This document shows, in pieces, positions 1-34,343 of a stretch of 34,343 nucleotides of DNA (the stretch's first letter is position 1; every line of letters begins with the position of its first letter). Source of the DNA: Sinomicrobium soli (GTDB lineage Bacteria; Bacteroidota; Bacteroidia; Flavobacteriales; Flavobacteriaceae); NCBI RefSeq assembly GCF_003285545.1, contig NZ_QLNV01000023.1, positions 1 through 34,343 on the forward strand, in the 5' to 3' direction. The position numbers and the translations under genes are program-made. The notes beneath the pieces are model-generated. The model ran no database searches and had not been told where the DNA came from. It saw only the letters and a program-made list of their open reading frames with translations.

Positions 1-303
1 AAATTCTTCATCAAATCTGAACTAAATAATAATTATTTATCGAATTTAGCGGTGTCCTAAAAGAGGGAAGGCTACAATGCAACTTTTCAGGGATTTCCCC
101 AGGAAGTTGAATTTAAAATAAAGGAGATATTGCCTGATTGGGCAAAACTTGAAAAACATGGCAAAAGTTTTTCAATTCGAGTTTTTTCGGGAAAAATTGA
201 TAGGACAAAGGATTTTAATGAGCAAATTGACCATGTGGAAATTGGGTTGAAAAATCTTGAGCGGATAAGAAATTGGATAATTGAAAATAAAGACCGTTTA
301 TAA
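1..303 (+). pseudogene. Decayed coding stretch, interrupted by an in-frame stop
   Basis: Frame 1 is open from the left edge to a TAA at 58-60, then open again without any ATG for 80 codons to a TAA at 301-303. The second part reads like real protein (it includes ILPDWAKLEKHGKSFSIRVF and ends NWIIENKDRL) and has no plausible start: the only in-frame TTG with a purine-rich leader, near 132, sits too close to its AAGGAG. I take this as the C-terminal remains of one gene with a nonsense mutation, or as two short gene ends placed side by side. The family is not recognised. The next reading frame begins inside its last 23 bases, which suggests the two were once translationally coupled. Confidence 0.4.
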
Positions 304-901
304 AGTGGAAATAAATATCGTAGAACAAGAAGCAATAGACTATGCTAAAAGGGGATTTTTTGACGGACAATTAGTTTCCAACATGGAAAACCTTACGGGT
401 GAACTGTCTTCAAAACTGTATAATTTCAAGCGGAAAAAGGATAAATTATTCTTTTTAAACGTGTTGAGAAAGGAAGTTGAGAAACAGAAACAGGAACATG
501 AAAAAACTTGCAAGAAGGTGAACTGTTCATTTTCTCAGGAAAAAAATATGGGGCTATTTGTGATAGATCAAGAAATAGATGACATTTCTCAATCGTATGA
601 GTATGAGCCTAAGTATTCTGACGAATTCAATCCTGAACAACAATCTGAATTATACAGTACTTTAAATGAATTAAAGACCAAATTAACGGAACTTGGGTTT
701 GGGCAACAGATAATTTTTGATGAATTGGATGAGCTAAAAGAGCATCTTAATTTGGGTAAAAAGAACTGGTTTCAATTACTAAAAGGGAAATTATTTGATT
801 TATCTGTGAGCAAAGTCTTGGAAGAAACTGTTGTCAAAGAGATATTTAAAACTTTATCGGATGGATTTGAAAATATTCCAAAACTAATAGATAATATATA
901 G
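281..901 (+). CDS. Hypothetical protein, 206 aa
   Basis: This is an open frame of 206 codons that starts at a TTG overlapping the end of the preceding decayed frame. No ATG occurs before residue 36, so the start is uncertain; a GTG at about codon 9 is an alternative. The product is charged and mainly helical, with no signal peptide or membrane segment. The middle (about residues 55-90) is Lys/Glu-rich and may form a coiled coil, and it contains two Cys near residue 77. The C-terminal 70 residues, with the motif ELGFGQQIIFDEL followed by KKNWFQLLKGKL, resemble a tail I associate with uncharacterised Bacteroidota accessory proteins, but I cannot name a family. Composition is AT-rich like its surroundings. 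It is probably expressed but of unknown role. Confidence 0.55.
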   Translation: MKIKTVYKVEINIVEQEAIDYAKRGFFDGQLVSNMENLTGELSSKLYNFKRKKDKLFFLNVLRKEVEKQKQEHEKTCKKVNCSFSQEKNMGLFVIDQEIDDISQSYEYEPKYSDEFNPEQQSELYSTLNELKTKLTELGFGQQIIFDELDELKEHLNLGKKNWFQLLKGKLFDLSVSKVLEETVVKEIFKTLSDGFENIPKLIDNI

Positions 902-1149
902 CATCAACAAATAAAAGACCTGATAATTACAACCGATTATATTCTAAGTTTAAAAAGGACATTAAATACGCACAGAGATATTTTGAAGGATTCGTAGTAA
1001 TTCCAATGCTTTGGTCTCCAATCGTTAGAATTAGTAATGAGGCAGCAATATATAATACTTATAAGGAATTGATAAGACTGAAAGAAACTATCAAATTGGA
1101 ATACAACCTTGATCTTCAACTGATAATAAATGAGGTTTATAATGATTGA
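895..1149 (+). pseudogene. Upstream half of a split gene (no start codon)
   Basis: Frame 1 is open from just after a TAA at 892-894 to the TGA at 1147-1149. Its first ATG is near the middle (about 1006), so it has no proper start. The translation looks protein-like (it contains KFKKDIKYAQRYFEGFVVIP and LKETIKLEYNLDLQLIINEV). It runs 8-20 bases into the next frame, which continues in a different phase. The simplest reading is one ancestral gene broken by a frameshift near 1140 that has also lost its 5' end. A short coupled gene with a non-standard start is the alternative. Confidence 0.35.
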
Positions 1150-1495
1150 ACCAAAATTAGAGCAATTAGCAAAGGAATTAAATTTAGGAGCCTTATACAA
1201 TTTCGGATATGATGTTGGTTCATCGTATATTCATCCAAGAGCTGAAGAAGGTCATCTGGATGCTTTGAGAATTATAAGAAACCAACGGAGTGATACTTTT
1301 AAACTGGATAATATTCTAAAAAACGCAATTCTCATATCCAATTCGATTCTAATGTTCGGATTACATAATTCTAACTTGAATTGGGGAAAATATATGAATT
1401 TGTATTGTAGTTTAATTTTCAAGTATTTACAAAATGAAATTGAATTACCAAACATTAAAGATTTTGAAAAAGTGATTATGGCGGATTTATTGTAA
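1130..1495 (+). CDS. Short protein, possibly the C-terminal half of a DUF5677-like gene
   Basis: The frame gives 121 residues from the ATG at 1130, or 117 from the ATG at 1142; the second overlaps the TGA of the upstream frame by 8 bases. The segment ALYNFGYDVGSSYIHPRAEE recalls the tyrosine/serine-histidine-proline signature of DUF5677-type (HEPN-like) accessory proteins, which are usually about twice this length. Together with the orphan frame at 895-1149 this suggests the downstream piece of a frameshifted gene. No signal peptide or membrane helix is seen. The family assignment is tentative and rests on this one motif. Confidence 0.45.
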   Translation: MRFIMIEPKLEQLAKELNLGALYNFGYDVGSSYIHPRAEEGHLDALRIIRNQRSDTFKLDNILKNAILISNSILMFGLHNSNLNWGKYMNLYCSLIFKYLQNEIELPNIKDFEKVIMADLL

Positions 1496-1655
1496 AAATA
1501 AAAATTCAATTCAATCGATGCTCAAACCTTTATACATCTACATAGCTATATATTACTCTTCGACTTGGAAAATAGAAAGTACAAATACGCTATATTAGTG
1601 TAAGTTACTGTATATAAATGTATAAACGAATAAAACATGTGGGACCACAAATCAG

Positions 1656-1690
1656 AAAATCCGATCTATTCATTTAGGTTGGATTTTTTG
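1656..1690 (+). terminator. Rho-independent terminator-like hairpin
   Basis: The arms AAAATCC (1656-1662) and GGATTTT (1681-1687) pair perfectly and run into a T-rich tract (TTTTTTGTTTTAT). It would end transcription arriving from the small genes upstream. The stem is short and AT-rich, so strength is moderate. Confidence 0.5.
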
Positions 1691-1753
1691 TTTTATACCT
1701 TGTAAATACTGGGGTTTGCAGGAGTTCTTCTCATTTTTCATAAAAATCCAATA

Positions 1754-1767
1754 CTCGTCAACTTGTC
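1754..1767 (+). repeat. Left copy of a 14-bp direct repeat flanking the AbiE module
   Basis: CTCGTCAACTTGTC is identical to 4324-4337. Similarity extends on both sides: a T-run ending TTTTTTGC follows each copy, and AAAAT plus scattered matches precede each. The copies are 2570 bp apart and bracket the integrase remnant and the AbiE pair. Confidence 0.6.
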
Positions 1768-1801
1768 AAGTTTTTTTGCAGAAAAGGTACCCTATCCGGT
1801 A

Positions 1802-1821
1802 CCCCAAAATTAATTTTAGGG
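1802..1821 (+). promoter_or_regulatory. Near-palindrome upstream of the integrase start
   Basis: The core AAAATTAATTTT (1806-1817) is a perfect 12-bp palindrome. It extends to CCC (1802-1804) and GGG (1819-1821) with one mismatched pair (C1805/A1818). It ends 25 bp before the ATG at 1847, a place suited to an operator or a recombinase arm site. The function is inferred from position only. Confidence 0.3.
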
Positions 1822-1846
1822 ACCCCACTTTTTAAAATTTAAAACA

Positions 1847-2389
1847 ATGAATATCAATAAAGTAAATATATTGTTCTTATTAGATAAGACAAAAATAAAC
1901 AAGCAAGACAAATGTCCTATAAAGTGTAGGATAACATATAAGAAAAAAAGAAAGCCCTTCTCCACAGGATTATTCGTCAATCCGGACCACTGGAATAGCA
2001 AGTACCAACGAGCCCATCCTCCTAACAAGGAAAACGACTTTATCAATGCACAATTAAGCCTGGTTAAACAACAAATTAACCAGGCTTTTTTATTGCTCCA
2101 ATACCAGGGAGAACCCTTTACCGTAGACGATATTTACAGACAGTTCAAAGGAGGACCTGAAAATAATGATAAAGCTGTTCTGGAGGTATTTGAAGAGCAC
2201 AACAAGAGAGTGGAAAAACAAAACTTCTCTCAGCGACGGTTACAACAGGTAAAGGATATGTTTGTCTTTTGTTGTTACACTGGATTGGCCTATCGGGAAA
2301 TGGCAGATTTTGACGAAGAAAAGTTATCGCGGACGTTTAACCAATGGAAAAGTCAATCAAGAAAGTCAAAATTCCATATTTTGCCATAA
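1847..2389 (+). pseudogene. Truncated tyrosine recombinase (phage/transposon integrase family)
   Basis: The 180-residue product starts like the arm-binding domain of Bacteroidota integrases: KCRITYKKKRKPFSTGLFV, then NPDHWNSKYQ at about 44-53. It continues into a helical segment, then jumps at about residue 126 to what looks like the start of the catalytic domain (VKDMFVFCCYTGLAYREMAD). Intact members are about 400 residues. The rest of the catalytic domain, including the H-x-x-R box and the tyrosine nucleophile, is absent, and part of the core-binding domain also seems deleted. The last residues (QWKSQSRKSKFHILP) look like out-of-family sequence before the stop. It cannot be an active recombinase. 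It marks a mobile element that probably brought in the neighbouring AbiE genes. Confidence 0.75.
2057..2091 (+). terminator. Perfect terminator-shaped hairpin inside the integrase frame
   Basis: The 11-bp arms AGCCTGGTTAA (2057-2067) and TTAACCAGGCT (2076-2086) are perfect reverse complements around an 8-base loop, followed directly by six T (2086-2091). By structure this is a textbook intrinsic terminator, yet it lies within coding sequence. It could stop read-through of the integrase transcript or be a chance product of the codons used there. Confidence 0.5.
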
Positions 2390-2413
2390 CAAAGTTTAAA
2401 AATATATGAATTA

Positions 2414-2437
2414 ACAAACTTATAGTTTGTATATTTG
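2414..2437 (+). promoter_or_regulatory. Inverted repeat 1 and -7 element of the AbiE promoter
   Basis: ACAAACT (2414-2420) and AGTTTGT (2424-2430) form a perfect 7-bp inverted repeat around TAT. Its right end abuts TATATTTG (2430-2437), an exact match to the Bacteroidota -7 consensus TAnnTTTG; a -33 TTTG is not evident. A protein bound here would occlude the promoter. AbiEi antitoxins are known to repress their own operons by binding inverted repeats. Confidence 0.5.
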
Positions 2438-2490
2438 AAATAAAATAAACCACGATAAAATTCTTGTAGTTTAAAAAAGGTCGAAAACAG

Positions 2491-2503
2491 AAACTATTAG
2501 TTT
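2491..2503 (+). promoter_or_regulatory. Inverted repeat 2, overlapping the abiEi start codon
   Basis: AAACT (2491-2495), ATT, AGTTT (2499-2503) repeats the arms of the upstream site (AAACT/AGTTT) with a different 3-base centre. The two centres are 75 bp apart, close to seven helical turns. The site covers the first two bases of the TTG start at 2502. Confidence 0.45.
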
Positions 2504-3266
2504 GGAAAAGGAACAAAAAATAAACCATCTTCTTAATGCGCAACCATCCGGTGTAGTCTATTTAAGTTCGTGGCTTACGGAAAACGGGTTCTCCACGCAA
2601 TTGCTAAACCGATATAAGAACAGCAATTGGATATATTCCATAGGAACGGGAGCTTGGATGCGGGTGGGGGACAGCCCAACCTATCAGGGAGCATTGTTCG
2701 CTTTGCAACGACAGGCTGACCTGAACATACATCTTGGAGGAAAGACGGCTTTATCCTTATTGGGAAAGGCCCATTATCTGGAGCTGGCCACCAAACAAAT
2801 AACATTGTTCGGGGGAAGCAATGAGCGACTGCCCGCTTGGTTTTTGAAATACGATTGGGGGGTAACGGTGAACTACTTCAGTTCCTCTTTCCTTCCACCC
2901 AAAATGGGATTGCGATCTTTGGAACAGGGAGCATTCAATCTGTTGGTGTCAACCCCTGCAAGGGCTTTGATGGAATGTCTGTACCTAACGCCCCAAAAAC
3001 AAGAATTGGTGGAGTGCTATGAGATCATGGAAGGGTTGAATAACCTTAGGCCCAAACAGGTACAGGAACTTTTGATGGCATGTACGTCCATAAAGGTAAA
3101 GCGGCTTTTTCTATATATGGCGGAAAAGGCAGGCCACGATTGGTTTAAATATATCGATTTTGAGAATATAGATTTAGGAAAAGGGAAACGCTCCTTGGTA
3201 AAAGATGGTGTCTATATATCCAAATACCGTACCACTGTCCCTAAAGCATTGGAAAACTATGAGTAA
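2502..3266 (+). CDS. abiEi: AbiEi-type antitoxin (type IV toxin-antitoxin)
   Basis: The 254-residue product has the layout of AbiEi antitoxins. An N-terminal winged-helix segment (about 10-60, including SGVVYLSSWLTENGF and then GTGAWMRVG) is followed by the AbiEi C-terminal antitoxin domain with GKTALSLLGKAHYL near 80-93 and STPARALMECLYL near 150-162. In characterised systems AbiEi neutralises the AbiEii nucleotidyltransferase without direct binding and represses its own promoter, which fits the paired inverted repeats at 2414-2430 and 2491-2503. The start is TTG; there is no in-frame ATG before the conserved domain. The stop overlaps the toxin start by 8 bases, the usual coupling. Composition is less AT-rich than in the genes to the left. 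Confidence 0.85.
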   Translation: MEKEQKINHLLNAQPSGVVYLSSWLTENGFSTQLLNRYKNSNWIYSIGTGAWMRVGDSPTYQGALFALQRQADLNIHLGGKTALSLLGKAHYLELATKQITLFGGSNERLPAWFLKYDWGVTVNYFSSSFLPPKMGLRSLEQGAFNLLVSTPARALMECLYLTPQKQELVECYEIMEGLNNLRPKQVQELLMACTSIKVKRLFLYMAEKAGHDWFKYIDFENIDLGKGKRSLVKDGVYISKYRTTVPKALENYE

Positions 3267-4149
3267 TTACAAGCAACAGGTCTCCCTTTTGCTACAGGTG
3301 TTGCCAGAAGTGGCAAAGGAACCAGTTTTTGCCGTGCACGGGGGCACGGCAATCAATCTATTTGTACGGGACATGCCCAGATTGTCCGTAGATATTGATT
3401 TGACTTACATCCCCATAGAGGATAGGGAAACGTCCCTCAAGCAAATTATAGAGGGCCTTGCTTACTTAAAGACCAAGATAGAAAAGGTCCTGCCGGAAGC
3501 GGAAGTTTCCTTAAGGCCGGAAATTTTAAAACTTCAGGTTGCTGCTGCAAATGCACAGATAAAAATAGAAGTGAACCAAATCAACAGAGGGGTGATGGAC
3601 CAAACGGTAACATTGCCGCTGTGCGAAACAGCCCAAGTAGAATTTGATGCTTTCTGTGCCGTTCCGGTGGTTCCCTTTGGACAATTGTACGGTGGGAAAA
3701 TCTGTGCGGCATTGGACCGCCAACACCCCAGAGACTTGTTCGATGTGAAATACCTGCTGCAAAATGAAGGTTTTACCGATGAGATCAGGAAAGGGGTCCT
3801 ATTGTTCCTTTTGAGTAGCAGCCGACCTCTGCACGAAATGTTAAGCCCCAATTTTATCGACCAAAGACAAACGTTGGTCAATCAATTTGAAGGTATGAGC
3901 CAGGTACCCTTTACCTATGGGGATTTTGAAAAAGCACGGGAGGAACTGGTAAATGTGATCCATCAAAAGCTAACGGACGAAGATAGGGAGTTCCTATTGG
4001 GTTTTGGAAAAGGGACACCTGATTGGAGCATTTATGATTTTGAACATTTTCCTGCGGTACAATGGAAGCTACAGAACCTTATTAAGCTTAAAAACGGTAA
4101 TCCCTCAAAATACGAAGACATGGTCGATGCGTTAAAGAGTGCACTCTAA
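3259..4149 (+). CDS. abiEii: AbiEii-type nucleotidyltransferase toxin
   Basis: The 296-residue protein belongs to the AbiEii/AbiGii nucleotidyltransferase toxin family, whose members block growth and can abort phage infection. The family motifs are in order: HGGTAINLF (GGT at 28-30), the metal-binding DIDL (D45 and D47), a strand IKIEVN at 101-106, Lys147 in GGKICA, and PRDLFDVKYLL (D159, D162). None of these key residues is missing, so the toxin should be active. I chose the ATG at 3259 because it overlaps the antitoxin stop in the usual way; an upstream in-frame codon at 3205 lies deep inside the antitoxin. A hairpin terminator follows about 80 bp after the stop. Confidence 0.87.
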   Translation: MSNYKQQVSLLLQVLPEVAKEPVFAVHGGTAINLFVRDMPRLSVDIDLTYIPIEDRETSLKQIIEGLAYLKTKIEKVLPEAEVSLRPEILKLQVAAANAQIKIEVNQINRGVMDQTVTLPLCETAQVEFDAFCAVPVVPFGQLYGGKICAALDRQHPRDLFDVKYLLQNEGFTDEIRKGVLLFLLSSSRPLHEMLSPNFIDQRQTLVNQFEGMSQVPFTYGDFEKAREELVNVIHQKLTDEDREFLLGFGKGTPDWSIYDFEHFPAVQWKLQNLIKLKNGNPSKYEDMVDALKSAL

Positions 4150-4229
4150 AGATGCCATAATCTCACCTAAAAGTTTCAAATCTTCCAAGAATTGGTTCGA
4201 AATATGTATCTCCGGGTTCACCGGCTTAC

Positions 4230-4267
4230 AAGCCCAAATGATATGAAAATGTTGTTTGGGCTTTTGT
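4230..4267 (+). terminator. Terminator after the AbiE operon
   Basis: AAGCCCAAA (4230-4238) pairs perfectly with TTTGGGCTT (4255-4263) around a 16-base loop and runs into TTTTGTTAT. It sits about 80 bp after the toxin stop and is the likely end of the abiE transcript. Confidence 0.6.
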
Positions 4268-4323
4268 TATGATTTAAAATCAGGGATTTACGTATTCTTT
4301 TGATTTCCCGTCAAAATTTACTG

Positions 4324-4390
4324 CTCGTCAACTTGTCCCCCTTTTTTGCCTGGGTTATTTGTCAATCCGGATCACCGGGACACAAACTTG
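4324..4390 (+). pseudogene. Scrap of a second integrase leader with internal deletion
   Basis: The first 14 bases repeat 1754-1767 exactly and a T-run ending TTTTTTGCC follows, as in the first copy. The sequence then jumps to a stretch matching the coding region around 1971-1995: GTCAATCCGG at 4361-4370 aligns with 1976-1985, and 17 of 20 bases agree through 4380. It translates as LFVNPDHRDTN, matching LFVNPDHWNSK of the truncated integrase. About 180 bp of intervening leader and N-terminal codons are missing. It is the fossil of a second, related element. Confidence 0.6.
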
Positions 4391-4399
4391 ATTTGCCAT

Positions 4400-5641
4400 T
4401 TATGTGGACCATAAAGCGGTGATGGGAACCGCATATAGGTCTTTGCGACCAAATCCTCCCAGGGTATGCTCTCCTGTATAAAGAACAATGCCCTTCTTGA
4501 AACGCTTACCGACCAGTTCCGCTAATTTTTTCAGGCCCCTAAAATCATTTTCCCTGATTGTGGCGGTTGATTTGATCTCGATGCCATAAAGCTGCTTTCT
4601 CCGATCTTCAAGCACAAGGTCAACTTCTGCCCCTTTATGGATGCTGAAATGGTATGGTTTTAAGCTATCGTCATCGTTCCAGCTTAACTGCTTGATAAGC
4701 TCCATGACCACAAAATTCTCTAAAAAACTTCCTGCCATTGTCCTGTTTTCGAGCAAACTGTCTCCTTCGCCCCTTAAATGGCATAGAAGTCCCGTGTCAT
4801 TGATGAATATCTTTGGCGATTTCACAAATTGGCCTTCGGCATTGGGGGTCCAGGCGGGAATTTTAAGAATCAGGAAAACCTGCTCCAGAAGTGCGATATA
4901 TCGTTGCAACGTGGTATTTTTAATTCCGGAGAGCCTGGCAATATCGGACAGATTGACCGTGCTTCCTACCCTTGTTGCTATCAATTGAAGGACATTGGGC
5001 AGTTGCATAAGACCTTCAATGTTGGCAAGTTCCCTGATGTCCTTCTGTAATATGGCCATGATATAAGATTCAAACCATTTGGCCCGACGGGTATCTGATT
5101 TTCTTAGCACAGCTTCCGGATATCCTCCTTTCCGGATCATTTGTACAATATCCTTCCATGGTGTCTTTATCCCCGGGAACCGGGCACTCTCCGAAACCAA
5201 CATTTTGAGGAAGCCCGATGCCCGTCCCTGTATCTCGTTTTGGGATAGGGGCCAAAGATTATGAATTTCAATGCGTCCTGCCAGGGAATCGGCTACTTTT
5301 GGTAAGGTCATTACATCGGCCGACCCGGTCAGGATGATACGCCTACCGTTCCTGTCCTCATCAATGAGTTTTTTGATGCTCAAAAATAGTTCGGGGGCTC
5401 TTTGAACTTCATCAATGATGACATGCTTGTCCAAATCCTCCAGAAAGCCCATTGGGTCGGCGAGTGCAGCCGTGAGTATGGCCGGGTCGTCCATAGTGAC
5501 GGATTGTCCTTTGAACCTGCCTGTTTCAATAAGCTGTCTGCAAAGTGTACTTTTACCGGTCTGGCGTGCACCGGTTATCAATATGGCAGGAGTGTCCTCC
5601 AATGCCTCTGCAACGGAATGGCTTATAAAACGATTGTACAT
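4400..5641 (-). CDS. AAA-family ATPase with DUF4143 domain
   Basis: The product has 413 residues from the ATG at 5641. An alternative ATG at 5674 would add 11 residues, but the family usually begins M-Y-x-R close to the P-loop. An N-terminal AAA domain carries Walker A (GARQTGKST), Walker B (HVIIDEVQ) and a sensor-like RIILTGSAD. The C-terminal DUF4143 half carries GAEVDLVLE and then GIEIKS, the D...ExK pattern of a PD-(D/E)XK nuclease-like fold. These ATPases are common as single genes in Bacteroidota accessory DNA and their cellular role is not established. The gene points toward the AbiE operon. Two tandem 19-bp repeats lie just upstream. Confidence 0.82.
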   Translation of the reverse strand: MYNRFISHSVAEALEDTPAILITGARQTGKSTLCRQLIETGRFKGQSVTMDDPAILTAALADPMGFLEDLDKHVIIDEVQRAPELFLSIKKLIDEDRNGRRIILTGSADVMTLPKVADSLAGRIEIHNLWPLSQNEIQGRASGFLKMLVSESARFPGIKTPWKDIVQMIRKGGYPEAVLRKSDTRRAKWFESYIMAILQKDIRELANIEGLMQLPNVLQLIATRVGSTVNLSDIARLSGIKNTTLQRYIALLEQVFLILKIPAWTPNAEGQFVKSPKIFINDTGLLCHLRGEGDSLLENRTMAGSFLENFVVMELIKQLSWNDDDSLKPYHFSIHKGAEVDLVLEDRRKQLYGIEIKSTATIRENDFRGLKKLAELVGKRFKKGIVLYTGEHTLGGFGRKDLYAVPITALWST

Positions 5642-5679
5642 ACGACAAATATAGGCTTTTTGAAGAAACACCATTCTTT

Positions 5680-5720
5680 TTATGGGTAAATTTGTAATGT
5701 GTTATGGGTAAATTTGTAAT
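5680..5720 (-). repeat. Tandem 19-bp direct repeats upstream of the ATPase gene
   Basis: TTATGGGTAAATTTGTAAT occurs at 5680-5698 and again at 5702-5720, identical, with a 3-bp spacer (22-bp period, about two helical turns). They end 38 bp upstream of the chosen ATPase start and could be the binding sites of a regulator acting on that promoter. Confidence 0.6.
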
Positions 5721-5888
5721 TATATATCGCCATATACCAGAAGGGGAACCATGGATGATATGGGATAACCGCATGTCCAATTCCGGGAACGGCACATAGT
5801 GGTAGTTGCTGCATCTGCCACCTTAAATTGGAGAAGCTCCAAAGTGTCTTTTGTTTTGAATATAGCTTCCACAGTGTTTGATTCCTTG

Positions 5889-6125
5889 TTATTCCCAACA
5901 TTCCGATTTCTGGTGGTCAATTACCCAATAATCCTTTTCGATGTATTCGGGGGTAAGTTTTTCTGTTGTGCCGTAAACCGAATGGCATCCGTGTTTTTAG
6001 AGAAGGCTACACCATGCTTTGGCGGCTGTGGAATAATCTTCTTTGGCAATACGCAAATCGTTATAACCAAAGGTTTTTCCTTCGGGGAATTGTTTTATCC
6101 TAATTGCGTATTTGAGTTGCCAAAG
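5889..6125 (-). pseudogene. Decayed AbiE-like antitoxin/toxin remnant
   Basis: One minus-strand frame reads IKQFPEGKTFGYNDLRIAKE followed by DYSTAAKAW, then an in-frame TAA (5997-5999), then TEKLTPEYIEKDYWVIDH and a stop at 5889-5891. The first part resembles the N-terminus of DUF6088/AbiEi-like antitoxins (basic residues, F-P-x-G-x-x-F-x-Y-x-D-L, then A-A-x-K-A). The IEKDYWV box at 5922-5942 resembles the opening of AbiEii-like nucleotidyltransferases. The middle of the antitoxin and nearly all of the toxin are gone. It has no ATG in frame. The assignment is by motif only. Confidence 0.4.
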
Positions 6126-6156
6126 TCATAGGTGCATAGGTAAGCGTAGTTTTTGG

Positions 6157-6197
6157 AATGTCAAGTTTTTTGCGTTAAAAACTTGACATTATTTTTG
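6157..6197 (+). promoter_or_regulatory. 14-bp perfect palindrome overlaid on a Bacteroidota promoter
   Basis: AATGTCAAGTTTTT (6157-6170) and AAAAACTTGACATT (6177-6190) are perfect reverse complements around a 6-base centre. On the plus strand TTTG (6169-6172) and TATTTTTG (6190-6197) lie 17 bp apart, matching TTTG-N17-TAnnTTTG. A third CTTGACA half-site is at 6219-6225. The arrangement is that of an autoregulated promoter. Which gene it served is unclear: the AbiEi-like fossil on the minus strand starts just beside it, while the exact promoter match points right. Confidence 0.5.
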
Positions 6198-6218
6198 TCG
6201 GTAAACGAAACAAAATAC

Positions 6219-6365
6219 TTGACACTTTATGGGGTAGGAGCTATTAAAACCCACCCCGATGCTCCGGTTACCGCCATAGAAAAGATACTTACCGACAGAT
6301 TAAAAGCGACCACCGGTTATATAGACATGGCCGCTTTTTATATGGAAGTTCCGGTAATTGAATAA
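6219..6365 (+). CDS. Short frame of 48 codons, unknown
   Basis: A TTG-started frame downstream of the plus-strand promoter reads GAIKTHPDAPVTAIEKILTD and ends FYMEVPVIE. The codons look protein-like, but there is no ATG and I recognise no family. It may be the 3' scrap of a larger gene. Treat it as unconfirmed. Confidence 0.2.
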   Translation: MTLYGVGAIKTHPDAPVTAIEKILTDRLKATTGYIDMAAFYMEVPVIE

Positions 6366-6469
6366 TCCCGGCAAGTCACGGAGAGCGGCCTGATGTATGG
6401 GGCCGGTCATTGATGTGCAAAAGGCTGCGAGGCCGGGGGCATGCGCAGAACTGGTTGTGTTTGTGATTT

Positions 6470-7384
6470 TTAATTAAATCCCGCCCGGAATTCCATCGGA
6501 CTTTGGTTGGTCTTTTGCCTGAAGAGTTTGCTGAAACTTTGTGAATGTTCAAAACCGAGTTCGTAGGCAATCTGGCTTACACTCAGGTCGGTGGTAGAAA
6601 GTTTGAGTTTTGCCATTTCGATAACCTTGTTCTGGATGACCTGCTGGGTGCTGATCCCGGTGAGGTTGCGAAGCAGGCTGCCCAGATATCCGGGGGAAAT
6701 ATGCAACTGTCCGGAAAGGTACCTGACGGTAGGGAGTCTTTTATCTACCGGGTTTTCATCCGAAAAATAAGCATTCAGGATGTGTTCCAGTTTATTCAGG
6801 ATTTCATGTCCCGATTTTTGCCGGGTGATGAACTGGCGATTGTAAAACCGTTCGCTGTATTGCAACATCGTTTCCAGCTGCGAAACAATAATTTTCTGGC
6901 TGTACTGATCAATGTTCCGGCTGTATTCTTCTTCTATATTCCGGATGATCTGGTTGATAATGGTTTCTTCTCTTTCGGATAAAAACAAGGCTTCATTGGC
7001 TTCATAATCGAAAAACTCATAATGCCGGATATGATCTGCCAATGCCGTTCCCCACAAAAAATCGGGATGGATAAGCAGGATCCAACCGGATGGTTTTTCG
7101 TCTTTTTCAGGTTTGGGTAAAGCGTGTAAAACCTGGCCGGGTGCCATGAAATACATCACGCCTTCGTTGTAATCGTAATCCTGTTGTCCGTACCGCATCT
7201 TCCCGTTCAAACCTCTTTTTTTGGAGATAGAGTAGTAGTCTGCAAATGTGGCTTGTGGCAGATTTTCGTGTTTGCCGGCTGCAACTTCTGCATAATTTAC
7301 GATGCTGATCAGCGGGTGAAGGGGTGATTTCAGCTGATGTAGTTCGTGGAATTCCCTTATCGTCTTGAGGTGATATGGTTTCAT
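6470..7384 (-). CDS. AraC-family transcriptional regulator
   Basis: The product has 304 residues from the ATG at 7384; an earlier in-frame start at 7435 would run through a palindrome and add 17 unlike residues. The N-terminal half is an AraC-type ligand-binding (cupin-like) domain with GVMYFMAPGQVLHAL. The last 100 residues form a two-helix-turn-helix DNA-binding domain, with LSGQLHISPGYLGSLLRNLT and then LSVSQIAYELGFEHSQSFSK and FRQKTNQSPMEFR. In Bacteroidota, regulators of this shape often control adjacent oxidoreductase genes. Here the LLM-FAD-SDR genes lie directly upstream on the same strand, separated by a terminator, so it probably has its own promoter. Confidence 0.88.
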   Translation of the reverse strand: MKPYHLKTIREFHELHQLKSPLHPLISIVNYAEVAAGKHENLPQATFADYYSISKKRGLNGKMRYGQQDYDYNEGVMYFMAPGQVLHALPKPEKDEKPSGWILLIHPDFLWGTALADHIRHYEFFDYEANEALFLSEREETIINQIIRNIEEEYSRNIDQYSQKIIVSQLETMLQYSERFYNRQFITRQKSGHEILNKLEHILNAYFSDENPVDKRLPTVRYLSGQLHISPGYLGSLLRNLTGISTQQVIQNKVIEMAKLKLSTTDLSVSQIAYELGFEHSQSFSKLFRQKTNQSPMEFRAGFN

Positions 7385-7391
7385 CTGTTTA

Positions 7392-7427
7392 AAATTTTTT
7401 GCACCGACCAAAATGTGCAAAAAATTT
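7392..7427 (-). promoter_or_regulatory. 13-bp perfect inverted repeat ahead of the AraC gene
   Basis: AAATTTTTTGCAC (7392-7404) and GTGCAAAAAATTT (7415-7427) pair perfectly around a 10-base centre. The site ends 8 bp from the ATG at 7384, so it would cover the start region as DNA operator or form a hairpin that hides the ribosome site in RNA. A further TGCAC half-site lies at 7429-7433. Confidence 0.5.
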
Positions 7428-7455
7428 CTGCACATTCAGGAACCGCTGCGCGCTC

Positions 7456-7512
7456 ACATGAAAAATTTTAATCATTTCCCTGTGTGAAATATTTGATTAA
7501 AGTTTTTCATGT
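7456..7512 (-). promoter_or_regulatory. 19-bp inverted repeat, one mismatch
   Basis: Positions 7456-7474 and 7494-7512 are reverse complements at 18 of 19 positions around a 19-base centre (arms start ACATGAAAAA and end TTTTTCATGT). It lies between the SDR terminator and the AraC start and is too long to be expected by chance. It could be a regulator operator or an RNA structure in the AraC leader. Confidence 0.45.
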
Positions 7513-7538
7513 TCGTTTCATGATCCAAATTTAAGAAA

Positions 7539-7574
7539 GAATAAAATACCCATATCTTTGCGGGTATTTTATTC
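7539..7574 (-). terminator. Strong hairpin terminator after the SDR gene
   Basis: GAATAAAATACCC (7539-7551) and GGGTATTTTATTC (7562-7574) are perfect 13-bp reverse complements around a 10-base loop. It begins 15 bp after the SDR stop. On the minus strand a T-rich tract (TTTCTT) follows. It should separate the redox operon from the AraC gene. Confidence 0.7.
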
Positions 7575-7589
7575 GTCTGCATTTTTTGT

Positions 7590-8375
7590 TTAAATAGACT
7601 GTCCGCCGGAAACTTCGATGCGCTGAGCATTGATCCAATAGGCTTCTTCGGAACATAAAAAGGCAACAACACTTCCGATATCATCCGGCAGTCCCACTCT
7701 GCCCAATGCGGTAAAACCGGCAACCATATCGTTGTATTCTTTCACATCGCGTACCCTTCCTCCTCCGAAATCGGTTTCTATCGCACCTGGGGCAATCACG
7801 TTGGCCCTGATCTTTCTCTCACCTAATTCCCTGGCCAGGTACCTGGTTTGCGTTTCTACAGCAGTTTTTAGTGCGCCGTAAACCGAAGAACCGGGAATAA
7901 CAATACGTGTCAATCCGCTGGAAATATTGACGATCCCACCTCCATCATTGATAAAGGGCAGTAATTTCTGCGTTAGAAAAAACACGCCTTTGTAATGGAT
8001 ATTGTAGATGTCGTCCATCTGCTCCTCGGTCACTTCATTTATTGGAGCATAGAGGGCTGTTCCCGCATTATTGACTAAAAAATCGATGTTGGGACTTCCG
8101 GTTTTTTCCTGCAAAAAAGAGGTCACTTCGTTCACAAACCGGTCGAATGCAGCGAGATTTCTGGTATCGAGCTGAAAAGGATATGCTTTTTGTCCCAAAG
8201 CTTCGATTTCTGCAACGACTTCTTCCGCAGCCTTTTTGTTGTTGTGATACGTCAGGACGATGTCCAAACCTTTTCTGGCGGTTGCAATCGCCATATTTCT
8301 TCCTAAACCACGGCTTCCACCGGTGATTAATGCAATTCCTGCCCGTTTGGCAGGCGTTTTGTTTTCAGTGCTCAT
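7590..8375 (-). CDS. Short-chain dehydrogenase/reductase (SDR)
   Basis: The 261-residue protein is a classical SDR, an NAD(P)-dependent oxidoreductase of alcohols or ketones. The cofactor motif TGGSRGLG is at 18-25, NNAG at 102-105, the catalytic serine in NISSG (152-153), and the Y-x-x-x-K pair Y166/K170 in YGALK. The ARG-K pattern after the glycine motif suggests NADPH but does not prove it. The C-terminus ends with the family-typical IEVSGGQSI. It is the last gene of a three-gene redox cassette, with 107 bp to the monooxygenase upstream. A 12-bp palindrome (ACTTTTAAAAGT, 8411-8422) lies 36 bp before the start. The substrate is unknown. Confidence 0.9.
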   Translation of the reverse strand: MSTENKTPAKRAGIALITGGSRGLGRNMAIATARKGLDIVLTYHNNKKAAEEVVAEIEALGQKAYPFQLDTRNLAAFDRFVNEVTSFLQEKTGSPNIDFLVNNAGTALYAPINEVTEEQMDDIYNIHYKGVFFLTQKLLPFINDGGGIVNISSGLTRIVIPGSSVYGALKTAVETQTRYLARELGERKIRANVIAPGAIETDFGGGRVRDVKEYNDMVAGFTALGRVGLPDDIGSVVAFLCSEEAYWINAQRIEVSGGQSI

Positions 8376-8482
8376 TTTTCTCGGATTTTAATAAAACAAA
8401 GTTGCGGCTAACTTTTAAAAGTGATGTAGCCCAATCGCATTTTGTTGTAGTTGAATGCAACACGCCCCGGTTGATTTGCAGA

Positions 8483-9565
8483 TCAAATCCCCAGGGTTTT
8501 TACTAATTCCCTCGCTGCGGCACTTCCGGCCCTGTTGGCGCCAATGGTAGAAGCAGATGGACCATAACCCAACAAATGAATTTTTGGTTCTTTTGAGACT
8601 TCGGTGGCTAATCTTCCGGACATGATGATCCCTCCCGTTTCTTCTCGCGGTAAAACCGGATCCAAATGGGATAATGACCATCTGAAACCTGTATTCCAAA
8701 GAATAACATCGGCTTTTTCTTCCTTTCCATCTTCCCATTTGACGCCATCTTTGGTGATTTCCCTGAACATCGGAAAACGTTTTAAGACACCTCGTTTTTC
8801 CATGTCTTTAATTTCGGGAGTTACGGGCAATCCGGTTACCGAAACTACCGATAACGGCAACAACCCCTGACGAACTCTTTTGTCTACCGTGGCGACGGCC
8901 ATTCTTCCTGCCATGTCATCAAACGGACCTTCCCGAAATTCCGGCGGTCGTCTCGTAACCCAGGTTGTAGATGTTACTTTCGAAATCTGGTCCAATAATT
9001 GAATGGCGGAAATGCCAGCACCCACTATGATGACATGCTTTCCTTTGAAATAGTCTGCCTTTCTGAAGTTCCGGGTATGTAACTGCTCTCCTTGAAAAAG
9101 TTCCGCTCCCGGATATTCCGGAATGTAAGGACTTTCCCAGGTTCCGGTGGCATTGATGATGCCCTGGGCAGAAAAGGCAGTCGAAGAAGTGTCGATATAA
9201 AACCGTTCCCCATGTAAGCTTACCTTCTCCACTTTTATCGGTCGATAGACTTGCAACCCGAATTTCTTTTCATACAGATCAAAATAATGTGGAACGGCAA
9301 CATTTGCACGGACTTCGGTTTCACCAGTTGCAATTGTTTCTTCGAAAGACATTCCCGGCAAATCGTGGATACGATTTACCGTACTCAATGTCAAAGAATC
9401 CCACCGGGATTGCCAGGCGCCACCAGGACGGGGAGCCTCGTCTAAAACAATAAAATCCGGACCGGTGCGGAATCCCATTTTTTTGAGATGATAAGCCGCC
9501 GACAGGCCTGCTTGCCCCGCTCCTATTACCGCGATTTTGGTTTTGTACCGAACTGTGCCAGCCAT
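8483..9565 (-). CDS. FAD/NAD(P)-binding monooxygenase-like oxidoreductase
   Basis: The 360-residue protein has two Rossmann motifs. One is GAGQAG at 15-20 for FAD, inside IAVIGAGQAGLSAAYHL. The other is GAGISA at 182-187 for NAD(P)H, inside VIIVGAGISAIQLL. Between them, FQGEQLHTRNF resembles the FxGxxxH fingerprint of flavin-containing and Baeyer-Villiger-type monooxygenases, and INATGTWESPYIP is the usual ATG motif region. At 360 residues it is shorter than true Baeyer-Villiger enzymes (about 500), so it is best placed among the small pyridine-nucleotide-disulfide-type monooxygenases. Only 11 bp separate it from the luciferase-like gene, so the two are probably co-transcribed. The substrate is not evident. 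Confidence 0.85.
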   Translation of the reverse strand: MAGTVRYKTKIAVIGAGQAGLSAAYHLKKMGFRTGPDFIVLDEAPRPGGAWQSRWDSLTLSTVNRIHDLPGMSFEETIATGETEVRANVAVPHYFDLYEKKFGLQVYRPIKVEKVSLHGERFYIDTSSTAFSAQGIINATGTWESPYIPEYPGAELFQGEQLHTRNFRKADYFKGKHVIIVGAGISAIQLLDQISKVTSTTWVTRRPPEFREGPFDDMAGRMAVATVDKRVRQGLLPLSVVSVTGLPVTPEIKDMEKRGVLKRFPMFREITKDGVKWEDGKEEKADVILWNTGFRWSLSHLDPVLPREETGGIIMSGRLATEVSKEPKIHLLGYGPSASTIGANRAGSAAARELVKTLGI

Positions 9566-9576
9566 TCGCTTATTTC

Positions 9577-10599
9577 TTAACGCCAGCCTAATTCCGGAGC
9601 GACATATTTCAAAATCGATTCGAGCACATGCAGATTGTAGTCTACACCTAAAGTATTCGGTATGGTCAACAGCAAGGTATCGGCTTCCTGAATCGCTTCA
9701 TCCCGAGCCAGTTCTTTGACGAGTTGTTCTGGTTCTGCAGCGTAACTCCTTCCGAAAATTGCCCGTTGATTTCCTTCCAGGACCCCGACTTTATCGGTCC
9801 TTTCAGCTTCTCGTCCGAAATAATATTTATCCTGGTCATTGACTAAGGCAAAAACAGACCGGCTTACCGAGACTCTTGGCTCACGGGTATGTCCGGCTTT
9901 TTTATATGCTTCCTTGTACAGGCGGATCTGTTCAGCTTGCTGAATGTGGAATGGTTTTCCGCTTTCGTCATATTTCAGGGTGGAGCTTTGTAAATTCATG
10001 CCGATTTTTCCTGCCCAGACTGCAGTAGCATCGGAAGCGGACCCCCACCAGATACGGTCTCTTAAACCTTCGGAATGCGGTTCTATACGCAATAATCCGG
10101 GAGGATTGGGAAACATCGGGTTGGGATTGGGCTGTGCAAAACCAACCCCTTTTAGTTTCTCATAAAATTCGAGCCCTTTCCGTCGTCCCATGTCCGCATC
10201 GGTTTCACCGTCCTGCAGATCATAGCCAAAATATTTCCAGCCATCGATGACCTGCTCCGGTGAACCCCGGCTAATCCCCAACTGCAACCGTCCTTCGGAA
10301 ATCAAATCGGCCGAACCGGCATCTTCTACCATATACAACGGATTTTCGTAACGCATATCGATCACGCCCGTTCCGATTTCAATATTCCGGGTCCTGGCGC
10401 CAATAGCGGCTAACAGCGGAAAAGGGGAAGCCAGTTGACGGGCAAAATGATGTACCCGAAAATAGGCACCGTCGAGTCCGAGCTCTTCCGAAGCAACCGC
10501 AAGATCAATAGATTGCAGGAAAGTGTCACTTGCTGTTTTCGTCTCGTAAGCAGGATGATCTGCCCAATGTCCGAACGATAAAAATCCTAATTTTTTCAT
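9577..10599 (-). CDS. Luciferase-like (LLM) flavin-dependent oxidoreductase
   Basis: This is a 340-residue TIM-barrel flavoprotein of the bacterial luciferase-like family, which uses reduced FMN or F420 to oxygenate small organics. Recognisable segments are SEELGLDGAYFRVHHFA, ARTRNIEIGTGVIDMRYENP, the phosphate-binding ISEGRLQLGISRGSPEQ and a C-terminal LLLTIPNTLGV. It is the first gene of the redox cassette. TAATTTTG on the minus strand (10604-10611), an exact TAnnTTTG, lies 4 bp before the ATG; if used, the transcript would be almost leaderless. No good -33 element was found, so the promoter remains doubtful. Confidence 0.88.
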   Translation of the reverse strand: MKKLGFLSFGHWADHPAYETKTASDTFLQSIDLAVASEELGLDGAYFRVHHFARQLASPFPLLAAIGARTRNIEIGTGVIDMRYENPLYMVEDAGSADLISEGRLQLGISRGSPEQVIDGWKYFGYDLQDGETDADMGRRKGLEFYEKLKGVGFAQPNPNPMFPNPPGLLRIEPHSEGLRDRIWWGSASDATAVWAGKIGMNLQSSTLKYDESGKPFHIQQAEQIRLYKEAYKKAGHTREPRVSVSRSVFALVNDQDKYYFGREAERTDKVGVLEGNQRAIFGRSYAAEPEQLVKELARDEAIQEADTLLLTIPNTLGVDYNLHVLESILKYVAPELGWR

Positions 10600-10789
10600 A
10601 TATCAAAATTACGAAATGAAATATCACGGGATCTTATCATTTGATATTTTTGTGACAGAAAATCGCTCTTTTTTTTGCCTCTATCCATTGGAAGGAACTG
10701 CAAAATCACGCATCCGGGGACCTCAGGCTCTACCGGTTTTTTCAGTTTTTCAGGGGATTCCTGCCAGCCGGGGCAGCACATTTCTGCCG

Positions 10790-12484
10790 CTATGGTTTCG
10801 GAAGTACCTGGTGGGATTTTGCCCAGTGCTGCCACAGACTGTCCAGTTCCTTTACCTTGTCCGGGTGTGCTGCGGCAAGGTTACGGGTCTCCGACTGGTC
10901 TTTTTCCACGTCGTAGAGATGCCAGTCCTGCCTGTTTCGCTTTACCAGTTTCCAATGGCCCTGGCGGACATAACGGGCCCCGAAATGTTCATTGAACAGG
11001 GCGGTGTGCCCTTCCCGTTTTTTGCCTTCGAAAACCGGGACCAGGCTTTTCCCCTGTAATGGCAGAATGTCATTGCCGTTAAACGACTCCGGGTAAGGGG
11101 CCTGGCCCATTTGGGCAAAGGTGGCCATAAAATCCATGACATGTGCTACCTGGTCGGTAATACCGCCTTTTTCTTGTATTCCCCTGGGCCAGAATGCGAT
11201 CATGGGTGTGCGTATCCCCCCTTCGTAGGATTGTGCTTTCCACAGCCTGAAAGGCGTATTGGCCACATTGGCCCAGCGCTTTCCTATAGAGGAGTAGACG
11301 GTTTGGGGGCCGGGGAGGTGTTCTTTTTCGGTGTCGTAGACGATCTGCTCCCCGTTACGGGTTTCGCCGGGGCGGTCAAATCCCGGCCCGTAAGCGGCGG
11401 CATTTTCGCTACTGGCCCCGTTGTCGCTCAGGAAGACGATAATGGTATTGTCGATCTCCCCGGTGGCTTTTAATTTGTCGATAATTCTGCCTATACCCCG
11501 GTCCATCCGGTCTATCATGGCAGCGTGAACGGCCATTGCCCGGGCGTCCCATTCCTTGTCCGGGTTGTCTTCCCAGGAAAGGTCTTCCTGTACCTGTGGC
11601 GACAGCACTGTAGTGGTAGAGTCTATCAGCCCCATGGCGGTCATACGGGCATAGCGCTCTTTCCTGATCGCTTCCCATCCGCTTTTATAGGTGTCTGCAT
11701 ATTTTTCGATGTCCTCTTCGGGGGCCATAAGAGGCCAGTGTGGCGCCGTATGGGCCACATACAGGAAGAAGGGGGACTTTTTCCGGCTGAAATCGTCTAT
11801 ATAGGCTACTGCCGTATCGTTAATGGCATCGGTATGGTAATATCCTTCGGGCACTTCCCTTACCGGGGTGGTGCCGCTTACCAGGCTGAACGGGTCAAAA
11901 AAATCTACTACCCCCCAGATATTGCCGAAGTACCTGTCGAACCCGCGACGGGTGGGATATTGTTCTATCGGGGCAAACAGCGGGTGAAATTCCTGGTGGT
12001 TCAGCCATGCGAGCTGCTTTTCCGGGGTGTCCTGGACTACGGTGTTGGATACGTGCCACTTGCCTGACATCCCGGTCTGGTACCCGGCTTCCCCGAGCAC
12101 TTCGGCAAGGGTAACAGTATTTTCGGTGATATATCCGCGGTATCCCGGGATGTTCCGGTCGGTAGTCATTTCGCCTATTCCCGCATCGTGATTGTACAGG
12201 CCGGTAAGCAACGAGGCCCGGCTCGGGCAACAGCGGGAGGTATTGTAAAAGCGGGTAAAACGCAGGCCGTTTTCCGCCAGGTAATCCAGGTTGGGGGTCC
12301 GGATCTCTCCCCCGTAGCATCCCAGGTCGGAATAACCGAGATCATCGGCCAGGATAAGTACGATATTGGGCCGGGGATCTGCCTGGTCCTCCCCGGACTC
12401 CCCGGGGGATTTTTTGTTTCCGCATCCTGCGAGCAGCAGGGAAAAACAAAGGTATATACAGGGTTTCAGATAAAAGTCATACAT
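10790..12484 (-). CDS. Arylsulfatase-type sulfatase, lipoprotein
   Basis: The product has 564 residues. The lipobox LAGC places the lipidated cysteine at 21, so it sits in the outer membrane or periplasm. Metal ligands D47-D48 lie in LILADDLGYSD. The FGly motif C85-C-P-S-R89 in SRCCPSRASLLTG needs conversion of C85 to formylglycine by an anaerobic- or FGE-type maturase not present in this window. The family splits sulfate esters from sugars. The layout matches the sulfatase at 20686-22341 residue for residue around the active site (both C85, D47-D48), so they are close paralogues, probably with different sulfate positions. It is the last PUL gene, 197 bp after GH2. The S1 subfamily cannot be fixed by eye. 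Confidence 0.9.
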   Translation of the reverse strand: MYDFYLKPCIYLCFSLLLAGCGNKKSPGESGEDQADPRPNIVLILADDLGYSDLGCYGGEIRTPNLDYLAENGLRFTRFYNTSRCCPSRASLLTGLYNHDAGIGEMTTDRNIPGYRGYITENTVTLAEVLGEAGYQTGMSGKWHVSNTVVQDTPEKQLAWLNHQEFHPLFAPIEQYPTRRGFDRYFGNIWGVVDFFDPFSLVSGTTPVREVPEGYYHTDAINDTAVAYIDDFSRKKSPFFLYVAHTAPHWPLMAPEEDIEKYADTYKSGWEAIRKERYARMTAMGLIDSTTTVLSPQVQEDLSWEDNPDKEWDARAMAVHAAMIDRMDRGIGRIIDKLKATGEIDNTIIVFLSDNGASSENAAAYGPGFDRPGETRNGEQIVYDTEKEHLPGPQTVYSSIGKRWANVANTPFRLWKAQSYEGGIRTPMIAFWPRGIQEKGGITDQVAHVMDFMATFAQMGQAPYPESFNGNDILPLQGKSLVPVFEGKKREGHTALFNEHFGARYVRQGHWKLVKRNRQDWHLYDVEKDQSETRNLAAAHPDKVKELDSLWQHWAKSHQVLPKP

Positions 12485-12681
12485 GCTTACAACGTATAAA
12501 GTTAAACCGGGTTACAGGCATCCGCAGGGTATGGTGTTTTTTGTTTCCCGTTCCTGAAGAGGCCCGTTATCCCGTAAAGGTAATATCTTTTTTCTGATGC
12601 ACACGACAATATTTCCCTGGGGCTAAAGACCTCAACATATGACATAGGATCAGTGCAAACAGCTTCCCGCACGCCTGGGGC

Positions 12682-14913
12682 CTACTTATCGGGATAGGTG
12701 TAAAGCCCGAAATCGGTTTCCATATCGTTTTTTACATTCCCGGTAATGACCACGATCTCATTATTTCCCTTTTGTAATGCGGAGATATGGTGGTTCAGAT
12801 TGATCTCGTCGTAGTGCCGTTTTGTTCTCAGGAATTTTTCTACCACCGGTTTGCCGTTGAGCAGTACTTTTATGTCTCCCGTGGCATAGATGCGCAATTG
12901 CAGGTTACGGGGGATTTCCTGTAGTTCGAAGGTTTTCAGGAACCATGCTTCTTCTCCCTTTTTTACGGTTACGGGGCCCTGTTTTTCGGTGAAGAGTTCT
13001 TTAACCGCGGCATTTCCCCGTAACGGATTGCGGTAACTCACCCCGACGGTCTGTGGCCTGACTTCGGAATCGGGGAGTATTTCCGTGGCCCTAAGAGGGT
13101 GCCGGTAGAGAAGTGCGTGGAGTTTGTTCAGCTTTTCCGGTTTTATTTTCACCACCTTTCTGTCATACGTCATCAGGCCGTTGACTTCGCCCTCCACATC
13201 GGTGGTCTGGGTATAGATGGCTGCGGCGAGCCCCTTGTTGATCATGGGAGCCATATTGTGAATGAGTTCGGTGTACTGCTGTTCCAGTTTTTCTGTACTG
13301 TGATAGGTCCTGTAACCCCAGTTGCGCATTTCCGGGTTCCATATATGTCCTTTTACCGGCAGTCCGAGGCCCCCGAACTCTCCCAGAACAATGGCCCTTC
13401 CCGGATTTAATTCGGCGGGTTCCATGCCCGGGCCGGGATATTGATGGGCATCGTTCATGTCTCCTACCCCGCGGTCTGTCCATCCCGAGACCCCGTCTAC
13501 AAGGCGTGTAGGGTCGTATTCCTGGGTCCATTTCACGATACGTCCGGTATCGTACTGCCCCCAGCCTTCGTTGAAGGGGACCCAGGTTACAATAGAGGGG
13601 AAGAACCTGAGATGATCGATAATGGCCTTCCATTCCTTTTCAAACTGGTCGGCGGAACTCTTCGGGCGCTCCCAGTCCTTTTCCGCCTCCGGCCGGATAT
13701 GCTGTTCCTTGCTCCGGGCGGTCTCAAAACCGGTTACCATATCCTGCCATACCAGTATTCCCGCCTTGTCAGCATAGTAGTAATAGCGGGCAGGTTCTGC
13801 CTTGATATGCTTGCGGAGCATATTGAAGCCCATTTTTTTCAGCATATCCATATCATAGCGCATGGCCTCGTCAGACGGTGGTGTGAGCAGACCGCCCGGC
13901 CACCAGCCCTGGTCGAGGGTACCGTATTGAAAGAGGGGGGCATTGTTGAGAAAAAGCCGCTCATACCCCAGGGCGTCCTTTTCCCGGGAAATTTTCCGCA
14001 TGGCAAAATACGACCGTACCTCATCCCGTTTTTCCTTTCCTTCGAACAGTGATATTTCGAGCTGGTACAGAAAAGGGTGGTCGGGAGACCACAGTTCCGG
14101 GTTTTTGACGGGGATCTCCAGGTCACTGTTGGCATTGACCGACTTTTCGGTGATGACCCTGCCTTTGCTTTTCACCTTTACCGATAGCGTGGTGTGCTCC
14201 GATGCATTTTTTATATGGTTTTTGATGACCACCTTTTCCCGGTCAATATCCGCCACGGGATATATATCTGCGATATAGGTTTTTTCCACGGGTTCCAGCC
14301 ACACGGTTTGCCAGATACCTGTTACGGCAGTATACCAGATGCCTTTGGGGTTCAGGACCTGTTTTCCCCTGGCCTGGCTTTCCGTATCTGTCGGGTCCCA
14401 TACCGAGAGGGTGATCTCCTGTTCCTTCCCGTTGAGGAAGGGAGTGATATCAAACGAGAACGGATTGCTTCCGCCCTTGTGGCTCCCTGCGTATTCGCCG
14501 TTTATCCAGAGCCTGGTTTCCCAGTCTGCCGCCCCGAAGTGGAGCAGGATATGTTTCCCGGACCACGATGAGGGCAGTGTAAAGGAGGTGCGGTACCATA
14601 CCTGCTGTTCGGGAAGGACCTTTTTTTGTACTCCCGACAGTTCGGATTCCACACAGAAAGGGACAAGTATCTTTCCCTGGTAGTTCCCCGGGCGGGGTGC
14701 ATCCTTGTCCAGGATGGCATAATCCCAGTGCCCGTTGAGGTTCAGCCAGTCTTTTCGTTCCAGTTGCGGGCGGGGGTACTCTTTCCATACATTTTCTGCG
14801 GTCACTTCTTCTGCCCAGGGGGTCTGTATGGCAGTCTTTTTTATTTCCTGTGCGTAAAGGGCCGTCAGGCTCAGCAGGGATATGAGAAACAGGGATTGAA
14901 CGGGTCTTTTCAT
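12682..14913 (-). CDS. Glycoside hydrolase family 2 protein
   Basis: The 743-residue protein has a Sec signal peptide (about 1-21, ending LTALYAQ). Domain order follows GH2: a jelly-roll sugar-binding domain (about 45-210, with WLNLNGHWDYA and VWYRTSF), an immunoglobulin-like domain (about 215-310) and a TIM barrel (about 315-605). The acid/base is E449 in PFNEGWGQ and the nucleophile E512 in VLGEFGGLG. A C-terminal segment of about 100 residues looks like a further beta-sandwich. GH2 members are retaining exo-enzymes (beta-galactosidase, beta-glucuronidase, beta-mannosidase, alpha-L-arabinopyranosidase and others), and specificity cannot be told here. It lies directly after the regulator gene with its own 144-bp leader. 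Confidence 0.88.
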   Translation of the reverse strand: MKRPVQSLFLISLLSLTALYAQEIKKTAIQTPWAEEVTAENVWKEYPRPQLERKDWLNLNGHWDYAILDKDAPRPGNYQGKILVPFCVESELSGVQKKVLPEQQVWYRTSFTLPSSWSGKHILLHFGAADWETRLWINGEYAGSHKGGSNPFSFDITPFLNGKEQEITLSVWDPTDTESQARGKQVLNPKGIWYTAVTGIWQTVWLEPVEKTYIADIYPVADIDREKVVIKNHIKNASEHTTLSVKVKSKGRVITEKSVNANSDLEIPVKNPELWSPDHPFLYQLEISLFEGKEKRDEVRSYFAMRKISREKDALGYERLFLNNAPLFQYGTLDQGWWPGGLLTPPSDEAMRYDMDMLKKMGFNMLRKHIKAEPARYYYYADKAGILVWQDMVTGFETARSKEQHIRPEAEKDWERPKSSADQFEKEWKAIIDHLRFFPSIVTWVPFNEGWGQYDTGRIVKWTQEYDPTRLVDGVSGWTDRGVGDMNDAHQYPGPGMEPAELNPGRAIVLGEFGGLGLPVKGHIWNPEMRNWGYRTYHSTEKLEQQYTELIHNMAPMINKGLAAAIYTQTTDVEGEVNGLMTYDRKVVKIKPEKLNKLHALLYRHPLRATEILPDSEVRPQTVGVSYRNPLRGNAAVKELFTEKQGPVTVKKGEEAWFLKTFELQEIPRNLQLRIYATGDIKVLLNGKPVVEKFLRTKRHYDEINLNHHISALQKGNNEIVVITGNVKNDMETDFGLYTYPDK

Positions 14914-15057
14914 ATTTTAAGGGAATAGTATTAGCGAATGTCGATATAAAATGCAGTGACAATGATACTTTTACCGAGCGGCACCAGATATCATTTTTGT
15001 AGCAAAAACTGTAAAAAATTTCCAAAAGGGGAGAAAAACCCGTTTTATGTTGCCATA

Positions 15058-18000
15058 TCATGGATCCCAGCCGGTATGATCGTGTGAGCTCAGGTGTTTT
15101 TCCATAAATTCGGACGGGGTCATCCTGAACTGTTCGGAAAAACATTTGGAGAAATAGGAAGGCGAATTAAATCCGCTCATATAGCTCACTTCGGAAATGG
15201 TGTATTCGTTTTCGTGCAGTAAGCGGGCGGCGTGTTTTAATCGCAAGAGCCGGATAAATTCGTTGGGGACTTTTCCGGAAATGGATTTCAGCTTTCTGTG
15301 CAGGCTCGACCGGCTCATGCCCAGTTCAAAACTCAGTTCCTTTACCGAAAGCCGGGGGTCTATGATACGTTCTTCGACGATTTCGGTAATTTTTTTCAGG
15401 AGTTTTTTGTCGCCGGCATTTCCTCCGAGGCTGTGTAAGGGGATAAAGGGCTGGTTGGAGAATTTTTCCCTGAGTTTTTCCCTTGTTTTCAGAAGGTTGT
15501 CCATAACGGCCTGTACGTGGTTCCATTTGAACGGTTTCGGAATATAGGCGTCCGCCCCGTGCCGTATGGCGGAGATCTCGGATTCCGAATTGGTTCTCGC
15601 GGTGAGCAAAACCAGTGGAATATGGCTGTAATCGGGTGTGGTCTTTATTTTTTCGCAGAGCTCGATACCGTCCATTTCGGGCATCATCACATCCGAAAGT
15701 ACCAGGTCTATTTCCTGTTGCTCCATGATCTCCCAGGCCTGTATGCCGTTGGCAGCCCTGAAAACCCTGAAACCTTCCCGGCTCAGGTTATGACTGAAAA
15801 AATCCAGCATGGGAACATCGTCCTCTACTACGAGAACGGATGTTCCCGGAACGTCCCCGGATTCCGCACCTGTTTTGTTTTCATGAATTTCCGGGTCTTC
15901 TGCCGGTGTATTTTCGACAGGGTTGCCCGGGAAAGGCAGGAATACCTTAAACACGGTCCTCACCTCCGGGATGCTTTTTACCTCCAGGTACCCCCCGTGT
16001 TTTTCGATAAGGGACTTGGACAGGGACAGGCCGATACCGGTGCCGATCAGGTTTGAGGAAGGCGAATTTGCGGCGCCCTTGAAATATTTTTTAAAGATGT
16101 TTTCCAGTTCTTCTTCCGGGATACCGGTACCGTTGTCCGTTACCGTGACCACCGCATATCTTTTTCCGCTTTCGTCAGTACAGGGTTCCTGTACTTCCAG
16201 TTTTACTTCCGACCGGGTAAACTTAAAGGCATTGATCAGCAAGTTGTTAAATATTTTGGTCAGGGCTTCGGGATCTGCCATTACCGAAAGCCGGCTCACC
16301 CTGGTGCTCATGGTAAACTGTACGTCTTTCTGGTACTTCATGGCGGAAAAACGGGAATATATGGCCTGGATCATGGCTACCAGGTCGAGGTTTTCCTTCC
16401 TGATCTTGTAGATATCGCTTTCTATTCTCCTGAAGTCGAGAAGCTGGTTTACCAGGTTGATCAGGCGGTTTGAGTTTTTGTGCATGATATCCAGCTCGCT
16501 GGTCACATTCCGGGGCAATGACTGCTGTTCCATTAATTTGTCCAGGGGCGCCGTGATCAGGGAAAGCGGGGTCCGTATCTCGTGGGCCATGGCGGTAAAG
16601 AACTCGATTTTCTGATTGTAGAATTGTTTTTCCTGTTCTGCACCGAGTTGTTGCAGCCTTATCCTGTTTCTGCGTTCGGCCCGGCGCAGCAGTATTTTCC
16701 GTACCAGCAGGACCAGCAGGGCGATCAGTACGGCATAAAGCATATAGGCTGCCGGATGCCGGTAAAACGGCGGATGTATGACAACCTCCATTTTTGCTAC
16801 GGGACTGCTGCGCATTTCACGGTCACTACCGGCCTTTACCATAAAGGTATAATGTCCAGGGGGGAGGTTGGTATAAATGGCCTTGCGCTGTTTTCCCACC
16901 TTGTTCCACTGCTGGTCGAACCCTTCCATTTTATAAGCATACCGTATTTTCTGGGGCGCTTCGTAATTCAGGGCGGCATATTCAAAACTGATCATGGACT
17001 GCCGGTGGGATAGCTCTATACGGTCGGTATAATTGATGGTCCTGGACAGTATCTTCTGACCGGGCTGGTTCAGGGAGATGTCTTTGTTGAAGACCTGGAA
17101 ATTGTGGATAACGATGTTATTGTTGCAGGAGCTGAAATGCAGGCTGTCGGGATAGAACGTATTGAAGCCCTTTATCCCGCCAAAGAACATTTTTCCGTCG
17201 GAGGCCACATAACCCGCCTTGTAATTGAACTCATTGCTTTGCAGGTTATCCCATTTGTTAAAATGCGTTGTTTTTTCCTGGTGCTGATCGAAGTGGTATA
17301 TCCCGTTGTTTGTGGAGAACCACAGGGTCCTGTCGTCGTCCTGCAGGATGTCGTAGACTACGTTGGCCTCGATACCGTGCTCTTTACCATATCTTTCGAA
17401 GGTCTCTTCCCGGAAACTGAACTTTATAAGGCCGTTCCCTTCCGTTCCCAGCCAGAGGTGGCCTTCGTTGTCGTCCAGGATGGTAAACCTGCCTATTCCG
17501 TTCAGCTCCTTTTTATTCCCCAGGGGGTAACTGATCCACTCTCCCGATTTCCTTTTCCGGGCGATCAGTTCTCCCCCGTAAACGGCAATCCAGATCGTCC
17601 CGGTATTATCTTCGTAGATGTCGGTGATAAATTTCCGGGAGAGTCCCATGTGGTCTACGCTGCGGAAATTGTCATGGGCCTTGTCATATGTGCTCAAGCC
17701 GTGTGAGGTACCCACCCAGATCACGTCGCTTCGGTCCCTGTATATGGAAAAAATGTTATTTGCACCCGGCGAGCCCGGGTCTCCCGCCTTGTGCTTATAG
17801 ACAGATACCTTTCCCGTCGTTTTGTCGTAGACATTCAGTCCGCCGGAGAAGGTCCCTATCCACAGCTGGTCACCGACATCCTCAAGAGACAGGATATTGA
17901 AATACGAAAGGGGTTCCTGATCTTCCCTGAAGGGATATTTTCTGAAAATGTTTGCTTTGGAATCGTAGTAGTGCAAGCCTTCATCTTCAGTGCCTATCCA

Positions 18001-19110
18001 GAACTCTCCCGGTTTTTCCTCCACGATACTGCTTATTCCCCCGCCGGTAAGGGCATTTCCATTCCGGGTGGGATAGAATTTTTCAAACCCTACGGGCTTG
18101 TTGCTGTAATAACTCAGCCCCCCGAAGTAGGTGCCCAGCCAGATACCGTTATCCCTGTCCTTGAAAATGCTGTATACCGCATTACCACTAAGGCTGTGCG
18201 GGTCTCCCGGGTTGTGGACATAGGCCCGGAACTCCTCTTTGGAGAGGTCCAGTATATTCAGCCCTTTCTCTGTACCTACCAGTAACTCGCCGGGACCTAC
18301 CTGTAGTATGGAACGCACAATATTACTGCTGAGGCCATTGGTGTCTTTGGTATAGGTCCTGAATTTTCCTTTTTCGGGCTGCCACAGGCTTAAACCGCCA
18401 TCAAAGCTTCCCGCCCATATCCGTCCTTTCAGGTCCTGGTATACGGTGAGCATTAAATTGCTGTGCAGGCCGTCTTCCCTGCCCCTGTAGTTTTTTACCC
18501 GGCTGGTCTCCGGGTCCAGGACGTCAATGCCCATCCCGAAAGTGGCAAGCCATAAATTCCCCGTATCGTCAAAAATGATCTTTCGTATTTTCTTTGACGA
18601 CAACCCGGCCTTTTCGGAATAATCAGTGAAGGAATCCTTATCCGGATCGTATTTGAACAGGCCCCTGCCCGCTGTGGCAATCCATACATTTCCTTTTTTG
18701 TCCTTTGCTATGTCTTTGACTATGAGATTCCCGAGGGGTTTGAAATGGCTGAACCGTTCTTCCTGCAACCGCAGGATGTAAACCCCCTTGTCGGTACCTA
18801 TCCACAGGTTATCCTCATCGTAGAAGAGCGTGGAATGAACAAAATTATTTCCGAGCGGGGCAGGGGAGTCACCGCAAAACTGGTAAGACTTGAACTCATA
18901 ACCGTCAAAACGACTCAGCCCGTTCCTGCTCCCGAACCACATATACCCCTGTGTGTCCTGGGCGATGGTCCATATGGTATTGGAAACCAGGCCGTCTTCC
19001 ACCGAATAGTTCCTGAAGGTAATATTCCGTTGTGCGGCCGCCTGTATACATGCTGCCCACAGTAAAAAACAGAGTATTCTGACAGGGTTTGAGGTCGTTA
19101 TGCGTTCCAA
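15058..19110 (-). CDS. Hybrid two-component system sensor/regulator (HTCS)
   Basis: The 1350-residue protein fuses a whole signalling path. A signal peptide (1-26) leads to two beta-propellers of repeated W-x-G-T blades (about 30-660), a Y_Y_Y domain (about 705-780) and one transmembrane helix (about 785-806). A histidine kinase follows, with H843 in MAHEIRTPLS, the N-box NNLLINAFKF and the G-box GTGIGLSLSK. Then comes a receiver with D1140 in DLVLSDVMMPEMDG and K1192 in PKPF, and a C-terminal AraC-type DNA-binding domain (about 1250-1340). Such regulators bind oligosaccharides in the periplasm and switch on their own PUL. The start is TTG (19108-19110); no in-frame ATG precedes the signal peptide. 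A large hairpin lies 37 bp upstream. Confidence 0.92.
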   Translation of the reverse strand: MERITTSNPVRILCFLLWAACIQAAAQRNITFRNYSVEDGLVSNTIWTIAQDTQGYMWFGSRNGLSRFDGYEFKSYQFCGDSPAPLGNNFVHSTLFYDEDNLWIGTDKGVYILRLQEERFSHFKPLGNLIVKDIAKDKKGNVWIATAGRGLFKYDPDKDSFTDYSEKAGLSSKKIRKIIFDDTGNLWLATFGMGIDVLDPETSRVKNYRGREDGLHSNLMLTVYQDLKGRIWAGSFDGGLSLWQPEKGKFRTYTKDTNGLSSNIVRSILQVGPGELLVGTEKGLNILDLSKEEFRAYVHNPGDPHSLSGNAVYSIFKDRDNGIWLGTYFGGLSYYSNKPVGFEKFYPTRNGNALTGGGISSIVEEKPGEFWIGTEDEGLHYYDSKANIFRKYPFREDQEPLSYFNILSLEDVGDQLWIGTFSGGLNVYDKTTGKVSVYKHKAGDPGSPGANNIFSIYRDRSDVIWVGTSHGLSTYDKAHDNFRSVDHMGLSRKFITDIYEDNTGTIWIAVYGGELIARKRKSGEWISYPLGNKKELNGIGRFTILDDNEGHLWLGTEGNGLIKFSFREETFERYGKEHGIEANVVYDILQDDDRTLWFSTNNGIYHFDQHQEKTTHFNKWDNLQSNEFNYKAGYVASDGKMFFGGIKGFNTFYPDSLHFSSCNNNIVIHNFQVFNKDISLNQPGQKILSRTINYTDRIELSHRQSMISFEYAALNYEAPQKIRYAYKMEGFDQQWNKVGKQRKAIYTNLPPGHYTFMVKAGSDREMRSSPVAKMEVVIHPPFYRHPAAYMLYAVLIALLVLLVRKILLRRAERRNRIRLQQLGAEQEKQFYNQKIEFFTAMAHEIRTPLSLITAPLDKLMEQQSLPRNVTSELDIMHKNSNRLINLVNQLLDFRRIESDIYKIRKENLDLVAMIQAIYSRFSAMKYQKDVQFTMSTRVSRLSVMADPEALTKIFNNLLINAFKFTRSEVKLEVQEPCTDESGKRYAVVTVTDNGTGIPEEELENIFKKYFKGAANSPSSNLIGTGIGLSLSKSLIEKHGGYLEVKSIPEVRTVFKVFLPFPGNPVENTPAEDPEIHENKTGAESGDVPGTSVLVVEDDVPMLDFFSHNLSREGFRVFRAANGIQAWEIMEQQEIDLVLSDVMMPEMDGIELCEKIKTTPDYSHIPLVLLTARTNSESEISAIRHGADAYIPKPFKWNHVQAVMDNLLKTREKLREKFSNQPFIPLHSLGGNAGDKKLLKKITEIVEERIIDPRLSVKELSFELGMSRSSLHRKLKSISGKVPNEFIRLLRLKHAARLLHENEYTISEVSYMSGFNSPSYFSKCFSEQFRMTPSEFMEKHLSSHDHTGWDP

Positions 19111-19147
19111 TCTTCGGGCCGGTTTTTGCGGTTCTCTTACACACCGT

Positions 19148-19208
19148 GCCCACCCGTACTTTCTTCCATGCTGCCGCTCAAAAAGTACGGATGGGTTTCC
19201 GGGTGGGC
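19148..19208 (-). promoter_or_regulatory. Nested GC-rich hairpins in the HTCS leader
   Basis: GCCCACCCG (19148-19156) pairs with CGGGTGGGC (19200-19208), and CCGTACTTT (19154-19162) pairs with AAAGTACGG (19182-19190). Both stems are perfect 9-mers, and they share bases 19154-19156, so they compete at three positions. On the transcribed (minus) strand no T-run follows, so this is not a plain terminator. It lies between the sulfatase stop and the TTG start of the regulator. Confidence 0.5.
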
Positions 19209-19224
19209 TATTGCTGTTGAGGGG

Positions 19225-20601
19225 TTATTTTCGCTTATTATATTTCCTGTCTATTGATGCCCCGCGGTCTCCCTGCGCTTCCATCCACTGCTCCAGTGCG
19301 GCATCGAAATCAGCTATTTTACCCTTGTAAGCAGGATCACCGGCCAGGTTATTGAGTTCGTAGGGATCGTTACGCAGATCGTAGAACTCGATAGCCGGAC
19401 GTTTGGTAACCCGTGTATGCAGCTGTTTTGCCTGTGCCGAAGTTTCCCCTTTTTTGACCCACGACGCCCATACTTTATCGAGCCGTTCGGGGTTCATAAA
19501 CCACTTGATGTAATAGTCCTCTTCCGGCAACAGGTTTCTGACCAGCTTATAGCGCTCGTTCCGGACGCTCCGGATCGGGTAGGGCGGGCCTTCGGGAATA
19601 TTGTTGTGAACACCGAAAGCGTATTCCCTGAGATGGTCAGACTGCCCTTTCAGTACCGGGAGAAAACTTTTTCCGTCCAGGTTTTTTACGGGGTCCCCTC
19701 CTGCGATATCGATCAGGGTAGGGGTGATATCCTCATATTGTACGATGGCATCGGTTACCGATCCCTTTTCCACTTCCTTGTTCCACTTCACGATCATGGA
19801 GCTCTTTTGCCCCATGTCCCACAGGGTCCATTTCCCTCCGGCAAACTGGCCTCCCTGTTCGCCGAGGAAAATGACAATGGTATCGTCGTAGAGGTCTGTA
19901 TCCTTAAGCATGGCTACGACATCGCCCACCTGGTTGTCCAGTCTTCTTATTTCGGCCAGATATTTTGTAAAGGCCGTTCTCGTTTCCGGGGTGTCCACCC
20001 AGTTCGGGGGCAGTTTCAGTTTATCGGCATCGAATTCGGAAGGATCGCCCATCGTCCAGGGTTTATGAGGGTTCGTGCTCATCACAAACAGGCAGAAAGG
20101 CTGGTCGGAGCCCGTGATATACTCCCTGACCTGGTCCAGGGAATAGTCGTCGGTAGGCGATACGCAATTGGGCTCAAAGCCTTCGACGATATCGAAGGGA
20201 AATACCTGTCTCGGCCGGGTACTGTGATCTTTCCCGGTAAGGGCTACACGATATCCCAGGGCGCCCAGGTAATGCGGTACACTTTTGATATCCAGGCTGT
20301 CGTACACCCTTTTGTGATTTTGAAAGGACCCGTGGCGTACCGGGTAAAGCCCTGTAAACAGGGAGGCTCTCGTAGGCACACACATGGCTTCGGAGCAGAT
20401 CATCTGCCCGAATTTCATCCCCTCTTCCGCAAGGGCGTCGATATGGGTGGTCTTGAGGTTTTCGCCCCCGTAGCAACTCAGTTCGTTACTGTTCAGGTCG
20501 TCGGCCATGACGATAACTACATTGGGCTGATGCTTCTGCTGCGCGTTCGACACGACGGCCAGCAGGAAAAACAGAAATGTTATTTTTCTGATCTTTGACA
20601 T
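19225..20601 (-). CDS. Sulfatase (S1-type), Sec-exported
   Basis: The product has 458 residues with a signal peptide (about 1-20, ending VVSNA) and no lipobox, so it is probably soluble in the periplasm. Metal ligands D34-D35 lie in IVMADDLNSNELSCYGG. The FGly motif C74-V-P-T-R78 is in EAMCVPTRASLFTG. The LNSNELSCYGG stretch and the length differ clearly from the two larger sulfatases in this locus, so it belongs to another S1 subgroup and should attack a different sulfate position; the iduronate-2-sulfatase-like and heparan-sulfatase-like branches are possible relatives. It is 84 bp downstream of another sulfatase in the same presumed operon, and the hairpin region at 19148-19208 follows it. 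Confidence 0.9.
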   Translation of the reverse strand: MSKIRKITFLFFLLAVVSNAQQKHQPNVVIVMADDLNSNELSCYGGENLKTTHIDALAEEGMKFGQMICSEAMCVPTRASLFTGLYPVRHGSFQNHKRVYDSLDIKSVPHYLGALGYRVALTGKDHSTRPRQVFPFDIVEGFEPNCVSPTDDYSLDQVREYITGSDQPFCLFVMSTNPHKPWTMGDPSEFDADKLKLPPNWVDTPETRTAFTKYLAEIRRLDNQVGDVVAMLKDTDLYDDTIVIFLGEQGGQFAGGKWTLWDMGQKSSMIVKWNKEVEKGSVTDAIVQYEDITPTLIDIAGGDPVKNLDGKSFLPVLKGQSDHLREYAFGVHNNIPEGPPYPIRSVRNERYKLVRNLLPEEDYYIKWFMNPERLDKVWASWVKKGETSAQAKQLHTRVTKRPAIEFYDLRNDPYELNNLAGDPAYKGKIADFDAALEQWMEAQGDRGASIDRKYNKRK

Positions 20602-20685
20602 GATTAAAGGTTTTGAAATTATAAAAGCGGGTTATTTATGCTGTAATTCAGACGTTCCCGCACGGCACATATATGCTTCATATCA

Positions 20686-22341
20686 TTATTTTTTCCGGTT
20701 CATGATATCCAGTATCCTGTCCCAGGGCTCCACCTGTTTTTCTTCTGCCCATTTTGTCCACATGGCGGCCATCTCGTTTACCCTGCCGGGTTCTTCTTCC
20801 GAAATGTCGTGTTCTTCGCTGCGGTCCTCCGCAAGATTGTACAGTTCCCAGTGGTTTTTGTCCTTCCCTTTCCATTCCATAACCAGTTTATAGTCGCCCA
20901 GGCGAACGGCCTTATTGCCTTCGTGTTCCCAGAAAATGGGCTGTTGATGTACCTGTCCCGGGTTCCCTTCGATAAGGGGCACAAGGCTTTTGCCTTCCAT
21001 GGGGGGGATATCGTGGTTTTTGTAATTCCGTGGATAGGCCGCTCCTGACACCTCGGCAAAGGTGGCCATGATATCGGGGAGAAAGCCGTATTCGCGTATT
21101 ATCTTACCCCGTTCCTCTTTCCCGGTATGTGCGGGCCAGTGTACGATAAGCGGGGTGGCGATCCCGCCTTCGTGCAGCCAGTGCTTGTATTTGCGGAAAG
21201 GGGTGTTTGAGGCATTGGCCCAGGCCTGCCCGTAACTGAGGAAATACCCGGTAGTGGTCTCGAGGTTTTCTGCCTTGCCCCCGCCCAGCATGCCACCTTC
21301 GGCACAGGCCCCGTTGTCGTTCAGGAAAACCAGCAGGGTATTTTCCAGCAGCCCGCTGTTCCTGAGATGATCTACCAGCCGTCCTATATTCTGGTCCATA
21401 CGGTCTATCTGTGCCGAATAAATAGCTCTCCTCAACGTCATTTCCGCTCTCTTTTCATCAGAAAGGCTTTCCCACTCCGGCGAATCTTGTTCCGACAACA
21501 TATCGCCTTCACTGATAATCCCCATTTCCTTCATGCGTTCGAAACGTTCCTCCCTTACAGCCTTCCACCCTGCACCGTACCTGTCTCGGTATTTGTCTAT
21601 ATCTTCTTTTGGGGCCTGTAAAGGCCAGTGTGGTGCGGTATAGGCAAGGTACAGAAAAAACGGGCTGCTCTCGTCTCCCTCCCGCGATTCGTCTATGAAT
21701 TGCAGGGCATGGTCGGTGAAAGCGTCGGTGATGTAATAGTTTTTATCCGTAATCTCCACCTGCTCGTTATCTGCCGTAATACCCCGGGGGGCGCGTGGTT
21801 CAAAATAGTTGGCCGCCCCGGGAAGAATACCGTAAAAGCGGTCGAACCCCCGTTGCAGGGGCCATTGGTCCTCTTTTTCCATACCGAGGTGCCATTTTCC
21901 GGCCATATAGGTCTTGTAGCCTGCCTGTTTCAGCAGCTCGGCAAGGGTTATATTGTTTTTGTTCAGAAACCCGCGATAGGCAGGCAGTCCCATATCGTGC
22001 TGGTCAGACTTCGGCGGATTGGTCATATGCCCGATCCCGGTCTGGTGCGGGTAAAGGCCGGTCATCAGCGATGCCCTTGTAGGGCAGCAGCGCGCCGTAT
22101 TGTAAAACTGTGTAAACCTCAATCCGTTTTCTGCCAGGAGGTCCAGGTTAGGAGTATTGACCTCGCCCCCGTAGGTGCCGATATCGGAATATCCCATGTC
22201 GTCTGACATGATCAGGATGATGTTGGGTTTGTCGGGGGTAGCCGTTTCGCCTTCCCCTGACCGGTTTTCCTTCTGTTTACAACCGCAGACCGACAGGGCG
22301 ATACCGAGGGCAAGAACGGAACCGGATATTAAGTTTTTCAT
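20686..22341 (-). CDS. Arylsulfatase-type sulfatase, lipoprotein
   Basis: The product has 551 residues. The lipobox region LSVCGCK gives C21 (or C19) as the lipidated residue. Metal ligands D47-D48 lie in LIMSDDMGYSD, and the FGly motif C85-C-P-T-R89 is in ARCCPTRASLMTG. It is a close paralogue of the sulfatase at 10790-12484: the same spacing from start to active site, a shared NT-x-RCCP block and similar length. It follows the DUF3823 gene by only 30 bp, so it is very likely expressed with SusCD and may be the first desulfation step on captured glycan. The exact substrate is not deducible. Confidence 0.9.
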   Translation of the reverse strand: MKNLISGSVLALGIALSVCGCKQKENRSGEGETATPDKPNIILIMSDDMGYSDIGTYGGEVNTPNLDLLAENGLRFTQFYNTARCCPTRASLMTGLYPHQTGIGHMTNPPKSDQHDMGLPAYRGFLNKNNITLAELLKQAGYKTYMAGKWHLGMEKEDQWPLQRGFDRFYGILPGAANYFEPRAPRGITADNEQVEITDKNYYITDAFTDHALQFIDESREGDESSPFFLYLAYTAPHWPLQAPKEDIDKYRDRYGAGWKAVREERFERMKEMGIISEGDMLSEQDSPEWESLSDEKRAEMTLRRAIYSAQIDRMDQNIGRLVDHLRNSGLLENTLLVFLNDNGACAEGGMLGGGKAENLETTTGYFLSYGQAWANASNTPFRKYKHWLHEGGIATPLIVHWPAHTGKEERGKIIREYGFLPDIMATFAEVSGAAYPRNYKNHDIPPMEGKSLVPLIEGNPGQVHQQPIFWEHEGNKAVRLGDYKLVMEWKGKDKNHWELYNLAEDRSEEHDISEEEPGRVNEMAAMWTKWAEEKQVEPWDRILDIMNRKK

Positions 22342-22371
22342 GTGTTTGATGTTTTAAGTGTTTCCTTCCGT

Positions 22372-23043
22372 TCAGAATTCTATTTTTTTTGCGGGGGAGA
22401 AAATGAATTGTTGATTGCCGGTAGCTCTCACCCCGATGCGCGCATACAGGAAATCCTCCCGGATGCCGGCAATATCGATTGTTATGGAGACCGGATCGTC
22501 CGGCCCGTTTATATCCTCAGCGTTTATCCTGACATCTTTTGCGTTGTATTGTTCGTCCACCAGGGAAGTATTCCCGACAAAAAGGGCTACGGAATGGAGC
22601 TCCCGGTCTGTCGTGACCTTCTCAAGATCAAAGGTAGCCGTCAGTTCGGAGCCGTTTACTTCAAAAGTTTCATTACTGATCCAGAAAAAGGGTTGTACCG
22701 GGATATCGATCACCCTGCTCCCTTCCAGCCGGAAGTCAAGAGTATCCGGAATGTCTTCCCAGGGCCCGCTTCCGGGACTGAGGGCGAGCCTGTAATCTCC
22801 GTCAAAAAGGGCGGCCCTGAATATGCCGTTGTGATTTACGGATACGTCGATCGGGGTCATGTTCTGCCAGCCCTCTTCATACAGGCGTATGACGTCCAGG
22901 TCGTTTTTGACCCCCACCTGCCGGTCGTTATAGACAAACCTGCCTTCCAGTACGGAGCCGGGTTCGTCGTAATTGTCGTATTCGCAGGAGATTAACATCA
23001 TAAGTGCTAAAATAGCGAAAACTACGGGGATTATTTTTTTCAT
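22372..23043 (-). CDS. DUF3823 surface lipoprotein
   Basis: The 223-residue lipoprotein has its lipidated cysteine at 20 (LMMLISCEYDNYDEPG). It has two beta-sandwich-like segments and ends FIFSPAKKIEF. DUF3823 proteins are usually encoded just after SusD in Bacteroidota PULs and are thought to be glycan-binding surface accessories. The position here, 135 bp after SusD and 30 bp before a sulfatase, agrees. No catalytic motif is seen. The start ATG at 23043 gives an ideal signal peptide. Confidence 0.82.
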   Translation of the reverse strand: MKKIIPVVFAILALMMLISCEYDNYDEPGSVLEGRFVYNDRQVGVKNDLDVIRLYEEGWQNMTPIDVSVNHNGIFRAALFDGDYRLALSPGSGPWEDIPDTLDFRLEGSRVIDIPVQPFFWISNETFEVNGSELTATFDLEKVTTDRELHSVALFVGNTSLVDEQYNAKDVRINAEDINGPDDPVSITIDIAGIREDFLYARIGVRATGNQQFIFSPAKKIEF

Positions 23044-23178
23044 CGAAATAAAATTTAGTTATACAACTTATGTACATCAGGTTGTGTCTGGTTGAGTTTA
23101 TGACTGTTGCCTTAAGCGGGTCAATACCCCGAACGGTTACTGACCTGGCTTCCAGCCCCGGGTTCCGGGCTTTCACTG

Positions 23179-25020
23179 TCAGTGGAACGGGTTCGGAACC
23201 AGCAGGGGGTTGGCATTTATCGCATTTTGGGGAATTTTGGAATAGTAATTACCAAGCCTGAAATACATGGGCGAACCGAATCTCGGTGCGTTTCTCCTGA
23301 TAAAGACATACTTGTTGTGTTTCGCAGGATCGTCCGGACGAACCACGCGATAGGGCCAGAGGGCCTTTATCTTGGCGATGTCGGAATCGGGGTCTCCGTC
23401 ATAGAATACATGAGACAGTCTCCAGCGTTTCAGGTCCCACCAGCGGTGGTCTTCGAAGGCCAGCTCTACCTGTCTTTCCTCCGCGATTTTTTCAAGAGAG
23501 AGTTCGGTAAGGCTGTTTTCCGGGAACCCTGCCCGTACCCTTAGCCGGTTGATGTATTTCAGGGCAGTGGCCTCGTCTCCCAGTTCAAAGGAAGCTTCTG
23601 CGGCATTCAGCAGTATCTCCCCGAGGCGGAAGCGCACCCACCACACATCACTTCCGTCGCCCTGGTTGCCGGAGCCGGTTCGGGTATCGAGATGTTTCCT
23701 GATATAAAACCCGGTATTGGTGTTAAAACCGATACTCGGCAGTGGTCCGTCGAGCCCAACCATGAGCCCGCCGTCGGAATAGGTGTCTCCCAGTTTATTA
23801 CTGGAGGCCATATCATAGGAACTTCCGTTCCAGGCCAGTACTCCCGCCTGTATACTTACCTTTTCTCCTCTGAAGGCGGCCCCGGGATAGATGACTGTAC
23901 CCCAGAGCCTGGGGTCCTTGCCGGCAAAAATATCTTCGGGATGGTCATAATACACATAGTCGTCTCCTGCGCTGTTCATGGTCCTGAGCTCACCTTCATC
24001 GCCGTTCAGGTAGTCATAGGTTTCCACGAGGTGGAGAGAGGGCGCGGTACCCGAAGAATTGTCCGGTGCTTCCCTCAGGGAACGCGGAATATTGTAAAAT
24101 GTAAACTTGTGGGTTTTCCCGTCCTGGCTGTAGTCGTAGGCCCAGATCACTTCGGGGGAGTTTTTATTGACCAGTGCTTCGTAAAAATTCTCTTGTTTAT
24201 CGGCGTTGTTATTGTACAGGTCATAGGGCCCTTCCCCGATAATCTCGAGGGAAGCTTCCAGGGATTGCCGGTAATAATCTTCGGCACGGTCTGCCGGAAT
24301 GCCTACTTCCCCTCCCGGGGTTGTTATGGGGGCGTCCATGAGATTGTTGTACCTGGCAATAGCACCGGCATAAAGCATGGAACGCGATTTCAGGGCCAGG
24401 GCAGTCCACCGGTTGGCCCGGGTCCTGCTGGTCCCGTCCTGGGGCAGGTCGTCTTTTACAGCATCCATTTCAGAGGCGATAAAGTCGTATATCCCGGCTT
24501 CCGTACTGCGTGGCACCCGGTATTCCGACACATCCTGTGTGCCGTCGTAATCATAACTTTCCAGCACCAGGGGCACCCCGCCCATGCTGCGGACTTCAAG
24601 GAAATATATATAAGCCCTTAAAAACCGTCCTTCTGCAAGAAAGGAGCTCTTTTCTTCTTCGGAAAGCAGGTCTGTAGCCTGGATGTTTTCGATAAAGATA
24701 TTGAGGTCCCTGATGAGCGGATAGGCCCATATTCCCCTGAAATCGTAATTGTACTGTTGCCGGTTGTTGGTTCTTCCGTCTTCGTTGATATGGGCAGACC
24801 ACATGGCGTCGTCGGTATCGATGATCTGCACCCTTGTGCCATCGTCAAACCCTGAAAAATGCTGCATTCTGCCGTAAAGGTTGGCCAGGAATGACCGGAT
24901 CAGTTCAGGGTCGCTCCACACCTGCTCGTCGACAAGGATATCGGTGGGCTCGCGGTCCAGGAAATCTTCACAGCCGCCCAGACATAAAGCCAGGATGAGA
25001 ATATAAATCGTTTTTTTCAT
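23179..25020 (-). CDS. susD: SusD/RagB-family glycan-binding lipoprotein
   Basis: The product has 613 residues from the ATG at 25020, where MKKTIYILILALCLGGC gives a clear lipobox (LGGC, C17). An in-frame upstream start at 25116 would put 32 unlike residues before the signal peptide. It begins EDFLDREPTDILVDEQVW, typical of SusD, and carries the usual helical TPR-type scaffold plus the conserved C-terminal RQVELAFEDHRWWDLKRW. SusD sits as a lid on SusC and captures oligosaccharide at the cell surface. The gap to susC is 43 bp, so they form one unit. Confidence 0.93.
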   Translation of the reverse strand: MKKTIYILILALCLGGCEDFLDREPTDILVDEQVWSDPELIRSFLANLYGRMQHFSGFDDGTRVQIIDTDDAMWSAHINEDGRTNNRQQYNYDFRGIWAYPLIRDLNIFIENIQATDLLSEEEKSSFLAEGRFLRAYIYFLEVRSMGGVPLVLESYDYDGTQDVSEYRVPRSTEAGIYDFIASEMDAVKDDLPQDGTSRTRANRWTALALKSRSMLYAGAIARYNNLMDAPITTPGGEVGIPADRAEDYYRQSLEASLEIIGEGPYDLYNNNADKQENFYEALVNKNSPEVIWAYDYSQDGKTHKFTFYNIPRSLREAPDNSSGTAPSLHLVETYDYLNGDEGELRTMNSAGDDYVYYDHPEDIFAGKDPRLWGTVIYPGAAFRGEKVSIQAGVLAWNGSSYDMASSNKLGDTYSDGGLMVGLDGPLPSIGFNTNTGFYIRKHLDTRTGSGNQGDGSDVWWVRFRLGEILLNAAEASFELGDEATALKYINRLRVRAGFPENSLTELSLEKIAEERQVELAFEDHRWWDLKRWRLSHVFYDGDPDSDIAKIKALWPYRVVRPDDPAKHNKYVFIRRNAPRFGSPMYFRLGNYYSKIPQNAINANPLLVPNPFH

Positions 25021-25063
25021 GGAATATCGTTTTTTCTTTATTCTGAAAATAATGTTATGCCTT

Positions 25064-28000
25064 TTAAAAGGTGAGGTTAAACCCTGCATTGACCACCCGG
25101 TTCGGGGGATAATCATGCCCGCCGGGGTCCATTATTTCCGGGTCCATCCCGGTGCCTTTCATATTGTCGACGGAAAACAGGTTAAAGCCGTTGATATAAA
25201 ACCTGAGCTGCTCGATATTCAGTAGGGAAAGTATGCTTTCGGGCAGGTTGTACCCCAGCTGTACATTTCTGAGGCGCAGGTAGGTGATATTGAGAAACCA
25301 GAAATCCGACCCCATGTCTATGGCTTCCCGGTTTGTTCTTCTCAGGGCGGGATAGGTACCGCTTACCCAGGGACTGTCCGGATCGAAAATATCTTCACGG
25401 TGCCAGCGGTCGTTCAGCAGGTAATCGGGGGAATTCTGGTTGTTCAGCAGGGCCACCTTGGCCACCGACCCCCGGCCCCGGCTTTGCATGCTGCCTCCCG
25501 CAAAGGTGAAACTGAAGTCGAAGTTCTTGTATTTAAGCCCCCCGTTCAGGCCGTACATCAGGTAGGGTTGCTGCCCTTCGCCATAACCGGTAGGCCTGTC
25601 GTCCATACCGTTGATAACGCCATCGCCGTTTACATCCTCATAGATAAAATCTCCGGGCATCAGGGTCGTATTGTTTTGTCCGTCTATATTTACGGGGTAA
25701 CCGGAGATCTCCTCTTCGCTCTTAAACCTCCCGATCACGTGTTTTCCCCACTGTACGCCGGCCCAGCGGTCCTCGCTCGAATTCCGGTAGTGGTCCCAGG
25801 AGCTGCCGAACTGCGGATTATAGGTGTAGAGGTTCCTTTTACGGGAGAGGGTGGCATTTCCCCCGATAGTATAGGACACCTTTCCTATGCTGTTCCGGTA
25901 ATTCAGGGAGAATTCCATTCCTATGTTAGCATCTGCCCCGAGGTTTTCCGGAGGCAGGTCGATATTGACCTCTACAGGAAGGATCACATCATTTCTGGAT
26001 CCCGGCAGCCCGGTCCGTTTTCGGTAAAAACCTTCCAGGGAGCCATCCAGTTTATTATCGAACATGGAAAAATCTATACCTACATTTGTTATCCGGGAAC
26101 GGATCCAGGAAAGGGTGGAAATAGGCATACCCCGGGGAGCAATTCCCGTAATAACCTCCCCGTCGAGGACGGCATTACCGGCACCGTAATTATAGCCGGG
26201 TAAATAGGCATAGGGGCCTATACCTATATTGTCATCTCCCATTTCCCCGTACGAGGCCCGTATTTTCAGGTCGCTCAGAACACCGGTGTTTTTCATGAAA
26301 GGCTCTTCCGACATCCTCCATCCCGCAGATACGGAAGGGAAAAACCCCCACCGCTTTCCCGGGGCAAATTTCCAGGCGGCATCATATCGTCCCGCCACTT
26401 CGAGGAGATACTTGTTCTCGTAATCGTAATTCACCCTGAAGAAATAGCCCTGGCGGGCCTGCTCGTCCAGGCTGTTGGTGGTTTCCTGTACCTCGCTGAC
26501 GTCGTTTATGAGTTCGATGACATTGGTGGAGGGAATGGAACGGACGAAAAAGTTTTTGGTCTCTATCTCTTCCGCCTCGACTCCCAGTATCCCGGCGATA
26601 TGGTGCCCGTTGAACGTCCTGTTGTAATCTGCCATGGCCCGGAAGATATTTTTCTGGATATGGCGGTTCTCCTTAGACCGGTACCGGTTCGACCGGCCGC
26701 CTGTTTTTACATAGGTGTCGGTTTCGCGGTTGTAGGTATAGGTATCGTAGCTTTTTTCAAAAACATCGTACAACAGGTTGTTATAGAAATAGGAATAGAT
26801 GCCCTTTAGCTTTAATCCCTCTACGGGAACGTCGTATTCCAGGTCGAAATTGGTCTGTACGGTGCGCTGTATATCCCTGGCATATCCCGCAACGGCAAAC
26901 ATGGCATTGTTGGTAGGCAGGGAACTGGTGGTGTTCAGGTATTCGGGGTTGTTATTGGCATACGGGGTTTCGGTAGGCCTGTTTTTGGTCTGGCTGCGCA
27001 ATGCCTGCATATAATCGTCGGTGCCGGGAACACCCGGGGTTCGGTTTTTTTCGATCTTTCCGTTGATCCTGATCCCTGCCTTGATCCTCTTCCCGATGTT
27101 TGCCGAAATATTGGATTGCAGGTTGGTACGGTTAAAATTATATCCTTCGAAGACTGCTTCCTGGTTGATGTTGCTCGCCGAAAAATAGTAGTGTATCTTT
27201 TCGGAGCCCCCGGTAACACTTCCCTGGATAAACCGTTGCGGAACCCCCTTCCGGATATAGGACGACCAGTCGAAGCCCTGGTAGCCGGGTTCTGTGCCTT
27301 CCTGCCATTTGGCCACCTCTTCGCGGGTCCAGTTGGAAGTACCGTTCTGATTGATGTCTGCTTCGGCCATGGCCCTTACATAATCGCCTGCAAGTGCCGG
27401 TTTATAAAACCTTGTCAGGCTCTGCCAGCCGTAATAGCTGTTTATTTTAATGGTGCTTTTCTGGTTGTACTTCCCTGATTTTGTGGTGACCAGGACGACG
27501 CCATTGGAGGCCCGCACCCCGTAGATCGATGCGGCGGCATCCTTGAGGACGCTTACACTTTCGATATCGCCGGGATTGAGGTTGTTGTACTGATCGGCCC
27601 CCTGGGGGACCCCGTCTATAACGTACAGGGGCGTTCCGAAGTTCCTGATCTGGAAACTGGTGGTATTTCCCGGACGGCCGTCGCTCTGCCGGGCCGAAAC
27701 GCCGGCGAGCTTTCCTACCAGGGCTTCGGAAACATTGGCAACAGGAGCTTTTGATATTTCCTCGCTTTCCACCTGCGAAACCGCCCCGGTAACGGTTTCC
27801 CTTTTCTGCCTGCCATACCCGATGACCACCACCTCATCCAGGGACTGCTCGCTGGCAGAGAGGGTAATATTAATGGAGGACTGTTCCTTAATTGCTATTT
27901 CTTCCGTTTTAAAACCGATATAACTGAAGGTAAGGACAGCCCCTTGTGAAGGTACTTCAATGCTGTAATTACCGTCAAAGTCGGTTTGGGTACCGTGAGC

Positions 28001-28171
28001 AGTCCCCTTTACCAGGATGTTTACCCCGGCAAGGGGAATTCCGTCTTCATCAGATACTGTTCCCCTTATCTGTTTTTCCCCGGGTTGCTGGGCGGCAACC
28101 GTGCCAACGGAAGCACAAAGGAAGAACAGGATAAACAGATGTTTCAGACCGGGGAGATCGCTTTTTTTCAT
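25064..28171 (-). CDS. susC: SusC-family TonB-dependent outer-membrane transporter
   Basis: The product has 1035 residues from the ATG at 28171; an ATG at 28180 would add 3. After a signal peptide comes a carboxypeptidase-regulatory-like beta-sandwich (about 33-107, with GTVSDEDGIPLAGVNILVKG). The SusC signature DEVVVIGYG (about 112-120) follows, then the plug domain with SVLKDAAASIYGVRASNGVV and a 22-strand barrel ending VVNAGFNLTF. It imports oligosaccharides across the outer membrane using TonB energy. The N-terminal extension marks the SusC rather than SusD-independent TBDT type. No anti-sigma-interacting secretin/TonB N-terminal domain is visible, in keeping with control by the HTCS in this locus. 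Confidence 0.94.
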   Translation of the reverse strand: MKKSDLPGLKHLFILFFLCASVGTVAAQQPGEKQIRGTVSDEDGIPLAGVNILVKGTAHGTQTDFDGNYSIEVPSQGAVLTFSYIGFKTEEIAIKEQSSINITLSASEQSLDEVVVIGYGRQKRETVTGAVSQVESEEISKAPVANVSEALVGKLAGVSARQSDGRPGNTTSFQIRNFGTPLYVIDGVPQGADQYNNLNPGDIESVSVLKDAAASIYGVRASNGVVLVTTKSGKYNQKSTIKINSYYGWQSLTRFYKPALAGDYVRAMAEADINQNGTSNWTREEVAKWQEGTEPGYQGFDWSSYIRKGVPQRFIQGSVTGGSEKIHYYFSASNINQEAVFEGYNFNRTNLQSNISANIGKRIKAGIRINGKIEKNRTPGVPGTDDYMQALRSQTKNRPTETPYANNNPEYLNTTSSLPTNNAMFAVAGYARDIQRTVQTNFDLEYDVPVEGLKLKGIYSYFYNNLLYDVFEKSYDTYTYNRETDTYVKTGGRSNRYRSKENRHIQKNIFRAMADYNRTFNGHHIAGILGVEAEEIETKNFFVRSIPSTNVIELINDVSEVQETTNSLDEQARQGYFFRVNYDYENKYLLEVAGRYDAAWKFAPGKRWGFFPSVSAGWRMSEEPFMKNTGVLSDLKIRASYGEMGDDNIGIGPYAYLPGYNYGAGNAVLDGEVITGIAPRGMPISTLSWIRSRITNVGIDFSMFDNKLDGSLEGFYRKRTGLPGSRNDVILPVEVNIDLPPENLGADANIGMEFSLNYRNSIGKVSYTIGGNATLSRKRNLYTYNPQFGSSWDHYRNSSEDRWAGVQWGKHVIGRFKSEEEISGYPVNIDGQNNTTLMPGDFIYEDVNGDGVINGMDDRPTGYGEGQQPYLMYGLNGGLKYKNFDFSFTFAGGSMQSRGRGSVAKVALLNNQNSPDYLLNDRWHREDIFDPDSPWVSGTYPALRRTNREAIDMGSDFWFLNITYLRLRNVQLGYNLPESILSLLNIEQLRFYINGFNLFSVDNMKGTGMDPEIMDPGGHDYPPNRVVNAGFNLTF

Positions 28172-28180
28172 ATTGAGCAT

Positions 28181-28374
28181 AATTGGTGTACCGGTAATGA
28201 CCCGAAGGCATTACATTCGGCTGATTAATTATCCTCAAATAAAATGTCATTTTTGCTAAATACTTTGCAAATTTGTGGCAATTCCTTAAAAAAATGTAGC
28301 GATAAATTATAAATGAACAGATTGAGACAAAATGATGATTTTATAGGTAATAGAAGAACTCACAGCGCGTTCAT
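28181..28374 (-). promoter_or_regulatory. Leader region of susC, possible promoter and small inverted repeat
   Basis: These 194 bp between the GH59 stop and susC are AT-rich in their upstream part. On the minus strand TTTG (28328-28331) and a TATAATTTAT block (28302-28311) are 16 bp apart and vaguely resemble a Bacteroidota promoter, but the -7 box does not match TAnnTTTG fully. GTAATG (28194-28199) and CATTAC (28209-28214) form a 6-bp inverted repeat near the gene start. This is a likely place for HTCS binding, by position only. Confidence 0.25.
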
Positions 28375-30501
28375 TTAGTGTTCTGCGGAAACAGGAGTTA
28401 TTTCCAGGTTGTCAAAACGGACATTCGACCAGGAATCACTCGCAGAGAAAAAATCCTTGCATCCTTCCCCGAGAGAGCCGAGGGCAATATTGCCGTTTTT
28501 AAAAGTATCGTCAACCACTTCGCCTACTTTTTCATCTCCGATAAATACCCTGATCACAGGACCGTTGAGCTCCAGCGCGACGGTGATCCATTGTTGAGTG
28601 TCTATCCCCGGCACAGTACCGGACAACAGGCTGATAAACTCGCCCGTATTCCAGTTGCTCGGGTTTTCAGAAGGGTCCTTTCTGAGGAGCTCCCATGTTC
28701 CGTGGTGGTCGAGAGAGAGCCAGTATCCTTCTAACAGAAAAGTCCCGCCATTGTCCCCGTTACCGTCAAATCTTCCGCTTAACATGACCTTGCCGGGATT
28801 TTCCATAAACACATCTGCCTGAACCCTGTAGTCGGTCCACGCGATATCTCCTATTTCAGTGAGGGGCTGTTTCAGCGGTCTGGTATGCCACATACGCGGA
28901 GCTTCAGTAACCACTTGTCTCAGCGAATTTCCCTTGTGGCCTTTTCCCGAATCTGCAATGGTAAACACCCCGTTGGCGTCGATAAAATACCGGGCCATCC
29001 CGTCTTTTTTATAGCCGTCGAAATTTTCGGTGTAAGGGAACGGAAATTTTCCGGACGGGGGAATTACCGTAGTTCCGCGGCCTTGTCCCGTTGTGGTAGA
29101 CAGGGTGTAGACACAATCCTTATCGAGGTGAACCTTAATTTTCCTTTTGCCGGCTGGAGTGGCCTCTCGCTGTTTAAACCATTCCGAAGGCTTCATGAAG
29201 TCAGAGCGCCAAAGTTGTACAGGCTTTTCCGGGAGATCGTCGGATAACCGGACCTCCACGTCTACGCCTTCTTCCGGAAAATTTTTGTCATAAGTGTTGA
29301 ACACCAGGGTATAGTTGTCTCCTTCAGGAGCCCTGAAGGCAATAAATTGTCCCGCCCGGGTCCCGTTCTGCTCATACACATGATGTTTTCCGGTATCCAG
29401 GATATCCCATCCGGGTGCTGTGAACTGGGTAAAATGAGAAAAGGCCCAAAGGTTGGAACCTATCTCGTAATGCCCGCTCCAGGGTTCGTCGGCATTTATA
29501 AAACCGTTGGAAGCCCACGGCATATTATCGTATACGGAAGCCGTCATGGACCAGCGTATGATACCGTTCATTTTTACCTCCAGCAACAGCCTGATGATCT
29601 GGTTTACCCAGCCATATCCGCTTTTTATGTTCCTGTAGCTTCCCCCTCCGTCTTCGGTAGACCAGATCTCCTTATTGAACGTATAGGCGGCATCGGGCAT
29701 AAAACCGGAGGGGCGGCTTTTGTAGTGCACCCCGATAATGTCTACGGCTTTGGCGTAAAGAGGTTCTTCCTGCATTTTGTCGACGACCTGGAACTTTTTT
29801 ACCATAGCCCCTTCATCGGCCGCGACGATCTTTACACTGTCATAACCATTATTGTCGAGCAGCTGCCGTAATTTTATGGTCATTGCGGTATTGACATGTG
29901 CCTTGTGGTCTTTGTATTGCTCGTTCTGGTTACCCCCGATATAATCGATATGCAGGCCGTGCTTTTCTTTTGCTCCCCGTACAAAACCGAAAACAAATTC
30001 CGCTTTCTGGTCGTCTGTTTTCGCCCATGCGGGATACCCCCAGTGCAGGGCGGAAAGTTTAATACCGGGATTTCTCTTTTTGGCTTCCTTCATCAGCCAC
30101 CAGACATATCCCCGTTCGAAATCCGGTGTTTCCTCAAGAGTCCTTTTGTAACTGGGCCAGGAAACAGCCGTATTGTTCCCGTCGTAGCCTATTTCCACCT
30201 TGAGTACCTGCAGGGATGCCCCGTAACCGGGCAGGAAAAGGTAGTCGAGGATCTCTGATCGCTGCGGTTCGGGATAGTCGTACAGCAGTTTTTCATAACT
30301 CGGTATGGCGCCCAGCCCCCTGAAGGTGTTCAGGATGGCGGTCCCGTCTATGTCAATAACCTGCCGCGGGATCGCCGGCTTTCGGGATACGGAATCCGAA
30401 AAGATCACAGGGCAGGCTTCTATGGGGTTTCCGTAAGCGGAAAGGACAATGACCAGTGTTGCAAGGTAAGGCAGTATATAGTGCCGGAGATGTTTTTTCA
30501 T
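28375..30501 (-). CDS. GH59 galactocerebrosidase-like glycoside hydrolase
   Basis: The 708-residue protein has an N-terminal signal (about 1-24). The barrel matches animal galactocerebrosidase (GALC, GH59) closely: FRGLGAI at 60-66, YPEPQRSEILDYLF at 76-89, GASLQVLKVEIG at 94-105 and WWLMKEAKKRNP at 134-145. The proposed acid/base is E194 in GGNQNEQ (GALC Glu182 context) and the nucleophile E283 in IWSTEDGG (GALC Glu258 context). After the barrel come a beta-sandwich (about 350-470) and a lectin-like C-terminal domain (about 495-700), the same order as in GALC. GALC is a retaining beta-galactosidase of galactolipids. Here the PUL context suggests a beta-galactoside in a sulfated glycan. It is unlikely to be a lipid enzyme, but that is inference. 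Confidence 0.85.
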   Translation of the reverse strand: MKKHLRHYILPYLATLVIVLSAYGNPIEACPVIFSDSVSRKPAIPRQVIDIDGTAILNTFRGLGAIPSYEKLLYDYPEPQRSEILDYLFLPGYGASLQVLKVEIGYDGNNTAVSWPSYKRTLEETPDFERGYVWWLMKEAKKRNPGIKLSALHWGYPAWAKTDDQKAEFVFGFVRGAKEKHGLHIDYIGGNQNEQYKDHKAHVNTAMTIKLRQLLDNNGYDSVKIVAADEGAMVKKFQVVDKMQEEPLYAKAVDIIGVHYKSRPSGFMPDAAYTFNKEIWSTEDGGGSYRNIKSGYGWVNQIIRLLLEVKMNGIIRWSMTASVYDNMPWASNGFINADEPWSGHYEIGSNLWAFSHFTQFTAPGWDILDTGKHHVYEQNGTRAGQFIAFRAPEGDNYTLVFNTYDKNFPEEGVDVEVRLSDDLPEKPVQLWRSDFMKPSEWFKQREATPAGKRKIKVHLDKDCVYTLSTTTGQGRGTTVIPPSGKFPFPYTENFDGYKKDGMARYFIDANGVFTIADSGKGHKGNSLRQVVTEAPRMWHTRPLKQPLTEIGDIAWTDYRVQADVFMENPGKVMLSGRFDGNGDNGGTFLLEGYWLSLDHHGTWELLRKDPSENPSNWNTGEFISLLSGTVPGIDTQQWITVALELNGPVIRVFIGDEKVGEVVDDTFKNGNIALGSLGEGCKDFFSASDSWSNVRFDNLEITPVSAEH

Positions 30502-30589
30502 GATTATTCTTTGAACTAAATTGTCGTAATAATTCTTTCAGAAAACCATAAACTGGTTATGTTTTCGGTATGGTAAATCAAGGGGTGAG

Positions 30590-31939
30590 TTAAAGTAACC
30601 TCTGAGGCTCCCATCCTTTTTCATACTCCCTTGTCCATAAGGCTCTGGCTTTTCTGCTGTTTTTAATATGTCCGTTTTCAGGATTACATTCCAGAGTCTC
30701 TCCGGTGCGGTATGAAATATTAGCGAGATGACAGAGCAATGTACTTTTGACCCCTTCTTCAATAGGGGAATTGAGCTGCTCTTTTCCTCGAATGGTTTCG
30801 AAGAAATTGACTACATGAGCAGTAGAGATATCTCCGCCGCCACCAAGCTGGGTTCCTGCTTCAGAACCACCTCCTTTACGTTCTTTTATAGATTTTCCAT
30901 TACGGTCATATAAGGTATACCCCGTGCGGTTTACCAGAACGGAACCTTCCGTTCCGTAAATAAGGGTTCCTCTTCCCTTGCCATAGGTATTATATCCGTT
31001 CCGGCTTTTTCCGTCCCAGTTAATGGTTTTACTGTTGCCTTCAAATTCAAAAGTAGCGTTCATGGTATCATACATGCTCCATCCGTCCTCTGGCCAGTGT
31101 CTTTTTTCAGCTTGACAGATCACTTTTTCCGGAAAATTTACCTTTAGGGCCCATCTTGCAATATCAAGTTCATGTGTTGCATTGTTTCCCGCTTCCGCGG
31201 TTCCGAAATCCCATCCGTACCAGTGCCAGTTGTAATCCCAGGTGTCGTGGGTATATTCCCTTCTCGGAACAGGCCCCTGGAAGAGATCCCAGTCCAGGCC
31301 TTCAGGTACGGAAGCTTTACGGGGAGCAACAACCTGACCACGGTTTGCGGAATAAAAAGCGACAGCCTGATATGGATGTCCGATGATACCATTATGGATC
31401 TCCCGGATAATCTCTATACTGGGGAGGGAAGAACGTTGCTGATTTCCCATTTGAACGATCTTATTATATTTTTTTTGGTAGGCGATAATAAGTTCTCCCT
31501 CTTTCGGATTATGGCTGCAGGGTTTTTCCACATAGGTATGTTTACCTGCTTCCAGTGCGAGCCATGTTCCCGGCGCGTGCCAGTGATCTGGAGTGGCATT
31601 CAGGATGGCATCCACATTTTTGTCTTCAAGTACCTTAAAGAAACTGTTTTCGAGTATCGGAGTTTCGGAAAGCCCCTTTTCCGCAAATCTTTTTGCGGCC
31701 TTTTCACGCTGTGATTTCATGACGTCGCACAAATAACTCAGATTAATATTACTTTCCTTTCGAACTACGGGATTTATATAAGCTCCGAGCCTTCTGCCTA
31801 ACCCTACAATAGCTATATTGAGTCGGTCATTAGCCCCTATTATGCGATTATAGCTTTTGGCAGTAAATCCCAGGGTGCCTATAGTGGAGAGCCCTGCAGT
31901 AGCCAAAGCCGAGTTTTTTATAAAAGACCTTCGTTTCAT
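30590..31939 (-). CDS. Gfo/Idh/MocA-family oxidoreductase, Tat-exported
   Basis: The product has 449 residues. The start MKRRSFIKNS is a twin-arginine signal (R3-R4), so the protein folds with its cofactor and is exported to the periplasm. The NAD(P) motif IAIVGLGRRLGA has glycines at 46, 48 and 52. The dinucleotide-family box E138-K139-P140 is in YVEKPCSHNP, and NNATHELDIARWAL is the C-terminal substrate-domain helix with its histidine. Members oxidise sugars (often at C3), and one branch, GH109, uses bound NAD+ to hydrolyse glycosides. The gene lies 7 bp after a double-DUF1080 gene, so both are co-expressed. Composition is lower in GC than the genes on either side. Confidence 0.88.
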   Translation of the reverse strand: MKRRSFIKNSALATAGLSTIGTLGFTAKSYNRIIGANDRLNIAIVGLGRRLGAYINPVVRKESNINLSYLCDVMKSQREKAAKRFAEKGLSETPILENSFFKVLEDKNVDAILNATPDHWHAPGTWLALEAGKHTYVEKPCSHNPKEGELIIAYQKKYNKIVQMGNQQRSSLPSIEIIREIHNGIIGHPYQAVAFYSANRGQVVAPRKASVPEGLDWDLFQGPVPRREYTHDTWDYNWHWYGWDFGTAEAGNNATHELDIARWALKVNFPEKVICQAEKRHWPEDGWSMYDTMNATFEFEGNSKTINWDGKSRNGYNTYGKGRGTLIYGTEGSVLVNRTGYTLYDRNGKSIKERKGGGSEAGTQLGGGGDISTAHVVNFFETIRGKEQLNSPIEEGVKSTLLCHLANISYRTGETLECNPENGHIKNSRKARALWTREYEKGWEPQRLL

Positions 31940-31946
31940 ATAGCTG

Positions 31947-33341
31947 CTATTTTAATTCTTTTATTTTAATATTTTTAAAACTGACTTTGTTGCCGTGATC
32001 CTGAAGTAAAATATGACCTTCCGTAGCTTCACCGAAATTTTTCCATATTTTGTGTTTGCTTTGTGTTACGAGATTCCGGAATGCTTCGGACCCTCGATGG
32101 TATTCCAACACTTTAGCTCCGTTGAGGTAATGCTCTACCTTGTTGTCTGGGTATACGATTACCCGACCTTTGTTCCATTCTCCTACGGGTTTTACGAACC
32201 GGGACTGTTTTTTGGCAGCGATCAGGTCGTATAGGGAGGCCAATGTGCGATTACCGTTACGCCCTTTTTTAGCATCGGGGTGTCTTTTGTCATCCAGAAT
32301 CTGGTATTCCGGGCCTATGGCTGATCCCGGGTTATTTTCGGAGAGGGTAACGAAATATTTTACCCCGCTGTTTGCTCCTTCTGTTAGCTGAAAATCAAAT
32401 GCGAGGTCGAAAGTACTATACTCATTCTTGGTAACGATATCTCCAACATTGGCAGACTCCTCTCCTCCGGAGGCTTCTATAGAAAGTATCTCGTTGTTTA
32501 CGGTCCATCCGGAAGCGGGGAATTGATCTTTATATGCGCCAACCCATCCCTGACCATTTTTTCCATTAAAGAGCAGTTGCCATCCGTGATCTTTTTCATA
32601 TGTTGTAAGTTCATTTTTTAGATTATTAACCACAAAAACGTCCTTTTTAAAAGGCGTGGACTTCAAGTTTTTTGTTTTTATCCTGATATTTTTGAAATAG
32701 GTCCTGATACCCTCATGCTTCGGGTTTGCAATCTTGTGCACTTGAAAGCCTATAAATCCGCGGGCATCAGCGTCATCTGCGATATAAGATGTTTCCACAC
32801 CATTAATCCATGTCTTGATCTCATGGCCTATAGCTTCGATATGAAAAGTATTATATTGACCCTTTTTGAATGCCTTTTGTGATTCCGGATTAAGAGAAAG
32901 AGGATATAACCATTTTCTACGCCCTTCATCAAAAATTCCGCCAGACCAGTTTCTTTCTGTAGGATCTATTTCCACCTGATAACCATACACCAATCCTTTA
33001 CCGTTCTTTCCGTCCGGATCATAATGGCTTCGTATCTGAACTCCGGAGTTGCCGAAATCATCCTCTACTTTGACATCCACTTCCAGGATAAAATCATCGT
33101 ATTGTTTTTCAGAGACGAGGAAGGTGTTGGGAGTTTTAGATCTGGTGATACCCACAATGGCGCTGTCTTCTACAATGAAGTCTGCTGTTCCCGTAATTTT
33201 TGTCCATCCGTTGAGGGTTTTTCCATCAAACAGGTAATCCCACTCGTCACTCTGCTGTTTTTTTTCAGGAGTGCATTGAGCAAGGCATAAAGATGTCATG
33301 AGGCTCATAACAGATAGTTTGATAATTTGTGTCTTTTTCAT
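31947..33341 (-). CDS. Lipoprotein with two DUF1080 (3-keto-disaccharide hydrolase) domains
   Basis: The product has 464 residues with a lipobox LAQC at C23. The first domain (about 33-225) begins WDYLFDGKTLNGWTKI and includes FGNSGVQIRSHYD and FHIEAIGHEIKTWINGVET. The second (about 252-464) begins WQLLFNGKNGQGWVGAYKD and includes EGANSGVKYFV, PEYQILDDKRHPDA and KVEHYLNGAKVLEYH. Each is a concanavalin-like beta-sandwich of the family renamed 3-keto-disaccharide hydrolase because some members cleave 3-oxidised glycosides. Tandem copies in one chain, tethered to the membrane and encoded beside an exported sugar oxidoreductase, suggest an oxidise-then-cleave system. The start ATG at 33341 gives a good signal. 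Substrate and activity are inferred. Confidence 0.87.
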   Translation of the reverse strand: MKKTQIIKLSVMSLMTSLCLAQCTPEKKQQSDEWDYLFDGKTLNGWTKITGTADFIVEDSAIVGITRSKTPNTFLVSEKQYDDFILEVDVKVEDDFGNSGVQIRSHYDPDGKNGKGLVYGYQVEIDPTERNWSGGIFDEGRRKWLYPLSLNPESQKAFKKGQYNTFHIEAIGHEIKTWINGVETSYIADDADARGFIGFQVHKIANPKHEGIRTYFKNIRIKTKNLKSTPFKKDVFVVNNLKNELTTYEKDHGWQLLFNGKNGQGWVGAYKDQFPASGWTVNNEILSIEASGGEESANVGDIVTKNEYSTFDLAFDFQLTEGANSGVKYFVTLSENNPGSAIGPEYQILDDKRHPDAKKGRNGNRTLASLYDLIAAKKQSRFVKPVGEWNKGRVIVYPDNKVEHYLNGAKVLEYHRGSEAFRNLVTQSKHKIWKNFGEATEGHILLQDHGNKVSFKNIKIKELK

Positions 33342-33473
33342 AGGGTTTTATAAAGTATTTATATTTAAATTTCTAACACCTCACATAAGATTAAAAATGC
33401 TTTGGTGGCAGTGTCCAGGTGCTTTTTTCTCCTTCCGTACGGAGAGGAATTCTTTTTTTGGCCCGAGATTATT

Positions 33474-34343
33474 TTACAGCGGATGTAAGTTATATTCGGG
33501 ATTCCATGACTGAACGGTTCCAGTGTACAGGGAGGTATTGGCCAAAGCGGCACATATGGCAGTGGTACCCCCGGTATACACATTGGAATCAGGCAAGGTG
33601 TTTTCGGAAATGGCACTGTAAAAATCTCTGAAGGCATAATAGCTGCCGTCTTTTAGCTTTTCGTTACTCAGCTTGATACCCTTTTTATCCTTACTCCAGG
33701 TTAGTTTTGTAGCGCCACTTACCCCGTCTACCTCCTCCAGCTCTTTCCGGGTTTCGGGTTCGGGGTAAAAGAGACCATTACGTATCAATAGAGATACAGT
33801 GCCTTTGGAACCCTTGATACGGAAGGAGTACCCGTCGTGCTGATTAGAACAAGTAACCCCGAAATTGCCTATCATACCCTCTTTTTCATACCTGATATTT
33901 ACCTGAACGTTGTCATAGGTTTCCCTGCCGTCCTTATACCGGTCTATGCCCCCGGTGCCGTAGATGGTGGTGGGCCTGCAGTCGAAGGCCCAGTGGATAA
34001 AGTCCATCTGGTGGGAGAGCAGTTCGGCGGGAAGCCCCCCGGAATATTCCCGGTACATCCGCCAGTTGATCTTTCGTTCCAGACCAGGGTCGGGTACCGG
34101 CCTGCGCCAGTCCGAATTGCGGTCCCAGCGGGCATCGATCTGGGTCACCTTGCCGAGATAACCGTTCTGTATCATCTGCTTTACCTTATAATAGACGGGA
34201 GAATACCGGTACTGGTGTCCTACCTGCAGGGTCTGTTTTTTATGTCTGCCGGCAATATCTACCAGTTGAAGGGCCTGTTCCGGGGTAAAGGTCATGGCTT
34301 TTTCGAGCATGACATGCTTTCCGGCTTCCAGGGCATCTCTGGC
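33474..34343 (-). CDS. Gfo/Idh/MocA-family oxidoreductase, 5' end outside the window
   Basis: About 290 codons are visible and the frame stays open to the right edge, so the Rossmann N-terminus lies beyond it. The visible part starts ARDALEAGKHVMLEKAMTFT, whose E-K-A replaces the more usual E-K-P. It continues with QVGHQYRYSPVYYKVKQMI, GKVTQIDARWDRNSDWRRP, the cofactor/substrate helix GGLPAELLSHQMDFIHWAF (His in the expected place) and the beta-sheet domain. It is a second member of the family in this locus, not a close duplicate of the one at 30590-31939. Whether it has a Tat signal cannot be seen. It probably heads this part of the operon, 132 bp upstream of the DUF1080 gene. Confidence 0.85.
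   Translation of the reverse strand, partial: ARDALEAGKHVMLEKAMTFTPEQALQLVDIAGRHKKQTLQVGHQYRYSPVYYKVKQMIQNGYLGKVTQIDARWDRNSDWRRPVPDPGLERKINWRMYREYSGGLPAELLSHQMDFIHWAFDCRPTTIYGTGGIDRYKDGRETYDNVQVNIRYEKEGMIGNFGVTCSNQHDGYSFRIKGSKGTVSLLIRNGLFYPEPETRKELEEVDGVSGATKLTWSKDKKGIKLSNEKLKDGSYYAFRDFYSAISENTLPDSNVYTGGTTAICAALANTSLYTGTVQSWNPEYNLHPL

Follow-up and report, generated by a model that had tools for sequence, protein, structure and literature searches.

Organization of the locus

The window analyzed here is one whole contig of Sinomicrobium soli, 34343 bases long, and the assembled sequence therefore stops at its right edge. Its far end carries a three-gene cassette on the minus strand, transcribed in the order GFO1, tandem DUF1080 gene, GFO2 (Table 1). 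The start of GFO1 is lost because the gene is truncated by the contig end. A GH59 gene begins 88 bp downstream of GFO2 on the same strand, and Pfam matches place SusC, SusD, three sulfatases and a GH2 in the same neighborhood. Coordinates and Pfam matches agree with the first-pass annotation, which had described two GFO/Idh/MocA genes flanking a two-domain DUF1080 gene, with one junction of 7 bp, next to a PUL of this content.

Table 1. Features of the cassette and the adjoining gene
Feature	Position	Strand	Details
GFO1, GFO/Idh/MocA oxidoreductase	33474..34343	(-)	289 aa; PF22725 2e-20, PF01408 3e-6 (Pfam)
Tandem DUF1080 (PF06439 x2) putative lipoprotein	31947..33341	(-)	464 aa; Pfam 266.5 bits, two stretches
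First DUF1080 domain	32676..33245	(-)	strong PDB match to 4jqt only; residue conservation
Second DUF1080 domain	31959..32585	(-)	PDB matches and residue conservation
Intergenic gap, tandem DUF1080 gene to GFO2	31940..31946	(-)	7 bp
GFO2, GFO/Idh/MocA oxidoreductase, twin-arginine type	30590..31939	(-)	449 aa; Pfam, PDB and NCBIfam matches
GH59 gene	28375..30501	(-)	Pfam GH59 3e-86; first gene of neighboring SusC/D-sulfatase-GH2 locus

The tandem DUF1080 protein

The protein scored 266.5 bits against PF06439, a family now named '3-keto-disaccharide hydrolase' (cut-off 26.8). By eye, it has a lipobox-like start, LCLAQC. The solved protein 4jqt (BT3469) is a full-length relative (E = 1e-134). In an alignment of 82 rows (80 tandem homologs, 4jqt and the window protein), residues Q122, E124, R130, Q200, V201 and H202 of the first domain are kept in 81–82 rows, as are E345, Y346, Q347, D350, H354, D356, R365, Y371, D372, Q447 and H449 of the second. 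Both domains thus carry Q-x-His together with near-invariant polar residues.

PDB matches of the second domain included 4jqt, 3hbk, 8v31, 3osd, 8rr2, 8tda and others, of which the first five alignments were inspected. Aligned to 8v31 and to 3osd and 8rr2, which we take to be BT2157, this domain contains the solved-member motifs EYQ, LD..HPD, R, LYD and QDHG. From the numbering, the histidine of QDHG would correspond to H275 of PMC13273386. The HPD and LYD motifs are absent from the first domain in both the PDB comparison and the 82-row alignment. The concern that the DUF1080 domains might lack the active-site residues of tested members is not borne out, as the second domain retains these motifs. 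The protein is proposed to be a 3-keto-glycoside lyase/hydratase.

The two oxidoreductases

GFO2 begins with the Tat-type sequence MKRRSFIKNSALATAG, and a TatC gene is present elsewhere in the genome. RR-x-F starts were found in 30 of 31 GFO2-like proteins. Possible RR-x-F starts were also seen in all 13 GFO1-like genes examined elsewhere, with start codons picked to fit the motif and one gene (locus L009) split over two frames. The first-pass annotation had assigned a Tat signal to one oxidoreductase. This stands for GFO2, but the restriction to a single enzyme appears to be an effect of the cut GFO1 gene, because 13/13 relatives have the twin-arginine motif at a possible start.

The top PDB sequence matches of GFO2 were 8tdf and 8tdh, the AL3 glucoside-3-dehydrogenase (8tdf, E = 1e-26). 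Inositol dehydrogenases followed from 7e-7, and no chain named GH109 or alpha-N-acetylgalactosaminidase was present among the 38 matches. The best NCBIfam model was NF058561 (BT_2158_fam), with 140.3 bits, missing the equivalog cut-off of 750. The AlphaFold model of GFO2 has a pLDDT of 81.5; in a Foldseek search DgpA1 came first, AL3 third and a 1,5-anhydrofructose reductase in seventh place, all lying within some 1.5 orders of magnitude. The catalytic set of the GFO family is Lys/Asp/His. K139 and H256 are present in all 31 GFO2-like proteins, as is Asn252 at the position of the AL3 Asp. GFO2 is proposed to be a glycoside 3-dehydrogenase.

GFO1 was compared through its full-length ortholog in a congener (G297). 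Among the PDB matches listed (60 of 82), the top match was 8tdi, a glucuronide-3-dehydrogenase (E = 1e-17), with which the ortholog has W-x-R-P and W-R stretches in common. None of the matches listed, again 60 of 82, was a GH109- or alpha-N-acetylgalactosaminidase-named chain. The highest NCBIfam score was to inositol 2-dehydrogenase (105 bits, under the cut-off of 355), and the score against NF058561 (81.1 bits) missed the equivalog cut-off of 750. By rank among the PDB matches listed, neither GFO2 nor the GFO1 ortholog is closest to GH109 or inositol dehydrogenases, an outcome that would have counted against the original proposal. The assignment of GFO1 is less clear, because inositol dehydrogenases score from about 6e-11.

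Linkage of the genes in other genomes

Of 55 loci whose flanks are long enough, 40 have a GFO homolog within 2.5 kb of the tandem DUF1080 gene, versus 1/39 in a control interval at 7–9.5 kb. A second sample of tandem DUF1080 genes, chosen irrespective of neighbors, gave a nearby GFO homolog in at least 30 of 43. The pairing exceeds chance. The order GFO1, tandem DUF1080, GFO2 is the same in G297 and G299, and in two congeners the trio is located elsewhere, adjoining a cobalamin adenosyltransferase gene.

The 3-keto-glycoside chemistry suggested at first pass is supported by the nearest solved relatives and the kept DUF1080 motifs, although both GFOs score well under every curated equivalog cut-off, that of BT_2158 included. 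The cassette is likely to carry out oxidize-then-cleave chemistry.

Proposed mechanism and substrate

The best explanation, which we consider reasonably probable, is that the cassette is an exported oxidize-then-cleave module, acting most likely on hexuronides and placed recently, as a patchwork, beside the PUL. In the proposed scheme, a Tat-exported GFO with bound NAD(H) would oxidize a glycoside at the 3-hydroxyl of its non-reducing sugar. The DUF1080 lipoprotein would eliminate the aglycone from the resulting 3-keto-glycoside and hydrate the 2-hydroxy-3-keto-glycal to a 3-keto-sugar, perhaps with one step per domain. Reduction of the 3-keto-sugar, by that same GFO or by the other, would then regenerate NAD+ without a cytosolic partner. 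Which GFO oxidizes and which reduces is likewise part of the proposal.

The position of tandem DUF1080 genes near glucuronate isomerase suggests hexuronides as substrate. This isomerase was found within 10 kb of tandem DUF1080 in 6 of 42 genomes from four families (three of the six being one genus), where 0.18 would be expected. Counted by locus, it was present in the fetched flanks of 10/80 and in none of the DNA examined at 70/80; within the genus studied here, none of the five genomes with a tandem DUF1080 gene (the present one, G297, G299, G094 and G300) has the isomerase near it. All four isomerases tested with NF002794 scored above its cut-off. Locus L009 also has a PfkB-type kinase, a KDPG-type aldolase and an SDR of the D-mannonate-oxidoreductase type. 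Two further pointers are the similarity of the GFO1 ortholog to glucuronide-3-dehydrogenase, its nearest match, and a paralogous DUF1080x2-GFO2 pair that adjoins GH88 in the S. soli genome. Hexuronides, that is acidic sugars, may therefore be the most likely substrate class.

A stricter version would make the cassette a hexuronide-specific machine, in which a Tat-exported GFO of the GFO1 type would serve as uronide 3-dehydrogenase, the DUF1080 domains would split elimination and hydration between them, the redox cycle would be completed by the second GFO, and free uronic acid would pass to glucuronate isomerase. As a complete scheme this is possible but rather unlikely. If true, Bacteroidota would own a self-contained exported uronide route beside polysaccharide lyases and GH88-type hydrolases, and the cassette would be movable and insertable beside different PULs. 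The study of oxidize-then-cleave glycan degradation is still recent, and few substrates are known. The tie to glucuronate isomerase would offer a concrete substrate class for the two-domain DUF1080 family, whose solved member 4JQT (BT3469) is termed hypothetical in the part of PMC6560043 consulted.

Relationship to the neighboring PUL

The first-pass annotation had regarded the cassette as a possible branch of the PUL. On this reading, cassette, GH59, sulfatases and GH2 would form one PUL attacking one sulfated galactan by both hydrolysis and oxidation-elimination. The shared strand and the 88-bp distance between GFO2 and GH59 favor this reading, and the cassette may be co-transcribed with the PUL. 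In addition, compact SusC-containing loci with paralogous DUF1080x2-GFO2 pairs occur in the genus. G300 has SusC-SusD-sulfatase-DUF1080x2-GFO2, where SusC/SusD were identified with tblastn and the other genes with Pfam. Contig C33 of the S. soli genome has SusC, a gene whose position suggests a SusD-like product, GH88 and DUF1080x2-GFO2. Because such pairs follow SusC-type genes, the coupling of DUF1080x2-GFO2 to PULs in general looks real. Moreover, GH2 proteins 48–49% identical to that of the window lie 0.3–3.1 kb from tandem DUF1080 in 4/80 loci, all from related genera.

Nevertheless, the conservation in other genomes that a joint system would predict was not seen. No DUF1080 or GFO gene was found in the fetched DNA of 12 other GH59 loci (tblastn, and a profile with a positive control), nor was GH59 found at any of 80 tandem-DUF1080 loci. 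The closest GH59 relative (76%), in G297, is on a different contig from that genome's closest cassette, and in G505 the two are about 312 kb apart. Base composition also argues against a common origin. GC3 changes sharply near 33.4 kb and again near 30.5 kb, on either side of DUF1080x2-GFO2, which has a GC3 of 0.41 versus a mean of 0.59 for 44 sampled ORFs of the genome. Low GC3 is not confined to this pair, as the left-end genes of the window are also low (0.44–0.53). The one-PUL reading is therefore unlikely: the cassette does not look to have evolved as part of the GH59/sulfatase PUL, and the two-mode system and the galactoside substrate proposed earlier are unsupported. As the cassette–GH59 neighborhood was not refound in the other genomes examined, adjacency alone is a poor guide to a joint system.

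The preferred reading, a patchwork module, draws on the history of the genes. GFO1 has a paralog on contig C12, with 91–99% identity over the first 500 bases and 63–82% over the remainder. GFO1 is probably a mosaic gene; the recombination reading is only suggestive, because GC3 of the C12 copy also falls along its length (0.76 to 0.64). From sequence comparison, a patchwork cassette was probably set beside the PUL recently, and recombination may have shaped it.

Other explanations

It is distinctly improbable that one or both GFOs are GH109-like glycosidases or inositol/aldose oxidoreductases and that DUF1080 is mainly a lectin-like glycan binder. The generic fold, reflected in the close Foldseek scores of GFO2, the inositol 2-dehydrogenase model that leads for the GFO1 ortholog below cut-off, and Asn252 in place of the AL3 Asp are consistent with such roles, but no GH109-named chain appeared among the PDB matches listed. 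For DUF1080, the partial superposition of 4JQT on a levanase beta-sandwich domain, described in the portion of PMC6560043 consulted, and a weak mutual cross-match of the DUF1080 and GH59 profiles point to binding; the near-invariant polar residues and Q-x-His in both domains are beyond expectation for a binding module, and the strong GFO–DUF1080 linkage argues against either role. A draft-assembly artefact, with a wrong join around 30.5 kb or inside GFO1, would fit the sharp GC3 changes and the final 77 bp of the contig, which exactly match the end of C12, but is very improbable given the three-gene order in G297 and G299, which would make a false join simplest in the 88-bp gap.

Comparison with known systems

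The oxidation-elimination pathway BT2156-BT2160 of Bacteroides thetaiotaomicron comprises, in published extracts, the glycoside 3-dehydrogenase BT2158 and the DUF1080 enzyme BT2157; according to one of these, growth on raffinose-family sugars was not impaired in BT2157/BT2158 mutants. Here too, GFO and DUF1080 are encoded together, and BT_2158_fam is the best NCBIfam model of GFO2. In contrast, the DUF1080 protein of the cassette is a tandem fusion, GFO2 and the GFO1 relatives have twin-arginine starts, and GFO2 reaches 140 bits where the equivalog requires 750. BT2156 is presumably a xylose-isomerase-like protein. No such partner (PF01261) was found among the scanned window proteins by Pfam, the DNA upstream of GFO1 being missing in this genome, and a two-sequence profile of low sensitivity found none in the window, nor in the five stretches around the cassette that were fetched from the genus (L139-L143). 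Two PF01261 genes adjoin DUF1080 genes on contig C6 of the S. soli genome. As a separate observation, C6, not the window, encodes a GMC oxidoreductase, which we take to be of the LacA type.

Alistipes AL3 (8TDF, 8TDH) is the best PDB sequence match and a high Foldseek match of GFO2, but has 23% identity over the fold and an Asp at the position of Asn252. The P2B11 glucuronide-3-dehydrogenase (8TDI), best PDB match of the GFO1 ortholog, shares W-x-R-P and W-R with it but is otherwise distant. BT3469 has the same two-domain DUF1080 architecture along its entire length. In the Caulobacter LacABC/DUF1080 lactose route, as far as the published excerpt describes it, a 3-keto-glycoside is likewise formed first and periplasmic DUF1080 cleavage is proposed to follow; the dehydrogenase there is membrane-bound LacABC, whereas the cassette has a GFO. 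The cassette thus resembles known bacterial oxidize-first sugar cutting, yet seems to be a separate patchwork unit.

Composition of the cassette

The last 3.8 kb of the window, which is one entire contig (C15, 34,343 bases) of the 4.6 Mb draft genome, carry a cassette on the minus strand. It consists of GFO1, a Gfo/Idh/MocA oxidoreductase gene truncated by the contig end with loss of its start, a gene for a protein with two DUF1080 (PF06439) domains (DUF1080x2) and a second oxidoreductase gene, GFO2. A GH59 gene lies 88 bp past GFO2, followed by SusC, SusD, DUF3823, two sulfatases, a hybrid two-component regulator, GH2 and a third sulfatase, which form the neighbouring PUL. The first-pass annotation had described the cassette beside this PUL, the 7-bp junction between DUF1080x2 and GFO2 and the twin-arginine start of GFO2, and all three were confirmed. 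No tRNA genes were found in the window.

As judged from sequence, the cassette probably encodes two Tat-exported oxidoreductases around one lipoprotein. Export of both oxidoreductases is proposed because GFO2 has a twin-arginine start, because all 13 GFO1-like genes from elsewhere have the motif at a possible start (starts chosen to fit; one gene, at locus L009, is split into two frames) and because TatC is encoded in this genome. A lipobox-like start was found by a simple pattern search in 34 of 80 tandem homologues. Reading of the DNA to the right was ruled out, the window being a whole contig. Neither a 77-bp probe nor the protein encoded upstream of GFO1 in the congener G299 (best match 31% identity, others OmpA-type) revealed the contig adjoining GFO1.

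Elsewhere in the window, next to the PUL, three consecutive genes encode an SDR, an ArsO-like flavin monooxygenase (289 bits against a cut-off of 425) and a luciferase-like monooxygenase; their GC3 is below that of the PUL. The closest solved relatives of the GH2 protein are 7sf2 and the beta-D-galactofuranosidase 9j6n (E 3e-146), with classical beta-galactosidases far behind.

Coordinates of the features discussed, in the window (C15), in other contigs of the same genome and in the congener G300
Feature	Contig	Position	Strand
Short Arm-DNA-bind_5 (integrase-type) protein	C15	1847-2389	
AbiEi/AbiEii pair	C15	2502-4149	
SDR and two monooxygenases	C15	7590-10599	
GH2	C15	12682-14913	
GH59	C15	28375-30501	minus
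GFO2	C15	30590-31939	minus
DUF1080x2	C15	31947-33341	minus
GFO1 (truncated)	C15	33474-34343	minus
Second GFO1 copy	C12	68663-69523	
Distant DUF1080 gene	C12	50988	
Single-domain DUF1080 locus L101	C6	1-14000	
Single-domain DUF1080 locus L103	C33	near 445.8-448.6 kb	
Five-gene locus L142	G300:C42	8011-17037	

Association with the GH59 locus

A 3-keto-glycoside branch attached to the GH59 PUL, giving a two-mode glycan degradation system, had been proposed in the first-pass annotation. GH59 was searched at the family level in 299 genomes (11 matching, including this one) and at the phylum level in 395, with PF02057 matches in 71; by kinship labels, the host family comprises at least 236 sampled genera. 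Three of the 395 genomes, this one included, matched below 1e-80, the next best match being at 2e-16. Most of the phylum-sample matches were not informative and were taken as cross-matches of related families, presumably GH30.

Twelve GH59 loci besides that of the window were examined, with flanks mostly of 7–11 kb per side. The GH59 proteins of 11 of these are 29–36% identical to the window's, and sulfatases and GH2 are frequent around them. tblastn found no DUF1080 or GFO homologue at any of the 12. The loci were rescanned with profiles because tblastn had overlooked a distant DUF1080 gene of this genome on C12. The DUF1080 profile recovered that gene, which lies outside its training set and served as positive control, and at the 12 loci the profiles again found no DUF1080 or GFO gene, the between-family matches being weak cross-matches only. 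Within the flanks fetched, which vary in length, no GH59 gene was found near tandem DUF1080 at 80 loci, the best 80 of 139 confirmed relatives. The congener G297 carries a 76%-identical GH59 on its contig C5 and a 74%-identical cassette on C27, and in G505 GH59 and tandem DUF1080 are both present about 312 kb apart. With no recurrence in either set of loci and the two parts unlinked in these two genomes, the two-mode GH59 PUL is unsupported, and GH59 coupling as a conserved system was rejected. Co-transcription of the cassette with GH59 is possible.

An oxidising branch within PULs, as a general idea in this genus, is reasonable because PUL-coupled pairs exist on contig C33 of this genome and in the congener G300. 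The C33 pair, a second tandem DUF1080–GFO2 pair at 53% and 60% identity, follows a SusC homologue, a gene that is SusD-like by position, and GH88. The G300 locus is compact, with the five genes SusC-SusD-sulfatase-DUF1080x2-GFO2, and makes a more clear-cut candidate for a true oxidising PUL than the window does.

Two loci of this genome hold single-domain DUF1080 genes. L101 has two of them alongside two GFO genes, two genes for xylose-isomerase-like proteins and one each for an MFS symporter and a GMC oxidoreductase, while L103 has two adjacent ones and a GFO gene, like the tandem fusion as split genes.

Placement and origin

In the congeners G297 and G299 the trio is flanked by cobalamin adenosyltransferase/SecA on one side and a collagen-like gene on the other; in G094 GFO2 is missing from this site. 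At the matching site on C12 of this genome, a second GFO1 is all that is kept of the trio; its stop codon falls 2 bases from the start of the adenosyltransferase gene, with neither DUF1080x2 nor GFO2 between the two genes. Pfam checks of genes at this site covered the C12 copies and G299. The two contigs that carry a GFO1 copy share an identical terminal stretch of 77 bases, like contigs that meet at a branch of an assembly graph.

The GC3 of DUF1080x2 is 0.41 and that of GFO2 0.42, against a background with a mean of 0.59 and a minimum of 0.49 (44 ORFs from five stretches of this genome, not the whole genome). Their counterparts in G297 and G299 have values of 0.55–0.61 and the PUL 0.57–0.65; genes at the window's left end are low as well (0.44–0.53). 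The first 500 bases of the two GFO1 copies are 91–99% identical and the remainder 63–82%, and along the gene GC3 falls from 0.69 to 0.51 in the window. Read most simply, a cassette of lower GC would have arrived and the resident gene would have converted part of its GFO1. This reading is suggestive only, because the C12 copy likewise shows a drop in GC3 along its length (0.76 to 0.64) and congeners, too, vary more at the 3' end.

To the left of the PUL, an AbiEi/AbiEii type IV toxin–antitoxin pair and a short Arm-DNA-bind_5 protein suggest the remains of a mobile island.

Substrate of the cassette

Hexuronides are the best current guess for the substrate, because glucuronate isomerase is co-located with tandem DUF1080, GFO1 resembles a glucuronide dehydrogenase and GH88 lies beside the C33 paralogue. 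Considering only the copy in the window, a hexuronide substrate has less than an even chance.

A glucuronate isomerase homologue occurs in the fetched DNA of 10 of the 80 tandem loci, and all four homologues tested scored above the cut-off of the glucuronate isomerase model NF002794. All six loci whose GFO2 is 67–69% identical have glucuronate isomerase, a LacI-type regulator and an SDR; the two SDRs tested are of the D-mannonate-oxidoreductase type. In a class-wide draw, glucuronate isomerase lies within 10 kb of tandem DUF1080 in six of 42 genomes versus 0.18 expected from genome sizes (Poisson 4e-8, a value that ignores kinship). These six represent four families, three of them (G374, G407 and G486) being of one genus. 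The 42 exclude four of the 46 matching genomes, namely this one and G539, G658 and G1010, in which the second domain only was matched. The count also leaves out a single-domain copy that lies 7.3 kb from glucuronate isomerase in G635, and the entries for this isomerase in four congeners, none of them near. The genus is treated separately: its five genomes carrying tandem DUF1080 have no glucuronate isomerase near it. In the class-wide draw, a GFO gene lies near tandem DUF1080 in at least 30 of 43 cases.

Judging by titles and abstract openings, no publication was found on DUF1080 with GH59 or on a GH59 PUL of this arrangement, nor on tandem DUF1080 with glucuronate isomerase, the last not being a search term. 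The hexuronide lead is new and testable.

Comparison with known systems

According to five papers (PMC9007349, PMC11300592, PMC11501099, PMC10628242 and PMC6560043), BT2157 is a 3-ketotrehalose hydrolase and BT2158 a periplasmic glycoside 3-dehydrogenase, with normal growth of BT2157/BT2158 mutants on raffinose-family sugars. DUF1080 is linked there to lactose use in Caulobacter, and Agrobacterium operons are predicted to deglycosylate via oxidation, elimination, hydration and reduction.

DUF1080x2 and 4jqt, which PMC6560043 names BT3469, are related from end to end (E 1e-134). Near-invariant polar residues (81–82 of 82 rows) are Q122, E124, R130, Q200 and H202 in the first domain and E345, Q347, D350, H354, D356, R365, Y371, D372, Q447 and H449 in the second, which aligns with 3osd, 8rr2 and 8v31 at its conserved motifs. 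The H275N variant of the B. thetaiotaomicron 3-keto-O-glycoside lyase is without hydration activity (PMC13273386); from chain numbering, we infer that H275 would be the QDHG histidine.

The first-domain DUF1080 profile weakly matches the G297 GH59 gene (L117; E 2e-4) and the GH59 profile weakly matches five DUF1080x2 genes. These cross-matches may reflect the C-terminal lectin domain of GH59.

The nearest solved sequences to GFO2 are 8tdf and 8tdh (E 1e-26), titled in Foldseek as the Alistipes glucoside-3-dehydrogenase AL3. By fold, DgpA1 came first and AL3 third, the query TM-score of AL3 (0.67–0.68) being the highest among the matches listed. The top NCBIfam model, BT_2158 glycoside 3-dehydrogenase (NF058561), gave 140 bits versus a cut-off of 750, and GFO2 is therefore not a BT_2158 equivalog. 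GFO2-like proteins have Asn252 (31 of 31) where AL3 has Asp, which counts against simple transfer of function. The 3-keto-glycoside chemistry proposed earlier nevertheless appears likely for the cassette from the nearest relatives of its GFO and DUF1080 proteins and their conserved residues; equivalence to BT_2158 did not hold.

Among NCBIfam models, inositol 2-dehydrogenase scores best against the full-length G297 orthologue of GFO1, at a value far under cut-off. In the 13-row GFO1 alignment, W195-R196-R197 and N209-W210-R211 do not vary. The nearest solved sequence to the G297 orthologue is the glucuronide-3-dehydrogenase 8tdi (E 1e-17), with which it has W-x-R-P and W-R stretches in common.
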